A DNA stretch of 64,000 nucleotides from Candidatus Competibacteraceae bacterium (GTDB taxonomy: Bacteria > Pseudomonadota > Gammaproteobacteria > Competibacterales > Competibacteraceae), in assembly GCA_003989085.1 (NCBI GenBank), contig RXIV01000002.1, positions 62,001 through 126,000 of the forward strand, given 5' to 3'. The notes beneath the pieces are model-generated. The model was not told the DNA's origin. It saw nothing but the letters and a program-made list of their open reading frames with translations, and searched no databases. Shown one piece after another: positions 1-64,000 of the stretch. Positions within the stretch are counted from its first letter, which is position 1. Every line of letters begins with the position of its first letter. Made by a program: the position numbers and the translations under genes.

Positions 1-18
1 GGCGGCGGGCTGACAGTC

Positions 19-909
19 ATGGTGGCGAAACAGATTGAAGGCTACCAGGCTCGCGCCACCCGGGCGCTCGATCAGCGTTTGCCAGCTGCTGAGTTGCATC
101 CTGGCGATTTGCATCAGGCTATGCGCTATGCGGTGCTGGGTGGTGGCAAGCGCATCCGTCCGACGCTGGTCTACGCGGCGGGCGCAGCGGTTGGCGCGAT
201 ACCGGAGGTGCTGGACGGCCCGGCCTGCGCGGTAGAGTTGATCCATGCCTATTCCTTGATTCACGACGATCTACCGGCGATGGATAATGACGATTTGCGT
301 CATGGCCAGCCGAGCTGCCACAAAGCGTTTGGCGAGGCGCTGGCGATTCTGGCCGGTGACGCGCTGCAAGCGCTTGCCTTTCAGGTTCTCAGTCAGGATG
401 CCTCGATGGTCGCTGATCCAGTGATTCGCCTGCGGATGATGGGCGTCCTGGCGCAAGCTGCCGGCTCACGTGGCATGGCTGGCGGTCAGGCCATTGATTT
501 GGCGGCAGTGGGTCGGGGTGACCTGAGCCTGGCCGAACTGGAAAATATGCACATCCACAAGACCGGCGCGTTGATCCGCGCCAGTGTGCTGCTAGGGGCG
601 CTAAGTCAGTCCGCCATTGACCCGGTAGCGCTGGAACGGCTGGACCGCTATGCCAAGTGCATCGGTCTGGCGTTCCAGATTCGGGATGACATTCTCGACG
701 TAATCGGTGACACCGCCACCCTCGGCAAAGCCCAGGGCGCAGATCGGGCGTTGGGCAAACCAACTTATCCGGCCTTGCTGGGGTTGGACGGCGCTCGTAT
801 TCACGCCCGCGCCTTGTACGATGAAGCGCTGACCAGTTTAGAACTGTTGGGCGCGGAAGCCGAAGCGTTGCGCTGGATCGCCAGCTACATCGTCGACCGC
901 GCTTACTAG
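19..909 (+). CDS. ispA: Farnesyl diphosphate synthase (geranyltranstransferase)
   Basis: Cytoplasmic prenyltransferase that condenses IPP with DMAPP and then GPP to give farnesyl diphosphate, the precursor of undecaprenyl phosphate and quinone side chains. The 296 residues carry the first aspartate-rich motif DDLPAMD at about 83-89, with the two-residue-spaced form typical of bacterial FPP synthases, the GGGKRIRP substrate-binding motif at about 41-48, and the second motif DDILD at about 223-227. Length is normal for IspA. A TGA at 11-13 lies just upstream; in many gammaproteobacteria xseB ends exactly here, but too little is inside the window to call it. dxs follows after about 100 nt, the usual xseB-ispA-dxs order. 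Function is secure; the ATG at 19 is the only good start in the window. Confidence 0.95.
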
Positions 910-1009
910 CGTTTCGCCCACCGTAGTCTGTGACACCGCATTATTTTCCGTGCCTTCCGTGGAAAATACCTTGTGGAACTCTCTCCCGCCCCGGACTCTT
1001 GCCCCTGCG

Positions 1010-2902
1010 ATGACCATTGGCTCCGCTTTTCCCCTGCTGGAACAGATTGACACCCCGCTAGAGTTGCGCCAGTTACCAGAGACGCGCCTGCCCACTTTAG
1101 CCCATGAGCTGCGCGAATTTCTGATCCAGACGGTAGCGCGGACCGGCGGGCATTTTTCCGCCAATCTGGGTACGGTGGAACTGACGATCGCCCTGCATTA
1201 TGTGTTCAATACGCCCGATGACCGGTTGGTGTGGGATGTAGGCCATCAGACCTATCCGCATAAGATTCTGACGGGTCGTCGCGCTCGTATGGGCAGCCTG
1301 CGGCGCAAAAACGGCATCGCCGGTTTTCCAAAACGTGCTGAGAGTCCTTATGACACCTTCGGGGTTGGCCATTCCAGCACCTCGCTCAGCGCCGCGCTGG
1401 GCATGGCGGTGGCCGCTGATCGGGTGGGCAGCGATCGCAGAATCGTCGCAGTGATCGGCGATGGAGCAATGACCGCCGGCATGGCGTTTGAGGCGCTCAA
1501 TCATGCCGGGCATTTGAAAAGCGATCTGCTGGTGGTGCTCAATGACAATGAGATGTCGATTTCGCCCAATGTCGGAGCCTTATCAGCGCATCTGACCCAA
1601 TTGCTGTCCAGCCGGCTGTTCTCGACGGTTCGTGAAGGCGGCAAAAAGGTGCTTAGCCATGTTCCGCCGATGCTGGAGGTGGCCCGCCGCGCCGAAGAGC
1701 ACGTCAAGGGGCTGCTGATCCCGGAGGGGACGCTGTTCGAGGAGCTGGGTTTCAAATACTTCGGACCGGTGGACGGCCACGATCTGCTGACCCTGATTCC
1801 GACCTTGCGCAATCTGCGGGCGCTAACCGGACCACGATTGCTGCACGTCGTCACTCGCAAGGGCAAGGGCTATCCACGAGCTGAGGAAGAACCGGTCGGC
1901 TATCACGGCGTCGGCGCCTTTGATCCGGCGTGTGGACTGAAACCGGCCAATCCGGGCGGCGGGCCGACCTATACCCAGGTGTTCGGCGAGTGGCTGTGCG
2001 ACATGGCGGCCCAGGACGAGCGGCTGATCGGGATTACTCCGGCGATGCGCGAGGGTTCCGGCATGGTGGCGTTTGCCGAGCGGTTCCCGGATCGCTATTT
2101 CGACGTTGCCATCGCTGAACAACATGCGGTGACCTTCGCCGCTGGCTTGGCCTGCGACGGTTTCAAGCCGGTGGTGGCGATTTACTCCACCTTCCTACAA
2201 CGCGCCTACGATCAACTGATTCACGATGTCGCCCTGCAAAACCTGCCGGTATTATTCGCCATTGATCGGGCTGGGCTGGTCGGGCCAGATGGGCCGACTC
2301 ATGCGGGTAGTTTTGATTACGGCTTTCTACGCTGTATTCCTAACCTGATTATTATGGCCCCAGCCGATGAGAATGAGTGCCGGCAGATGCTCTACACCGG
2401 ATTTCAGTTGGACCAGCCGGCGGCGGTGCGTTATCCCCGTGGTCCGGGGCCAGGCGTCAAGGTCGAACGGGAGCTGCGAGCATTGCCGGTAGGGCAGGCC
2501 GAACTGCGCCGCCGAGGTCGGGATTTGGCGTTGCTGGCGTTCGGCGGAATGGTCACGGTAGCCGAAGCGGTGGCGGAACAGTTGGATGCGACGGTGGTGA
2601 ATATGCGCTTTATCAAGCCGCTGGATGAGGCGTTGATTGTGCAAATGGCGGCTGAACATCGTGCCCTGGCGACACTGGAAGAGCATGTTATAGCGGGCGG
2701 CGCGGGCAGCGCAGTCAACGAATGTCTAGCGGCGCGAGGCCTTTCGATCCCGATTTGCAACCTGGGCTTGCCGGATCTGTTCGTCGAGCAGGGCGAGCGC
2801 GGGGAGCTGCTGGCCGAATGCGGATTGGATGTGGCCGGGGTATTGCAGCAACTGACAGCGTGGTGCGGGTTGGCGGTAGAAACTACTGCTGCCGATGTCT
2901 GA
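1010..2902 (+). CDS. dxs: 1-deoxy-D-xylulose-5-phosphate synthase
   Basis: Thiamine-diphosphate enzyme that condenses pyruvate with glyceraldehyde 3-phosphate, the first step of the MEP pathway feeding IspA. From the ATG at 1010 the protein has 630 residues. It shows the ThDP motif GDGAMTAG (about 150-157) through LNDNEMSIS (about 177-185), and the transketolase pyrimidine-domain stretch [10 protein letters not shown]. Alignment with E. coli Dxs puts its N-terminus near the ATG at 1010. A GTG at 950 in the same frame would add 20 residues that do not look conserved, and neither site has a strong Shine-Dalgarno sequence. The gene sits about 100 nt after ispA and about 65 nt before folE2, so one transcript is plausible. 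Confidence 0.96.
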
Positions 2903-2968
2903 GTATTTTGGTAAAGTAAATTGGCCGTAATGGCTAATCCAAGACAATGAAGGATTGAAATAAACATC

Positions 2969-3811
2969 ATGAATGCTGCGGTCATGCCGGTGCTCATCCC
3001 GATTCCCGATGTCCAAAACAGCGCCGATACTCGCCGGCTGGCGATCAATAAAGTCGGCATCAAGGACATCCGCCATCCAGTCAAAGTGCGCGACCGCAGC
3101 GGTGGCGAACAACATACTATTGCTACCTTCAATATGTATGTGAATCTGCCGCATAACTTCAAAGGCACTCATATGTCGCGGTTCGTCGAAATTCTGAACG
3201 TGCCGGGGCGCGAAATTTCGGTGGACTCGTTTCAGGACATGCTGCTGGAGATGACTGACCGGCTGGAGGCGGAGGCCGGCCATATCGAGATGACTTTTGC
3301 CTACTTTGTCAACAAAGCGGCGCCAGTCTCCGGGGTGCAAAGCCTGATGGATTATGAAGTCACTTTCACCGGGGAAATCCGCGCCGGGCAACCAACCATG
3401 ATTCTCAAGGTGGTGGTGCCGGTTACTAGCCTGTGTCCCTGTTCGAAGAAAATCTCCAGGTACGGTGCGCATAACCAGCGTTCCCACGTCACGATCAGCG
3501 TCCGTAACCGGGGCTTCATCGGGATCGAAGACCTGATTGATCTGGCTGAAAAAGAAGCGTCCTGTGAGTTGTATGGCCTGCTTAAACGCCCGGACGAGAA
3601 ATACGTCACCGAGCGAGCCTATGAGAACCCCAAGTTTGTCGAGGATATGGTGCGTGATATCGCCGCCCAGCTGAATCAGGACGACCGGGTGGCGGCCTAC
3701 GCGGTGGAATCAGAAAACTTTGAGTCGATCCACAACCACTCTGCCTACGCCATGATCGAGTACGACAAGGAGGCTAAGGAACCGGCGGCGGTCCAACCTG
3801 AGTCGGTCTGA
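2969..3811 (+). CDS. folE2: GTP cyclohydrolase FolE2 (type IB)
   Basis: Converts GTP to dihydroneopterin triphosphate, the entry step for folate and queuosine synthesis. This is the metal-flexible IB isozyme, not the zinc-dependent FolE. The 280 residues include KGTHMSRF (about 65-72) and the conserved cysteine motif TSLCPCSK (about 153-160, Cys156 and Cys158), followed by a His/Asn-rich stretch, all family hallmarks. In some bacteria folE2 is controlled by Zur, but I see no convincing Zur palindrome in the short gap from dxs. That agrees with co-transcription from the dxs side and with FolE2 being the housekeeping enzyme here, though the latter is inference. An AAGGA sits about 14 nt before the ATG, rather far for a ribosome site. 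Confidence 0.95.
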
Positions 3812-3955
3812 ACTCGCTGAAAGAACCGCTTATCCGCTATCTGATGCATCGCTTGATCGGCAGGCGATTAAGTCTGTCCACGTTGTTTGTCGCGGCATAA
3901 AGGTTTCTGCCGCGTCTATCGCTTCCGTTCCGAATCCGCCTGCCAGAACCTCCTC

Positions 3956-4609
3956 ATGAAAATCGTACAAAGCTGGGATGATGGCGTAATCGATGATGTG
4001 CGACTCACTGCGTTGTTGCGCCGCTATCGAGCCACTGCGACTTTCAATCTCAATCCCGGTCTGCATCACCCGCAACGCACATTCAGTTGGCGCTATGGCG
4101 ATAAGGAAGTATGGCGATTGGGGCGGGATGAACTGACTACGGTCTATGCCGGATTTGAAATCGCTAACCATTCCCTGACGCATCCTTTTTTAGCTGATTT
4201 ATCGCCGGCGGATTTGGTGCGGGAAGTGCGCGAGAGTCGGCTGATCTTGCAGGATTGGTTTGTCCAGCCGGTGCGGGGGTTTTGTTATCCGTTCGGCGGA
4301 CTCAATGCAGTGGTGAAAGACGCGGTTCGCGCTGCTGGTCACTGCTACGCCCGCACGGTTAGCGAACTGGAGCTGATTTTTCCACCAGTCGACCCACTGG
4401 AATTTGGCGTCCATTGCCGGTTTGCCGATCCACAATTCTGGAGCCGTTATCAATCAGTCAGGGCGGTCAATGGCGTGTTTTTCTTCTGGGGCCACAGTTA
4501 CGAGCTCATCAATGAAGCGATGTGGGTGGATTTGGAGGACAAAATCGCCCGGATCAGCGCTGATTCGGCAACAGAATGGGTCAATCTGGAAACCTTGTTT
4601 AGTGAATGA
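3956..4609 (+). CDS. Polysaccharide deacetylase family protein (NodB-like)
   Basis: Small carbohydrate esterase-4 type protein of about 217 residues from the ATG at 3956. It begins MKIVQSWDDG, which holds the catalytic and metal-binding aspartates of the NodB fold. NHSLTHPF then supplies the HxxxH metal site, and CYPFGG supplies a later active-site arginine/proline loop region. There is no signal peptide, so it probably acts in the cytoplasm. An in-frame TTG at 3887 would add 23 unconserved residues, so I prefer the ATG even though its upstream sequence has no Shine-Dalgarno match. The substrate is unknown. It lies between folE2 and the polyamine genes, and neither neighbour explains it. Confidence 0.8.
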   Translation: MKIVQSWDDGVIDDVRLTALLRRYRATATFNLNPGLHHPQRTFSWRYGDKEVWRLGRDELTTVYAGFEIANHSLTHPFLADLSPADLVREVRESRLILQDWFVQPVRGFCYPFGGLNAVVKDAVRAAGHCYARTVSELELIFPPVDPLEFGVHCRFADPQFWSRYQSVRAVNGVFFFWGHSYELINEAMWVDLEDKIARISADSATEWVNLETLFSE

Positions 4610-4620
4610 TCCGATCAGCG

Positions 4621-4651
4621 CCATGAAAATATTCATGGGCCGTTGATCAAC
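4621..4651 (+). promoter_or_regulatory. Hairpin and palindrome upstream of the polyamine operon
   Basis: A perfect 7-bp inverted repeat, CCATGAA and TTCATGG with an AATA loop (4621-4638), is followed at once by the 10-bp palindrome GTTGATCAAC (4642-4651). Both lie between the deacetylase stop and the nspC start at 4715. There is no U-run, so a classical terminator is unlikely. An operator or a leader structure for the polyamine operon is possible but unproven. Confidence 0.35.
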
Positions 4652-4714
4652 AGTACCAAACATGGTTACTTTCATCTATCCTGCTATTTAAAATTCACAG
4701 GATATCCCTAGATC

Positions 4715-5821
4715 ATGAAAAAGCTAACTACGCCCTATTATCTAATTGATGAAATAAAACTGCAAAGAAACTTGAAGATAATCGATCAGCTTCGTCAGGC
4801 TTCCGGCGCTAAGGCTGTACTTGCGTTGAAATGCTTCTCAACTTGGAGCGTGTTTGATCTGATGCGGCAGTCTCTCGATGGAACTACCAGCAGTTCACTA
4901 TTTGAAGCCCGATTGGGACGTGAGGAGTTTGGCAAGGAAGTTCATGCCTATAGCGTCGCTTTTTCAAAAAGTGATATTCAAGCGGTTTGCCAGTTTGCGG
5001 ATAAGGTGATTTTTAATTCACTCTCACAATTGAAGATGTATCAATCTGAAGTCAAAAATATCAAAGTCGGGTTGCGGATTAATCCTGGCATTAGCTATTC
5101 GCATTTTGACTTGGCTGATCCAGCCAGACGCTATTCAAGACTAGGCGCTTCTGATCAAGATGAGATCATGAAATCATCCTCCCTGTTCAGTGGAGTTATG
5201 TTCCACTTCAACTGTGAGAACGACGATATTGAAAACATCTGTTCAGCCATTGATTTTATCAGTAAAAACTATGGGAATCTATTAGAAAAAATGCAATGGG
5301 TCAGTCTTGGCGGAGGAATTTACTTCACAAAGGACGGTTATCCATTGGATCGATTCTGTGAAAAATTAAAGAATTTTAGTGAGGCGTTTGACATTCAAGT
5401 TTACTTGGAGCCAGGCGAAACTGCTATTACTGATTGTGCAGAACTGGTGACTACAGTTCTCGATGTTGTTCACAATGAAATTGATATAGCGATTGTTGAC
5501 GCCTCAGTAGAAGCGCATATGCTGGATCATTTGATCTATCGCACAACCGCTAGAATTGCGTCACCGGAACCTGGACCCCACCCAGTAGTGATTGCGGGGC
5601 GCACCTGTCTAGCCGGTGATGTATTTGGCAAATATGAGCTGAAAACTAGACTGGAGCCTGGCAGCGAGATTCGGATTGCTGATGCTGCCGGATACACTAT
5701 GGTCAAGAAAAATTGGTTTAATGGACTACCAATGCCGGCCATCGTAGTCCAGAGGCTAGATGGAAGCATTGAGATGGTCAAAAAATTCGACTACCAAGAT
5801 TTTAAGCATAGCCTTTCGTAA
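4715..5821 (+). CDS. nspC: Carboxynorspermidine/carboxyspermidine decarboxylase
   Basis: Fold-III PLP decarboxylase that removes the carboxyl group from carboxynorspermidine or carboxyspermidine to give norspermidine or spermidine. The 368-residue length is normal. The PLP lysine lies in LALKCFSTW (about 36-44). The FHFNCEND stretch, EPGE (about 233-236) and GRTCLAGDVFG near residue 293 are NspC signatures that separate it from diaminopimelate decarboxylase. Twenty nt separate it from the synthase gene, which makes its substrate. With an ornithine decarboxylase next door, putrescine is the likely acceptor and spermidine the likely product, which is inference. The DNA is visibly AT-richer than dxs or folE2. 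Confidence 0.92.
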   Translation: MKKLTTPYYLIDEIKLQRNLKIIDQLRQASGAKAVLALKCFSTWSVFDLMRQSLDGTTSSSLFEARLGREEFGKEVHAYSVAFSKSDIQAVCQFADKVIFNSLSQLKMYQSEVKNIKVGLRINPGISYSHFDLADPARRYSRLGASDQDEIMKSSSLFSGVMFHFNCENDDIENICSAIDFISKNYGNLLEKMQWVSLGGGIYFTKDGYPLDRFCEKLKNFSEAFDIQVYLEPGETAITDCAELVTTVLDVVHNEIDIAIVDASVEAHMLDHLIYRTTARIASPEPGPHPVVIAGRTCLAGDVFGKYELKTRLEPGSEIRIADAAGYTMVKKNWFNGLPMPAIVVQRLDGSIEMVKKFDYQDFKHSLS

Positions 5822-5841
5822 TTTTATAGGGGAAAATAAAC

Positions 5842-7191
5842 ATGAAGAAAAACGTACTGATTATCGGTGCGGGTGGAGTTGCCCATGTAGCGGCTCACAA
5901 AGCTGCGATGAATAATGAGGTGCTGGGCGATCTCTGCATTGCGTCGCGGACGCTGTCAAAATGTGATGAAATTATTGAAAGCATCAAGCGCAAAGGACAT
6001 ATCCAAAACCCTGCCTATAAATTGTGTTCCCGCCAGATCGATGCGCTCGATATACCTGCCACGATCCGGCTGATCAGAGAAACCCGGTCTGAAATCGTTA
6101 TTAATCTTGGTAATGCCTTTATTAACATGTCGGTTCTGGAAGCCTGTCTGGAAGCTGGGGTAGCATATATCGATACAGCGATTCATGAAGAACCAGACAA
6201 GGTCTGTGAAACTCCACCTTGGTATGCCAATTATGAATGGAAGCGTAAAGACCGCTGCGCTGAGAAGGGAGTGACGGCTATTCTGGGCGCTGGGTTTGAT
6301 CCAGGAGTAGTTAATGCCTACTGTGCATTAGCGGCGAAGCGCTATTTCGACCAGATCGATACGATTGATATTCTGGATGTTAATGCTGGTAGTCATGGCA
6401 AGTACTTCGCCACTAATTTCGATCCGGAAATTAACTTCCGAGAATTTATCAAGGTCTGGACTTGGATTGACCGGAAGTGGCAAGAATACCCAACCCATTC
6501 GGTTAAGCGTATTTATGATTTTCCAGTAGTTGGCTCTTGCCCGATCTATCTGAATGGGCATGATGAATTGCACTCGCTCTCAAAAAACATTGACGCTAAT
6601 AGCATCCGGTTCTGGATGGGCTTCGGGGATCATTATATCAATGTATTCACGGTGCTGCGTACCTTGGGATTTCTTTCGCATTTGCCGGTTACGCTTACAA
6701 CCGGCCAAGAAGTAGTCCCTCTCAAACTGGTTAAGGCGCTATTACCTGACCCACAAACTCTTGCTCCCGGTTATACCGGCAAGACCTGCATTGGTAATTT
6801 CGTTAAGGGTTGGAAGGATGGACGAAATCGTGAAATGTTTATTTACCAGGTCTCCGATCACCACCAATGCTTTGAAGAAGTGGAGTCACAGGGCATCAGT
6901 TATACTGCTGGTGTTCCTCCAGTAGCAGCGGCTATGCTGGTCGCGCAAGGAGTGTGGGATCCAAAAACTATGGTTAATGTCGAAGAGCTCGATCCAGAAC
7001 CGTTTATCTCCCTTCTGAATCGAATGGGTCTACCTACTGAAGTTAAGGAAATCGCGCCTGGAAGCAAGGATTCGTTTAATGGTGCGGTCCGAAGCTTGGA
7101 GCAGGAACTAGCGGAGTCGACAGCAACTGTTACAGTTTCAGCCGCTAATCCGATGATTGCATTCAACCCTAGACCAGCCGCCACTACCTGA
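5842..7191 (+). CDS. Carboxynorspermidine/carboxyspermidine synthase (saccharopine dehydrogenase family)
   Basis: NAD(P)H-dependent enzyme that reductively condenses aspartate-semialdehyde with a diamine (diaminopropane or putrescine). The N-terminus has a Rossmann motif, LIIGAGGVAHVAAHKA (about 6-21), and the body matches the LYS1/saccharopine-dehydrogenase fold used by CASDH, for example ILGAGFDPGVVNAY. At 449 residues it is some 35-50 longer than usual. The extra part is a low-complexity Ser/Ala/Thr/Pro C-terminal tail after about residue 415, of unknown role. The ribosome site is AGGGGAAAATAAAC just upstream of the ATG. Pairing with nspC at 20 nt makes the function firm; the choice between diaminopropane and putrescine cannot be read from sequence alone. 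Confidence 0.9.
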   Translation: MKKNVLIIGAGGVAHVAAHKAAMNNEVLGDLCIASRTLSKCDEIIESIKRKGHIQNPAYKLCSRQIDALDIPATIRLIRETRSEIVINLGNAFINMSVLEACLEAGVAYIDTAIHEEPDKVCETPPWYANYEWKRKDRCAEKGVTAILGAGFDPGVVNAYCALAAKRYFDQIDTIDILDVNAGSHGKYFATNFDPEINFREFIKVWTWIDRKWQEYPTHSVKRIYDFPVVGSCPIYLNGHDELHSLSKNIDANSIRFWMGFGDHYINVFTVLRTLGFLSHLPVTLTTGQEVVPLKLVKALLPDPQTLAPGYTGKTCIGNFVKGWKDGRNREMFIYQVSDHHQCFEEVESQGISYTAGVPPVAAAMLVAQGVWDPKTMVNVEELDPEPFISLLNRMGLPTEVKEIAPGSKDSFNGAVRSLEQELAESTATVTVSAANPMIAFNPRPAATT

Positions 7192-7243
7192 TAATCTGAC
7201 GATTAATAGAGTGCGGAAAGTAAGTCTTGGTCAAAATTTGTAG

Positions 7244-7271
7244 GCAGGGACAACTGAATAGTTGTCCCTGC
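7244..7271 (+). promoter_or_regulatory. Perfect 12-bp intergenic hairpin inside the polyamine operon
   Basis: GCAGGGACAACT (7244-7255) and AGTTGTCCCTGC (7260-7271) pair perfectly over 12 bp around a GAAT tetraloop. It lies in the 117-nt gap between the carboxynorspermidine synthase stop and the decarboxylase start at 7309. No run of Ts follows, so it is not a standard intrinsic terminator. It could stabilise the upstream mRNA, act as a processing or attenuation element, or be a repeat unit. Confidence 0.6.
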
Positions 7272-7308
7272 TGCGGTGCCTTTAGCAAGGCTATGAGGGA
7301 AAATTACG

Positions 7309-8463
7309 ATGCACCGTGATTACTATTCTGCTATTGAATGGGAAAAAATTATCGCTTTTTCCCGGACGCGGGAAACGCCATTTTTAATTGTGTTGCTGGA
7401 CATGATCCAGCACAAATTCCAGCAATTCCGCACTGGTTTCCCTGACGCCAAGATTTATTACGCAGTTAAGGCTAATCCCGGTATTGAAGTGTTAGCTTTA
7501 TTGCGGGATTTAGGTTCCTATTTTGATATTGCTTCGATCTATGAGCTGGATAAGGTACTAGGTCTCGGCGTGTCGCCAGACCACGTCAGTTTTGGCAATA
7601 CTATCAAAAAGGCAAGACATATTGGCGAAGCCTACGACAAAGGAGTCAGGCTATTTGCCAGTGACTGTGAGGCGGACATCCGCAATCTTGCCAGAGAGGC
7701 TCCAGGTTCGCGGGTGTTTTTTCGTATCCTGATGGACGCAGTGACCTCGGACTCTGATTGGCCCTTGTCGCGTAAATTTGGCTGCCAGCCACGTATGTTG
7801 ACCGATCTGGCATTATTGGCCGCTGATTTGGGATTGGATCCGTATGGCGTTTCATTTCATGTCGGCTCCCAGCAGCGTGAAATTCCGGCTTGGGATGCCG
7901 CAATCGCCCAGGCCCGCTCCCTATTTGAGCGGTTGGATAGAGAGCAGATCCGATTTAAAGCCATGAATATGGGCGGGGGGTTTCCAGCTGACTATCTAGT
8001 TAAAACTAATCCGCTGGCAGTATATGCTGAAGAAATTAACCGCTATCTCGGGTTGCACTTTGGTGATGCCATTCCAGAACTTTATTTGGAGCCGGGCCGT
8101 GGATTAGTGGGCGAAGCAGGTATCTTGGTCAGTGAAGTGGTTTCGGTTGCTAAAAAATCGAAAACTGATTTAAAACGCTGGGTTTATACTGATGTCGGCA
8201 TCTTTAATGGGCTAATGGAAACTTTGGGCGAGTCGATCAAATACCCGGTGTATACTGAAAAAACCGGTCCAACTGGGGATGTGATTCTGGCTGGACCAAC
8301 TTGCGATAGTCTGGATATTATGTACGAGCATTTTAAATACCAGCTACCGCTCTCGTTGGAAAGCGGTGACCAGATTTACTGGCTCTCTGCCGGTGCTTAT
8401 ACCGCTTCCTATAGCGCTATTGAATTTAATGGTTTTCCGCCATTGAAGACTTACTATCTATAG
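7309..8463 (+). CDS. Ornithine (or lysine/ornithine) decarboxylase, fold III
   Basis: PLP enzyme that makes putrescine from ornithine (possibly cadaverine from lysine). The 384 residues have the PLP lysine in YYAVKANP (about 47-54), the HVGSQ ring-stacking histidine motif (about 184-188), MGGGFP, EPGRGLVG for phosphate binding, and GPTCDSLD near 324-331, whose Cys-Asp pair is the eukaryotic-type ornithine decarboxylase signature. It is unrelated to the large fold-I SpeC/SpeF enzymes. GAGGGAAAATTACG precedes the ATG. The gene follows the synthase/decarboxylase pair, so the three can turn ornithine plus aspartate-semialdehyde into spermidine without S-adenosylmethionine decarboxylase, which is inference from context. 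Confidence 0.9.
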   Translation: MHRDYYSAIEWEKIIAFSRTRETPFLIVLLDMIQHKFQQFRTGFPDAKIYYAVKANPGIEVLALLRDLGSYFDIASIYELDKVLGLGVSPDHVSFGNTIKKARHIGEAYDKGVRLFASDCEADIRNLAREAPGSRVFFRILMDAVTSDSDWPLSRKFGCQPRMLTDLALLAADLGLDPYGVSFHVGSQQREIPAWDAAIAQARSLFERLDREQIRFKAMNMGGGFPADYLVKTNPLAVYAEEINRYLGLHFGDAIPELYLEPGRGLVGEAGILVSEVVSVAKKSKTDLKRWVYTDVGIFNGLMETLGESIKYPVYTEKTGPTGDVILAGPTCDSLDIMYEHFKYQLPLSLESGDQIYWLSAGAYTASYSAIEFNGFPPLKTYYL

Positions 8464-8483
8464 CGATCCTCAACAGTAGGGTT

Positions 8484-8536
8484 CGTCGTGACGACGGCAT
8501 CTTGCCCATCCAATAATCAGAATTTTGCAAGATGCC
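8484..8536. terminator. Inverted repeats between convergent decarboxylase and metH genes
   Basis: Two structures fill the 95-nt convergent gap. CGTCGT and ACGACG surround a single G (8484-8496). GGCATCTTGC (8496-8505) pairs perfectly with GCAAGATGCC (8527-8536) over 10 bp with a 21-nt loop. Position between convergent stops suggests two-way transcription end, but neither side has a clear T-run, so the call is tentative. Confidence 0.4.
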
Positions 8537-8558
8537 CACGTTATATCCCTATCACCAA

Positions 8559-11500
8559 CTATTCTCCCTGCTCTCCAGCCTCGTAGCCCAGATTAGGCGC
8601 CAGCCATTTTTCTGCTTCTGCTAGTGTCCAGCCCTTGCGCTGGGCATAATCAGCAACCTGATCGTGATCTAACCGACCTACCCCAAAATAACGCGCTTTC
8701 GGGTGACTGAAATACCAACCACTTACTGCCGCCGTTGGCGTCATAGCGAAGCTGCCAGTCAGGTAAATGCCGGCATTACGTTCTACCTCCAGTAATTGCC
8801 AAAGTAGCCCTTTTTCAGTGTGATCAGGGCAAGCAGGATAACCAGGTGCTGGCCGAATGCCACGATAGTTTTCGGCGATTAGATCTTCATTACTAAGGCG
8901 CTCATCAGCAGCGTAACCCCAGAACTCTTTACGCACCCGTTCATGCAGCCGCTCAGCAAATGCCTCCGCCAGCCGATCTGCCAGGGCTTTGAGTAAAATA
9001 GCGCTGTAATCATCATGATCCCGCTCAAAAGCCATGATCCGTTCTTCAATGCCAATGCCTGTAGTAACTGCGAATGCACCGAGATAATCCGCTACACTCG
9101 ATCCACTTGGTGCGATCCAGTCAGCCAGACAGTGATGGGGTTTACCAGTAGGTTTTGGCGCCTGCTGGCGTAAATGATGGAGCGTCATTAAAACCTGCTC
9201 CCGACGGTCATCTGTATAAAGCGCGATGTCATCATCTCCACTGCGGTTGGCCGGAAAAAAGCCGATCACTGCTCGCGCTTTCAGCCAATGTTCGCTAAGG
9301 ATTTTTTTCAGCATGGCTTGCGCGTCATTGAATAAATGCTGGGCTGTTTCACCGCTTTGCGGATCAGAAAAAATTGCTGGATAACGTCCGCGTAATTCCC
9401 ATGCTTGAAAGAACGGTGTCCAATCAATGCACTCTGCTAGTTCTGACAGTGGATAATCATCAAGAACATGAATCCCAAGAAAACTCGGTTTGGGCGGCAG
9501 ATAATGATCCTCATCATATTGCGCCCGGTTAGCGCGAACCTGCGCCAGCGGTAATAGCGGCTCACGTCCACGCCGATGAGCATGTTGCTCACGCTTCAGC
9601 GCATAATCTTGCTTGATGCGCGCAACAAAGTCTGTTTTTGACACAGCGCCAATCAGGTTTTGCGCCACGCCCACTGCTCGCGAGGCATCCTTGACATACA
9701 CTACTGGGCCAGGATAGTGCGGATCAATTTTGACTGCGGTGTGCATAGCCGAAGTCGTAGCGCCGCCAATCAGTAACGGAATAGTGAAACCTTGGCGCTT
9801 CATTTCCTTGGCGACATTCACCATCTCATCCAGCGATGGGGTAATCAGCCCGGATAGGCCAATCATCTCTGCCTGGTGTTCACGTGCAGCATCCAGAATT
9901 TTCTGCGCTGGTGTCATTACACCCAGATCAATCACCTCAAAATTATTGCATTGGAGCACTACACTAACGATGTTTTTACCAATATCATGAACATCGCCCT
10001 TCACCGTTGCCAGTACCATTCGGCCATTAGTACGACGTTGATCCCCAGGCTGTTGTGCGGTAATGAATGGAATGAGCCAGGCAACTGATTTTTTCATCAC
10101 CCGGGCTGATTTTACTACTTGTGGCAAAAACATTTTGCCTGCGCCAAATTGATCGCCCACGACATTCATGCCATCCATCAATGGCCCTTCAATAACCTGT
10201 AGTGGCCGCTCAAACTGTTGACGGGCCTCTTCAGTGTCAACTTCAATAAATTCATCAATGCCTTTAATCAGAGCGTGTTCCAGTCGTTTGGCAACAGGCC
10301 AAGATCGCCATTCAGCATTCTCACTCTTGACATTTTTTTCCGAGACTACGGAAGATTCCTCCCGGTAGCGATCGACTATTTCCAGCAGGCGTTCAGTAGC
10401 ATCAGGACGACGGTCAAGGATTACATCTTCCACGCGCTCCTGCAGTTCTACCGGGATTTCCTCATAAATTGCTAATTGACCAGCATTGACGATGCCCATA
10501 GTCATACCGGCACGAATAGCATGATATAGGAATACTGAATGAATCGCCTCACGCACCGGATTATTACCTCGGAATGAGAAGGAGACATTGGATACACCAC
10601 CAGAAATCAGCGCATGAGGCAATTCCCGTTTAATCCGCTGGGTGGCGGCAATAAAATCCATTGCGTAGTGATTATGTTCTTCAATACCAGTGGCGACAGC
10701 AAAGATATTAGGATCAAAAATAATATCTTGGGGTGGGAAATTAAGCTGTTCAGTAAGAATATGGTAAGCCCGTTGACAAATAGAAAACTTGCGATCTTCA
10801 GTATCAGCTTGACCCTGTTCATCAAAAGCCATGATAATCGCGGCTGCGCCATAAAAGCGAATCAATCGGGCCTGCCGGATGAATTCGCTTTCACCTTCTT
10901 TCAGACTAATCGAGTTGACGACTGGTTTTCCTTGAACACACTTAAGGCCTGCTTCCAGAATATCCCACCGGGATGAGTCAAGCATGACAGGCACTCGACT
11001 AATATCCGGCTCGGCGGCAATCAGATTTAGGAAAGTCACCATTGCTTCCTGTGAATCCAGCATTCCTTCATCCATATTAATATCAATAAGTTGCGCCCCA
11101 TTTTCAACTTGCTGTCGAGCAATATCCAGTGCAGCATTATAATCACCGGCTTTAATCAACCGCTTGAACACTGCTGATCCAGTCACATTAGTGCGTTCAC
11201 CGACGTTGATAAAGCCGAGGGGTGGACCGATATTCAGTGGCTCCAGTCCAGCCAGTCGGCAGCGTGCTTCGATCACCGGGATGGGTCGTGGCGGCAAGTC
11301 TTTGACTGCTTCAGCAATGGCGTGGATATGTGCAGGTGTGGTGCCACAGCAACCGCCGACGATATTCAGTAACCCACTTTCAGCAAATTCGCGGATGATA
11401 GCCGCCATTTGTTCTGGTGTCTCATCGTATTCGCCAAACTCATTAGGCAGGCCAGCATTTGGATGAGCTGAAACTGCCGTATCGGCAATGTGAGCCAGTT

Positions 11501-12275
11501 CAGCAAGATAGGGGCGTAATTGGGTTGCACCCAAGGCGCAATTCAACCCAAATGACCACGGACGGCTATGCGACAGCGAATTCCAGAAGGCCTCTGTGGT
11601 CTGCCCAGACAGAGTTCGCCCAGAGGCGTCAGTGATTGTTCCAGAGATCATGACCGGCAATTTTTGTCCGGTTTTTTCAAAAAATTGCTGGATGGCGAAC
11701 ACGGCTGCTTTGGCGTTGAGCGTGTCAAAAATGGTTTCTATCAGCAGCAAATCAACTCCGCCTTCAACCAGCGCCTGAATCGCCTCAGTATAAGCAACTG
11801 CCAGATCATCGAAGCTGATATTGCGAAAACCCGGATTATTAACATCCGGGGATAGGCTGGCGGTCCGGTTGGTAGGGCCGAGAATACCGGCGACAAAACG
11901 GGGATGATCCGCAGTACAGTATTGGTCTGCGACAGTTCGGGCTAATTGGGCGGCGGCTCGATTTAATTCCGGTGCAAGCTGCTCCATACCGTAGTCGCGC
12001 ATGGCAATGGCAGTGGAATTAAAGGTGTTGGTTTCAATAATATCAGCGCCGGCATCAAGATAAGAGGCATGAATGTCACGAATGATCGACGGCTGCGTCA
12101 ACGTCAGTAGATCGTTATTGCCTTTGAGGTCGCTAGGCCAATCTTGGAAGCGTTCGCCCCGATAATCATCTTCCTGCAAAGAGTAACTTTGAATCATGGT
12201 GCCCATCGCTCCATCCAGAATCAGGATGCGGCGTGCCATTAGCTTGGATAATTCAGCAGTGCGGTTGATGATCAT
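8559..12275 (-). CDS. metH: Cobalamin-dependent methionine synthase
   Basis: Transfers a methyl group from 5-methyltetrahydrofolate to homocysteine through methylcobalamin. All four modules are present in 1238 residues: the homocysteine domain at about 1-330 with zinc cysteines in LNCALG and VGGCCGTTP; the pterin domain at about 355-620; the B12 domain at about 650-890 with the DVHDIGKN histidine ligand motif; and the C-terminal AdoMet activation domain at about 900-1230 with [15 protein letters not shown]. Length matches E. coli MetH. The 110-nt gap upstream is too short for a cobalamin riboswitch and shows only a hairpin. The base composition is less GC-rich than that of the flanking GC-rich genes. 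Confidence 0.97.
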
Positions 12276-12313
12276 ATGCGACGGTATCCTGTCATTTTCT
12301 GTAAGACGATGAT

Positions 12314-12352
12314 ATTAAGCCCGACTCAATACCGTGGCAGATCGGGTTTAAT
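12314..12352 (-). terminator. Hairpin between the J-domain gene and metH
   Basis: ATTAAGCCCGA (12314-12324) and TCGGGTTTAAT (12342-12352) form an 11-bp inverted repeat with one G-T pair and a 17-nt loop. It lies after the J-domain gene and before metH on the same strand. It may be a weak terminator or a metH leader structure. There is no strong U-run. Confidence 0.35.
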
Positions 12353-12385
12353 ACGAAAATTTGTCGATGGTTCAGGTGGAATCAA

Positions 12386-13009
12386 TCAGACCAGCCCTTG
12401 GTTGTGTGCATGCTCGTAAGCCGCATTGATTTTTTGACTTTCAACTTTAGCCAAATCTTGGATTTTACCACCCATTTGTGAAACTTTATCAGGATGATAT
12501 TCACTGATACGTTTATGGTAAGCTCGTTTAATTTCTTCAGTACTCACAGTGGGGGATTTTAAACCTAAAATACAATGCCAATTAGCCTGAATGTAGGCCT
12601 GATCGATAGAGTCAGAATAATGCTGTGGAGAGGCTTTCCGTTCACGATCCCAGTGTTCCTGTTGCTGTTTCTGTTGTTGTTCCCACGCCTGTCGGTCACG
12701 CTCCAGTTGTTCCCGCACCCGTTGCACCTGCTGCCATTCCTGTTGTATTTGTTGTGCTGGATCGGTGTCAATCCACTGCTCCAGTCGCTTCCTGATGCCT
12801 TCTTCCCATTGGGTATAGATCCGTTGTTCCAGTCGCTCGCGCTCCAGTGGTTTTGACGGGGCAGGCATGGGTCCAAGTGTGGTTTGAGGCGGTGGTTCCT
12901 GGTCATTTTTTTCAGGAAGAGATCGGTTTTTTTTCAAGTACCGTTGCGCTAAAGCGATGATCATGGCGACGCCCATCAGGGCGATTAACCATCCCATTAG
13001 AGTCCGCAT
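12386..13009 (-). CDS. Membrane-anchored DnaJ-domain protein
   Basis: About 207 residues from the ATG at 13009; the longer frame back to 13108 adds 33 residues with no conserved look. The N-terminus MRTLMGWLIALMGVAMIIAL is a membrane anchor. A charged, Gln/Glu-rich helical linker follows (about 50-135, likely coiled coil), and then a C-terminal J domain (about 140-205) with the HPD tripeptide in YHPDK that stimulates Hsp70 ATPase. The layout resembles type III membrane J proteins that recruit DnaK to the inner membrane. The client is unknown, and neighbouring metH gives no hint. Confidence 0.8.
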   Translation of the reverse strand: MRTLMGWLIALMGVAMIIALAQRYLKKNRSLPEKNDQEPPPQTTLGPMPAPSKPLERERLEQRIYTQWEEGIRKRLEQWIDTDPAQQIQQEWQQVQRVREQLERDRQAWEQQQKQQQEHWDRERKASPQHYSDSIDQAYIQANWHCILGLKSPTVSTEEIKRAYHKRISEYHPDKVSQMGGKIQDLAKVESQKINAAYEHAHNQGLV

Positions 13010-13132
13010 GATTCCAGGCCTGCTGTTTCTGCAACCATAGGGAGTGAATAGCGATCGGATAGTCTTTTGTAATCCGGCGTCCGGTGAGGCAGTCGCAATC
13101 GCCGCCATTTTTGGTTCGGGCGCTGCGCTGTA

Positions 13133-13753
13133 CTATCGTGCTGCTTGGTCATTCGCCAGGGCCAAAGTCCGAATCAAATCCGCAATGGAGGTTGCTTCCA
13201 GCTTTTCCATAGCCCGCCGGCGGTGAATTTCCACAGTGGAAATGCTGATATCGAGTTCAGCGGCAATTGTTTTGTTGTATTGACCATCGGCTACTCGATC
13301 CAGTACTTCTCGCTCGCGGGGCGACAGCCGCGATAACCGTGTGGCTGCGGCTTCACGTTGCGCTTGGCGGCAACGATCCCGGGCATCGATGGCCAGTGCC
13401 TCGTAAACTCGTGTCAGCAGCCGTTCACCCGAAAAGGGTTTTTCGATGAAATCGAGGGCGCCCGCCTTCATGGCCCGGATCGCCATCGGCACGTCGCCGT
13501 GACCGGTCATGAAAATAATCGGCATCGGACACCCGTCGTTGCGCAACTTTTTTTGCAAATCCAGCCCGCTCATCTCCGGCATCCGTACGTCCAGCACCAG
13601 ACAACCAGGCCGGCGAACTGCGTCGGTGGCGAGAAACTCGGCAGCATTCGCGAAACCCTCCACCGTTAGCCCACCGGCCCGCAACAACAGGCCGACGGCG
13701 TCACGCACCGCTGGGTCATCGTCTACCAGAAACACGGTTGGAGACTCATTCAT
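13133..13753 (-). CDS. FixJ-family two-component response regulator
   Basis: Transcription regulator of about 206 residues. The receiver domain has DDD (11-13), phospho-acceptor Asp55 in VLDVRMPE and Lys105 in FIEKPF. A LuxR-type helix-turn-helix follows, starting near LSPREREVL (about 135-200). The ATG at 13753 lies inside the end of the upstream kinase gene (stop at 13746-13748), so translation is probably coupled; an ATG at 13765 is an alternative. The frame open to 13882 is just kinase-gene shadow. Its kinase partner is the PAS protein immediately upstream. Targets are unknown. Confidence 0.92.
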   Translation of the reverse strand: MNESPTVFLVDDDPAVRDAVGLLLRAGGLTVEGFANAAEFLATDAVRRPGCLVLDVRMPEMSGLDLQKKLRNDGCPMPIIFMTGHGDVPMAIRAMKAGALDFIEKPFSGERLLTRVYEALAIDARDRCRQAQREAAATRLSRLSPREREVLDRVADGQYNKTIAAELDISISTVEIHRRRAMEKLEATSIADLIRTLALANDQAAR

Positions 13754-15284
13754 GTCGACGTCCATAAATGGGTAAGATGAAGTGAAAAGATACGCCACCG
13801 TCCGGGTTCGGCGTTGCCCACAGCTCACCCCCTTGGGATTCAATAATTGAGCGGCTGACCGATAGCCCCAGTCCCATACCACCCGGCTTGGTGCTGAAAA
13901 AGGGTTGAAATAGCCGATCAGCTGTATCTGCGCTGAATCCGTGGCCGGTATCGGCCAGCGTCACCAGCGCCATCCCGGAGTTTTGCAAGGCGGTGCGGAT
14001 CGTCAACCGGCGGGGTTCCTCGGCGTCCTGCATCGCCTCAATGGCATTGCGGGCCAGGTAGAGCGCCGCCAGCTGGATTTGAATGTCGTCGCCCAATACC
14101 GGCGGCAGATTACCGGCCAACTCCAGATTCAGTACCACATGGGCCTGACGCAGCTCCAGTTGGGCGTAGTGAACCACGGCGCGGAGCGACGTATTGAGAT
14201 CGAGCGCGGCGCGCGCGTCCGGGTGCTTTTGCACCAGTTCGCGCAAGTGGCGAATGATTTCACCGGCGCGCAGCCCCTGATGGACCACCGCGTCAAGGGC
14301 GCCGGTCAAGGCGCGGGGATCGGCCTGATCCTGACGCAACAGAGCCAGCCCAGCCTGGGTATACGCAACTATGGCGGCCAATGGCTGGTTGAGTTCGTGA
14401 GCCAGATTGGAGGCCAGTTCGACTGCCAGACGGAGACGCGCCATCTGAGCCAGTTCGACCTGTTGCCGGCGCAATTGATCCTCGGCCAGCCGGTGGGCGG
14501 TAATGTCCTCAGCCAACCCGGCAATCCGGTAGATATAGCCGGCCTCGTCGCGGACCGGAAAACCGCGATCCCGAATCCAGCGGATTGCGCCATCGGGCCG
14601 CACGATCCGGTATTCCTCATCAAGGCTGCCCAACTGCTGCCGGGCCACATGCGCGGCGTGGACCCGTTGCCGATCATCAGCATGAACGGCTTCAATCCAG
14701 TCCAGTGGCCGCTCGTGAAAGCCCTGCACCGGTCGCCCCCAAATCTCTTCATAAGCGGGACTGACATAAAGCAGCCGCTCTTCCGCAATGCCGTACACCC
14801 AGAACACTTCACGGATGTGTTCAGCTAACTGGCGAAAACGCTCTTCGCTGTCGCTCAGGGCGATCTCGACCTGGGTGCGGGCGGCGACCTGCTGTTCCAA
14901 GGTCTGGTTGATGGCCAAGAGTTCTGCGGTGCGTTCCCTGACCCGGTTTTCCAGCGCATCGCGGGTGCGCCGCGCTTGTTCCTCAATCCGGGCCAAACGT
15001 AGATCCTGCACCTGATTAATGCGGAGCCGCACGACATTGCCATAAACGCGGAGCAATAGATAAAGCAGAATGCCGCCGGCGCTGACCACCAGCAGGTCTT
15101 TCAACATCTCGACCAATAGTGGGGGTGTCGCGCCGCCCGCCCAGAGGATCAGCATCCGGTCGCCCCCCAGCAGCCAGAGCAGACTGAACACCAGGTACAG
15201 CAGGCCGATTAGCGTCAGATGGAGCGGGCGGATCGGCCAGCGGGACTCGCCAGAGTCCGGTGGTTCAGCCACTGGTTTCGACAT
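13746..15284 (-). CDS. PAS-domain sensor histidine kinase (FixL-like)
   Basis: Inner-membrane sensor kinase of 512 residues. Two hydrophobic segments lie near 22-41 and 62-80, followed by a coiled coil (about 90-145), a PAS domain (about 145-265), a HisKA helix with His296 in NLAHELNQPL, and an ATPase domain ending near GLGLSVSRSII. The last part contains the conserved N and G boxes. It lies just before, and overlaps, the FixJ-like regulator, so they form a pair. The PAS domain lacks an obvious heme signature that I can confirm, so oxygen sensing is only a guess from architecture. Confidence 0.9.
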   Translation of the reverse strand: MSKPVAEPPDSGESRWPIRPLHLTLIGLLYLVFSLLWLLGGDRMLILWAGGATPPLLVEMLKDLLVVSAGGILLYLLLRVYGNVVRLRINQVQDLRLARIEEQARRTRDALENRVRERTAELLAINQTLEQQVAARTQVEIALSDSEERFRQLAEHIREVFWVYGIAEERLLYVSPAYEEIWGRPVQGFHERPLDWIEAVHADDRQRVHAAHVARQQLGSLDEEYRIVRPDGAIRWIRDRGFPVRDEAGYIYRIAGLAEDITAHRLAEDQLRRQQVELAQMARLRLAVELASNLAHELNQPLAAIVAYTQAGLALLRQDQADPRALTGALDAVVHQGLRAGEIIRHLRELVQKHPDARAALDLNTSLRAVVHYAQLELRQAHVVLNLELAGNLPPVLGDDIQIQLAALYLARNAIEAMQDAEEPRRLTIRTALQNSGMALVTLADTGHGFSADTADRLFQPFFSTKPGGMGLGLSVSRSIIESQGGELWATPNPDGGVSFHFILPIYGRRHE

Positions 15285-15363
15285 GGCCGGACCTTTCGCC
15301 TACTACGCGGTGATGGGCGCTGACCAGCAACGACGGCTGTCGGCAGTTAGACGACCGGCGGGA

Positions 15364-15672
15364 CTACTCATGACAGCCGTTGTGTCGTGGACGAGTTGCG
15401 GGATTGGTCGGTGCCCGCTGATCCTCCAGCAGCGGGTGCGCCGCTTCGACGGTGTAGTCGCCCTCGATAATCTCGGGCGCAGCGCGGCGGGCCTGGCTGA
15501 TCAGTCGGCGGTACTGCCACCACAACCAGCCAGCCACCGCTACTCCCGCGATCAGTAGAACGACGAACAGCAGGGAAGCCAGGGCAAACCCGGCCACAAT
15601 CGCCAAACCGGATGTGAGAACCAGGCTCAGTCGAGCCAGCAAGGAGGGTTTAGGCAGCGGCGGCAGTTTCAT
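15364..15672 (-). CDS. Small membrane protein of unknown function
   Basis: About 102 residues from the ATG at 15672, which overlaps the stop of the 26-codon ORF before it (ATGA). The N-terminus MKLPPLPKPSLLARLSL is followed by one long or two close membrane segments (about 18-50), then a charged tail with YRRLISQARR. I do not recognise the family. The longer frame back to 15729 runs through the small ORF in another phase and is not favoured. Its place between copA and the kinase, and the ATGA coupling, suggest it belongs to the same transcript. Confidence 0.6.
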   Translation of the reverse strand: MKLPPLPKPSLLARLSLVLTSGLAIVAGFALASLLFVVLLIAGVAVAGWLWWQYRRLISQARRAAPEIIEGDYTVEAAHPLLEDQRAPTNPATRPRHNGCHE

Positions 15673-15749
15673 GGGCGGGCGATCCAGAACCACCAGACGA
15701 TCAGGCCGATCAGGCCCAGTCCGGCGCAATTGATGATCAGGGCGATCAT
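15669..15749 (-). CDS. 26-residue single-span membrane peptide, translationally coupled
   Basis: A short frame, MIALIINCAGLGLIGLIVWW and then FWIARP, predicts one membrane helix with a Trp-rich end. AAGGAGA, a near-perfect Shine-Dalgarno sequence, stands about 6 nt before the ATG at 15749. That is stronger than at most genes in this window. Its TGA overlaps the next gene's ATG (ATGA). It lies 10 nt after the copA stop. The sequence recalls the N-terminal anchor of small cupredoxin-like proteins found near copper ATPases, but no cupredoxin domain follows, so a role in copper handling is only inferred from place. Confidence 0.6.
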   Translation of the reverse strand: MIALIINCAGLGLIGLIVWWFWIARP

Positions 15750-15759
15750 GACGATCTCC

Positions 15760-18027
15760 TTAACGGCCATCGCCCGCGAGCGAGCGGGACGATGCGGGGG
15801 GGTGATATTGGCGCAGACGGTTGGCGTTGCTGACTACGGTGAATGAGGACAGCGCCATAGCCGCACCGGCCAACATCGGGTTGAGCAACAATCCAGTGAG
15901 CGGGTAGAGCGCCCCGGCGGCCAGTGGAATCCCTAGCAGGTTGTAAATAAAAGCACCCAGCAGATTTTGGCGGATGTTGGCGACCGTAGCGCGGGAAATA
16001 GCAATGGCGTCGGCGATCCCGTGCAGCGAGCTGCGGGTCAGGGTGAGGCCGGCGCTCTCAATGGCAATGTCGGTCCCGCCGCCCATCGCAAAACCCGCAT
16101 CGGCCTGAGCCAACGCCGGGGCATCGTTGATGCCGTCGCCGACCATACCCACCACATCGCCCTGCGCCTGTCGTTGGGCAATCCATTCGGCTTTGCCAAT
16201 CGGCGTGGTCTCGGCCAATACTTCATCAATACCAGCTTGAGCGGCAATAGCGCGGGCAGTGGCGACGTGATCGCCGGTCAGCAGCACCAGCCGCAGTCCC
16301 AATGCCCGCAACCGGCGCAATGCAGCGGCGGTATCCGGCCGGATCGGATCGGCAATGGCGATGATCCCGGCCGGCCGGCCGTTGACAGCGATGAGCACGG
16401 GTGTTTGCCCGGCGGCGGCTGATTGGGCGATTCCAGCCTGGAGCGGCGCGGTATCAATGCCGTGGCTTTCCAGCAAGCGACGATTGCCCACCAGCAGCGC
16501 CTGTCCGGCCAGATGGCCGGTTACGCCTTGCCCGGCGATGGCTTCAAAGCGATCGACTGCCGGCAGCTCCAGGCCACGTTGACGGGCGGCATCCAGAATC
16601 GCCTGCGCCAGCGGATGTTCAGAACCGGCTTCCAGCCCAGCCGTCCACTGGAACAACGCATCTTCAGTAAAACCGGGTAAGGCGATGATGGTGGCGACGG
16701 TTGGGCGACCCACAGTAACAGTGCCCGTCTTGTCCAGCGCGAGCGTGGTGAGTTGCCCGGCCCGTTGCAGCGCGGCGCCGTCGCGAATCAGAATGCCGTA
16801 TTCCGCAGCCTTGCCGACTCCGACCATGATCGAAATGGGCGTCGCCAGCCCCAAGGCGCAGGGACAAGCGATGATCAGCACGGTCAGGGTGGTGACCAGC
16901 ATATAGCCGGTTTTAGGTTCTGGGCCGAAGTTGAACCAGGCCAGCGCGGTCAGCACCGCGATGATCAGCACAGTGGGAACGAACACGGCGGCAACTTGGT
17001 CGGCCAGTCGGCCAATGGGCGGTTTGCTGTTTTGAGCCTGCCGGACCCGGGCGATAATGTGAGCCAATACTGTATCCGCGCCGACCCGGGTGGCGCGGAA
17101 CACGAAACTGCCGGTCTGGTTCAAACTGCCGCCGGTCACGGGATCGCCTGGTTGTTTGCTGACCGGCAACGGTTCACCGGTGAGCATGGCTTCATCGACC
17201 GTAGAAGCGCCGCTGACCAGTTCACCATCGACCGGAATTTTTTCACCGGGCCGCACCCGGATCAGTACGCCGGGTTGCAAGGTTTCGATGGGTACATCGC
17301 GATCCTGATCGCCGTCGACGATTCGGGCAGTTTTGGGCTGCAAGCCAAGTAGCCGCCGGATCGCAGCGGAGGTTTTACCCCGCGCCCGGCTTTCCAGCGC
17401 AGAGCCGAGATTGATCAAGGCAATGATGGTAACCGCCGCCTCAAAATAGGCGTGTTGCGCCAGGCTGGGCACGCTGGCGGGAAACAGCGCGACCAACATC
17501 GAATAACCCCAGGCGGAACCAGTGCCTAGCGCAATTAATGTATCCATGTTGGCATTGTGGTGGCGGAACTGTCGCCAGGCGCCGGTGAAAAAATGCCCAC
17601 CGCTGTAGGTCATTGCCGCCAGGGTCAGCAAGCCCGTGGCGATCCAGAAGCCCTGCCCGGATGGGGTAGCGAGCGCCGGCAGCCACCCGGCCATTTCCGC
17701 AATCATCAGTGGCGCGGCCAGCGCAGCGGCGACTGCGGTATTGCCGATTAACCGCTGGTAATGCGCCCGTTCTGCCGCGTCGCGTTCAGCCTCCTCACCA
17801 GCATCATCGCGCAAGGCAACGGCGGTATAACCCGCCGCCTGCACAGCGTGAAGCAGCGCATCCAGCGTAGCGGAACCCGCCACCTGGGCGGTGCGGTCGG
17901 CGAAATTGACGCCGGCTTCCACCACGCCAGGGGTTCCGCGCAGGGCGGTTTCCACCGCAGCGACACAGCCGGCGCAACTCATTCCGGTAATGGCTAAAAG
18001 CTGGCGATTGGACGGGGTGGCGCTCAT
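15760..18027 (-). CDS. copA: Copper-translocating P1B-type ATPase
   Basis: Inner-membrane pump exporting Cu(I) at the cost of ATP. From the ATG at 18027 (with GGAGAA upstream) it has about 755 residues; the frame back to 18069 adds 14 unlikely residues. One heavy-metal domain carries GMSCAGC (CxxC at 18-21). Then come the actuator loop with TGEPLPVSK, the copper-binding membrane motif CPC in [12 protein letters not shown], the phosphorylation site DKTGTVT, the nucleotide-domain EHPLAQAI, and [13 protein letters not shown] together with the GMxCxxC domain points to the Cu(I) class. It lies 53 nt after hemL. No CueR-type operator is visible in that gap. Confidence 0.95.
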
Positions 18028-18080
18028 CGTCGAGGTTCTCCGGGTCAAGGATGGTCGAGGGTTAGGCAACGGCTGACCGA

Positions 18081-19364
18081 TTAAATCCGGGCAAATACCC
18101 GTTGCGCTGCGCTGATGGTCGCCACGATCTCAGCTTCGCCGTGCGCCGACGACATGAATCCCGCTTCGAATGCGGACGGTGCCAGATAGACGCCCTCAGC
18201 CAACATCCCGTGAAAGAAGGTCTTGAACCGCTCGACATCGCAGGCGATAGCCTGAGCGTAAGTCGTTACTACCGGTTCGGCAGTAAAGAAGAACCCGAAC
18301 ATCCCGCCGACTGTATGGGTAGTCAACGGAATCCCGGCAGTATGGGCGGCATTCGCCAGACCGTCGCATAACCGGCTGCTTTTAGCAGCCAGATCGGCGT
18401 GAAAACCGGGGACGGCGAGCAACTCCAGCGTCGCCAGCCCGGCGGCCATCGCCACCGGATTCCCTGATAATGTCCCGGCCTGGTAGATCGGTCCCAGCGG
18501 CGCGAGCTGCTCCATGATCACCTGTCGGCCACCGAACGCCCCCACTGGCATCCCGCCGCCGATGATCTTGCCCAGCGTAGTCAGATCGGGCTGGACGGCA
18601 TACAGCGCCTGCGCCCCGCCCAGCGCGACCCGGAATCCGGTCATCACTTCATCAAAAATCAGGAGGCTGCCAGACTGATCACACAGTTCACGCAGACCCG
18701 CCAGAAAGCCGGGCAGCGGGGGAATGCAGTTCATGTTGCCGGCGACCGGCTCGACGATGACGGCAGCGATAGTTTCGCCCATCGCGGCGAACGCCTGCTG
18801 AACCTGTGGCAAGTCGTTATAGGTCAGGGTGATGGTGTGCGCCGCCAAGGTGGCCGGGACACCCGGCGAGGTCGGAATGCCCAAAGTCAGCGCTCCGGAA
18901 CCCGCCTTGACCAGTAGCGAGTCGGAATGGCCGTGATAACAGCCCTCGAATTTGACGATTTTGTCGCGGCCGGTGAAGCCCCGCGCCAGCCGAATCGCGC
19001 TCATGGTTGCTTCGGTGCCGGAGTTGCACAGCCGCACTCGCTCCATCGACGGCATCCATTCGCCAATCCGGCGGGCCATAACGGTTTCCAGCGCAGTCGG
19101 CGCGCCAAAGCTCAAACCGTTGATCGCTGCATTCTGCACCGCGCTGATCACCGCCGGATGCGCGTGGCCGGCGATCATCGGCCCCCAGGAACCAACATAA
19201 TCGATATAGCGACGGTCGTCCTCGTCGTACAGATACGCACCGGCGCCACGCTTGAAGAAGATCGGCGTCCCGCCCACCCCGCGAAAGGCGCGAACCGGTG
19301 AATTGACCCCACCGGGAAGGTAGCGTTGAGCTTCGGTAAACAGTTGTTCGGAACGGGTGGTCAT
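18081..19364 (-). CDS. hemL: Glutamate-1-semialdehyde 2,1-aminomutase
   Basis: PLP enzyme making 5-aminolevulinate from glutamate-1-semialdehyde in the C5 haem pathway. The 427 residues are normal in length. Typical stretches are [13 protein letters not shown] near the N-terminus, the [12 protein letters not shown]-aspartate motif, and TLGKIIGGG with the PLP lysine (about 262-270). The ATG overlaps the thiE stop (ATGA), the common gammaproteobacterial thiD-thiE-hemL arrangement. Confidence 0.97.
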
Positions 19365-20002
19365 ACGGAGTTTCCTTGAGCAAACAGGGCGGAATAACGC
19401 CGGGCAGCCGCCTGAATATTCGGCTGGCCGAATACGCCGCTGACCACCGCCAGCGCCGCAACCCCGGCGTCCAACAGCGCCGGCGCATTGTCCGGGGTGA
19501 TGCCACCAATGGCGACGATAGGAATGGTCAAAACGGCGCGGGCTTGTCGCAGCAGTTCCAGCGGAGCGCGGACTTCGTTGGGTTTGGTTGGCGACGGGAA
19601 CACCGCGCCAAAAGCGACATGGTCAGCGCCGGCTCGCTCTGCCTCCAGCGCCAAGTCCAACCGGTCATAGCAGGACACACCGATCAGGGCGTTTGGGCCG
19701 AGACGGGTACGGGCGACCGCCAATGCCGGGTCATCCTGACCGAGATGCACGCCAGCGGCGCCCACCTGAAAGGCCAGTTCCACATCGTCATTGATGATCA
19801 GCGGGATGGCGTAGCGGTGGCACAGAGTATTCAAGGCGTGGGCCTGAGTCCGCCGCCGTGCTGCATCGGAGCTTTTATCGCGGTACTGGATCAGCCGAGC
19901 GCCGCCCAAGATAGCCTGTTCGACCGCAGTGGTCAGTTGCTCATCGGCGATCAGCGCCGCATCAGTGATCGCATACAGCCCCCGGCAGGATGGTTTATTC
20001 AA
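19361..20002 (-). CDS. thiE: Thiamine-phosphate synthase
   Basis: Joins HMP pyrophosphate and thiazole phosphate into thiamine phosphate. The 213-residue TIM barrel shows [11 protein letters not shown] (about 36-46), IINDDVELA for the conserved aspartates, GVHLGQDD (about 84-91), VSCYD and the late VAIGGI phosphate loop (about 166-171). Its start overlaps the thiD stop by 8 nt and its end overlaps the hemL start, so the three are surely co-translated. No TPP riboswitch precedes the group. Confidence 0.96.
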
Positions 20003-20831
20003 GACGGTCTCGGTCAGGTTCAGCCCAGAACAGCCGGTTGGGGACTGATTGCCCGCTGCCAGCCGGGTAACCGGCTTGTAGCGAGCGCCAAGTGTATTGT
20101 TGCGCCCGGTAAAGAGCCGACAGTAGCGATTGCTCCGAAACAGGGTGCTGAACTTGGGCGATCAAGGCGGCAATCGCGGCAGCCAGAGTGCAGCCGGAAC
20201 CATGATGATCACCGGGCAGACGCGGCCAGCGCCAGATTTCCAGCCGCCGGTTGTTGCCATACAGTGTATTCACCACCTCCGCCGCTGGTTCATGCCCGCC
20301 GGTCAGCAACACCTGGATACAGCCTCGCGCCAACAGCGCCATGCCGCAAGCTTCCAGCGTGTCAGCCTCCGGGGTCAGACGACGCGCTTCAATGCTGTTA
20401 GGCGTCAACACTGTGGTCAGCGGCAGCAGCAGATCACGAATGGCCTCGATTAGCCCGCCATTCGCCAGCGAGGCTCCGCCGCCGGCGGCCAGTATTGGGT
20501 CCAGCACTACCGGAATGTCGGGGTAGTCGATCAGCAGTTCATGCAGGGCGGCCGCGTTGTCGGCGCTGCCAATCACCCCGATCTTGAACGCAGCCACCGG
20601 CAGATCGGCCAATACGGCCCGTGCCTGGGCCAACACCAGTTCCGGCTCAATCGGCAGCAGGGCATGGACGTTATGGGTATCCTGAACCGTCAGTGCGGTG
20701 ATCACCGGTGCGGGATGGCAGCCGAGACTGACCAGGGTTTCAATGTCGGCAGCGATGCCGGCCCCGCCACAAGGATCGTTGCCAGCCAGGATCATGACAA
20801 CCGGTGGTGAAAGGGAAACGGACGCAGTCAA
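19995..20831 (-). CDS. thiD: Hydroxymethylpyrimidine/phosphomethylpyrimidine kinase
   Basis: Ribokinase-fold enzyme that phosphorylates HMP and HMP phosphate in thiamine synthesis. The protein carries MILAGNDPCGGAGIAADI near the N-terminus, VLDPILAAGGG in the middle and GDHHGSGCTLAAAIAA for the catalytic anion hole. The frame is open to 20966, but family alignment begins just before the MILAG segment. I chose the TTG at 20831 (about 278 residues), with GGAG upstream; the ATG of MILAG, 13 codons later, is an alternative. It is the first gene of the thiD-thiE-hemL run. Confidence 0.92.
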   Translation of the reverse strand: MTASVSLSPPVVMILAGNDPCGGAGIAADIETLVSLGCHPAPVITALTVQDTHNVHALLPIEPELVLAQARAVLADLPVAAFKIGVIGSADNAAALHELLIDYPDIPVVLDPILAAGGGASLANGGLIEAIRDLLLPLTTVLTPNSIEARRLTPEADTLEACGMALLARGCIQVLLTGGHEPAAEVVNTLYGNNRRLEIWRWPRLPGDHHGSGCTLAAAIAALIAQVQHPVSEQSLLSALYRAQQYTWRSLQAGYPAGSGQSVPNRLFWAEPDRDRLE

Positions 20832-21119
20832 GGCTAGGCTCCAGAGTCTACGGTGACACCAGGGGATCGTTGGTTGTATTGCATTGGATTGACCCGGTTC
20901 CGGGCTGAACCGAAAAAGCCTCTTAGTTTTGATCTTGGCCGAAGGGCAGGGTCGGGACTCTGACAACCGCGCCTCAATTTTTGAATGATTGTGAATGATA
21001 CAGGATGTTCACGCTTGAAAAGCAGAACATTGGACGATGGCGCGAGGTGCTGCTGTTTCTCGCTCACCGCTGGACTCTGGCTGTAAGCGGGTCGATTGAC
21101 TGGCGACCGCCTGTTAGCT

Positions 21120-22259
21120 TTAATCTATGGTTTCAATTAGAAATAGCGCCCGAAGATATTCTTGTATTGCCTGCCACCGGATTGAATCAATCGTTGATTT
21201 TTTTACCGGGTGCTTGAATCTGGAGAGCAAAAAATTCCCTTTTACATCAATCGGCGGATTTTCAAATCCTAGTTTTTGATCAGGTTTTAGTGGCATAAAA
21301 GGAAGCAGAGGAAGAGATTTTTTTATAACTGGATTCAATGAAATAACAGTATCAACTCTTGTTTTATCTTTCTGCCATTTGTTGCGTATTTCAGAATCTT
21401 CAGTGCGACCTGCAAACAGAATAAAATGGGTAGATAGTAGCTGATTAGCTTCCAAAGTCCTTAATTTTTTAATTTCCAATTGAGTATCCGATGACGCTTC
21501 CTGATGGGTAAACAATAACGGTTCAAGATGCGCTTTATCAAGCAGAGACAATAGCTCATCTAATCGATAGGCTTTCGCATAGGGATGCAGGAACAGATCG
21601 GCAAGACCCCAATCAAATCTGGATTCATAACTTGAATCAACACACTGCCTGAAACGGCTTCCATTCGTAGTGTTATTATAAATATCTCTGATTTTATTAG
21701 TATTATTGATTCGCAGAATCCGCATGGCCTTGGCAGCGGACTGCACCAGTTTTCTAGCACAGTGGCTGTAGACCATAATTCTTACAAAAGCGCCTGGCTT
21801 CAGTAAAGAGTGGATAGACCGCAATGCAGAGCAAACGTCCGGGATGTGATGCAAAACACCGTAGCAATCAATGAAATGAAAACGATCTTTTCCCAGAAAA
21901 ACAGACGCATCGCCCAAGTCGCCCGTGATAAAATCTACGTTAAAATGAAAATGAAGCAGGGTATGAAATTTTGCCCTTTGCAGATTAGCGCTGGAAAGAT
22001 CCAATGCGGTTATCTTAGCGTTTGGATTAGCGACTGCAGTTGGATAAGGTGAAAAACTGCCACAACCTGCTAACAGAATTCGTTGTTCTTCCGAACCAAG
22101 CTTTTCTCCATTAAAGCGGGACCAAAGCGACTCAAGATTAAGCGCATAAGTATCACATCGCCTGACTGATGAGAGCAGTGGGAATTGCGGATAGACATAG
22201 GTTTCATAATGGGTCTTTACCGCCTGCCGGATCGCCAGAAGCGAGTTGATTTGCGCCAT
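21120..22259 (-). CDS. Class I SAM-dependent methyltransferase
   Basis: Methyltransferase of 379 residues. The SAM motif I is LLAGCGSFSPYP (about 63-74), followed by an acidic motif II, ITALDLSS, then FHFIDCYGVLHHIPD (about 127-141), a motif common in small-molecule methylases. The N-terminal 60 and C-terminal 170 residues are not recognisable; the C-terminal part is basic. The substrate is unknown. The gene is clearly AT-richer than its neighbours (thiD, thyA), a sign of possible transfer. It stands 18 nt after the small helical protein on the same strand. Confidence 0.82.
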   Translation of the reverse strand: MAQINSLLAIRQAVKTHYETYVYPQFPLLSSVRRCDTYALNLESLWSRFNGEKLGSEEQRILLAGCGSFSPYPTAVANPNAKITALDLSSANLQRAKFHTLLHFHFNVDFITGDLGDASVFLGKDRFHFIDCYGVLHHIPDVCSALRSIHSLLKPGAFVRIMVYSHCARKLVQSAAKAMRILRINNTNKIRDIYNNTTNGSRFRQCVDSSYESRFDWGLADLFLHPYAKAYRLDELLSLLDKAHLEPLLFTHQEASSDTQLEIKKLRTLEANQLLSTHFILFAGRTEDSEIRNKWQKDKTRVDTVISLNPVIKKSLPLLPFMPLKPDQKLGFENPPIDVKGNFLLSRFKHPVKKSTIDSIRWQAIQEYLRALFLIETID

Positions 22260-22277
22260 GACTGACTTACTAAACCG

Positions 22278-22622
22278 TTATCCAGCGTTGGCCCATGCCC
22301 GTTCAATCTTGGCTACCCACATTAATGCTTCATCCTGGGTTAGCAATAAAATCTGCCAGTTATTGCGGAAATCCTGCCAGGATTTTTCGGCGCACTCGCT
22401 CAGCGTATCGACATAATTGTTGATCCACTTATCCGGCGGATCGCCGATTTTCGCTTCCTTCGCATAATCTGCCCCATGCTGCAAGCACAGCAGGTAGGTG
22501 TCCAGCGCCCGCCGCACCGCGCTGACTGCCCCAAGATTCATCAACCCGGCGATGCGCAGCATCGACTGCCAGATCAGGAGATTTGCCGCCTGTTGCCGCT
22601 CGAATGATCGGTTGTTGTTCAT
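22278..22622 (-). CDS. Small helical protein, possibly phasin-like
   Basis: About 114 residues from the ATG at 22622 with GAGGG some 8 nt upstream; a GTG at 22628 would add two residues. The sequence is all-helical with no membrane segment or signal peptide. It is rich in Trp, Gln and Asn (WQSMLRIAGL, WINNYVDTLSECAEKSWQDF). Size and amphipathic pattern recall phasins that coat polyhydroxyalkanoate granules, but there is no decisive motif. I would treat it as hypothetical. Confidence 0.6.
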   Translation of the reverse strand: MNNNRSFERQQAANLLIWQSMLRIAGLMNLGAVSAVRRALDTYLLCLQHGADYAKEAKIGDPPDKWINNYVDTLSECAEKSWQDFRNNWQILLLTQDEALMWVAKIERAWANAG

Positions 22623-22712
22623 CTTCACACCCTCGTTCGTTTATGTTTGTGCATCGCAACATGAATTGCCGCAGTCGTCAAGCGATTACAGAATTGAAGA
22701 TTGGAAAATGAT

Positions 22713-23507
22713 TTAGACCGCCACCGGCGCCTTGATCGCTGGATGAAACTGGTAATCGGCGATCTCAAAGTCATCGTAGCCGTAGTCGGACCACGATTCG
22801 GGCTGGCGGCGAATCGCCAAGTGGGGTGGCGGAAAGGGTTCACGGTTCAGTTGCAACCGGGCCTGATCCAGATGATTCAGGTACAGATGGCAATCACCGC
22901 CGGTCCAGATGAATTCTCCGACGCGCAGATTAGCTTGCTGGGCAGCCAGATGGGTCAGCAGCGCATAACTGGCGATATTGAACGGAACACCGAGAAACAG
23001 ATCAGCACTGCGCTGGTAAAGTTGGCAGGATAGTTCACCATTGGCGACGTAGAACTGAAACAGCAGATGACAGGGCAACAATCGCATCCGCGCCAATTCA
23101 CCGACGTTCCAGGCGGACACAACAATTCGCCGTGAATCCGGGTCGCGCCGCAGCAGGTCAATCGCCTCGGCCAATTGATCGATCCGCCGACCGTCCGCTG
23201 TTTCCCAGGCTCGCCATTGCTTACCGTAAACTGGCCCCAGATCGCCATTCGCATCCGCCCATTCGTCCCAGATCGTCACCCCGTGGTTATGGAGGTAGTC
23301 AAGGCGGGTGTCGCCACGCAAAAACCAGAGCAGTTCGTGAATGATCGAGCGCAGGTGCAGTTTCTTGGTGGTGACCAGCGGAAATCCAGCCCGCAGATCG
23401 AACCGCAGTTGGGCGCCAAATACGCTTAGCGTCCCGACCCCAGTCCGGTCTGCTTTGCGGACGCCCTCCGCCAGCACCCGTTGTAACAGATCAAGATAGA
23501 CCTTCAT
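22713..23507 (-). CDS. thyA: Thymidylate synthase
   Basis: Methylates dUMP to dTMP with methylenetetrahydrofolate. From the ATG at 23507 the protein is 264 residues, exactly the E. coli length, beginning [12 protein letters not shown]. The frame back to 23552 adds 15 unconserved residues. The catalytic cysteine lies in [12 protein letters not shown] (about residue 146), with [19 protein letters not shown] for dUMP binding. It faces the IclR fragment across a 118-nt divergent gap. Confidence 0.97.
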
Positions 23508-23625
23508 CGTCGATCTGCTCGCCTGTTCCGTCGCCCATGAAAGCACTGGCATTTAATGCTGCAATGCAATATAGTGATAGTAATTTCACGATACATGAAT
23601 GAGTTATCTTTGTTTAGGATCTGAC

Positions 23626-23952
23626 ATGACCGCCAAGGCGACCCCCTCGATTCAAGTGATTACCCGAGCCTCCCGGCTGCTCGACGCCTTGGCCGCCCAT
23701 GATGAACCGGTAAGTCTCAAGGCATTGGCCGGCATCACCGGCTTGCATCCCTCAACCGCTTTTCGCATTCTGGCCGCCCTGATTGAACACGGGTTTGTGG
23801 AACGCAGCCCGGATGGACCCTACCGGCTGGGCGCACGGTTGCAGCAATTGGGTTGTCGGGCAGCAGGCCGGTTTGAGCAGCGCTGCGAAAATTACCCGAT
23901 CATGGAGTTCCGGAGCGGATCGCTCGGTGAATTCCGTCACCACGACCCATAG
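23626..23952 (+). pseudogene. IclR-family regulator, DNA-binding half only
   Basis: The 108 residues contain a full IclR-type winged helix-turn-helix (about 7-70; SLKALAGITGLHPSTAFRIL) and the linker YRLGARLQQLG, which in the family leads into the effector domain. The frame then changes to unrelated sequence and stops at 23952, only 10 nt before the end of the convergent kinase gene. The effector domain of roughly 170 residues is missing. AGGAT precedes the ATG at 23626, so it may still be translated; a TTG-type longer frame to 23599 is unlikely. I read it as a truncated gene. A working minimal regulator cannot be excluded. Confidence 0.7.
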
Positions 23953-23962
23953 CCGCCCGCCT

Positions 23963-26689
23963 TCACATTTCCTGATCCGGCAGTTCCACAATAAACGTTG
24001 CGCCTTGCCCGATCTCGCTCTCCACCCAAATCCGCCCGCCGTGGTGTTCAACAATCTTCTGGCTAATCGGCAACCCTAATCCAGTTCCTTTGGGCTTGCC
24101 GGCCAGACTGTCATTGACCTGATGGAATTTCTCGAAAATCAGTTTGTGCTGATCGTGGGCAATGCCAGGACCGTTGTCGATGACCTCGATGCGCCAGCGA
24201 TCCGCCACCCGCCGCAATCGGATGATGACTTCGCCGGTCTGTTCCGGGCAGAACTTCACAGCGTTGGATAGCAAGTTGATCACTACTTGGGTCAACCGGT
24301 CATGGTCTCCGACAATAGGCACCGGCTGGTCTCCCAGTATTTCGCGCAGCGCCACTACCTTGTCGCGGAACAACTGGCCGGTCGAGCTGATCGCATCCTG
24401 AATCAGCGCTCGCAGGTCGAGGTTCTCAGCGCTCCATTCGGTCCGCCCGGAATCCATCTTAGCCATATCCAGCACTTGATTGATCAGTCGGGTCAGTCGC
24501 TCGCTTTCCTTGACGATGATGCTGAGGAATTTGCTGTGCTGTTCCACATCCATATCCGGATTGGCCAGCAGGATTTCCGAAAAGGCCCGGATTGAAGTCA
24601 GTGGGGTGCGGAGTTCATGGGTGACGGTGGAGATGAATTCGTCCTTCAGCCGATCCAGTTCCCGCAGCCGGTGATTGGCCTCGCGCAACTCAGCCGAGGC
24701 AGCCTCCAGTTCCCCCGATTTCTGCTCCAGCCGGCGACTGTATTCGATGACCTGGGTGCTCTCATCAAGAATGGTCATCACTTCTTCGATGCTGAGGACT
24801 TCACCCATCACAATGGACGAGATCATTACCCGCGCAGAAGCCGCGCCAATTGCGCCCGCCAGTAGCCGCTCGGTGTAGTGAATCAGTCGGGAATCGGCCT
24901 GCAATGGATAGCCGCCATGATCGCGGGCATAGCGGTCAAACGCCTCACTAGCGCGTGGCGGGCCAAGAAATCGGGCCAGCAGATCATAAAGTTCGGTGGT
25001 TTCCACCACGCCCCGCCACAGCAGTGAGTCACCATCATGGCGCTCGCGTTCAAGGATATTGACGAACTGGCTGCCCTGCACCTGCTCAATGGCGTCCGGC
25101 CGGGTCAGCATCGACCCGAACACTAGCCCGCCGATATTGGCCAGCATGCTCCAGAACACCGCATGCATATACGGGTCCATGTCGCGAAGACCGAACAGCG
25201 CGTAAGGTTTGAGCAGTTCCAGCCCGAAGGGGCCGTGATCGACGAAGCCGACGCTGATCCAGTCGGAGCGGGCCATTGCCGGCAGCAGCAGGGTATAGGC
25301 CCAGACCAGGAATCCGCCACCCAGGCCAATGAGCGCCCCGCGCCGGTTGGCCCGTTTCCAGTACAAGCCAATCAGGATCGGCGGGGCGAACTGGGCAGCG
25401 GCGGCGAAGGAGATCAGGCCGCTGGCGACCAGCGCGTAAGATTCGCCAACGAACCGGAAATAGAGATAACCGAGCAGAATAATAGCGGCGATGCCGGCGC
25501 GGCGGATGCCGAGCAACAGGCCGGACCAATCAGCGAGACCGGCCAGCCAGCGGGAATTGACGCGCAGCAGCAGCGGAATGACCAGGTCATTGCAGATCAT
25601 GGTCGATAAGGCGACGGTCTCAAACAGGATCATGCTAGTGGCCGCCGACAGCCCGCCCAGAAACACCAGCAGCGCCAGATCAGGCTGATGCAGGGCCATT
25701 GGCAGCCCCAGCACGAACATGTCGGCATCCACTTCGCCACGGGTGAAGGTCAACCGCCCGCCCAATGCAATCGGCAATACGAATAGGTTAATGGCGAATA
25801 GATAGAGCGGGAACAGCCAGGTCGCCTTACGGATATGGGCCTCGTTGACGTTCTCGACCACCAGCACCTGAAACTGGCGGGGCAGGAACAGGAAAGCCAT
25901 CATGGACAGAAAGGTGAGCGACAGCCAGCCGCCATAGCCGCCCGGCACCACCTCGAAACGCATCAGCGCCGCCAGCTCAGGCCGCGCCGCCGCCTGCTGG
26001 AACAGATCAGCAGGGCCGCTAAACATGCCGAAAGTCACTACGATCCCGACCAGTACGAACACCAGCAGCTTGAACAACGACTCGAACGCGACCGCCGTCA
26101 CCATGCCTTCATGGCGCTCCGTGGTATCGATATGGCGGGTGCCAAACAGAATGGCAAAGACGATCAGCACCAGCGCCACGAGGAAGGTTGTATCGGCCCA
26201 GAACGGTTGTTGGGCGGAAAAGCTGGGCATGGCGACTTGCGGGTACTGGCGCAACAGACTGAAGCTGGTCGCGATGGCCTTCAACTGGATGGAGATGTAG
26301 GGAAGGATGCCCAGCACCACAATGATCGTGACCATTCCTGCCAACAAACCGCTTTTGCCATAGCGGGAGGCAGCAAAATCGGCGATGGAGGTGATCCGAT
26401 GGGCCTTGGTGATACGGACAATCCGTCGCAGCACGACCCAGAACAGTACTGCCATCAGGGTTGGACCGAGATAAACCGGCAGGAAATCCACTCCCGTGGT
26501 CGCTGCTAGCCCGACGCTGCCGTAAAAGGTCCAGGCAGTGCAATAGATTGCCAGTGACAGGGTATAGATATAGGGATTGGCGATAATTGATCGGCCGGAA
26601 TCAGCGCGTTGATCGCCATAATAAGCAATACCGAACAGTACCCCCATATAAATCAAGGCGCTGGCAATGATGACGCCATCGTTCAACAT
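23963..26689 (-). CDS. Sodium:solute symporter-type sensor histidine kinase (CbrA-like)
   Basis: A 908-residue fusion. The first part (about 1-500) is a polytopic SSS transporter domain with 12-13 membrane segments. A cytosolic linker and coiled coil follow (about 600-680), then HisKA with His691 in TVTHELRTPLTS and an ATPase domain (about 795-905) with NLLSNAVKF, DNGPGIA and GTGLGLPI. There is no receiver domain. The layout matches CbrA-like sensors linked to carbon-source use. Its ATG follows directly after the TAA of the small membrane protein (TAAATG), so the two are coupled. No matching response regulator gene lies beside it. Confidence 0.93.
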   Translation of the reverse strand: MLNDGVIIASALIYMGVLFGIAYYGDQRADSGRSIIANPYIYTLSLAIYCTAWTFYGSVGLAATTGVDFLPVYLGPTLMAVLFWVVLRRIVRITKAHRITSIADFAASRYGKSGLLAGMVTIIVVLGILPYISIQLKAIATSFSLLRQYPQVAMPSFSAQQPFWADTTFLVALVLIVFAILFGTRHIDTTERHEGMVTAVAFESLFKLLVFVLVGIVVTFGMFSGPADLFQQAAARPELAALMRFEVVPGGYGGWLSLTFLSMMAFLFLPRQFQVLVVENVNEAHIRKATWLFPLYLFAINLFVLPIALGGRLTFTRGEVDADMFVLGLPMALHQPDLALLVFLGGLSAATSMILFETVALSTMICNDLVIPLLLRVNSRWLAGLADWSGLLLGIRRAGIAAIILLGYLYFRFVGESYALVASGLISFAAAAQFAPPILIGLYWKRANRRGALIGLGGGFLVWAYTLLLPAMARSDWISVGFVDHGPFGLELLKPYALFGLRDMDPYMHAVFWSMLANIGGLVFGSMLTRPDAIEQVQGSQFVNILERERHDGDSLLWRGVVETTELYDLLARFLGPPRASEAFDRYARDHGGYPLQADSRLIHYTERLLAGAIGAASARVMISSIVMGEVLSIEEVMTILDESTQVIEYSRRLEQKSGELEAASAELREANHRLRELDRLKDEFISTVTHELRTPLTSIRAFSEILLANPDMDVEQHSKFLSIIVKESERLTRLINQVLDMAKMDSGRTEWSAENLDLRALIQDAISSTGQLFRDKVVALREILGDQPVPIVGDHDRLTQVVINLLSNAVKFCPEQTGEVIIRLRRVADRWRIEVIDNGPGIAHDQHKLIFEKFHQVNDSLAGKPKGTGLGLPISQKIVEHHGGRIWVESEIGQGATFIVELPDQEM

Positions 26690-26974
26690 TTAGCGCGTCT
26701 CACCCGGATCGGCATCCCCGGTCCGATGTCTTTCTGTGGATTCGGATAATGCTGTCCGTGCTTTGGATGGCTCCGGTTCACGGACCTCCGAGTGCTGCAC
26801 TACCGCAATCAGCAGAATAATCAATACAAACCACATCAGATAGAGATAGAGATACAGCAACGGGATGCCAAACAGCGCCGCAGATCGGTCAAACAGGCCC
26901 AGCACCGGGTAATTAAGCGCCAGCGCCCCGGTGATAAACAGGATAATAATGTATTCTCTGGATTGTTGGCGCAT
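26690..26974 (-). CDS. Small two-span membrane protein partner of the SSS kinase
   Basis: The 94 residues have two hydrophobic segments (about 8-27 and 35-60; LLYLYLYLMWFVLIILLIAV) and a charged C-terminal tail. Small proteins of this pattern commonly stand just before SSS-type kinase or transporter genes. The stop codon touches the kinase ATG. The likely role is an accessory subunit of the sensor, inferred from context only. Confidence 0.75.
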   Translation of the reverse strand: MRQQSREYIIILFITGALALNYPVLGLFDRSAALFGIPLLYLYLYLMWFVLIILLIAVVQHSEVREPEPSKARTALSESTERHRTGDADPGETR

Positions 26975-27179
26975 AGAGAGAAAGTCGGGGATTGGAAGTC
27001 AAAGACCAAAGTCTATGGAATCAGCGCATTAGGGTCGTGCTATCAATAAGCGGACCATTGCTAAAACAGAATGTCTGCATATCAATTAAGCTTGCCGAAA
27101 CGGCATCAAAACCTGGGGGCAAGTATAGCTGAAAAAGCGGTGGACGCATGGCTCAACCAATCCCCTTTATATTTTAGTG

Positions 27180-27199
27180 CCTTCTCTGCCTGGAGAAGG
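27180..27199. repeat. Short palindromic (REP-like) element
   Basis: CCTTCTC (27180-27186) and GAGAAGG (27193-27199) form a perfect 7-bp stem with loop TGCCTG, followed by GTAGGG. The form resembles the dispersed pyrimidine/purine palindromes found in many proteobacterial genomes. I see only one copy in this window, so the repeat nature is a guess. Confidence 0.3.
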
Positions 27200-27481
27200 G
27201 TAGGGATTTCTCTGCAAAGCGATAGGTGTCCCTGTTAAAGAACACTGGATATGCTTTAATTCCCTTTCATCGCCAGCGACGCCAGCTAAGTAACAGGGTT
27301 TTCGTGCAATTCAGGCAGCGAACTGATTGCTTTATGTCTTGCTGTACACCGGTTGCCTCGCAGTAACATTAGGGTTAGCCGCATATCGTCGGGAAACCTT
27401 ATTATCGACCTGTCCACGCCATCCTTTGCCGATGTCTGGTAACGGTTAGCAACTCATCTAAAGTCTTTATTGGCATGTCTT

Positions 27482-27510
27482 ATGACAAATCGCGCAAAAT
27501 CTGTTAAATT
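27482..27510 (+). promoter_or_regulatory. Candidate sigma-70 promoter for rhlE
   Basis: ATGACA (27482-27487) matches TTGACA at 5 of 6 positions and TAAATT (27505-27510) matches TATAAT at 4 of 6, with a 17-bp spacer. It would give a leader of roughly 120 nt before the ATG at 27639. This is weak evidence on its own. Confidence 0.3.
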
Positions 27511-27638
27511 GCCATTCTGCGGTTTGTTCCAGTCTCCCGCGCCGCAGCCCATTCTGGTTAAATCCCCTCATTCATCTGCCCAAGACTGGCGCCCATCCCG
27601 GCGACCGGCTGATGTTGCTTTGTGTTGTCTGGAGTCCC

Positions 27639-28988
27639 ATGTCGTTTGCTTCCCTCGGTTTGTCTGATCCGATTGTCCGTGCTATCACCGAACGCGGCTA
27701 CACCGTTCCTACCCCAATTCAGCGTCAGGCGATCCCCGCCGTCTTGGCTGGTGGTGACTTACTTGCCGGCGCTCAAACCGGCACCGGTAAAACAGCCGGC
27801 TTCGCCCTGCCGATTTTGCATCGCCTGTCCACCAGCCAGCCGGTTACGGGCGGCCGTGCGCCAATTCGCGCCCTGATCTTGACCCCGACCCGTGAGCTGG
27901 CTGCGCAGATCGAGGAGAGCGTTCGTGACTATGGCAAATATCTGAAATTAAGCTCAATGGTCATGTTTGGCGGGGTCGGCATTCAGCCACAAATTCAGAA
28001 GTTGCGGGGTCGGGTGGATATTCTGGTCGCCACGCCGGGCCGTCTGCTGGATCATGCCGGTCAGCGCACGGTCGATCTGTCACGGGTTGAAGTGCTGGTG
28101 CTGGACGAAGCTGACCGGATGCTGGACATGGGCTTCATCCACGACATTAAAAAAGTACTCGCGCTGCTACCTCGTCAGCGGCAGAACCTGCTGTTCTCCG
28201 CCACCACCTCCGATGAAATCCGGACACTGGCTGACAGCCTGCTCAACCGCCCGGCGCTGATCGAAGTAGCCCGCCGCAATGCCCCTGCTGAGGCTGTGAC
28301 TCACCAGGTGCATCTGGTGGATCGGGAACGGAAGCGCGAATTGCTGGCTCATCTGATCCGGGAAAACCGCTGGCAGCAGGTGCTGGTGTTCACCCGCACC
28401 AAGCACGGGGCCAATCGCCTGTCCGAGCAATTAACCCGGAGCGGTATTAACGCGCTGGCGATCCACGGCAACAAGAGCCAGTCAGCGCGGACTCACGCGC
28501 TGGCGGAGTTCAAAAATGGCGCGTTGCCGGTGTTGGTCGCGACGGACATCGCTGCTCGCGGTCTGGATATTGTCGATCTGCCGCATGTGGTCAATTTTGA
28601 GTTGCCCAATGTTCCCGAGGACTATGTGCACCGGATTGGCCGCACCGGCCGGGCCGGCGCCACCGGCGTAGCGGTGTCGCTGGTCTGCGTGGACGAGCAC
28701 AAGTTACTGGCGGACATTGAGAAGGTTATCAAGCGCTCTCTGCCCAGGGAAATTGAGCCGGGTTTTGAGCCTGATCCCCGGATCAAGGCCGAGCCGATCC
28801 CGAATGGGCGCAATCGCGGCTCGATGCCGGGTCGTCCCGCTTCGACGCGAAACACTGCGTCCGCCCGCGCCGAACCGGGTCGTTCCAGTCATCCCCGCAG
28901 TCCGGGTACGAGTTGGCGCGGATCGAGTCATGCCCGTCCTTCGGGGGATCGCGGCAATTTGCGGCGTCCAGCCTCAGTCAGGGACTGA
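27639..28988 (+). CDS. rhlE: DEAD-box ATP-dependent RNA helicase, RhlE type
   Basis: RNA helicase of about 449 residues from the ATG at 27639 (GGAG just upstream; the frame to 27612 adds nine unlikely residues). In order: the Q motif TPIQRQAIP, Walker [26 protein letters not shown] in [13 protein letters not shown], then the second RecA domain ending [10 protein letters not shown]. The C-terminal 80 residues are Arg/Pro/Ser-rich and disordered, as in RhlE proteins that bind RNA or ribosomes there. It acts in rRNA or mRNA remodelling, often in the cold. Confidence 0.94.
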
Positions 28989-29008
28989 TCTGCGGGGGGA
29001 TTGCTGTT

Positions 29009-29035
29009 TGCCGGGGCTGTCAAAAGCGCCCGGCA
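29009..29035 (+). terminator. GC-rich hairpin after rhlE
   Basis: TGCCGGG (29009-29015) pairs with CCCGGCA (29029-29035). GCT/AGC can extend the stem inside with one bulge. It lies 20 nt after the rhlE stop, where a terminator is expected. No T-run follows, so the efficiency is doubtful. Confidence 0.4.
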
Positions 29036-29090
29036 GCGGGTAAAATGAGAAGTTGTTCTGTTGGTGTGACGAAGTATCGGGAGGTGAAGT

Positions 29091-29372
29091 ATGGTCATTA
29101 ACAGCGCATCAGCTTCTAATCTGTGGGCGTCCGGGGTAATGGGCATTCAGACAGGGACGAGCCTTCTGGATAGCAGCGCCCAGACTATCGCCCACCAATC
29201 AGTGACCACGCCTGACCCGATGAGCGGCAGTTCGTCGTCGATCACTCCCGTTGGCGATCTGAATGGAGCCGTAGTCCAGCAAAATCAGGGGCTGTATCAG
29301 GTAAAAGCCAGCGCCAAGGGCATTGAGATAGCCAATAAAACCTTGGATGGCCTATTCAAGGCAGTCGCCTGA
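29091..29372 (+). CDS. Small protein resembling both ends of a flagellar rod/hook protein
   Basis: A 93-residue protein with GGGAGGTGAAGT before its ATG, a good ribosome site. The N-terminus (GVMGIQTGTSLLDSSAQTIA) resembles the start of rod or hook proteins, where Asn-Ile-Ala-Asn-type motifs occur. The C-terminus (VKASAKGIEIANKTLDGLF) resembles their terminal helix (KANAKVIxTADEMLxxLL). A Ser/Pro-rich centre of about 25 residues replaces the usual body. Such short proteins are seen in other proteobacteria without a known role. No flagellar gene is nearby. The similarity is by eye only. Confidence 0.65.
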   Translation: MVINSASASNLWASGVMGIQTGTSLLDSSAQTIAHQSVTTPDPMSGSSSSITPVGDLNGAVVQQNQGLYQVKASAKGIEIANKTLDGLFKAVA

Positions 29373-29400
29373 AGGGCTGACTGGCAGAGTTCCTTGCAAG

Positions 29401-29431
29401 GTTGGGTTGCCCGTCTCTTCAACAACCCAAC
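29401..29431. terminator. Bidirectional terminator-like hairpin between convergent genes
   Basis: GTTGGGTTG (29401-29409) and CAACCCAAC (29423-29431) form a perfect 9-bp stem with a 13-nt loop in the 69-nt gap between the rod-like gene and the livF stop. Position suggests two-way termination. T-runs are absent. Confidence 0.45.
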
Positions 29432-29441
29432 ACCCGCCGCC

Positions 29442-30146
29442 TTACCCGCCTAGATAAGCCTTTCGCACCTGATCATTGGCTAGCAGGTTAGCCCCGGTGT
29501 CGGCCAACACAACCCGGCCGTTTTCCAGCACATAGCCCCGATCAGCCAGTTGCAAGGCGCGATGGGCGTTCTGTTCCACCAGGAAGATAGTGACGCCTTC
29601 TTCGCGGATTTCTTTCAGAATCTGGAAAATCTGAGCGATGATAAGTGGGGCCAGTCCCAGAGATGGTTCATCGAGCAGCAGCAGGCTGGGCCGGCCCATG
29701 AGCGCCCGGCCGATCGCCAACATCTGTTGCTCTCCACCAGACAGGGTGCCGCCGCGTTGAGTGCGCCGTTCCTTGAGGCGCGGAAACAGCCCGAACACTC
29801 GCTCCAGATCCGTCTCCAGTCGCGCCTTGTCAGCAAAGAACCCACCCATTTGCAAGTTCTCCTGCACAGTCAAACCGGGGAAAATGCGTCGACCCTCCGG
29901 GGCGATCGCCAGCCCGCATTGCATAATGACATGAGTCGGTTTATGGGTGATGTCCTGTCCCTCAAACAGCACCTTGCCTTGGCTGGCGTGCGGCGACCCG
30001 CAAATGGTCAACAGCAGAGTGCTTTTTCCCGCGCCATTAGCCCCAATCAAGGTGACGATTTCGCCGGGATGGACTTCGAGAGAGACGCCTTTCAGCGCCT
30101 CGATCTGGCCGTAGAAGGTGTGAACGTGGTCCAGTTTCAGCATCAT
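29442..30146 (-). CDS. livF: Branched-chain amino acid ABC transporter, ATPase subunit LivF
   Basis: The 234-residue ATPase has Walker A GANGAGKST (about 34-42), the signature LSGGEQQMLAIGRAL and Walker B LLLLDEPSLGLAP. LivF is the shorter of the two Liv ATPases, as here. It is the last gene of livK-H-M-G-F and lies 88 nt after livG. With LivG it powers the LivHM membrane pore for leucine, isoleucine and valine, or a related substrate such as urea or short amides; the genes alone cannot decide between them. Confidence 0.94.
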   Translation of the reverse strand: MMLKLDHVHTFYGQIEALKGVSLEVHPGEIVTLIGANGAGKSTLLLTICGSPHASQGKVLFEGQDITHKPTHVIMQCGLAIAPEGRRIFPGLTVQENLQMGGFFADKARLETDLERVFGLFPRLKERRTQRGGTLSGGEQQMLAIGRALMGRPSLLLLDEPSLGLAPLIIAQIFQILKEIREEGVTIFLVEQNAHRALQLADRGYVLENGRVVLADTGANLLANDQVRKAYLGG

Positions 30147-30234
30147 GGTGGCCGCCCCTCAACGGTCAAGTTCTGATCGCCATCACGGGCGACTGCTTTA
30201 ACGTAATAATCATAAAGGCGTATTGTAGGAGCGT

Positions 30235-31119
30235 TCACTCTTCTCCCAAATATGCCTTAATTACTTTGGGATCGCTGCGAATCTCGGCAGGTGTTCCAGT
30301 GGCAATGGGGCGACCATATTCCATGACCAGAATTTCATCGGAAATACCCATCACCAGACTCATATCATGCTCAATCAGCAATACCGCGACATTGTGTTCA
30401 GCCCGCAATTCGTTAATGAGCCGATCCAAATCACGGGTTTCCTGGGGATTCAGCCCTGCTGCCGGTTCATCGAGCATCAGTAACTGGGGCTGGGTGATCA
30501 TGCAGCGGGCGATTTCTAGCCGCCGTTGTTGTCCATAAGCCAGATTGCCGGCTTCGCGGTTGGCGACCGCCAACAAGCCAACCTTCTCCAGCCAGAACGC
30601 CGCTCGCTCCAATGCTTGGGCCTCGGTATGGCGATACCTCTTCATATTAAAGAGGCCGGGCATTAGTCGGGTTTCCAGTTGAGTATGTTGTGAAATCAGT
30701 AGATTCTCAACCACAGTCATGGTCTTGAACAATCGCACATTCTGAAAGGTCCGCACCAGTCCCCGTCGGGCGATACGGTGACTCGGCAATTTATGGAGTG
30801 GTTGGCTGTCCAGCACTACGGTCCCGGCAGTAGGCCGGTAAAAGCCGCCGATGCAATTAAATACGGTAGTTTTGCCCGCACCATTCGGGCCGATAATGGC
30901 AAAAATCTGGTGGCGGTAGACATTAAAATTCACATTATCTACAGCCAGTAACCCGCCAAACTGCATACTGAGATTTTGCACTTCCAGCAATGGACTGGCG
31001 GCTGATTTAGTTGTTATTCCGGTGGGAATGGAAGGTTCCTGTGGTGTTGTTAAACCAGCTTGGGGTTCCAGTGATTTTTTATCCGGAATTGCGAGATCTG
31101 TTTCCAGTATCTGGCTCAT
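30235..31119 (-). CDS. livG: Branched-chain amino acid ABC transporter, ATPase subunit LivG
   Basis: The 294-residue ATPase has Walker [10 protein letters not shown], LivG-type [13 protein letters not shown] and Walker [14 protein letters not shown]. An N-terminal stretch of about 45 residues, Pro/Ser/Thr-rich, precedes the ATPase core and is longer than in E. coli LivG. A start at a later codon is possible, but the ATG at 31119 overlaps the livM stop (ATGA), which favours it. Confidence 0.94.
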
Positions 31120-32390
31120 GATTTGGCCCTTGGCTGTTCTGGTAATTGCAACTTGGGCCGGGCAGCAGGAATCAAGCCCTGTGGCCGCCAGATCATCATC
31201 AACACCATTACTAGTCCGAAAGCCAGCATCCGATACTCGTTAAACTCACGCGCCAGTTCCGGCAAGGTGGTGATCGCAATCGCCGCTAGAACCACTCCCC
31301 ATTGCGACCCCATTCCCCCTAATACCACCATTGCCAGCACCATTGCCGATTCAATAAAGGTGAAGGACTCCGGGCTAATATGGCCTTGACGGGCAGCAAA
31401 GAACGCCCCGGCCAGTCCGGCAAAGGCGGAACTGAGGGTTAGCGCCGACAGCTTGATCATGGTCGGGTTAAGGCCGAGTGATCGACAGGCGATTTCGTCC
31501 TCGCGCAGTGCTTCCCAAGCCCGTCCCAGCGGCATTCGCAACAGGCGGTTAATAACAAATAGAATGAACAGAACCAGCGCTAGTCCCAACAGGTACAGGA
31601 AAATTACCGCATGATTGCCGCTGTAGTCGAGGCCGAAAAACTCATGGAAAGTTATCCCACCTTCTTTAGCCTGGCGGTTAAATTCCAGGCCGAATAAAGT
31701 CGGGCGTGGAATGTTGCCAATTCCATCTGGGCCGCCGGTAAGAAAACTCAGGTTATTTAGCAGCAGCCGGGTGATTTCACCAAAGCCGAGAGTGACAATT
31801 GCCAGATAATCACCGCGTAGGCGTAACACTGGCAGACCCAGCAGAAACCCTGTCAGCGCCGCTAGGGCGCCAGCTATTGGCAGGCACAGCCAGAACGACA
31901 GATCATAGTGGTGCGCCAACAGTGCATAGGTATAAGCGCCAACCGCGTAGAATGCGGCGTATCCCAACACCAGCAACCCGGCGAAGCCAACCACTATATT
32001 CAAGCCCAGACCCAACATGACGTAGATCAGCGCCAGGGTCATCACATCCATTGCGCCACGAGAGGCAGTGAACGGCCAGATCACTGCCACGATCAGCAGC
32101 AACACCCATCCTGTGGTTTGATAACCCGGTTGTTGCGCCCGACGCCATATGGCGGCAACCGAGTTTTTTCGCCAGGCCTCCGGAAAGCGGAAGTCACACC
32201 AAAGTTTACTCAGTGGATGGTGAAACAATCGTAATAAAAAAACGATTATGACGGCAATGATGACCGGCATCGGAGTCTGATTCAGCGAGACTTTAACGCC
32301 ATCGACATGAATGCGTAGACCGAAAATAGGCGTTAATAAAACGGCGGTCAATGCCGCCGCCAGCAGAGCTCCAGGCAATGCGCGGCGCAT
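31116..32390 (-). CDS. livM: Branched-chain amino acid ABC transporter, permease LivM
   Basis: Polytopic permease of 424 residues, the long form with an extra N-terminal pair of membrane segments before the core, as in E. coli LivM. The EAA-like coupling motif is [17 protein letters not shown] (about 286-302). It lies 6 nt after livH and overlaps livG. Confidence 0.94.
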
Positions 32391-32396
32391 AGCGGC

Positions 32397-33332
32397 TTAT
32401 ACCTTTTCCACGTCAGGGCGACCCAGCAGACCGGTCGGCCGCACTAGCAATACCAGAATTAGCAGGACAAAAGCCACCACATCCTTATATTCAGTTTTCA
32501 GGTAAGCTGAGGCGAAGCTCTCCGCCAGACCCAGTACAATCCCGCCCAGCATAGCCCCTGGAATACTGCCAATCCCACCTAGCACCGCTGCTGTAAATGC
32601 TTTCAAACCGGCGATAAAGCCAATGGTAGGATTTATTTTACCGATGTACAGGCTAACTAGAATACCGGCCACTGCTGCTAGCGCCGCACCGAGGACAAAA
32701 GTTAGGGCGATCACCCGATTAGTGTCGATGCCGAGCAGATTAGCCATCCCGCGATCTTCAGAGCAGGCCCGGCAGGCTCGCCCCATTCGCGATCGGGCGA
32801 TAAACAAACTTAAGCCGGCCATGAACGCTACCGTGACTACTGCGATCAGCACCTGCATATAAGACAGATAGACCTGAAAGCCATTCGCTGGTCCGAATTG
32901 CCAACCGCCACTCAACAGAGGCTGCATCGACACGTCACGGGCGCCTTGGCCGATTTGAACGTAGTTTTGCAGGAAAATGGAAACGCCAATGGCGGAAATA
33001 AGCGGCACTAGTCGAGGACTGCCGCGTAATGGTCTGTACGCCAGCCGTTCCACCGTCCAGCCGTAAGCGCTAGTGACCAGAATGCCGATAGCCAATGTCA
33101 CCAGTAGAATCGCTGTAATGCTGTCCATCCCGAACAACCCTAATGCAGTGATGACCAGCAAGCCGACATAAGCGCCGATCATGTAAATCTCGCCGTGGGC
33201 AAAGTTGATCATGCCGATAATGCCGTAGACCATCGTGTAGCCAATAGCGATCAGGGCGTAAATACTGCCCAGGGTCAGACCATTAATGATCTGCTGAACA
33301 AATTCAAGGGGGGAGAAACCAGGCATGGGCAT
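32397..33332 (-). CDS. livH: Branched-chain amino acid ABC transporter, permease LivH
   Basis: The 311-residue inner-membrane permease starts PLEFVQQIINGLTLGSIYAL in form (typical LivH), with AHGEIYMIGAY and the coupling stretch RACSEDRGMANLLGID. It pairs with LivM to form the pore. A strong hairpin in the gap from livK probably lowers transcript reaching it. Confidence 0.94.
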   Translation of the reverse strand: MPMPGFSPLEFVQQIINGLTLGSIYALIAIGYTMVYGIIGMINFAHGEIYMIGAYVGLLVITALGLFGMDSITAILLVTLAIGILVTSAYGWTVERLAYRPLRGSPRLVPLISAIGVSIFLQNYVQIGQGARDVSMQPLLSGGWQFGPANGFQVYLSYMQVLIAVVTVAFMAGLSLFIARSRMGRACRACSEDRGMANLLGIDTNRVIALTFVLGAALAAVAGILVSLYIGKINPTIGFIAGLKAFTAAVLGGIGSIPGAMLGGIVLGLAESFASAYLKTEYKDVVAFVLLILVLLVRPTGLLGRPDVEKV

Positions 33333-33386
33333 TGGGAGAGGAAATCAGGAAGGCAGGATGAGCGAGTAAAGCGGCAAGAAAGGGGG

Positions 33387-33430
33387 GTAGAGGGTAGTAA
33401 ATTTGCTCATTGCTATTTACCACTCCCTAC
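33387..33430 (-). terminator. Long hairpin between livK and livH (partial terminator or mRNA stabiliser)
   Basis: Read on the minus strand, a 16-nt arm (complement of 33415-33430) pairs with the complement of 33387-33402 through 13 Watson-Crick pairs, two G-U pairs and one mismatch, around a 12-nt loop. It stands just after the binding-protein gene and before the permeases. In ABC operons such a structure lets the binding protein be made in excess. The function is inferred from place. Confidence 0.5.
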
Positions 33431-33453
33431 TCCTGCTTCCTTATTTCAAGGCG

Positions 33454-34575
33454 CTACTTGACTGGTGTCTTGGTGGCGTCGGCATGCCATTTAAAGACGA
33501 CGAACTCGAATTCTTTCAGGTCACCATTACTCTTAAACGCCACCTTGCCAATGGGTGTCTGAAAGCTGTTTTTATGAATGTAGTCCGCCAGCTTGACCGG
33601 GTCTTCGGTTTTAGCTCCCTTGATAGCGTCGGCGATCACTTGCACCGCCGCATAAGCTGGCATAGCAAATGGGGTGCTGGGATCCAGGTTCTGATCCTTA
33701 AATGCCTTGACCAGTGCGGCATTGGCGGGATCGGCGCTGAAATCCGCCGGTAAAGTGACTAGCAATCCTTCCGAGGCGGGGCCGGCAATGGCGCTGATAT
33801 CCTTATTGCCTACCCCTTCTGGCCCCATATATTTAGCGTGAAAGCCTTGATCCTGCGATTGCCGCAGTAGCAAACCTAATTCTGGGTGATAGCCACCGTA
33901 ATAGACAAAATCGACGCCGTCTTTCTTCATCTTGGTAATCAGGGCGGAGAAGTCAGTCTGGCCCTTGTTAATGCCTTCAAACAGTACGGGCTTAATTCCA
34001 GCAGCCTCGACTGTCTTCCTGACTTCCTCAGCGATGCCCTTACCGTAAGTCTGGCTATCGTGAATGATTGCCAGTTTCTTAGGCTTGATCTGAGTGGCGA
34101 TATAGCGACCAGCGGTTGGCCCCTGCTGATCATCAGTACCGATGGTGCGGAACACCATCTTGTAACCCTGCTGGGTAATGGTGGGATTGGTGGCCGCTGG
34201 CGTGATCATTAAGATGCCTTCTTCCTCGTAGGTTTTAGCTACGGGAATCGTCGCGCCGGAACATAAATGGCCCACGACATATTTAATCTTCTGGTTAATG
34301 ATCTGGCCGGCAACATTAACTGCTTGTTCAGGCTTGCATTGATCATCCAACAGCACGGCTTCCAGCTTCTTGCCATTGACGCCGCCCTTGGCATTGAGTT
34401 GTTCAACCGCCATTTTAGCCCCGGTCATTTGCATATCGCCATATTGCGCGACATCGCCGGTGATCGGGCCAGCGACTGCGATCTTGATGGTTTCCTCGGC
34501 TTGGGCCAGCCCGCTCAGACCCAGGATGATCGCGCCAACGGCGGCGCTTAGGACATTACGGTTAAAGATTTTCAT
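33454..34575 (-). CDS. livK: Branched-chain amino acid ABC transporter, periplasmic binding protein
   Basis: About 373 residues from the ATG at 34575, where a clear signal peptide begins: MKIFNRN, a hydrophobic core, and cleavage after GLAQA. Type I periplasmic-binding fold features follow: IKIAVAGPITGDVAQYGDMQ, two lobes, VVGHLCSGATIPVAKTYEE, and YYGGYHPELG. The frame open to 34797 adds 74 residues ahead of the signal peptide and is rejected. GAGGAG lies about 12 nt before the ATG. First gene of the liv operon. Confidence 0.94.
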   Translation of the reverse strand: MKIFNRNVLSAAVGAIILGLSGLAQAEETIKIAVAGPITGDVAQYGDMQMTGAKMAVEQLNAKGGVNGKKLEAVLLDDQCKPEQAVNVAGQIINQKIKYVVGHLCSGATIPVAKTYEEEGILMITPAATNPTITQQGYKMVFRTIGTDDQQGPTAGRYIATQIKPKKLAIIHDSQTYGKGIAEEVRKTVEAAGIKPVLFEGINKGQTDFSALITKMKKDGVDFVYYGGYHPELGLLLRQSQDQGFHAKYMGPEGVGNKDISAIAGPASEGLLVTLPADFSADPANAALVKAFKDQNLDPSTPFAMPAYAAVQVIADAIKGAKTEDPVKLADYIHKNSFQTPIGKVAFKSNGDLKEFEFVVFKWHADATKTPVK

Positions 34576-34798
34576 CAGGATTCTGCTCCTCGTACGATGG
34601 TTTATGGTCTGGGGAGTACGCCGCAAACGGATTTTGAATGAGTAAGAAGTAGCTGAAATCGCAGGATAGGACAAGCCGGATGCGGAAAATTCATGCTGGG
34701 GTGGATGGGATGGATTGTGCGATCGATAAGTGATCGATGCGCTTGAGTAACGGGCGGAGATGCAACATTCGTCGTTTGGGCAGTGGATGCGACACAAA
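34576..34798. other. Leader/intergenic region upstream of livK
   Basis: About 220 nt between livK and the hsdR relic. It should hold the livK promoter on the minus strand, but I find no convincing -35/-10 pair. It contains the near-palindrome CGATCGATAAGTGATCGATG near 34719-34740, which could be an operator. No ORF of note. Confidence 0.4.
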
Positions 34799-34909
34799 TT
34801 AAATCACCCCAGCGCACTCCTCACGGCGGATCAGGTCTTCAGTCCAGCCGCGCAGGTACAGGGCCGGGTCAATCAGTTTGGCGCGGGCACCGGCTTCACC
34901 GAGCGTCAG
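34799..34909 (-). pseudogene. Relic of the N-terminus of a type I restriction subunit (HsdR)
   Basis: Read on the minus strand from about 34909, the frame gives TLGEAGARAKLIDPAL, then YLRGWTEDLIRREECAGVI, and stops at TAA (34799-34801). Type I R subunits open with a very similar stretch (R-A-K-L-I-D-P-A-L ... R-G-W-T-E-D-L-I-R-R-E-E-T-A-G), so about 36 codons of an hsdR start are left. The codon where the ATG should stand is CTG, and the rest of the roughly 1000-codon gene is missing. The 5' end overlaps the last codons of the patatin gene in another frame. The family match is from memory of the family, not from a search. Confidence 0.6.
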
Positions 34910-35825
34910 GGTCTGTCCCTACGGCGTCCGGCAGATTCAGCGCCTCGCGCAGCAGCGGCAGGCGTTGCCGCACACAGTCCAGCCCGGCTTCAATGGCCTC
35001 GCTGGCATGATCAAAATCCATCAGTCCCAGGTGCGCCAGTCGTGGCGCCAGCACTACATCCGGCGGATCACCCGCTAACCGCGCCCGGGTGATGCGGTCC
35101 TGCATGATGTGGATGGACCCGGCCATCACATCGAATAGACCAGGCGGTTCATCTTCCGGGGCCGACTCGGGTGGGTGCGAATTGCCCCGCATGGCCTGCC
35201 AGCCGGCGCTCAATCGGGCCAGCAACGGGCTAGGCGTCGTCAAACGTGGCGTCCGCCCACCCAGCCGCCGACCGACGATGTCGTCATTGAGGTTGACGGC
35301 AATCACCCGATCCGCACCCAAGGCTCGGCACAGCGAGACCGGCAGCGGGTTGACCAGCCCGCCATCCACCAGCCAGCGCTCCTGATAGCGCACCGCGCTG
35401 AACAGTCCCGGCAGGGCAATGGAGGCCCGCACCGCTTCCAGCAGCGAACCCTCCTGAAACCAGACTTCGCGCCCGGTATGCAGATCGGTGGCGACCGCTC
35501 CGAACGGCTTGGGCAAGCTCTCAATCGGCGCATCCTCGACCCGCTCGCCGAAGGCTTGCATCAACCGCTCACCTTCCACCCCGCCGAGCCGCAGATCCAT
35601 GTAACGGATGATCTCCCACCAGTCAATCCGGGTGACCCAGTCTTCCAACTGATCCAGCCGGTCGCTGGCATACGCTGCGCCGACCAGCGCCCCAATCGAC
35701 GCGCCGGACACGACATCCGGGATGATGCCGGCCTGTTCCAGCGCCCGCAGTACGCCGATGTGCGCCCAGCCTCGGGCGGAGCCGCTGCCCAAGGCGATGC
35801 CGAGTCGGGGTTGGCGCGAGGGCAT
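34896..35825 (-). CDS. Patatin-like phospholipase (RssA/NTE type)
   Basis: The 309-residue serine lipase-like protein has the oxyanion motif GSGSARGWAHIGVL (about 13-26), the nucleophile GASIG (about 41-45) and the Asp of the catalytic dyad in VDGGLVNP. No signal peptide. Family members are cytoplasmic or membrane-bound acyl hydrolases, close in length to RssA. The substrate is unknown. The last codons overlap the hsdR relic. Confidence 0.9.
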   Translation of the reverse strand: MPSRQPRLGIALGSGSARGWAHIGVLRALEQAGIIPDVVSGASIGALVGAAYASDRLDQLEDWVTRIDWWEIIRYMDLRLGGVEGERLMQAFGERVEDAPIESLPKPFGAVATDLHTGREVWFQEGSLLEAVRASIALPGLFSAVRYQERWLVDGGLVNPLPVSLCRALGADRVIAVNLNDDIVGRRLGGRTPRLTTPSPLLARLSAGWQAMRGNSHPPESAPEDEPPGLFDVMAGSIHIMQDRITRARLAGDPPDVVLAPRLAHLGLMDFDHASEAIEAGLDCVRQRLPLLREALNLPDAVGTDPDAR

Positions 35826-35860
35826 AAGCGCAGTCCTTCCGGTGGGCCGTGGCGTTACGA

Positions 35861-37222
35861 TCAGTCATCTGCCGGGCGGTTGGCTGTGGTGAGCGCGGTG
35901 GGCCGGGCGGTTACCTCCCGCTGCGGCTCCATCCACGCCCGGAACCGGGTCAACAGCCAGAGTCCGGGCAAGGTCGCCGCCATGCAGAACAGGAAGAAGC
36001 CTTCCCAACCCAAACCTTCGGCCAGATAGCCGGTCGGCGCGTTCAGCACCACCCGTGGAACGCCCATCAGGCTGCTGAGCAGCGCATACTGGGTGGCGGT
36101 GAACTTGCGGTGAGTCAGCGTCGCCATGAACGCCACATAGGCGGTGGTCGCCATGCCGCTGAACAGGTTTTCACTGGTGATCGCCAGCGCCAGCCCCGGC
36201 AGGCTGTGACCGAGCCGGGCCAGGATGACAAAGCCGCTCAATCCCGCCGCCTGCAACGCGCCAAACAGCCACAGCGCCCGGTACACGCCCAGCCGCAGCA
36301 TCAACAACCCACCCAGCAACCCGCCAACCACCGTCGCCCAGAACCCAAACAGCTTAACCACTGCGCCAATCTCGGTTTTGGTGAAATTGAGATCGAGATA
36401 AAACGGCGTGGTCATCTGGCTGGACATCATTTCGCCGACTTTGTAGAGCAGCACAAACAGCAGAATCAGCAGGGCGTCCTGCCGGGAAAAATATTCGATG
36501 AACGGTTGCACCACGGCTTCACGCAGGGTGTGGGGCGCTCCGACGGTCACCAGCGGTTCGCTGCAAAGCAGCGTCGTGATCAGGCCGGGGAGCATCGCTG
36601 CGGCCATGATCCAATACACCGCTTGAAACGGCATGAAATCCGCCAGAATTAAACCGCCGCCCGAGGACAGCAGCAGCCCGACCCGATAGCCGTTCACATA
36701 AAATGAAGCGCCTAGTCCCTGCTCGTCATCAGTCAGCGACTCACGGCGGTAGGCGTCGATCACGATGTCCTGCGAGGCGGAACAGAACGCGGCAAAACAA
36801 GCCGCCAACGTGACCAGCGGCAAGCTCTGCGTCGGGTCGGTCAGACCCAATGCGGCAATGGCCGCGATCAGCGTGAGCTGAATCAACAGCAGCCAACCGC
36901 GCCGCCGCCCCATGCCGCTGATGGGCGCAAACCGGTCCAGCAGCGGCGCCCATAGAAACTTCAGCGTGTAAGGCAGGCCCACCAGCGCGAATAAACCGAT
37001 GGTACCCAAATCCACCCCGGCATCCTTGAGCCAGGCTTGCAACACCGATCCGGTCGCCAACAGCAACGGCAAACCGGAGGAAAAGCCCATCAACAGAGCG
37101 GTCAGCATCCGGCCACTAAGGACAATACCCAGAATGGCACGGCGGGCAACAGGCTCGGGCAGGTTCGGGCGGGGTGCTGGAATGGGTAGCGCAGCAGGAG
37201 AGGCTGGTGGGGTATTGTTCAT
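35861..37222 (-). CDS. ampG: AmpG-type muropeptide permease (MFS)
   Basis: Inner-membrane importer of GlcNAc-anhydro-muropeptides for cell-wall recycling. About 453 residues from the ATG at 37222 (MNNTPPASP); the longer frame to 37282 is not favoured. It has about 12-14 membrane segments, with the AmpG-like FSSGLPLLLATGSVLQAWL near the first helix and LPYTLKFLWAPLLDRF after helix 2. The N-terminal 25 residues are Pro-rich. It stands 35 nt upstream of the patatin gene on the other side, with no functional link evident. Confidence 0.88.
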   Translation of the reverse strand: MNNTPPASPAALPIPAPRPNLPEPVARRAILGIVLSGRMLTALLMGFSSGLPLLLATGSVLQAWLKDAGVDLGTIGLFALVGLPYTLKFLWAPLLDRFAPISGMGRRRGWLLLIQLTLIAAIAALGLTDPTQSLPLVTLAACFAAFCSASQDIVIDAYRRESLTDDEQGLGASFYVNGYRVGLLLSSGGGLILADFMPFQAVYWIMAAAMLPGLITTLLCSEPLVTVGAPHTLREAVVQPFIEYFSRQDALLILLFVLLYKVGEMMSSQMTTPFYLDLNFTKTEIGAVVKLFGFWATVVGGLLGGLLMLRLGVYRALWLFGALQAAGLSGFVILARLGHSLPGLALAITSENLFSGMATTAYVAFMATLTHRKFTATQYALLSSLMGVPRVVLNAPTGYLAEGLGWEGFFLFCMAATLPGLWLLTRFRAWMEPQREVTARPTALTTANRPADD

Positions 37223-37348
37223 AGAACTACTGGGTTCTCGCTTCGTCACCAGCCAACAGTTCGGAGGGATGGGGTACAACAATCAAGCTATTATGATAGC
37301 GCTGACGATAAAGAAGGTTTCAAGTTTCCGGCCCTGGTTGGAAAAACC

Positions 37349-38287
37349 ATGATCAACAAGACGTTGGTGCAGGTAGAGCGGCTGACCCGGCGCTATGGCG
37401 AACACCGGGCAGTGGACGACCTCAGTTTCACGCTGCGACGCGGCCAGGTGTTGGGCTTGCTCGGCCCCAACGGGGCCGGCAAATCCACCACGTTGCGGAT
37501 GCTGGCGGGTGTGCTGGCCCCGGACGCCGGGCGGATTGTCATTAACGGCAGAGATTTGCTTGACCAGCCGCGCCAGGCCCGGCAGGCCATCGGCTACCTG
37601 CCGGAACAGCCGCCGCTGTATCGTGAACTCACAGTTGACGAGCAACTGTATTACAGCGCCCGCCTGCACGGTCTCAGCCGCACCGCCAGCCACCCTGCGA
37701 TAGCGCGAGTCAAGGAACGCTGCGGATTGGCGGAAGTCGGCAAGCGGCTGATCGGCCACTTGTCCAAGGGCTATCAGCAACGGACCGGACTGGCGCAAGC
37801 CATTGTCCATACCCCTCCGGTCATCATTCTGGACGAGCCGACCATTGGCCTGGACCCGATCCAGATTCAGGGCATCCGCACCCTGATCCGTGAATTAGGC
37901 CGAAAGCAGGGCGTCATTTTATCCACCCATCTGCTGTCGGAAGTGCAGAGCACCTGCACCCATGTCCATATTCTGCGGGCCGGACGACTGGTCTATGCTG
38001 GCGCACTGGCCGAACTGGAACAACAACGCCCCTCCGCCAGTCTGCGAATCGGCCTGAACGCACCGCCACCGATCGCGGAGCTGGAGCAATTACCTCGAGT
38101 GACGCAGGTCGAGGAACTCGGCGAGGGCCAGTTCCGGCTCCATCATTCCCCCGGCGCGTTACTGCACCGGATTCTGGTGGAACTGGCCTATGACCACGGC
38201 TGGGATTTGTGGGAATTGACCCCGGAACGGGAAAGTCTGGAGCAAATGTTCGTCAATCTAACCCTGAACCAGGAGACTGCCGGATGA
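37349..38287 (+). CDS. ABC-2 exporter ATPase (GldA-like)
   Basis: ATPase of 312 residues: Walker A GPNGAGKST (about 45-53), signature LSKGYQQRTGLAQAI, Walker B VIILDEPTIGLDP, then a C-terminal extension of about 90 residues with a GldA/CcmA-like fold. Its stop overlaps the ATG of the permease (ATGA). With the permease, a GldG-like protein and a DUF4340-like protein, it forms the four-gene set seen in gliding bacteria and in many non-gliding ones, whose substrate is unknown. Confidence 0.9.
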   Translation: MINKTLVQVERLTRRYGEHRAVDDLSFTLRRGQVLGLLGPNGAGKSTTLRMLAGVLAPDAGRIVINGRDLLDQPRQARQAIGYLPEQPPLYRELTVDEQLYYSARLHGLSRTASHPAIARVKERCGLAEVGKRLIGHLSKGYQQRTGLAQAIVHTPPVIILDEPTIGLDPIQIQGIRTLIRELGRKQGVILSTHLLSEVQSTCTHVHILRAGRLVYAGALAELEQQRPSASLRIGLNAPPPIAELEQLPRVTQVEELGEGQFRLHHSPGALLHRILVELAYDHGWDLWELTPERESLEQMFVNLTLNQETAG

Positions 38288-39024
38288 TTCTCACGATTGC
38301 CGCCCGCGAATGGCGCAGCCTGTTTCTGTCGCCACTGGCCTGGACAGTGCTGGCGGCGCAACAAGGATTGATGGCGTGGATTTTTCTGTTGCTGGTTCAG
38401 GACTTTCAGGCGGTGCAGGGACGGCTGGCCGGGCTGGAAAACGCACCGGGCGTGACCGATCTGGTAGCTGCACCACTGTTTCGGGTAGCGGCCTGGGGTC
38501 TGTTACTGGTCACGCCGCTAGCGACCATGCGCCTGTTCAGTATGGAACGCCGCACCCGTAGCCTCGATCTGCTGTTATCCGCGCCGGTGAGCGCCAGCGA
38601 AATGGTGCTGGGCAAATACCTGGGCACGATGCTGTTTTTGTGGATCGGAGCCAGTCTGGCCGGATTGATGCCGCTGGCGCTAGCCTTCGGCACAACACTG
38701 GATTTCGGCAAACTACTGGCCGGGCTGCTGGGACTGAGTCTGCTTGCTGCCGGCTTCGCCGCCGTCGGGCTGTATCTGTCCACACTGACCGTGCAACCCA
38801 TCGCTGCCGCTGCCGCCACTTTCGGGCTGTTACTGGGACTGTCGGTCGTGGACTTGCAGGAAACCACCAGCCGCCTGTTCGGCTATCTATCACCGCTGCG
38901 GCATTACGACGCCCTGTTGCTGGGTCTGGTCAACAGCGCCGACCTGGCCTATTACCTGTTGCTCAGCGTCCTGTTTCTTGGTCTGGCGATCCGCCGGATC
39001 GATGATCTACGGCTACGGGATTGA
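38284..39024 (+). CDS. ABC-2 exporter permease (GldF-like)
   Basis: From the ATG at 38284, overlapping the ATPase stop, the protein has 246 residues and six membrane segments. It contains LATMRLFSMERRTRSLDLLL, the coupling helix motif of GldF/NosY-type ABC-2 permeases, and GKYLGTMLFLW. The frame open from 38209 lies within the ATPase gene and is not used. Confidence 0.88.
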   Translation: MILTIAAREWRSLFLSPLAWTVLAAQQGLMAWIFLLLVQDFQAVQGRLAGLENAPGVTDLVAAPLFRVAAWGLLLVTPLATMRLFSMERRTRSLDLLLSAPVSASEMVLGKYLGTMLFLWIGASLAGLMPLALAFGTTLDFGKLLAGLLGLSLLAAGFAAVGLYLSTLTVQPIAAAAATFGLLLGLSVVDLQETTSRLFGYLSPLRHYDALLLGLVNSADLAYYLLLSVLFLGLAIRRIDDLRLRD

Positions 39025-39036
39025 CGGGACTTGCCC

Positions 39037-40392
39037 ATGCGCCTTGATTCCTCGATTCGCCGGCGGCTGTGGCGGCATCATCTGCTGTTCCTCGCGCTAT
39101 TCGGGCTAGTGATCGGCTTGCTAGCCTGGTTGAGCCAGCGCTATGTGGTTCAGGCTGACTGGAGCTACAGTCAGCGCAACACCCTGTCCGCAGCGAGTCA
39201 AACCCTGCTGGCCGGGATGGACGGGCCGGTTCGGATTACGGCCTATGCCCGCGACACACCCACCTTGCGCGAGGCCATTCGCCGGTTGGTGGGCCGCTAT
39301 CAGCGCTATAAACCCGATTTAAGCCTGGTTTTCGTCAATCCCGACCTGCTGCCCGATCGGGTGCGTGAATTGGGTCTGACTGTGGATGGGGAGTTGTATG
39401 TTGACTATCGCGGGCACGGCGAAAAAGTCCAGCACCTCAGCGAGCAGACTATAACCCAGACTTTGCAACGGCTGTGTCGTGGGCAGGAGCGGGTGGTGCG
39501 CTTCGTGACCGGTCACGGCGAACGCAAGTCGGACGGCATCGCCAATCATGATTTGGGCAACTTTGGTCGTGGACTGGAACAGATCGGGATTCAGGCCCGG
39601 TCGGTGGATTTAACCAAGGAGCCGCAGCTTCCCGCTGGGACTGCCGCGCTGGTCATCGCCAGTCCACAATTACCGCTGCCTGCGATGGAAGTTCAGGCGG
39701 TGCTGACTTATGTCGAACAGGGTGGCAATCTGCTCTGGCTGCGGGAGCCGCAGGAACCAGCTGGTTGGCAACCGTTGGCGGCGGCGCTGGGTGTGACTGT
39801 GTTGCCAGGCACCGTGGTGGACCCCGACGCGCCCAAGCTGGGAACGATCAGCAACCCGACCTTCATCCCCATCGTCGATTACGGCCCGCACCCGATCACG
39901 ATGCCGTTACGTTCTCCGACGCTGCTGCCGCAGGCGGTGGCGTTGGACCTTCAGCCAACCGCCGGCTGGAAAGCCGCCACGCTGCTGGAAAGCCAATCCC
40001 GCGCCTGGACCGAAACCGGAGCGCTGGATGGGGCGATCCAGTTTGATCCCAACACCACCGAGCGGACTGGCCCGCTGACGGTCGGAGTGGCGCTGTCCCG
40101 CCCCCGCCCCGCCGCCCCGGAACAACAACGGGTGGTTGTGATCGGCGATGGCGATTTTCTGACCAACACCTACCTCGGCAACGGGGCTAATCTGCAACTG
40201 GGCATCAATATCCTGAATTGGCTGACTCTGGATGACGCACTCATCACAGTCCCTCCCCGGACTGCGCCCGATTCCCAACTGAATCTGTCGGATCGTGCGC
40301 TGGCGGTACTGGCCGGCGTCTTCCTGATTGGGTTGCCGGGAATTCTCCTGATCAGCGGTTGGCTGATTAGCTTTCAGCGGCGGCGGCGCTAA
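39037..40392 (+). CDS. GldG-like ABC transporter auxiliary protein
   Basis: From the ATG at 39037 (GGGA upstream) about 451 residues. There is an N-terminal membrane anchor (about 12-34), then a large extracytoplasmic part of the GldG/ABC-type uncharacterised domain, with SQRNTLSAASQTLLAGMDGP, RFVTGHGERKS, and a GATase-like fold end VVVIGDGDFLTN. A C-terminal anchor lies near 425-445. It is tied to the ABC-2 genes by 12 nt. Confidence 0.85.
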   Translation: MRLDSSIRRRLWRHHLLFLALFGLVIGLLAWLSQRYVVQADWSYSQRNTLSAASQTLLAGMDGPVRITAYARDTPTLREAIRRLVGRYQRYKPDLSLVFVNPDLLPDRVRELGLTVDGELYVDYRGHGEKVQHLSEQTITQTLQRLCRGQERVVRFVTGHGERKSDGIANHDLGNFGRGLEQIGIQARSVDLTKEPQLPAGTAALVIASPQLPLPAMEVQAVLTYVEQGGNLLWLREPQEPAGWQPLAAALGVTVLPGTVVDPDAPKLGTISNPTFIPIVDYGPHPITMPLRSPTLLPQAVALDLQPTAGWKAATLLESQSRAWTETGALDGAIQFDPNTTERTGPLTVGVALSRPRPAAPEQQRVVVIGDGDFLTNTYLGNGANLQLGINILNWLTLDDALITVPPRTAPDSQLNLSDRALAVLAGVFLIGLPGILLISGWLISFQRRRR

Positions 40393-40394
40393 CC

Positions 40395-40934
40395 ATGAAT
40401 ACGCTCAGGCGGCGGCGCTGGCTGAATCTGGGACTGCTGGGATTGGCCGGCGGACTGGCGGGGCTGGCGTGGTTCACGCCGGACCGGGAGTCGGTGACGG
40501 GTCCACCCTTGCTGAATCTGGCTCCGGCACTGCTTGAACGGATCCGGGTCGAACGACCGGGACAGCAAACCCTGGCCTTCGAGCGGCGTGGGGAGCACTG
40601 GCAAATGACTGCGCCGGGCGTTGGACCGGCTAATCCGGTTTTGATCAACCCGATCCTGCAACTGGTCGAGATGCACTGCCCGGTGCGCTATCCGGTCGGC
40701 ATGGTGGATCTGAAAACGCTGCATCTCGATCCGCCCCGGCTGCGGCTGTGGCTGAATGACCAGGAAATCCGCTTCGGCAGCACAGCCCCGACCGATGATC
40801 GGCGCTATCTGCACTTGGCGGACCATGTTTATCTCTGCCCCGATCGCCTGTATCCGCTGCTGAGCAGCAGCGCAGCGGGATTTTTGGCGCCGGTCATTGA
40901 GCCGCTGCCGCCGAAGGCGAAGAGCAGCGACTAA
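40395..40934 (+). CDS. DUF4340-like anchored protein
   Basis: The 179 residues have an N-terminal membrane anchor after RRRRW (about 10-28), then a repeat-like beta domain ([20 protein letters not shown]) seen in DUF4340 proteins that follow GldG genes. It is shorter than many DUF4340 proteins, which carry two such domains. The start lies 2 nt after the GldG-like stop, and the end overlaps the mutM start (TAATG). Confidence 0.8.
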
Positions 40935-41752
40935 TGCCCGAATTGCCCGAAGTCGAAACCGTTCGCCGAGGGATTGCGCCGCATCTGATCGGGCAAACTG
41001 TGACGCAAGTGATCGTGCGGCAACCCCGGCTGCGCTGGCCGGTGCCCGAAACCCTGACAGCAATGCTGTCGGGACAGATGATCCGGCGGGTGGATCGACG
41101 GGCTAAATATCTGTTGCTGCGGACGGACGCTGGAACCCTGCTCTTTCATCTGGGCATGACCGGCCGGCTACGGATTCTGCCCAGCGCCACGCCGCTCCAG
41201 AAACACGATCATGTTGATGTGCTGCTGGCTGATGGACATTGCCTGCGCTTCAATGACAGCCGCCGGTTTGGCGCAGTGCTATGGACGGTCGATCCACCGG
41301 AACAGCATCCGCTGTTGCAGACGCTGGGCCTCGAACCCTTTGATCCGGCTTTCTCCGGGAGCTATCTCCAGCAGCGGGCGCGAGGCCGGACCCTGGCCGC
41401 CAAGGCCTTCATCATGGATAACCATATTGTGGTCGGGGTGGGCAACATCTACGCCAATGAGGCGCTATTTGCGGCAGGCATGAGTCCAATGCGAGCGGCG
41501 GGGCAAATCACCCTGAACGAATACGACCGACTGGCAGCGGCGATTCAGGCGATTTTGGCTGAGGCGATTCGGCAGGGTGGAACGACAGTGCGGGATTTTG
41601 TCGGCAGCGATGGACAACCGGGATATTTTCAGCAGACGTTGCAGGTTTATGGCCGGCATGGGTTGCCCTGCGTGGTCTGTGGCGAAGCGATCCAGCGGAG
41701 CCGGATCGGTCAGCGGGCGACCTACTGTTGCCCGCACTGCCAACCTTGCTAA
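40934..41752 (+). CDS. mutM: Formamidopyrimidine-DNA glycosylase
   Basis: Repairs 8-oxoguanine and formamidopyrimidines. The 272 residues begin PELPEVET (catalytic Pro2, Glu3 after Met removal), then a conserved lysine in RRAKYLLLR (about 54-62), [11 protein letters not shown] for the helix-two-turn-helix, and a C-terminal zinc finger CVVC...CPHC. Length matches E. coli MutM. It overlaps the DUF4340-like gene by one base, so it may be co-expressed with the exporter genes without a functional tie. Confidence 0.96.
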
Positions 41753-41759
41753 CTGCGCC

Positions 41760-44372
41760 CTAGATATCCATCAACGGGGAGGCGTCCTTGGCAGCGCAGG
41801 CCTCTATACGGGTCCACGCGCTGGGCGCAGTCCAATCGGCGATCCAAGCCGGGAGATGTTCAGGCGGCATCGGGCGGGCGATGCCATAGCCTTGGGCCAG
41901 GTCGCAGCCCAGCCGGATCAGCAGGCTGCCATGCGCGTCAGTTTCCACTCCTTCCGCGATCACCTGACGGTGGAAGGCCACCGACAGACCGATGACACCT
42001 TCTACGATCGCCCGCGCCTCGGTATCCACCAGCAAGTCGCGTACGAACGATTGATCAATCTTCAGCAGATGCACAGCCAAGTTCTTGAGGTAAGTCAGCG
42101 AGGAATAGCCGGTACCAAAATCGTCCAGTGCGAAACGCACCCCCAGTTGCCGGCAGCTTTCGATCAGATGGGCAATAGCCGCCATATCTCCCAAAGCCAC
42201 GGTTTCCAGGATTTCAAGCTCAAGTCCACCGGGAGGCACTTGAGGATAAGCCGCCAACGCCGCCTGCAACTCCGCGACGAAATCCGGGTGCTGCAAGTGA
42301 CGACTGGAAACATTGATGCTGACCGGTAGATACAGGCCTTGTGTGCCCCAGGCGGTCATCTGCCGCAACGCTTCATTCATCACCCATTGACCAACGGCGA
42401 TGGCCAGATCGCTGGCTTCGACGGCAGGCATGAAGTGCGCCGGTGGCAGCAAACCCTCCTCCGGGTGTTGCCAGCGGATCAGCGCTTCAGCGCCGATGAC
42501 GACGCCACGACGCATGTTCACCTGAGGTTGGTAATAGAGACGGAATTCGCCAGCGGCCAGCCCCTCTTCAATCCGATGCAGGCTTTCACGGTAGCAGCGG
42601 GCGCGACGATCATGGTCGGCATCAAACCAGTGGTAGCGGTTGCCACCCGCCTGCTTGGCGGCATACATGGCCTGGTCAGTATGACGCAGCAGGGTGTCCG
42701 GGTCGGAGGCATCATCGGGATACAAGGTCACACCGAGGCTGGTGGTCAGGGACAACGGCTGGCCGGCTATCGCAAAAGGGACCCGTAGCACCGTCACCAC
42801 CCGATCCAAGGTCATTTCGCATTCCTCCACGTTAGCCAAATTCCCCAGCAGCAACACAAACTCATCCCCGCCCAACCGCGCCACGGTGTCGCCAGCACGC
42901 ACACTGGTCTTCAGGCGCTGCGCCACTTCGACCAAAACCTGATCGCCGTACCCGTGCCCCCAGGTATCGTTGATGGCTTTGAAAGCGTCTAAATCCAAGT
43001 AACACACCGCCAGCCACCTCTGGTCGCGCCCGGCTTGGGCCATCGCCTGTTGTATGCGGTCGGTCAGCAACACCCGGTTGGGCAGGTGGGTCAGCGCATC
43101 GTGATAGGCCAGGTGTTCGATCCGCGCCTCGGCTCGTTTACGTTCGACCATGTCGATGAGCAGCGACAACAGATGTTGCACCGTATCTACATCGTCGTCG
43201 GTGTAGTCCTCCGGCTTGTTGCCAACGCCGGCAATGGCGACCACCTGATCGTGACGCAAAATCGGTACGACTAATTCTCGAATGATCAGGGGGTGACCAG
43301 CAGGCAGGGTATGCCGGTTGGACAGGGCAGCGTAGTCGTTGTGGATAACCGGGCGGTGCGTGCGGAGGCAATCCGCCCAGACCCCGGCCTGACTGACTGG
43401 ATAGTGCAGACCCTTGCCCTCAGCCTTGCACTGGCTATTCAGAGTATGGGTAGACCAGGTTTGGAGCGTCAGGTTTTCCTGGTCAGGTTCAACGAAATGG
43501 AAGAAGCCAATCTGGCTGCCAGTGAAGCGCTCCATAGCATCCAGCGCAGCTTGCAACAGGTTATCCAGACTACTGGTGAGGGCCATTTCAGATAGACGCA
43601 TTCGCACTTTAAGCAGCGCATCAGAGCGTTGCCGGCGGTGGATATCACGGATGAAGCCAAATATCAGGCTCCCTGCGCCGTAACGGTAGCAGGAGACGTT
43701 GACCTCAGCCTGCCAGATTCGACCGCTCTTCGCCCGGTGCAGCGTTTGAAACAGGCCGTTGCCTTCCTGGATAACTTTTTCGATGTGGGCTGTAATCTCC
43801 TCCGGACGCTCGTTGACTTCCAGATCGGCAATAGCCATGTGCAACAATTCATCACGGCTATAGCCGGACAGATGGGTATAGGCTTCATTTGTTTCCAGCA
43901 AGTGTCCTTGGGTATCCACTACCCAAAAGCCGTCCGGGGAGGTTTCAATCACCGCCCGATACCGTTCCTCGCTGCGCCGCAGTGCTTCCTCCGCCTGTTT
44001 GCGCTCGGTGATATTGTCAAAGATAACGACGAAGTCGTCTTTTTCCGGACTGTACACGGAGACCGAGAACCAGATTTGCAAACTAATGACATAGATCTCG
44101 AACTTCTCCGGGACGCCGGTCATGGCAACACGGCCGTAAGTTTCAAATAACCCCGGGTCAAGTACCTTGATCTCTGGAATGATCTCAGTCACCTTTTTCC
44201 CGATCACATCCTTCAATCCAGTGAGTTCTTCAAATGCTTTATTAACATGCAGATAGATAAAGTCTTGAGCTTGGCCGTTTTCGTATAGCATCCGGCAATA
44301 AGCGAATCCGCTGAGCATATTCTCAAACAGCGCACGATAACTGGCTTCACTCACCCGTAGTGTCTCTTCCAC
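41760..44372 (-). CDS. PAS-PAS-GAF-GGDEF-EAL cyclic-di-GMP signalling protein, apparently 5'-truncated
   Basis: An 870-residue protein: PAS (about 5-130), PAS (about 140-260), GAF (about 270-410), diguanylate cyclase with intact GGDEF in RLGGDEFVLLLG, and phosphodiesterase with intact EAL in GAEALIRW and DDFGTGYSSL. Both catalytic domains look able to work. The start is odd. The first codon is a GTG in the middle of the classic PAS linker: the bases just before it would read KIIEITERKP, and a TAA stands right before that. The gene seems to have lost an N-terminal sensor by rearrangement. It faces the four-gene operon at 44715. Confidence 0.9.
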   Translation of the reverse strand: MEETLRVSEASYRALFENMLSGFAYCRMLYENGQAQDFIYLHVNKAFEELTGLKDVIGKKVTEIIPEIKVLDPGLFETYGRVAMTGVPEKFEIYVISLQIWFSVSVYSPEKDDFVVIFDNITERKQAEEALRRSEERYRAVIETSPDGFWVVDTQGHLLETNEAYTHLSGYSRDELLHMAIADLEVNERPEEITAHIEKVIQEGNGLFQTLHRAKSGRIWQAEVNVSCYRYGAGSLIFGFIRDIHRRQRSDALLKVRMRLSEMALTSSLDNLLQAALDAMERFTGSQIGFFHFVEPDQENLTLQTWSTHTLNSQCKAEGKGLHYPVSQAGVWADCLRTHRPVIHNDYAALSNRHTLPAGHPLIIRELVVPILRHDQVVAIAGVGNKPEDYTDDDVDTVQHLLSLLIDMVERKRAEARIEHLAYHDALTHLPNRVLLTDRIQQAMAQAGRDQRWLAVCYLDLDAFKAINDTWGHGYGDQVLVEVAQRLKTSVRAGDTVARLGGDEFVLLLGNLANVEECEMTLDRVVTVLRVPFAIAGQPLSLTTSLGVTLYPDDASDPDTLLRHTDQAMYAAKQAGGNRYHWFDADHDRRARCYRESLHRIEEGLAAGEFRLYYQPQVNMRRGVVIGAEALIRWQHPEEGLLPPAHFMPAVEASDLAIAVGQWVMNEALRQMTAWGTQGLYLPVSINVSSRHLQHPDFVAELQAALAAYPQVPPGGLELEILETVALGDMAAIAHLIESCRQLGVRFALDDFGTGYSSLTYLKNLAVHLLKIDQSFVRDLLVDTEARAIVEGVIGLSVAFHRQVIAEGVETDAHGSLLIRLGCDLAQGYGIARPMPPEHLPAWIADWTAPSAWTRIEACAAKDASPLMDI

Positions 44373-44451
44373 TGGTTTGCGCTCGGTGATCTCAATAATC
44401 TTTTAGGCTATCGATGATTTCTGCTAATGACCAGATCATAGTCGATGATTA

Positions 44452-44712
44452 TTGTCCGATTATCCACCAACCCAGGCGTGGGTTGACAGCACCCGGTTAC
44501 GCTGGACAGTCATCGGCAAAAACAACTACAACTGGAACTCGCCCAACCTCAAAAAGGGCTATCCTGAAAATTGCTTGCGCCTAATCCGGCCCATAAACCC
44601 ATCGGTTATCAACAATGACCCGATGATGCTGATCGCCGGGACTGGCGACTGGATTGACGACTTCGATCAAACCGATGCCCACCGGCTTTATCTGGTGTCC
44701 AACCCAGTCTGA
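44452..44712 (+). CDS. Hypothetical ORF in the divergent gap, doubtful
   Basis: An 86-codon frame from a TTG, with no Shine-Dalgarno sequence and no recognisable domain. The sequence is hydrophilic, Trp- and Asn-rich (WTVIGKNNYNW, GDWIDDFDQTDA). Its stop at 44710-44712 lies 2 nt before the kinase ATG. Codon choice looks coding-like, so it may be the tail of a lost gene rather than a living one. The rest of the 342-nt gap holds nothing else that I can name. Confidence 0.35.
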   Translation: MSDYPPTQAWVDSTRLRWTVIGKNNYNWNSPNLKKGYPENCLRLIRPINPSVINNDPMMLIAGTGDWIDDFDQTDAHRLYLVSNPV

Positions 44713-44714
44713 AA

Positions 44715-45971
44715 ATGACCCGCCGCAGGAAGGTTGACAACCAGATGCGCCAAAACCACGAACGCTACCACCAACTGTTCATGGATACCCGTGCAGTCGG
44801 GTTGCTCATTGATCCGGACAGCGGCGCTATTGTGGACGCCAACCGGATGGCGGTGCGCTACTACGGCTATTCGCTAGAGCAATTGCAGCAACTGAAAATT
44901 ACTGACATCAACATCCTGCCGCCCGAAGAAATAGCCGCCGAGATACAGCGCGCTTGCACCGAGCAACGCGACTGTTTCCTCTTCAGGCACCGGCTGGCCT
45001 CCGGAGAAATCCGCGATGTTGAAGTGTATTCCGGGCCGGTCGATATAGACGGTAAGACCCTGTTGTATTCGATCATCCAGGACATCACCGCTCGCAATCG
45101 GGTCACCGCCGAGCGTGAAGCACTGCAACAGCAACTGGTGGACGCTTCCCGACTGGCCGGGATGACTGAAGTGGCGACTGGTGTGCTACATAATGTGGGT
45201 AACGCCCTGAACAGTGTCAACGTCTCGGTTCAACTGATCAACGATAGCCTGCGAACCTCACGGGTCACCAACTTGAGTAAGACCGTCCACCTGCTGCGGG
45301 AAAACCTGACCGCTGACCTACTACTGAACAGCGACAGCCGTTATTGGCACTTGCTGGATTATCTGGCGGCGTTGGCTGAGCATCTACAGGGGGAGCAACA
45401 GCAATTGTATGCCGAGGTCCAGGCGGTAGCCGAGAAGATCGACCACATTAAGCGGATTGTCAGTCGCCAGCAAGCTTATGCCGTCAATAGCAGCATCAAC
45501 GAAGCCGTCGCATTGCCACAACTGCTTGATGACGCCCTGGCGATGCACATCACCGATCACCATGCCATCACCATCCTCCGCGACTACGATCCCATTCCAT
45601 TACAGGTACTGGATAAACACAAGCTGTTGCAGATCGTCGCTAACCTAATCCGCAACGCCAAAGACGCTCTCCAGGAGCAGGACCGCTTCAACCGCCGGTT
45701 GATCGTCCACCTTCACTGCTGCAAAGACCAGCGGCTCCAAATCGAAATTACCGACACCGGCACCGGAATCGCTCAAGAACACCTCATCCGGGTGTTTGAG
45801 TTCGGCTTCACCACCAAACCGAACGGCCACGGCTTCGGCCTGCACTCCAGTGCCAATCTGGCCCGGGAATTGGGCGGGGCGCTTAGCTGCCACAGCGCCG
45901 GTCCCGGCTGTGGCGCAACCTTTATCCTGGAACTGCCTTTAAAAAATAGGCCGGAGGCGCTGATCCGATGA
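44715..45971 (+). CDS. PAS sensor histidine kinase
   Basis: The 418 residues contain one PAS domain (about 15-130), a kinase helix with His159 in GVLHNVGNALNSV, a less common H-box than HELxxP, and an ATPase domain with NLIRNAKDAL, DTGTGI and GHGFGLHSSA. There is no transmembrane segment. The start MTRRRKVDNQM looks like the end of a PAS linker (I-T-E-R-R-x-V), so the gene may have lost an N-terminal part. The stop overlaps the next gene (ATGA). First of four coupled signalling genes. Confidence 0.88.
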   Translation: MTRRRKVDNQMRQNHERYHQLFMDTRAVGLLIDPDSGAIVDANRMAVRYYGYSLEQLQQLKITDINILPPEEIAAEIQRACTEQRDCFLFRHRLASGEIRDVEVYSGPVDIDGKTLLYSIIQDITARNRVTAEREALQQQLVDASRLAGMTEVATGVLHNVGNALNSVNVSVQLINDSLRTSRVTNLSKTVHLLRENLTADLLLNSDSRYWHLLDYLAALAEHLQGEQQQLYAEVQAVAEKIDHIKRIVSRQQAYAVNSSINEAVALPQLLDDALAMHITDHHAITILRDYDPIPLQVLDKHKLLQIVANLIRNAKDALQEQDRFNRRLIVHLHCCKDQRLQIEITDTGTGIAQEHLIRVFEFGFTTKPNGHGFGLHSSANLARELGGALSCHSAGPGCGATFILELPLKNRPEALIR

Positions 45972-47425
45972 ATCCTGCTCCCGTTCCGGCCCAGCCCTGT
46001 CGTCTGCTGGTGATTGATGACAACCGCGCTATTCATGACGACATCCGCAAAATTTTTGCAGTGCGCGGTGATGTCGGCAAACTGGAAGCGCTGGAAGCTG
46101 AACTGTTTGGAACCCCCCGCGCTGCGCCGCAGCGCCCGGTATTCGCCATTGATTCGGCCTATCAAGGCCGTGATGGGCTGACCCTGGTTCAACAGGCACT
46201 GGCCGAGAACCAACCTTATCAGGTGGCCTTTATCGATGTGCGGATGCCGCCCGGATGGGACGGGATCGAAACGCTGGAATGCCTATGGCAGGTCGATCCA
46301 GCCTTACAGGCGGTGATTTGCACCGCCTATGCCGACTATTCCTGGACCGAAATCATCACCCGACTGGGCCGCAGCGATCAGTTCCTGATCCTCAAAAAAC
46401 CGTTTGACCCGATTGAAATAAGCCAATTGGCGGTGGCACTCAGCCGCAAGTGGATTTTGCACCGCCAAGTCCAGCAACAACTGGACGCGCTCGATCATCT
46501 GGTGCAACAACGCACGAGCGAGCTACAGACGACTAGTGAACAATTAGGTCAGGAAATCGCGCAACGCGAGAAGGTAGAACTGGAACTCCGACTCGCGCAA
46601 AAACTGGAGGCGGTCGGGCAACTGGCCGCCGGCATCGCCCACGAAATCAACACCCCGATCCAGTACATTGGCGATAGCGTCCATTTTCTGCAAAGCGCCT
46701 TCGATGATCTGATCGGCTTGCTGGCGGTCTATCAGGCGCTGTGGCCGCAGTTCCGCCAGAACCCGCAAGGTGCTGACTGGCAAGCCCAAATCCAGGATGC
46801 CGAAGACGCCGCCGATCTGGACTATGTGCGCGAACAGGCGCCACGCGCTTTTGAGCGCACTCTGGAAGGCGTGGAACGGGTGACGGGCATCGTCCGCGCC
46901 ATGAAGGAATTCGCCCACCCCGATCAGCGCGAGCAAAGCAGCGCCAATCTTAACAAGGCGCTGCTCAACACCCTCACCGTCGCTCGCAATGAATACAAGT
47001 ATGTGGCGGATATAGAAATCGATCTAGACGAGTTGCCGCCCGTGTCGTGCTATCTCAGCGACCTGAACCAGGTTTTTCTTAACCTCGTGGTCAATGCCGC
47101 CCATGCTATCGGCGATGTCGTGGATGACAGCCGGCCAAAGGGCCGGATCACGATCCGCAGCCGGGCGATGGGCGATACGGTGGAAATCGCCATCGCTGAT
47201 ACCGGCAGCGGCATTCCCGAGGCGATCCGCGACCGGATTTTCGATCCATTCTTCACCACCAAACCAGTCGGTAAAGGTACCGGGCAGGGTTTGGCTATCG
47301 CCCGTTCCATTGTGGTGGACAAGCATCGGGGATCGCTGACTTTCGAGACCGTCGCTGGTCAGGGGACCACCTTTTACATCTGCCTGCCGGTCGATGGTCA
47401 AGCGACAGCAGGAGACCGGCCATGA
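45968..47425 (+). CDS. Receiver-histidine kinase hybrid (REC at N-terminus)
   Basis: The 485 residues start with a receiver domain (Asp90 in FIDVRMPP, Lys144 in LKKPF) that carries an unusual insert of about 25 residues between its first helix and second strand. A coiled coil (about 165-215) follows, then HisKA with His225 in AAGIAHEINTPIQYI and an ATPase domain with NLVVNAAHAI and GTGQGLAIARSI. No membrane segment. Placing REC before the kinase suggests it is a relay that takes phosphate from another kinase, probably the gene before it. It overlaps both neighbours by 4 nt. Confidence 0.9.
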   Translation: MNPAPVPAQPCRLLVIDDNRAIHDDIRKIFAVRGDVGKLEALEAELFGTPRAAPQRPVFAIDSAYQGRDGLTLVQQALAENQPYQVAFIDVRMPPGWDGIETLECLWQVDPALQAVICTAYADYSWTEIITRLGRSDQFLILKKPFDPIEISQLAVALSRKWILHRQVQQQLDALDHLVQQRTSELQTTSEQLGQEIAQREKVELELRLAQKLEAVGQLAAGIAHEINTPIQYIGDSVHFLQSAFDDLIGLLAVYQALWPQFRQNPQGADWQAQIQDAEDAADLDYVREQAPRAFERTLEGVERVTGIVRAMKEFAHPDQREQSSANLNKALLNTLTVARNEYKYVADIEIDLDELPPVSCYLSDLNQVFLNLVVNAAHAIGDVVDDSRPKGRITIRSRAMGDTVEIAIADTGSGIPEAIRDRIFDPFFTTKPVGKGTGQGLAIARSIVVDKHRGSLTFETVAGQGTTFYICLPVDGQATAGDRP

Positions 47426-48618
47426 AACGTATTTTGTTTGTCGACGACGAACCGCCTGTTCTGGATGGTTTGCAAAACCTGCTCCGCAAAAACCGCCGCA
47501 AATGGGAGATGAGCTTTACCGCCAGCGGCGAAGCCGCGCTGGCGTTGCTGCAAACCCAAAGCTTCGATGTACTGGTCTCCGATATGCGAATGTCCGGCGT
47601 AGATGGCGCCCAGTTGCTGCGCTACGCCAAAGAGCATCATCCCAAGACAGTGCGGATTATTTTGTCCGGCTACACGGAAATAAAAGCGGCCTTACAAGCA
47701 ATGCCGGTGGCGCACCAATTTCTCAGCAAACCCTGTGATGCGCAGGAACTGGAAAATGTAGTGGATCGGGCCTGCATGGTGCAGGCGCTGCTCGACGACA
47801 CCGATGGCAATCTGCGCCAGGTGATCGGACGAATCGACCAATTGCCGTCGATCCCCAGGGTCTACCACGCCCTGATGCAGGCTTTCGCCGAGGACAAGGC
47901 CGGAATCGACGACATTGCCCGACTGTTGAAACAGGACATGGCGATCTGCGCCAAGCTGCTGCAAGTGGTCAACTCGGCGTTTTTCCGTCTAGCGCGGCGC
48001 ATCACCAGTATTGAAGAAGCAGCGCGCTACCTGGGGTTCACCATGATTCGCAATCTGGTGTTGACGCTTGAAGTGTTTCAAAGCGCCCAGCCACTGCACG
48101 GGTTGTCGCTGGAAGCCTTGCAAGACCATGCCTTGCGGGTAGCCGCGCTGGCCCGGCGGCTATGCAGCGATAAAAGCCAGGCGGACGATGCGTTCATGGC
48201 CGGTCTGCTGCACGACATTGGCCGCCTGATCATAGCGACGGAAATGCCCGATCGGCTGAAGCAAACCCTGCAACTCGCCGCTCAGGAGCAGATCGCGCCT
48301 TATCAGGCCGAATACCAAATTCTCGGGGTGTCACACGCTGAGATCGGCGCTTATCTACTGGGGTTATGGGGGTTGCCTTATCCAATTATCGAGGCGGCCG
48401 CCAACCACCATCAGCCGCAGAGGGTGCCGCAACGCGGCTTTGACGTGCTGGCGGCGGTATATCTGGCCAACCTGCTGGTGCAGGAACTCGCCCCATACCA
48501 TCCGCCGGGCAGCCAGTCTCTCGACTGGGCTTATCTGGAATCGCTGGGCGTCACTCCGGCGCAGCTCGTCGAGTGGCGGGACTTGGCCTCGGAACAAAAC
48601 CATTCACCCAAGGAGTAA
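47422..48618 (+). CDS. Receiver-HDOD response regulator
   Basis: The 398 residues comprise a receiver (DDE at 8-10, Asp54 in VSDMRMSG, Lys108 in LSKPC) and an HDOD domain (about 130-330) with LPSIPRVYHALMQ and KLLQVVNSAFF; metal-site-like HDIGR is retained in GLLHDIGR. HDOD domains act in protein-protein signalling and usually lack phosphodiesterase activity. Overlaps the kinase gene by 4 nt; the next receiver gene follows after 6 nt. Confidence 0.9.
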   Translation: MKRILFVDDEPPVLDGLQNLLRKNRRKWEMSFTASGEAALALLQTQSFDVLVSDMRMSGVDGAQLLRYAKEHHPKTVRIILSGYTEIKAALQAMPVAHQFLSKPCDAQELENVVDRACMVQALLDDTDGNLRQVIGRIDQLPSIPRVYHALMQAFAEDKAGIDDIARLLKQDMAICAKLLQVVNSAFFRLARRITSIEEAARYLGFTMIRNLVLTLEVFQSAQPLHGLSLEALQDHALRVAALARRLCSDKSQADDAFMAGLLHDIGRLIIATEMPDRLKQTLQLAAQEQIAPYQAEYQILGVSHAEIGAYLLGLWGLPYPIIEAAANHHQPQRVPQRGFDVLAAVYLANLLVQELAPYHPPGSQSLDWAYLESLGVTPAQLVEWRDLASEQNHSPKE

Positions 48619-48624
48619 GCAACC

Positions 48625-49770
48625 GTGAATCAGGATCGCCCGCATATCCTGTGCGTGGATGACGAACCCAGAGTGCTGGAAGGACTGAAACTGCATTTGC
48701 ACCGCCATTATGAGGTGCACACCGCCGCTGGTGGTCCCCAGGCTCTGGAACTGATCCAGAACGAGGAGCGGTCGTTTGCAGTGGTGCTGTCGGATATGCG
48801 GATGCCGGAGATGGACGGCGCTGCGTTCCTCAGCCAGGTGCGGCAACGGCTTCCCGATACGGTGCGGATGCTGCTGACCGGACAAGCGGATATTGAATCA
48901 ACCATTGCCGCCGTCAACGAAGGCCAGATCTTCCGGTTTTTGACCAAGCCCTGTCCGCCTAAAACCTTGCTGGCCGCCTTTGAAGCGGCTACTGAGCAGC
49001 ATCGGCTCATCACGGCAGAACGGGTGCTGCTGGAACAGACCCTGCGTGGGACGATCAAGACGTTGACCGACATTCTGGCGCTGGCCAACCCGACCGCTTT
49101 TGGTCGCGCCAACCGCATCCGCCGCCATGCTACCGACTTGGCTAAACAACTCGGCATTGGACAGGACTGGTGGCAACTGGACGTGGCGGCGATGCTGTCG
49201 CAACTGAGCTGTATCACCCTGCCGCCGGACACGCTGGACAAGCTGTATCAAGGCGGAGTGCTCAGCGAGGCGGAACAGGCCATGGTGAAGCGGTTGCCCG
49301 CGATGACTTCCCAGTTACTCAGCGGCATTCCCCGGCTGGATCCGGTCATCGCCATCCTCAACCATCAGGATTCACCCTATCAATTTGATTCGAAAGCACT
49401 CGATTGGCCGCGCCTCGGCGGACACATCCTGCATATCGCCGGCGATTTCGACACGCTAATCAACCACGGTTACTCGGCGGAGACAACGCTCAACATCCTG
49501 CAGACCCGAATCGGACAGTATGACCCGACCATGCTGGCCGCTTTTGCCATCATCCGTAATCCCAATACGGCGCGGCGTAATGCGATCAAGGAAATTTCGA
49601 TTCTGACGCTGAAACCGGGAATGGTGTTGGCCGAGGATATTCGCAGTGCAGGCGGAGCCTTGTTAAGCGCCCGCGGCCATGAAATCACCGACAGCTTTCT
49701 GACGCGGCTCTATAACTTCCAGGCCAGCTTGCAGAAATCGACGGTGAAGGTGCTAAGCCCGTCGGAATAG
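48625..49770 (+). CDS. Receiver-degenerate HD response regulator
   Basis: The 381 residues comprise a receiver (DDE at 12-14, Asp57 in LSDMRMPEMDG, Lys111 in LTKPC) followed by a helical region arranged like HD-GYP proteins (RIRRHATDLAKQLGI ... LPPDTLDKLYQGG ... GIPRLDPVIAILNHQ). The catalytic HD pair is replaced (AAMLSQLS where LHDIGK is usual) and there is no GYP. It therefore should not degrade cyclic di-GMP, though it may still bind a partner. Last gene of the operon. Confidence 0.85.
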   Translation: MNQDRPHILCVDDEPRVLEGLKLHLHRHYEVHTAAGGPQALELIQNEERSFAVVLSDMRMPEMDGAAFLSQVRQRLPDTVRMLLTGQADIESTIAAVNEGQIFRFLTKPCPPKTLLAAFEAATEQHRLITAERVLLEQTLRGTIKTLTDILALANPTAFGRANRIRRHATDLAKQLGIGQDWWQLDVAAMLSQLSCITLPPDTLDKLYQGGVLSEAEQAMVKRLPAMTSQLLSGIPRLDPVIAILNHQDSPYQFDSKALDWPRLGGHILHIAGDFDTLINHGYSAETTLNILQTRIGQYDPTMLAAFAIIRNPNTARRNAIKEISILTLKPGMVLAEDIRSAGGALLSARGHEITDSFLTRLYNFQASLQKSTVKVLSPSE

Positions 49771-49779
49771 CGCCACTGT

Positions 49780-50124
49780 TCAGTACGGCGGTGGATTGTT
49801 GTAGTAGCGAGGAGGTGGCCGGTTGTAGTAACCATCGTCGTAATTGTAGTAGCGGGGTGGCTGCCCCTCGTAATACCTGAGTTGCTGTTCCTGATAATCC
49901 ATCTGGTTGCCGATAGCCCCACCGATCAACGCCCCGCCCAAGGCGCCGGTGACGGCCCCGCCGGTCGGATCAATGGCATGGCCGATCGCAGCGCCGGCTG
50001 CTGCGCCCATCAGCGCGTTGCCGGTGGTGTAGTAGTTGGGCGGAGCGCCGGGTGGCGGCGGAGCGCAGGCAGTAGTCAAACCCAGCAGCGCGGCCAGAAT
50101 CGTGAGGTTGAGCGGCGTTCGCAT
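49780..50124 (-). CDS. Glycine-zipper lipoprotein
   Basis: From the ATG at 50124 the product has 114 residues. A lipoprotein signal with the lipobox LTTAC (Cys near residue 20) is followed by a Pro-rich stretch, then a glycine zipper (ALMGAAAGAAIGHAIDPTGG ... GGALIGGAIG) that spans or packs in a membrane. The tail is Tyr/Pro/Asn-rich with two PPRYYN units. It is probably outer-membrane bound. The longer frame to 50379 precedes the signal and is rejected. Convergent with the signalling operon, 9 nt apart. Confidence 0.85.
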   Translation of the reverse strand: MRTPLNLTILAALLGLTTACAPPPPGAPPNYYTTGNALMGAAAGAAIGHAIDPTGGAVTGALGGALIGGAIGNQMDYQEQQLRYYEGQPPRYYNYDDGYYNRPPPRYYNNPPPY

Positions 50125-50339
50125 GAGCGTTCTCCGAGATGATTGCCAACGGTTGGAATTAAAAAAGATGACGGCGGGATCCTCGCGCAGGATGCGCTGT
50201 AGCAGCGCCGTCAACAAGACCCACTTACACCCCCACAGGTTGCCATGCACTATCCCGCTCACCGGGTGAATGCGGCCTGAATCGGCGGGATGCCGCACTT
50301 TGGGGAGTGGGAGCGGAATTATTCTATTAACACCCCACC

Positions 50340-51251
50340 TCAGGGTGAAAGCGGCGTCCGGCGCGGCAGTGTCGGCCACTGTTCCGGCGGTTCGAGGCGG
50401 GCGGCGGCGATTCGCGCCAGCAGCGTTTCGCCATGATGCTGGCGCGTAGTGGGCGGCAAGCCGGGTATACGTTGCAGTTCGGCCACGGTCTCCGGTAGCC
50501 GCCGAGCCAGTTCCACCAAGGCCGAGTCGCCGAGAATCCAGCGTCGGGGCCGGTCATGGGCGATAGCTTGTTCTTCACGCCAGGCCGCCAGCGACCGCAA
50601 GACCGACAACTGGACTCCACGCAACCGCTGGTGATTGCGAACCCGCCGCCAAGTCTCCAACGGTTGGGGCCGATAGCGGTCGGGATCGGCCAATGCGGCC
50701 AGATCCTCAGTCAGCGCCACCGGCCAGCCGAGTTCCGCCAGCGCCGCCTGTTGCCGCCGGTACAGTTCCGGCAGGTAGCGCACATCGTCTGCCGCATAAA
50801 CCAGCCATTCGGGAACCAGTGGCCGGCGCTGCCAGTCAGCCCGGGTGTGGGTCTTGTCCAGGTCTACGCCAAGCACCTGCTGCACCAGCGCCGCGTAGCC
50901 GATCTGCTGGCCTTGGCCCAAGGTCATCGCCGCCCGCTGGGTGTCGAAGATCGGCGTGGGAACCGCCCCGCGCAGGTGAAAAAAGATTTCCAAATCCTGA
51001 TAGGCGGCATGCAGGACTTTGGTGATGGCTGGGTCGTAGAGCAAGTCCAGCAACGGATTCAGCGACGGTAACGCCAGGGGATCAATACAGGCGATGCGCC
51101 CCTCAGGGCCGGCAATCTGAATCAGGCATAGCTGGGGGTAATAGGTGCGCTCGCGGATAAATTCGGTATCCAGCGCCAGCCAGGCCGCCCCACGCAATTC
51201 GGCGCAGAAACTGGCTAATGCTGGCTGATCAGCAAGGTACAGATCCGTCAT
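50340..51251 (-). CDS. rnd: Ribonuclease D (short form)
   Basis: A 3'-5' exoribonuclease for tRNA end trimming. The 303 residues hold the DEDDy core: LALDTEFIRE (about 31-40), HAAYQDLEIFF, and YAADDVRYL with the catalytic Tyr/Asp; an HRDC domain follows (about 208-285). E. coli RNase D is about 375 residues and ends with a second HRDC-like domain, which is missing here. There are no signs of frameshift at the end, so this looks like a short natural form. Confidence 0.88.
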   Translation of the reverse strand: MTDLYLADQPALASFCAELRGAAWLALDTEFIRERTYYPQLCLIQIAGPEGRIACIDPLALPSLNPLLDLLYDPAITKVLHAAYQDLEIFFHLRGAVPTPIFDTQRAAMTLGQGQQIGYAALVQQVLGVDLDKTHTRADWQRRPLVPEWLVYAADDVRYLPELYRRQQAALAELGWPVALTEDLAALADPDRYRPQPLETWRRVRNHQRLRGVQLSVLRSLAAWREEQAIAHDRPRRWILGDSALVELARRLPETVAELQRIPGLPPTTRQHHGETLLARIAAARLEPPEQWPTLPRRTPLSP

Positions 51252-51357
51252 ATCGAAGCCATCATGTCAGGTTTCCAGCGGCGAAGCGCAGCGAATGGGT
51301 AAGGATGGGTATAATAGCCTCTCCCAACCGCCTGGTCTCCCAACCGCCGCCCCGCTC

Positions 51358-52500
51358 ATGAACCTGATCCTCGGCGTTGACGCCATTGTCCCCCCACTCA
51401 CCGGCATCGGCCATTACGCCCTGCACTTGGCGCGGGGTCTGCACTGCCGCACCGATATTGCTGATCTGCGCTACTTTGCGGGCTGGCGCTGGCTAGCCGA
51501 TCCAGAACAAGCGTTGGCCGCCAACCAAGTGCTGGCCGTCGCTCAGCGCCGCATTCCGTTCAAAAGTCTGGCCTTTAAGCTATATCAACTGGCTCGCGAC
51601 GCAGCATTCCGCTGGCAAAGCCGCTCGCTGCACGGCTACTTATTTCACGCACCTAACTATATTCTGCCCACTTTTGCCGATCCTGGGATCGCTACAATTC
51701 ACGACCTGTCCCACCTGCGCTACCCACAATTCCATCCCCGCGAGCGCATTGCCTACCTGGAGCGCCGCTTGCCGGACACCTTGCGCCGGGCTGGTGGCCT
51801 GATCAGCGACTCCGCATTCATCCGGCAGGAGATCATCACCCTGCTGGGGGTTGCTCCGCACCGGATTCATGTCGTGCCACTGGGCGTTGATCCGGTTTTT
51901 CACCCCCGGTCAACTGTTGAAGTTCGTCCAGTTCTCGACCGCTACCGGCTGGCCGACGTTCCTTACCTTCTGGTGGTGGCGACCCTCGAACCGCGCAAGA
52001 ATCTGGCCTGCACGGTCGCCGCCTACGCCCGGTTGCCCGCTGCGCTTCGACAACGATACCCGTTGGCGCTGGCCGGAGCGCCCGGCTGGCTGAGCGAGGA
52101 TCTGGAACGCGCCATTGCACCGCTGGAGCGCACCGGTCAGGTCCGCCGGCTTGGCTACATTCCGCAGGATGATCTACCCATGATCTATGCTGGCGCTTTT
52201 GCTTTCGCTTATCCGTCGCTCTACGAAGGCTTTGGCCTACCGGTGCTGGAGGCGCTGGCCAGCGGCATTCCAACCTTGATCTCGGATCGCGCCTCATTGC
52301 CTGAAGTGGCGGGCGATGCCGCCCTGTATGTTGATCCTGAAGACGTGGACGATTTGAGCGCCGGGCTGGAGCGACTGCTGAGCGATGACGCTTGGCGGGC
52401 GACGGCAGTGGCCGCTGGGTTGCAACAGGCCGGGCGTTTTTCCTGGGAACGCTGCATTGACCAGACCGTAGCGGCATACCGGGCGGCTCTGGATGCGTAG
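51358..52500 (+). CDS. Glycosyltransferase family 4
   Basis: From the ATG at 51358 (MNLILGVDAIVPPLTGIGHY) the protein has about 380 residues; the frame to 51295 adds 21 unlikely ones. GT-B fold features include HVVPLGVDP, LLVVATLEPRKN, and the donor-binding EX7E: YPSLYEGFGLPVLEALASG. It transfers a sugar, often mannose, from a nucleotide donor in the cytosol. First gene of the polysaccharide cluster; its stop overlaps the next gene. Confidence 0.88.
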   Translation: MNLILGVDAIVPPLTGIGHYALHLARGLHCRTDIADLRYFAGWRWLADPEQALAANQVLAVAQRRIPFKSLAFKLYQLARDAAFRWQSRSLHGYLFHAPNYILPTFADPGIATIHDLSHLRYPQFHPRERIAYLERRLPDTLRRAGGLISDSAFIRQEIITLLGVAPHRIHVVPLGVDPVFHPRSTVEVRPVLDRYRLADVPYLLVVATLEPRKNLACTVAAYARLPAALRQRYPLALAGAPGWLSEDLERAIAPLERTGQVRRLGYIPQDDLPMIYAGAFAFAYPSLYEGFGLPVLEALASGIPTLISDRASLPEVAGDAALYVDPEDVDDLSAGLERLLSDDAWRATAVAAGLQQAGRFSWERCIDQTVAAYRAALDA

Positions 52501-53224
52501 TCGATCGCTGGTCACTCCTTCTCGCTCCTCAATCATTTTGATCCCGGCTCATAATGAACAAGCGACGGTCGGCGAGGTGGTGCGGCGGATTCGCCAAACC
52601 GGAAACTGGCCGGTGGCGGTCATTGACGATTGCAGCACCGACCAAACCGCAACGGTCGCCCGCGCCGCCGGCGCTATCGTGCTGCCTTTACCAATTCAGT
52701 TAGGCGCATGGGGCGCAACTCAGACCGGTTTGCGCTACGCCCTGGCCTGCGGCTACCCTACCGCCATCACCCTCGATGCCGATGGTCAGCATGATCCTTC
52801 CAGCATCCCCGATCTGCTGGCCCCGCTTGCCGCCGGTCGGGCCGATGTCGTCATCGGCGCTTTCCCGGAACGCGCCAGCCGCAATCTGCGATGGGCCTGG
52901 GCTTACTTCCGGCTGCTGACCGGGCTGCGGATTGAGGATATCACCTCTGGGTTCCGCGCCTATGGTGCTGCCGCCATTAGTATTCTTGCTTCCCGCGAAG
53001 CCAGTCTGCTGGATTATCAGGATGTAGGCGTCCTGCTGATTCTGCGCCGCAAGGGTCTGCGGCTGGCGGAGGCGCCCGTCGCCATGAATCCCCGCACTAC
53101 GGGTCGCTCGCGGATTTTCTATTCCTGGTGGGCGGTCAGCCGCTTTCTGCTGCAAACCAGCGTACTCGGCATTGCCCGCATCGGTTTCACCCACCCACTG
53201 GCGCATACTGACGATCCGGACTGA
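52493..53224 (+). CDS. Glycosyltransferase family 2 (polyprenol-phosphate sugar transferase-like)
   Basis: The 243 residues show a GT-A fold: ILIPAHNEQATVGEVVRRI, VIDDCSTDQT, and the DXD-like ITLDADGQHDP. No C-terminal membrane pair is present. The body resembles DPM1-type enzymes, which charge a lipid carrier. It overlaps the preceding gene by 8 nt and precedes a DUF2304 protein, a pairing common in O-antigen loci. Confidence 0.85.
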   Translation: MRSRSLVTPSRSSIILIPAHNEQATVGEVVRRIRQTGNWPVAVIDDCSTDQTATVARAAGAIVLPLPIQLGAWGATQTGLRYALACGYPTAITLDADGQHDPSSIPDLLAPLAAGRADVVIGAFPERASRNLRWAWAYFRLLTGLRIEDITSGFRAYGAAAISILASREASLLDYQDVGVLLILRRKGLRLAEAPVAMNPRTTGRSRIFYSWWAVSRFLLQTSVLGIARIGFTHPLAHTDDPD

Positions 53225-53239
53225 CTCCAAAACTACGCC

Positions 53240-53614
53240 ATGACCTATCAGATCACTTCCGCCCTGCTGGGGCTGACCATCGCCTTTGGCATTCTGTTTC
53301 TGGTGCGCCGCGACCATCTGCACGGTCCTTACGCCGTCTGGTGGCTGGGTGTAGCGGTTATCGCGATGCTGTTGGGGCTGTTTCCGCAAATTACCAACTG
53401 GCTGGCGATTCGCACTGGCATCGGGTATCCGCCGATTCTAGCCATCGTACTGGGCTTTGGCCTGCTGTTGATCAAGATGTTGACCATGGATCTGGAACGC
53501 TCCCGCCAAGAGCGGCAAATTCGCCGGCTGGCGCAACGGCTGGCCCTGCTGGAAGCGCAACCCCCCCAGTCTGATCTTGACCAAAGCGTTTCTCCGCCTG
53601 ATCCGCCAGCCTGA
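53240..53614 (+). CDS. DUF2304 membrane protein
   Basis: The 124 residues have three membrane segments (about 4-22, 34-52, 66-83) and a basic coiled-coil tail (LERSRQERQIRRLAQRL). DUF2304 proteins routinely follow a DPM1-like glycosyltransferase gene, as here, 16 nt after it. The biochemical role is unknown. Confidence 0.85.
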   Translation: MTYQITSALLGLTIAFGILFLVRRDHLHGPYAVWWLGVAVIAMLLGLFPQITNWLAIRTGIGYPPILAIVLGFGLLLIKMLTMDLERSRQERQIRRLAQRLALLEAQPPQSDLDQSVSPPDPPA

Positions 53615-53625
53615 GTCAGCCAGCA

Positions 53626-54807
53626 ATGCGCGTTCTTCACCTCGGCAAATTCTTTCCACCGTTTGCCGGCGGGATGGAATCCTTTCTCGCGGACCTGCTC
53701 GCCACTCTGCCCACCAAGGGCGTGACCACGGCGGCGCTGGTCCATGACCATCGTCCCGGTCAGCGCGGCCAATGGCCGAAACCCTCTGAGCTACCCCTGG
53801 TTTACCGCGTTCCCTGCTATGGCCGGTTGCTTTACGCGCCGCTCAGTCCGGCGTTTCCATTCTGGCTGAACCGAGCCATCCACGAGTTTCAGCCCGATCT
53901 GCTGCACCTGCATTTGCCTAATCCCTCGGCATTCTGGGCGCTGGCATTACCCGCCGCCCGCCGCTTGCCCTGGGTAATCCAGTGGCAGGCCGATGTGGTC
54001 GCAACACCGCTGGATCGCTGGCTGGGTCGGGCCTACCGGCTGTACCGGCCACTGGAACAACGGCTGCTGGCCGCCAGTCAAGCAGTGATCGTCGCTTCGC
54101 CACCCTATCTGGACGCCAGCGCCGCCCTGACCCGGTGGCGGGACCGCTGCCACATCATTCCGTTGGGCATTGATCCCGCACGGATTCCTGTTCCTGAACC
54201 GCCTGCGCGGCAACGGGCCGAGGCGTGGTGGGGACAAACCGGTTTCCGCATCCTGGCTATCGGCCGATTAACTTATTACAAGGGCCACGATGTGCTGGTG
54301 CGCGCAGTGACGGAACTCACCAACAGCCGGACACTGATCGTGGGAACCGGCGACCGCCAAACGCAACTGGCGACGCTGATTCAAACCCTGGGATTGGATG
54401 GACGGGTAGTGTTGCCCGGCTTTCAACCTGACGCCGATCTCAACGCCCTGCTGGCTACTTGCGATGTCTTATGCCTGCCATCGCTGGATCGGGCTGAAGC
54501 CTTTGGTCTTGTGCTGCTGGAGGCGATGCGTTTCGGCAAACCGGTGGTTGTCAGCGACATTTCGGGTTCCGGCGCGGGCTGGGTGACGCAGCAGGCCGGT
54601 CATGGCCGGCTGACGCCGCCGGGAGATACCGGAGCGCTGGCGGCGGCGCTGCGGGCATTACGAGACGACCCAGCGCAACGGGCGGCGCTGGGCCTGTCTG
54701 GAAAAACCGCGCTACGGGAGCAGTTCGGGATCGGGCGAGTCGCCGAAGCCACTGTGAAATTATACCAGCAGATATTAAGCGGCTATCAAACCGCCAGGCT
54801 GGACTGA
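53626..54807 (+). CDS. Glycosyltransferase family 4
   Basis: The 393-residue GT-B protein starts MRVLHLGKFFPPFAGGMESF (acceptor-side glycine loop). It continues with HIIPLGIDP, ILAIGRLTYYKGHDVLV, and the donor EX7E LDRAEAFGLVLLEAMRFGKP. Its last 22 nt overlap the end of the convergent polytopic gene at 54786. Substrate unknown. Confidence 0.88.
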   Translation: MRVLHLGKFFPPFAGGMESFLADLLATLPTKGVTTAALVHDHRPGQRGQWPKPSELPLVYRVPCYGRLLYAPLSPAFPFWLNRAIHEFQPDLLHLHLPNPSAFWALALPAARRLPWVIQWQADVVATPLDRWLGRAYRLYRPLEQRLLAASQAVIVASPPYLDASAALTRWRDRCHIIPLGIDPARIPVPEPPARQRAEAWWGQTGFRILAIGRLTYYKGHDVLVRAVTELTNSRTLIVGTGDRQTQLATLIQTLGLDGRVVLPGFQPDADLNALLATCDVLCLPSLDRAEAFGLVLLEAMRFGKPVVVSDISGSGAGWVTQQAGHGRLTPPGDTGALAAALRALRDDPAQRAALGLSGKTALREQFGIGRVAEATVKLYQQILSGYQTARLD

Positions 54808-56204
54808 TCCGACTGACGCGGTGGAACAAACACCGTCAGCATCCAAAATAAGATGGCCGGGACAAAATGCAGCATGATCCGATTCAGACTGGTGAAATCT
54901 TTCGCCCATTGACCGGCGGCAGTAAAAAAAAACAGAATAAAGAACGCTAGCAACAGTAATGTCACCAATAAAGTGGTCGTTGGCAAATCGGGTCTTTCCG
55001 CATGGCGGATTTGCCATAGAGCCAGCAAAAATACTATCGGAACCAGATAAAACAGCAAATGCCAGTTATCCAGAACAAACCCACTGTCGACGATGGCTTG
55101 CCAACTATTCCAGTAAACCAGCGGGAACTCGCCAAGGCCGGGAATCTTAATCAGGCTCGTAGTAATCTGTAAATCGCCAAGGCCGGGAATAGATGCACTC
55201 CAACCGCCTGCTGAGAATAATGCGATGATCGCAATAACAGCGATCCCGGTTAATCCAATGAAATGCCGTTTCGGTAGCCATGCAGCTAATGCGGCGATCA
55301 GTAATAACAAGGCCCATACCGTGCCTTCCAGTTTAATCGTCGGGCAAAATAACCCCAGACTCAGCGCCAGAATGCCCTGCTGGTAATCCCGAAAACGTAT
55401 CCAGTGCATCAAACTGATCGCCGCCAGCCCAAAGACCGTCGCCAGCCATAAATCAGCATAACCGGCCAAGGCAATATGGGCATCTAGCAAGGGCAGCGAT
55501 AACAACAGCCAGGTAAAAATCAAGGCAGTCAGCGCAGTAGCGCCCCAGAGCCGCGCCTGACCGTAAAAACCAAATGCCAGCGCCAATCCGCATCCCCACC
55601 ACGCGAGATTAACCGTCGCCTCATGCCATTGCCCTGCAGCTAAAGCCGACCATAGTGCAATCAAGGATACTGTGAGCGGGTAGCGCCAGGCTTCAATGTG
55701 ATAAGTCATTCCCGTCGTATCCGCCAGCCAGGCTTGAGCATCGCTAAAAGGAACCAGTCGTTTCCATTCCAGCCAAGCCTGTGGGCGCACCATCCAGGTA
55801 CTCCAAGCATCCCAGGGATACAGCGGCAACCAGATCACTTCCAGTACCAGATTGAGTAATCGCACTGCCAGCCAGATTAAGAGTAAAACCCACAGCACTC
55901 GTGCCCAGAATGACTGGGATTTTTCCGTAGTCTGATTAAGACATGGCCACCGCAAAAAATGCTGCCTGCGCCACAAAATCAAGCCGGTCGTCATACCTAG
56001 AACTATTACCGGCAAGCTAAAAGTCATGGGAATCATTAACCAGTCCATTAGCCGCAATAATATCGTTGTTGCTAATAGTCCCAATAGATAGCCATAGCCA
56101 AGCGCCATTGAATAAAAACCAGCGCCAGTCCGGCTAATCGGGTATGCCCATAGCCATAGTGTCCCACACCACCAAGGCAACAGTAGCGCTAATCCTGTAT
56201 TCAT
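54786..56204 (-). CDS. Polytopic membrane protein, possible GT-C glycosyltransferase
   Basis: About 472 residues from the ATG at 56204 (the frame to 56291 runs inside the next gene). It has 12 or more membrane segments. The first large loop has LYPWDAWSTWMVRPQAWLEW, like the Trp/Asp-rich loop of GT-C enzymes that use lipid-linked sugars. I do not recognise a named family. A 17-bp direct repeat inside codes IPGLGD and IPGLGE 15 codons apart. It starts 9 nt after the upstream unknown gene, so both may form one complex. Confidence 0.65.
   Translation of the reverse strand: MNTGLALLLPWWCGTLWLWAYPISRTGAGFYSMALGYGYLLGLLATTILLRLMDWLMIPMTFSLPVIVLGMTTGLILWRRQHFLRWPCLNQTTEKSQSFWARVLWVLLLIWLAVRLLNLVLEVIWLPLYPWDAWSTWMVRPQAWLEWKRLVPFSDAQAWLADTTGMTYHIEAWRYPLTVSLIALWSALAAGQWHEATVNLAWWGCGLALAFGFYGQARLWGATALTALIFTWLLLSLPLLDAHIALAGYADLWLATVFGLAAISLMHWIRFRDYQQGILALSLGLFCPTIKLEGTVWALLLLIAALAAWLPKRHFIGLTGIAVIAIIALFSAGGWSASIPGLGDLQITTSLIKIPGLGEFPLVYWNSWQAIVDSGFVLDNWHLLFYLVPIVFLLALWQIRHAERPDLPTTTLLVTLLLLAFFILFFFTAAGQWAKDFTSLNRIMLHFVPAILFWMLTVFVPPRQSDQSSLAV
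55129..55190. repeat. 17-bp direct repeat within the polytopic gene
   Basis: TCGCCAAGGCCGGGAAT occurs at 55129-55145 and again at 55174-55190, exactly 45 bp apart, so the frame is kept. It encodes IPGLGD and IPGLGE. This looks like a small internal duplication. Confidence 0.75.
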
Positions 56205-56212
56205 CACGATGT

Positions 56213-57451
56213 TCAAGATGATTTCACCCGCAGCAATTGCCCCAATGCTTCGCCGTAAATACTTTCTACTAATAATTCGCCAGATTCCCACTTAAGTAGA
56301 TGCTGCTGATGAATATATTGCAGATCAGCCTGTTCTCGGTGAGTACCCTTGTCGGGCTGCAATACCAGGATATAGTCCCCTGGTCTGGCTTGGCTTAATT
56401 GCGACCAGTCGCTAACGGCGGCAAAGCTGTTGTGGGGCTGTAAATGGTAACGTGCGCGCGCAGTCATATAATTCCTTAATAATTTTCGGTTGGCTTCATC
56501 ATTATTGATGATAAAGATCCGCACTGGCTGAGCAGGCAAATAGCTACGAATTTTTTGTAGAAAGTTGAACAGTTCACCATCATCTGCTGCTTGCTGTTTT
56601 TCAAGGTTATTTTTGCCCGCAAAGCGCTGATATGTTGCCATAGTGCGTTGCGCCAGATCCATTTGCCAGCGCAAATCAAGCATCCACCAGCCGATCAGAA
56701 ATAGCGTAGCAAATGGCCAAAGCCGCCAAGAATGCTGCGGCCATGCCAATCGCTGAAACCCCCCATACAAAATCACGCTTAACCCTATCCAAACGGCTAT
56801 CATGACTACCGGATGAAACAAGGCTCGATAAGGTGCGCCGCTGATAAAATGAGCTGAACGCTGACTCCAATATTCTGATGTCGTCCACTCCTGCCATGCC
56901 TGATCCAGCAAAGCGCCTACGCCTAGGGCTTCGGGCTGTAACTCGATATGCTCAACTCGTAATGGCTGTGGAAATGAACCACGAACCAACAACCCCAGAC
57001 TGACTATATAACCTTGCCAATCGGGTTGATCACGTAGATCAATGACTCCTCTTTGCAGATCATCAAACCGTATCGGGAGCTGCCTGGCATTGCTGGAATC
57101 AGACTGGATTTGCCAAATCAGGCGCGCATCCTGACGCGCATCAAGGCCATCAATACGCCAGACCAGTCGACCGTATGGACGAGCTGTGAACCCTTTTGGG
57201 GATAAGCGGAAGAAAACAGTATTATTTACAGGCTGAATTTCCAGACTGTCCGCTGCCAAATGACTTTGACCAACCACCACCATTAGTTGCTGACCGGACC
57301 AGATTAGCGGTGGGCAAGTAGTCATTAACCCGCTACCCAGATAGTAGAGCAAAAAGCCCAATATAGTCAGCAATACACCGCCGACTATTGACCACAGCAA
57401 AGCCACTATCTCAGCGCTGCGGTGATGGCTAACTCTCGTAATAGAGTGCAT
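56213..57451 (-). CDS. Membrane protein of unknown function in the polysaccharide cluster
   Basis: About 412 residues. One N-terminal membrane segment (about 17-42), an extracytoplasmic beta-rich part (about 50-195), two or three membrane segments (about 210-265), and a C-terminal soluble domain beginning FLQKIRSYLPAQPVRIFIINNDEANRK in pattern. I do not recognise it. ATG at 57451 overlaps the epimerase stop (TGATG); a GTG at 57454 is an alternative. It precedes the polytopic GT-C-like gene and is probably its partner. Confidence 0.65.
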   Translation of the reverse strand: MHSITRVSHHRSAEIVALLWSIVGGVLLTILGFLLYYLGSGLMTTCPPLIWSGQQLMVVVGQSHLAADSLEIQPVNNTVFFRLSPKGFTARPYGRLVWRIDGLDARQDARLIWQIQSDSSNARQLPIRFDDLQRGVIDLRDQPDWQGYIVSLGLLVRGSFPQPLRVEHIELQPEALGVGALLDQAWQEWTTSEYWSQRSAHFISGAPYRALFHPVVMIAVWIGLSVILYGGFQRLAWPQHSWRLWPFATLFLIGWWMLDLRWQMDLAQRTMATYQRFAGKNNLEKQQAADDGELFNFLQKIRSYLPAQPVRIFIINNDEANRKLLRNYMTARARYHLQPHNSFAAVSDWSQLSQARPGDYILVLQPDKGTHREQADLQYIHQQHLLKWESGELLVESIYGEALGQLLRVKSS

Positions 57452-58461
57452 CACTTGCCTTTCCTCATTGTCAATTCCAGCACTGTTTGTCCCAGAGTCC
57501 AGACTGGCTGATAACCAAGTTCATTGCTGATTTTGGCGGAATCATAACAAGCCCAACCGAGTACTTTATCCAAGGCATCCTTGAATCGACGACTCTCTCG
57601 CCCAGTCAGTCGCAACGCACTGTCCATCAGTCGCGCCACGCCATACAGCATTGAATCTGGCATCGTCCAGCATGGCTCCGGCAAGTCCAGCATTCGGCGG
57701 ATCAACAGGTACAGCTCACGCCCGGAATATGGCTGACCATCGGTGACAAGATAAGTCTGACCGGCGGCAGCGGGGTGTACGGCAGTCAGTAATAATGCCT
57801 GAACCACATCGTCCACATGCACCAGCGACCGGCGGTTGCCAGTCTCGGGTAAAGGCGGCAGCCAGCCACGCCGCACAGCGTTGATCAATTGCGGCAGATT
57901 GCCTTTCATGCCGGGGCCATAGACTAGCGCCGGGCGCAGAACGACCACGTGCATTGCTGTGGTTCGTCCTACCGCCAAGACCCGTTCTTCGGCGGCGCGT
58001 TTGGCTTGCCCGTAAGGGCTTTCCGGCGGGGCATGCCAATGTTCATCGACGCTGTGTGAACCCGGATCGCCGACTGCCTTGACGCTGCTGAGGAAAATGA
58101 AGCGCTGCACTCCCGCTGCGACCGCCGCATCGAGCAAGTGAAAGCTGCCTTCCGCGTTGATCGCCCAATGTCGGGCGGCGAACTCCGAGCTATGGGCAAC
58201 ATCGGCATGAGCAAAGCCAGCAAGGTGAAACACCGTTTCTATCCCGGCGCAGGCCCGTTCCAGACTGGCGGGATCAGTGAGGTCGCCACTTACAGATTCC
58301 ACGCCGCGCCAATCAGGTGACATGACCCGACCCGGCCGAATCAACGCCCGCACTGGCGTTCCTCGTTCCCACAGTGCGGCGATCAACCGGCTGCCGATAA
58401 AACCGGTTGCGCCGGTGATCAGCGATACCCCAGGATCGTCGGCCATCGGGTTGTCATCCAT
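57451..58461 (-). CDS. NAD-dependent sugar epimerase/dehydratase (extended SDR)
   Basis: The 336 residues have the NAD-binding TGATGFIGS (about 16-24), the active-site YGQAK (Tyr and Lys about 4 apart, near 150), and FHLAGFAHAD. It is closest in form to UDP-hexose 4-epimerases of surface-sugar loci. The exact sugar is not known. A second ATG at 58446 (MADD) is a possible start. It follows the GNAT gene after 11 nt and overlaps the next gene. Confidence 0.85.
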   Translation of the reverse strand: MDDNPMADDPGVSLITGATGFIGSRLIAALWERGTPVRALIRPGRVMSPDWRGVESVSGDLTDPASLERACAGIETVFHLAGFAHADVAHSSEFAARHWAINAEGSFHLLDAAVAAGVQRFIFLSSVKAVGDPGSHSVDEHWHAPPESPYGQAKRAAEERVLAVGRTTAMHVVVLRPALVYGPGMKGNLPQLINAVRRGWLPPLPETGNRRSLVHVDDVVQALLLTAVHPAAAGQTYLVTDGQPYSGRELYLLIRRMLDLPEPCWTMPDSMLYGVARLMDSALRLTGRESRRFKDALDKVLGWACYDSAKISNELGYQPVWTLGQTVLELTMRKGK

Positions 58462-58472
58462 TTCGGTTTCGA

Positions 58473-59423
58473 CTAGAAAATATCCAGATCGCCCATGGTG
58501 TAGTACAGATTGGCGCGCGCTTCAGCGGTGGCGATGGGCAGCGCCCAGACCATATTGGCGACAATCACCCCCGTCGGTTGCGCCGCCGATCCCGCCACTG
58601 CACGCCAATCGGGCGGCAACCAGATGATGCTTTCGCTAGCACCCTCCAGAACGGCGATCCGATCCAGCGCGGCCAGCGCCGGTCGCAGCCAGCGCCTGGG
58701 CAGCAGCGCATCAATCACCAGCAATCGCGCCTCCTCACGGCGTGTCACTACCCAGCCGATCAGACGCCCTGCCAGCGATAAGCCCAACAGCCGGTAGATA
58801 TGAAAGGGATTGCCTGCGTAACGCCAGTGCAGATAATCCCGATCCCGAATGAGAGTTAGCGGATGATCGGGAGCGCGGCGCTGCCACAATCGGTCCAGCC
58901 GCGCATCATCCCAAGCCAGTGGCCGGAGCGGTAACCACGGCCAGGCCCAGCGGTGGGCTGGACGACGCAACGCTAATGCGGGTTCGATTTCGCCGTACAC
59001 TCGCGCATATTGACCGAGCAGAAACGGCCGCCGACCAGGAAAGCCATAGGCAAAGACCTGTGGCCCCTGTTCCGCTAAAGCGGTTAACAAGGCTCGCGCC
59101 AGCCGTGTGAACAAATTGCGCCCACCCAGTTGCCCACGAGCATCCGGGTGAACCATCACATCGCCTATCTGGAAAAATGGGGTGGGTTGACCCTGCCGCC
59201 AACCCCGCAGCGGCACGGCGCCGGCGTGACCAACTAAGCGACCAGCAGTATTAAACGCCAGCTGGGCCCACGGTCCCGAATCGCGATCCGCTGCATATTT
59301 CCACCGCCACTGGGCAATGGTCATTGACGCGCCGAACACTGCGCTAAACAATTCAACAATGGCGGTTTCGTCACCGGGACGATATTCCCGGATCAGATAG
59401 TCTGGTATGGCAGGCATCATCAT
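58473..59423 (-). CDS. GNAT-family N-acetyltransferase-like protein
   Basis: About 316 residues from the triple ATG at 59423. The N-terminal GNAT domain (about 5-150) has YLIREYRPGDETAIVELF, then GHAGAVPLRGW and VMVHPDARGQLGGRNLF, the acetyl-CoA pyrophosphate loop Q/RxxGxG form. The C-terminal half, with RDRDYLHWRYAGNPFH, resembles other sugar-locus GNATs. Likely N-acetylates an amino sugar. It is divergent from the PIG-L gene, with which it shares a 33-nt gap. Confidence 0.75.
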   Translation of the reverse strand: MMMPAIPDYLIREYRPGDETAIVELFSAVFGASMTIAQWRWKYAADRDSGPWAQLAFNTAGRLVGHAGAVPLRGWRQGQPTPFFQIGDVMVHPDARGQLGGRNLFTRLARALLTALAEQGPQVFAYGFPGRRPFLLGQYARVYGEIEPALALRRPAHRWAWPWLPLRPLAWDDARLDRLWQRRAPDHPLTLIRDRDYLHWRYAGNPFHIYRLLGLSLAGRLIGWVVTRREEARLLVIDALLPRRWLRPALAALDRIAVLEGASESIIWLPPDWRAVAGSAAQPTGVIVANMVWALPIATAEARANLYYTMGDLDIF

Positions 59424-59456
59424 GACTAAAGTGGACGTCGATGAGGGTTGAGGCCG

Positions 59457-60365
59457 ATGAGCATTGAAAGCGGGTTCATACCGTATCACGCGACGTCGAT
59501 CCTGGGAAACGGCCCGGTTTTAGTGCTGGCCCCGCACCCTGATGATGAAGTCTTTGGTTGCGCGGGCACGATCATGCGTCATGTAGCGGCGGGCGATCCG
59601 GTTAAGGTCGTCATTCTGACCGATGGCGGCGGTGCAGTCGCCGAGGGGTCAGCGCGGGCCGCATGTATCGCACAGCGCCAGAATGAAAGCCGGGCAGCGG
59701 CAGCCATTTTGGGCTATGGGCAACCAGAGTTCTGGGAATACCGTGACCGGGAACTGCATTGCGATGAGGCGCTGACCCAACGTTTGCTCGCTGTCGTCGC
59801 CGCTGTTGGCGCTCGCTGGCTGTACGCACCGTCACCAGCAGAAATTCATCCTGACCATCATGCGCTAAGCTTGGCGGCATTGAGTGTAAGTCAGCGACTG
59901 GGCGCCGCGATTCACTTGGCGTTCTATGAAATCGGCGTTCCACTGCCACCTAACCGGCTGCTGGATATTTCTGACCTGTGGGAGCGCAAACGCCAGGCCA
60001 TTGCCTGTTTTACCAGTCAGTTGGCCGATCAGGCTTATGACCGTCATGTTGAGGCGCTGAACTGCTATCGGAGCTATACCTTAGCCGGTAACGTGCAAGC
60101 GGCGGAAGCCTATCGAGTCATGGTCGGCTCGGCAACCCAGTGGGAAATGTGGCCAGCGCGTCCCACCTTAACCGAATTAAATCCTGACGCCGCCGTCCGC
60201 CAGCAACTGGAACAATGTCAGCACCATATTCAAGCCTTGCAGGCTGAACTGGAGCAGCGGCAGGCCGATTATGATCGGATCGCCGCCTCACGCTCTTGGC
60301 GGCTGACTGGACCGTTACGGGCAGTGGCTCGCTGGTTGCGAGCCTGGCGGACGACGGCGGCATGA
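59457..60365 (+). CDS. PIG-L family deacetylase with coiled-coil tail
   Basis: About 302 residues from the ATG at 59457 (a TTG at 59448 is an alternative). The LmbE/PIG-L zinc site is APHPDDEVFGCAG (about 27-39), with a later HPDHHALS zinc histidine pair. It de-N-acetylates sugars or related amides. The last 50 residues form a coiled coil (QLEQCQHHIQALQAELEQRQ) ending in SRSWRLTGPLRAVARWL, a tail commonly attached to glycosyltransferases. The stop overlaps the next gene (ATGA). Confidence 0.88.
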   Translation: MSIESGFIPYHATSILGNGPVLVLAPHPDDEVFGCAGTIMRHVAAGDPVKVVILTDGGGAVAEGSARAACIAQRQNESRAAAAILGYGQPEFWEYRDRELHCDEALTQRLLAVVAAVGARWLYAPSPAEIHPDHHALSLAALSVSQRLGAAIHLAFYEIGVPLPPNRLLDISDLWERKRQAIACFTSQLADQAYDRHVEALNCYRSYTLAGNVQAAEAYRVMVGSATQWEMWPARPTLTELNPDAAVRQQLEQCQHHIQALQAELEQRQADYDRIAASRSWRLTGPLRAVARWLRAWRTTAA

Positions 60366-61180
60366 AAGGCCTGAGCATCTCCATCGTTACTTACGCGCCA
60401 GATTTGTCAGTCTTGGCGGAAACCCTGTTCCGGTTGCAGCAAGCGCTGATTCATGCTCGCTATCGTGGTCGGCTGATCGGAGCGCACCTGACTCTAGTGG
60501 ATAACGGTCCCGGGCCGGACTGGCATGACCGACTAACGACGCTGCTAAAGACGAGGGAATGGCCGGCGTCGGTCGAACTATTGAGCGGTCATGGCAACAT
60601 CGGCTATGGCGCTGGACACAACCGGGCGCTGCACCAGAGTCATCTGGAATTTCACCTGATCTTGAACCCCGATGTGTGGCTTGAAGAAGACGCCTTGAGT
60701 GAAGGGCTGGCGTTCCTGACGGCTCATCCCGAAGCCGGATTGCTGGCTCCAGCGGCCCGGGATAACTACGGTCAGCCGCTCTATCTCTGCAAACGCTATC
60801 CGGGGATATTCGATCTGGCGCTGCGCGGTTTCGCGCCATCTTGGCTGAAGCGTCAATTTCACAACCGGCTGGATCATTATGAATGGCGCGATCAAACCGG
60901 CGAGACCGTGAGCTGGGATCCGCCATTGGTCAGCGGCTGCTTCATGCTGTGTCGGCGCAAGGCACTGCTGGACGCCGACGATTTTGATGAAACCTACTTT
61001 CTGTATTTCGAGGATTTTGATCTGAGCCGGCGGCTAGCCCGGCACACCCGGCTGGTTTATACCCCGACGGTACGGATCGTTCATTTGGGCGGTGACACCG
61101 CTCGCAAGGGACTTCGCCACATTGGGCTGTTTCTGCGCTCGGCCATCCGATTTTTCAATCAACACGGTTGGCAATGGTAA
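60362..61180 (+). CDS. Glycosyltransferase family 2 (rhamnosyltransferase-like)
   Basis: About 272 residues from the ATG at 60362, which overlaps the PIG-L stop; the frame from 60296 lies in the other gene. GT-A features: SISIVTYAPDLSVLAETL, TLVDNGPGP, HGNIGYGAGHN, the donor-site LNPDV, and FDETYFLYFEDFDLSRR, which is typical of WbbL-type rhamnosyltransferases. Sugar identity is a guess. Confidence 0.88.
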   Translation: MKGLSISIVTYAPDLSVLAETLFRLQQALIHARYRGRLIGAHLTLVDNGPGPDWHDRLTTLLKTREWPASVELLSGHGNIGYGAGHNRALHQSHLEFHLILNPDVWLEEDALSEGLAFLTAHPEAGLLAPAARDNYGQPLYLCKRYPGIFDLALRGFAPSWLKRQFHNRLDHYEWRDQTGETVSWDPPLVSGCFMLCRRKALLDADDFDETYFLYFEDFDLSRRLARHTRLVYTPTVRIVHLGGDTARKGLRHIGLFLRSAIRFFNQHGWQW

Positions 61181-61215
61181 TCATGCTACCGGCGCTTTCA
61201 CCAAGGAATTTGCCC

Positions 61216-62007
61216 ATGCCTTTCAGTAATGCCGAACAAATCTCACCAATTATGGCGGAAATCACTCGCTTAAATCCCAGCACTATTCTGGACGTTGGTT
61301 GTGGTCTGGGTCTGTATGGAATGTTATGCCGGATTCACCTTGACTTGTATTACGACGGGGCGTTTTATAAAAAACTGGAAGGTTCCTCTCCTTGGAATAC
61401 TCGGATTGAAGGGATTGAAGGTTGTAAAACCTACTTGCCATTTATCCCCAACTGGGCCTATGACCGGATCCACGCCGGCAATGCGCTAGATATTCTACCC
61501 ACACTGGCTAACAAGCAATACGATCTAGTGCTGATTCTAGCTATGATTGAACACTTAAGCCTTGAGCAGGGGATGGAACTAATTGCTCAATTGCGACGGG
61601 TCAGTCGGGCCATTATTCTATCAGTTCCCAAAAACTGGCAGGAGCAACAGATTGAAGGCTATCCGCTGGAAACTCACCGCTCGCACTGGACCGAGCAGAG
61701 TCTCCGTGATGCCGGCTTTACCCGATTTCTACCGCATTGGGGAGCGTGGCTAGCGGTCTACAATATCCCACCGGGTCAGCCAGCTTTTGAACAATCAGCG
61801 CCATCGGAACTTCTTCAAGCCGGACAACCTTGCACTGATTTATCAGATATCCATCAAGAGTTAACCCGGCTTGAACAAATGACCGCGCAACTGCAACAGG
61901 ATATAGCAACCGCGCTACGCCATCAACAAATCCTGTTTGATCGCTTGAGTATTTCCAGTCGGTTCCGATCACTAAGACAGCGTTTGCGCCGCTGTTTACC
62001 TTGGTAG
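61216..62007 (+). CDS. Class I SAM-dependent methyltransferase with coiled-coil tail
   Basis: About 263 residues from the ATG at 61216, with AAGGA 8 nt upstream; other in-frame starts at 61168, 61174 and 61183 overlap or abut the GT2 gene. SAM motif I is ILDVGCGLGLYG (about 23-34), then LVLILAMIEHLS for motif post-II. The tail is a basic coiled coil. It probably methylates a polysaccharide residue or its carrier. AT-richer than upstream genes. Confidence 0.85.
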   Translation: MPFSNAEQISPIMAEITRLNPSTILDVGCGLGLYGMLCRIHLDLYYDGAFYKKLEGSSPWNTRIEGIEGCKTYLPFIPNWAYDRIHAGNALDILPTLANKQYDLVLILAMIEHLSLEQGMELIAQLRRVSRAIILSVPKNWQEQQIEGYPLETHRSHWTEQSLRDAGFTRFLPHWGAWLAVYNIPPGQPAFEQSAPSELLQAGQPCTDLSDIHQELTRLEQMTAQLQQDIATALRHQQILFDRLSISSRFRSLRQRLRRCLPW

Positions 62008-62093
62008 TTCCAGCCCCTAATTTGCACATTGCCTTTCATTTAGCGCCAACACATCAGTCTGATTCAACGATTGGAGCCAAAATTTGGCAATGA

Positions 62094-63272
62094 TTAACTG
62101 ATCTCCCATCGGTTTTCCAAATAGCAAAAGCCACGCTCGTTGTTTTCCTTGCGAACTTCCAGTTCAGGATCAAGCAGAGTCCTTTCGTGATAAACCAGCA
62201 GTCCCTGATCATCAAAAATCCGCACATGAAGCCAATAGAAACCACCCAAAAGTGGAATACTTGGATAAGTCACGATAATTTCGCGGTGTCGTCCTCGCAC
62301 TGGCGGCTTGCCAGCAAGATGAGTGCCAGTGGCGAACACACCGAAATCAGCGCCGAACTTAACTGAAATCATCACATGAAAAGGCAAATCGTCAGTGACG
62401 CACTGGGTAACGATCCGTACCCGTAAATCATCGCCCCGATCAATTGGCAACTGGTTCAGAATCTCAACCGATACGATATGCACCGGCATATTAGAGTATT
62501 TAGCACCAGGTTCATCATTGGCATGTTCGCTTCTCCGTAGTTGATAAGCTTCATAGGCAGCGATCACTGGCAATGTTTCGCCATGCCGCTCCACAACACC
62601 TTTCCTAAGCCAAAGGGTTTCCTCGCAAAACATGCCCACTTGATAGGTGCTGTGGGAGCAAAAAACGATGGTGCGCCCACGTTCCTTGATTTTGCTCATG
62701 TGATCCAGACATTTCTTCTGAAAATAGTTGTCACCTACCGTCAGGGCTTCGTCGATAACCAAGATATCTGGATCAAGCGCCGCAACCAGCGAAAACGCCA
62801 GACGCATCCGCATTCCGGTTGAATAGGTTTTCAGGGGGCGATCAATAAATTCATCCAGTTCTGAGAAATCAACAATCTCAGCAAATCTGGCTTTTATCAG
62901 GGAATGCGGCAGTCCAAGAATGTCGCCGTACAGAAAAATATTCTGTCTGCCCGTGAATTCAATGTGAAACCCAATGCCCAGTTCCAGCAGGCCCAAGATC
63001 CGTCCATTACATTGAATCTGCCCACTGGTTGGCGTCAGAACCCCGGCGATCAATTGCAATAGCGTACTTTTACCGGAACCATTATCACCGATTACACCCA
63101 AGCTTTTGCCCTGCTTCAAACTGAAGTTGACATTGCTCAGTGCAAAAAAGTCGCGGTGATAGAGATTTCGGGTGATTAATTCCTTAAGGCGATCGGTTGG
63201 CTTATCATAAATTCGATAAGACTTGCTCAAATGGGAAACGCAAACTACCGAATCGCTCGTGTTGCCGTGCAT
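62094..63272 (-). CDS. ABC transporter ATPase of the Wzt type (polysaccharide export)
   Basis: About 392 residues from the ATG at 63272; a GTG at 63287 would overlap the preceding stop and is an alternative, and 63311 is unlikely. Walker A is GDNGSGKST; the signature is YSTGMRMRLAFSL, of the YSxGMxxRL form typical of polysaccharide exporters; Walker B is ILVIDEAL. A C-terminal domain of about 150 residues resembles the Wzt carbohydrate-binding domain. The matching Wzm permease is not in the window, so it lies elsewhere, or beyond the edge. Convergent with the methyltransferase. Confidence 0.9.
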   Translation of the reverse strand: MHGNTSDSVVCVSHLSKSYRIYDKPTDRLKELITRNLYHRDFFALSNVNFSLKQGKSLGVIGDNGSGKSTLLQLIAGVLTPTSGQIQCNGRILGLLELGIGFHIEFTGRQNIFLYGDILGLPHSLIKARFAEIVDFSELDEFIDRPLKTYSTGMRMRLAFSLVAALDPDILVIDEALTVGDNYFQKKCLDHMSKIKERGRTIVFCSHSTYQVGMFCEETLWLRKGVVERHGETLPVIAAYEAYQLRRSEHANDEPGAKYSNMPVHIVSVEILNQLPIDRGDDLRVRIVTQCVTDDLPFHVMISVKFGADFGVFATGTHLAGKPPVRGRHREIIVTYPSIPLLGGFYWLHVRIFDDQGLLVYHERTLLDPELEVRKENNERGFCYLENRWEIS

Positions 63273-63283
63273 TAACGCTACGC

Positions 63284-64000
63284 TCACGACTGCTGGTGAA
63301 CCGGCAAGCATTCCGGCACCCCTCGTCGACTCACGCGAGGTCGGTTCTCGCGCTGTAGATGCTTTTCTCGGATGGCCTGCGCCTCAGCCTGATCGGCCAA
63401 ACTAGGGCGACGTGGAAACCACCGTAATCCCTTACCGCTGCGCCGTGGTTGAGTCGCATTCCAACGAAAATAGTCTGGATTAGGTGGACGATCGCAGCCA
63501 CGACATAAATCTGAGACACCTCGGTCGCCCCGGTTTAATCCCCTGCGTAATGCGGTGAATTGTCGGCCATACCAGACTTCTCGTACTGTCTGTTGTGTAA
63601 GATCACCCATCAGATTCTGTTCATCAAAATCATGGCAACAGGATAGGACTCGGCCTTTTGGATTAATGTAAAGGGCATAATTAGGGAGATCGCAAAAACC
63701 CTGCGTCACATTTTTAACATAGCGTTCGATATGGCCGGCGCGGCTGTCCCAGTCATCGTAAGTAGTCCGATCCGTATGCAAAATTTTTCCAGGATAACGC
63801 TGTAAGGCATAATCATACCAATGGCGATTTCGTTGCAATGCTTGGTCGTCATAGGAATTAATTAGTAACAGATCAAGACCATTTGAAAATAATCGATCCA
63901 AACGTTCCTGATTCAGCAGGTCACCATTGCTGACCAGCGTGTGATAACTGTTAGGCAACATCAAACTAGCGTAACGGATAAACTCATAAATTCGTTTATC
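63284..64000 (-). CDS. Radical SAM/SPASM protein, C-terminal part (runs off the window)
   Basis: The frame stays open to the right edge, so the N-terminal CxxxCxxC iron-sulfur loop lies outside. What is visible is the end of the radical SAM barrel (FIRYASLMLPNSYHTLVSNG), a following segment FSNGLDLLLINSYDD, and a SPASM-like domain with CHDFDEQNLMG and SDLCRGC cysteines for auxiliary clusters. Such proteins modify peptides or sugars; the substrate is unknown. The end lies 11 nt before the Wzt start on the same strand, so they are probably one operon. Confidence 0.78.
   Translation of the reverse strand, partial: DKRIYEFIRYASLMLPNSYHTLVSNGDLLNQERLDRLFSNGLDLLLINSYDDQALQRNRHWYDYALQRYPGKILHTDRTTYDDWDSRAGHIERYVKNVTQGFCDLPNYALYINPKGRVLSCCHDFDEQNLMGDLTQQTVREVWYGRQFTALRRGLNRGDRGVSDLCRGCDRPPNPDYFRWNATQPRRSGKGLRWFPRRPSLADQAEAQAIREKHLQRENRPRVSRRGVPECLPVHQQS

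Follow-up and report, generated by a model that had tools for sequence, protein, structure and literature searches.

Regulators with a dead HD-GYP domain are known, namely HnoD, NosR and DvhD, and are outlined here as described in the accessible sections of the cited papers. The nitric oxide network HnoD/HnoB/HnoK of Shewanella oneidensis combines a kinase with the degenerate HD-GYP response regulator HnoD, which suppresses the EAL protein HnoB by contact (PMC6335343). In the NosP-NosK-NosR system, NosR consists of a receiver (REC) and a degenerate HD-GYP domain and is phosphorylated by the kinase of its operon (PMC12570481). DvhD of Desulfovibrio vulgaris is a membrane receptor that has SQ in place of the HD dyad and binds c-di-GMP without hydrolysing it (PMC13090378), and VC1087 of Vibrio cholerae is described as a REC-HD-GYP protein that lacks the HD dyad and shows no activity either in vivo or in vitro (PMC4212101). 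DVU0330, an HDOD response regulator, has retained HD and is weakly active towards an artificial substrate (PMC4114195); HDOD appears only in a table of PMC7930318.

The locus described here is located in a window of 64,000 nt (the whole stretch of DNA that was analysed) from a Candidatus Competibacteraceae bacterium and comprises the following features:

41760..44372, minus strand: PAS-PAS-GAF-GGDEF-EAL gene, divergent neighbour (ORF, Pfam, intact motifs)
44482..44709, plus strand: putative GAF remnant, decayed, from ancestral HK1 (blastn and amino acid match to locus L093 of a genus mate)
44715..45971, plus strand: HK1, PAS and kinase, 418 aa (ORF list, Pfam, motif positions)
45968..47425, plus strand: RECHK, second kinase with N-terminal atypical receiver and kinase (ORF, Pfam, motifs)
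47422..48618, plus strand: REC-HDOD response regulator (Pfam, residues, AlphaFold2, Foldseek)
48625..49770, plus strand: REC-HD, REC-degenerate HD-GYP response regulator with C-terminal extension (Pfam, AlphaFold2, Foldseek)

The open reading frames, their order, the junctions and the size of the 342-nt gap (44373-44714) between the EAL gene and HK1 agreed with the original prediction, and the positions of H159, D90, D54 and D57 were confirmed. The TGA of HK1 ends at 45971 and the ATG of RECHK starts at 45968, which results in a 4-nt overlap; the RECHK/REC-HDOD junction is of the same type (47422-47425), and 6 nt lie between the end of REC-HDOD (48618) and the GTG start codon of REC-HD (48625). 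The four operon genes are under purifying selection, with dN/dS of 0.12-0.21 for the window versus either genus mate, and these values together with the recurrence of the order across phyla argue that the locus is more than chance. A sigma-70 promoter scan of 44200-50400 yielded one promoter-like site, on the other strand (50349-50321). As shuffled sequence gave a mean of 3.4 such sites, promoter evidence for the operon was rejected. A terminator-like hairpin is located directly 3′ of REC-HD (49773-49794); the same region contains 10 terminator-like sites, only somewhat more than the shuffled mean of 5.9.

For the analysis of conservation, 80 loci from 17 named phyla were selected using the last gene (REC-HD) alone. 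REC-HDOD was located directly upstream of REC-HD in 56/74 loci and absent from this position in 18, after 6/80 loci with less than 1100 bp upstream had been dropped. A kinase was present upstream of REC-HDOD in 44 of 52 loci, covering 13 named phyla (4/56 loci with less than 2400 bp were dropped), and the full four-gene order was found in 6/80 loci from 4 phyla. Culturable carriers of the module include Sedimenticola selenatireducens (L072, L064) and Stieleria sedimenti (L074), the latter with the four-gene order. An order unique to this strain was rejected, since the core recurs in these 44 testable loci. In an independent sample of 249 genomes, an HDOD neighbour was detected at 13/22 dead HD-GYP loci versus 0/20 loci of canonical REC-HD-GYP genes (Fisher p 2e-5). 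The REC-HD and REC-HDOD trees correlate with a rho of 0.35, while permutations reached 0.19 at most (53 of 56 used); the correlation is modest and partly reflects shared ancestry. The kinase-HDOD-dead-HD-GYP core is a conserved unit in many bacterial phyla.

The same loci could encode a plain two-component arrangement, in which both outputs are co-regulated but independent, each with its own targets and with no mutual contact. HDOD response regulators occur alone, and the 18 loci without an HDOD neighbour indicate that the dead HD-GYP protein can work without HDOD nearby. According to the accessible part of PMC7994243, MmoS and MmoQ have been put forward as partners in a copper switch, and the HDOD target would be a transcription activator, by analogy with the target suggested for MmoQ. 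The adjacency in both samples and its absence from the canonical loci suggest a functional tie, and such independence is considered unlikely.

REC-HD was matched by the Pfam models Response_reg (75 bits) and HD_5 (71.6 bits; cut-off 27.2), and D57 is the candidate phospho-acceptor of its receiver. The HD dyad is replaced by S192-Q193, and the HHE and GYP motifs are not retained, the window protein having Q248 in its column and no GYP. The domain, which had been called HD-like and dead, is dead by sequence and more exactly a degenerate HD-GYP domain with a C-terminal extension. An intact dyad occurs in 0/76 sequences of alignment A1 (window plus 75/80 loci; L021, L067, L070, L076 and L086 left out), a count that describes the subfamily only and not REC-HD-GYP proteins at large, since resemblance to the query was the criterion by which the loci had been chosen. 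The family has a signature of its own (R161, W183, IPR at 235-237, Q248), of which W183 is kept in 75/76 sequences, I235 in 75/76, P236 in 74/76 and R237 in 68/76; the receiver acid pair, D57 and K108 are each present in 76/76. Local decay was rejected as the explanation, since the relatives share both the loss and the signature: with the dyad lost in all while W183, I235, P236 and R237 are kept, the alignment points to a maintained family. REC-HD is predicted to be incapable of hydrolysing c-di-GMP by the usual metal mechanism.

One branch (SH-aLRT 100) split the dead HD-GYP family from 22 canonical HD-GYP rows in a tree of the window, 26/80 loci of the first set (every third), 22/22 loci of the second set and these rows, for which L124 was dropped from the 20 controls and L098, L009 and L101 were added (L101 is the same gene region as L131). 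The AlphaFold2 model of REC-HD (pLDDT 92.6) matched the HD-GYP structures 9RBZ and 4MCW in Foldseek, with low to moderate TM-scores because the query includes the REC domain and the tail. With the same model, VIA-align listed only receiver-domain matches, which have no bearing on the HD part. The best NCBIfam match was NosR (NF053512), which also came first when only the HD part and the tail were compared (76.5 bits), but the 226.9 bits of REC-HD fall short of the family cut-off of 400, and among the matches listed none of the five proteins reached an equivalog cut-off. NosR further differs in its altered motif, HG-GTP, and in its operon, which has the NosP sensor, with HDOD unmentioned in the accessible part of PMC12570481.

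DvhD was the only solved chain matched in sequence by the HD part of REC-HD (E 2e-4) and the best-ranked HD-GYP protein in the fold comparison. On this basis, and given that DvhD binds c-di-GMP with its SQ, the dead HD-GYP protein could be a c-di-GMP receptor that integrates phosphorylation and c-di-GMP in one protein. However, DvhD is without REC and, as far as described in PMC13090378, keeps its c-di-GMP contacts and the GYP Tyr, which the REC-HD family appears to lack. Its contacts Y523, Y621, R650, Y652 and E668 correspond, in a weak alignment, to T157, approximately Q253, H281, Y283 and R295 of the window protein; these columns have no matching conserved residue in the family, and the GYP loop is gone. 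A receptor of this kind is judged very unlikely.

REC-HDOD was matched by Response_reg (77.1 bits) and HDOD (183.8 bits; cut-off 22.9), with D54 as candidate phospho-acceptor. Its HDOD domain keeps the HD-type ligands H236, H264-D265, H305 and H329-H330, which are conserved in 48-55 of the 56 sequences of alignment A2 (window plus 55/56; L076 left out); in the receiver, D54 is found in 55/56 and K103 in 56/56. The AlphaFold2 model had a pLDDT of 91.9, and the top Foldseek matches were the HDOD proteins MmoQ, 3HC1 and SadB. REC-HDOD shares the HDOD fold with MmoQ, 3HC1 and DVU0330, but in the accessible descriptions none of these is paired with a dead HD-GYP regulator. No DNA-binding domain was found by Pfam in any of the proteins, which, together with the HnoD precedent, is consistent with the predicted signalling of both outputs by contact and not through DNA.

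The two kinases differ in type. RECHK was matched by Response_reg (34.6 bits; weak, atypical) and HATPase_c (86 bits), HisKA scoring below the Pfam cut-off; D90 is the candidate phospho-acceptor of its receiver, its own phospho-acceptor is His225 in the motif AHEINTP, and the N, G1 and G2 boxes are intact (372, 411, 437). HK1 was matched by PAS_9 and HATPase_c, with no Pfam match to HisKA; its H-box is LHNVGN (H159), and the ATP boxes N, G1 and G2 are located at 310, 347 and 371. Histidine kinases typically have an acidic residue after the phospho-acceptor His. This residue is acidic in RECHK (HE) but not in HK1 (HN), and the Asn makes the kinase activity of HK1 uncertain. A module-adjacent kinase with the AHEIN motif was present in 40/80 loci (AHEINTP in 39).

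A LHN(V/I)GN kinase was located directly upstream of 5/10 second kinases with a head matching the atypical-receiver model and of 0/32 without, among 42 loci restricted to those with a kinase start after base 700 and at a loose score (>60 bits) that cross-matches ordinary receivers and misses the own kinase of L019; by strict best-domain assignment the link was found in 6 loci. In an unrelated sample of 30 atypical-receiver loci including the window's own (9 further matches left out), such a kinase was present in the flank of 12/29 others. HK1-type kinases recurrently precede the atypical receiver of a second kinase. The original prediction of one relay in which His159 serves all three aspartates, which had H159 and the receivers right and missed His225, is not upheld: two kinases are present, and judging by gene association HK1 would act on Asp90 and the second kinase on Asp54 and Asp57.

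HK1 aligns to residues 916-1329 of a 1342-aa kinase of the genus mate G002 (75%) and is, by this alignment, the probable 5′-truncated descendant of a large sensor kinase. The GAF remnant showed 53% amino acid identity over 75 aa to L093 (13885-13670) and its region 73.7% over 426 bp in blastn, its second own-genome match being only 33%; its frame stops at a TGA (44710-44712), one base out of frame with HK1. The gap thus appears to contain a decayed GAF piece of an originally longer HK1, and the junction at 44373-44481 looks like a rearrangement, or an assembly fault. As HK1 here is without the membrane and GAF sensor part, the module in this genome may be disconnected from its original input.

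The EAL gene was matched by EAL (233 bits), GGDEF (170 bits), GAF_2 (93 bits) and PAS, with intact GGDEF and EAL motifs. Its 5′ end, which consists of an in-frame leftover of a preceding PAS tail and then TAA, looks truncated, and its matches in the genus cover residues 393-867 only. The gene had been described as facing the operon across the gap; it is divergent, with adjacent 5′ ends, and the gap contains more than plain intergenic sequence. The gene is absent beside the operon in both genus mates examined (L092/L093). GGDEF/EAL genes were located near the module in 11/49 testable loci, five of them from one genus, and a conserved operon neighbour was rejected on these grounds, the other 38 loci having none nearby. 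The GGDEF-EAL protein as dedicated partner also found no backing in the rearranged look of the junction; the gene is probably not part of the module, and its link to the operon looks like a local accident.

A c-di-GMP role could still arise if the dead HD-GYP protein bound and inhibited an EAL or GGDEF-EAL phosphodiesterase as HnoD does, the module tuning c-di-GMP with HDOD as a parallel output. The 11 loci are in line with this, as are the two Actinomycetota (L063, L078) in which the neighbouring kinase itself carries GGDEF-EAL, and the genome has at least 11 other GGDEF-EAL places. REC and a degenerate HD-GYP domain are present here as in HnoD, but HnoD, compared by description and not by sequence, has an EAL protein and a DNA-binding regulator as partners where REC-HDOD is found here; a conserved EAL partner is lacking in the operon, and the adjacent gene is a private arrangement. 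This role is regarded as rather unlikely.

The preferred reading, at a probability of about 0.5, is a module of two kinases and two output proteins that work through protein contact, the dead HD-GYP protein regulating its HDOD partner. HK1 would act on Asp90 of the receiver heading the second kinase, possibly with an allosteric effect, and the second kinase would phosphorylate Asp54 of REC-HDOD and Asp57 of REC-HD; the latter would be a phosphorylation-controlled regulatory partner contacting the co-encoded HDOD protein. By gene adjacency, the best supported partner is the HDOD protein, which keeps a putative metal site. The reading builds on the order of the genes and the domains they encode, on their conservation across phyla, on the loss of all HD ligands in REC-HD and their retention in HDOD, and on purifying selection. 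Against a module speak the 18/74 loci without HDOD, the HK1-second kinase order at only 6/80 loci and the truncated HK1. In the literature searched, with subscription papers and preprints outside, no paper was found that describes an operon of this kind, in keeping with the predicted undescribed pathway, nor one on a degenerate HD-GYP with a crystal structure, while dead HD-GYP response regulators as such were already known.

A stronger version, which is quite unlikely, is that REC-HDOD is a metal-binding competent HD enzyme, REC-HD its dedicated pseudoenzyme regulator, and one kinase switches both; if true, a pseudoenzyme-enzyme pair would be maintained across many phyla, controlling some substrate. 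The recurrent combination of a LHN(V/I)GN kinase with an atypical receiver heading a second kinase may provide a rule, open to testing, for how two-tier kinases are wired. Response regulators commonly have an HDOD or a degenerate HD-GYP domain as output, the function of both domain types is unclear, and their occurrence in one operon, with one kinase over both, would provide a concrete partner hypothesis that is testable in culturable hosts.

The five open reading frames of the signalling cluster and their junctions were reproduced in the window at the coordinates originally predicted, and the surrounding features are included here:

37349-40934, just before mutM: genes for an ABC ATPase, a permease and an auxiliary protein (these three named from sequence only) and a DUF4340-like gene (Pfam, below cut-off)
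41760-44372, minus strand: PAS-PAS-GAF-GGDEF-EAL gene (EAL gene), divergent from the operon
44373-44714: 342-nt gap with a decayed GAF remnant of an ancestral sensor kinase; the flanking genes both appear 5′-truncated
44715-45971, plus strand: kinase HK1
45968-47425, plus strand: second kinase RECHK, with an N-terminal atypical receiver (Asp90)
47422-48618, plus strand: REC-HDOD
48625-49770, plus strand: REC-HD, a receiver with a degenerate (dead) HD-GYP domain
49780-50379, convergent with the operon: glycine-zipper lipoprotein-like gene, followed by a gene which we take to be RNase D-like

Domain content (Pfam) and motif positions likewise agreed with the original prediction, and the motif positions added two features: His225 in AHEINTP as the second kinase's own phospho-acceptor, and LHNVGN around the acceptor His of HK1. 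The last protein was assigned as a C-terminally extended, degenerate HD-GYP (HD_5, 71.6 bits). For REC-HD and REC-HDOD, AlphaFold2 gave confident models (pLDDT 92.6 and 91.9), and Foldseek matched them to HD-GYP structures (9RBZ, 4MCW) and to HDOD structures, respectively. The host genome (gammaproteobacterial, MAG-type, 30 contigs) contains 7 HD_5 and 8 HDOD places, and one of the latter cross-hits an HD_5 gene; judged by the coordinates of these places, the HDOD/HD pair of the window is the only adjacent one. Compared with genus mates, the window genes showed dN/dS values of 0.12-0.21.

The original prediction depended on the gene order not being unique to this strain, and the core was found to recur widely. 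Genome contigs were scanned with the last protein alone, and the best 80 of 536 relatives comprised loci from 17 named phyla and 4 loci without a phylum. Among these 80, REC-HDOD was the immediate upstream neighbour, in the same orientation, in 56 of the 74 loci with room for it (14 named phyla), and a kinase lay 5′ of HDOD in 44/52 loci with room (13 named phyla). An additional receiver-only gene was observed 3′ of the dead-HD-GYP gene in 11/74 loci (L019, L022, L026, L027, L035, L039, L042, L071, L073, L077, L089). When 249 genomes of the phylum were drawn independently, 21 of them, the own one included, had a match; HDOD was upstream in 13/22 loci (own locus excluded; some loci stop at contig ends), versus an HDOD ORF in 0/20 control loci with canonical REC-HD-GYP genes (flanks up to 1.5 kb; Fisher p 2e-5).

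The receiver of the REC-HD family was intact in all 76 aligned members (D12, D13, D57, K108), and an intact HD dyad occurred in 0/76. The dyad columns hold S192 (60/76) and Q193 (53/76), R161 replaces the first His (60/76), Q248 occupies the HH column (62/76), and W183 (75/76), I235 (75/76), P236 (74/76) and R237 (68/76) belong to a family signature. In the independent-draw loci the dyad was missing and W183 present in 22/22. Moreover, a single branch (SH-aLRT 100) divides 49 family rows from 22 canonical HD-GYP rows in a joint tree. The REC-HD proteins are a maintained pseudo-HD-GYP family. Key active-site residues are reportedly missing from HDOD domains, yet HD is kept in some (PMC4114195). 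The HDOD neighbour keeps H236 (51 of 56), H264 (55), D265 (51), H305 (51), H329 (54) and H330 (48), a putative metal site unlike the dead HD-GYP. The REC-HD and HDOD trees showed a positive but modest correlation (rho 0.35 over 53 loci versus a permutation maximum of 0.19; across phyla, 0.32 versus 0.22), and adjacency suggests the HDOD protein as the partner of the dead HD-GYP.

Within the genus and family, the operon was organized as follows:

G001, genus mate (L092, contig of L010): large HK (1040 aa, LHNVGN), REC-PAS-HK (535 aa, LHNVGN), RECHK, REC-HDOD, REC-HD (five genes)
G002, genus mate (L093): large kinase (1342 aa), second kinase as a 125-aa fragment, RECHK, REC-HDOD, REC-HD
G010, same family (L094): REC-PAS kinase, HDOD, REC-HD

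The genus mates thus have large sensor kinases with LHNVGN upstream, either one or two (L092 13037-17777, L093 11959-16408); G001 retains the second in full, G002 has a fragment of it and the window genome lacks it, which was read as stepwise loss. The lipoprotein-like and RNase D-like genes adjoin the operon in both genus mates as well. The module is patchy within the family, since the HD part was matched at E 1e-10 in 5/40 relatives (the own genome, 2/3 genus mates, one family member and the distant G039), and the G039 protein still retains HDIGK. Outside the family, the nearest module relatives in the scan of genome contigs with the last protein were Myxococcales and Gemmatimonadetes, among the best 80 of 536.

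The membrane, PAS and GAF portions of HK1 appear to have been lost in the window genome, because 417 residues of HK1 (418 aa) align at 75% with positions 916-1329 of the G002 kinase and a GAF remnant has decayed upstream. This DNA, just 5′ of HK1 in the 342-nt gap, matches the G002 kinase GAF domain in both nucleotide (blastn, 426 bp at 73.7%) and protein sequence (75 residues, 53% identical), and a TGA and a one-base shift separate it from the HK1 ATG. The EAL gene start, read by eye, lies in a PAS-domain tail immediately after an in-frame TAA. In L162 and L163, mutM, which lies on the far side of the EAL gene in the window, is without this gene after it. The simplest reading is that two 5′-truncated genes were joined back to back by rearrangement, and as evidence for function the divergent EAL gene thus counts for little. 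The proposed partnership with the GGDEF-EAL protein is not supported. The module may nevertheless be linked to c-di-GMP in some lineages: GGDEF/EAL genes lie near it in 11/49 loci, five of them Sedimenticola, and in two Actinomycetota (L063 2972-6802, L078 2473-6363) the kinase adjoining HDOD/dead-HD-GYP is itself fused to GGDEF-EAL.

Output through protein contact is the feature shared by known dead HD-GYP regulators. The respective papers describe inhibition of HnoB by HnoD via direct contact (PMC6335343), phosphorylation of NosR by its operon kinase NosK with proposed control of another enzyme (PMC12570481), and VC1087 as inactive (PMC4212101). DvhD shares SQ with the window REC-HD and binds c-di-GMP (PMC13090378), but its c-di-GMP contacts, mapped through a weak alignment, are without conserved matching residues in the REC-HD family. 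Dead HD-GYP regulators were thus known before; the operon arrangement is new as far as the literature was searched.

A single relay from His159 to Asp90, Asp54 and Asp57 had been proposed, and this wiring is not supported, as the second kinase carries a phospho-acceptor of its own, His225, and HK1-type kinases recurrently precede the atypical receiver. In 40/80 loci, an ORF with AHEIN[T/N]P (AHEINTP in 39) terminates no more than 400 bp from where HDOD or REC-HD begins. LHNVGN kinases were found in 6/80 loci from 4 phyla (L010, L019, L068, L074, L082, L089), and by best-domain assignment the following gene begins with the atypical receiver in all 6; at a looser threshold, LHNVGN-type kinases accompany atypical-receiver kinases in 5/10 cases versus 0/32 without this receiver. 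HK1 would act on Asp90, which may then control the second kinase, and the latter would serve both outputs, REC-HDOD and REC-HD. When the atypical receiver alone was searched against the 249 genomes, an HN[ILVA]GN kinase lay in the flank of 12/29 non-window loci, in other gene contexts; HN(V/I)GN kinases adjoin the atypical-receiver gene outside HDOD contexts in L165, L169, L176, L180, L181, L182, L186 and L190-L192. The combination of an HN(V/I)GN kinase with an atypical-receiver gene beyond HDOD contexts may represent a general pairing rule.
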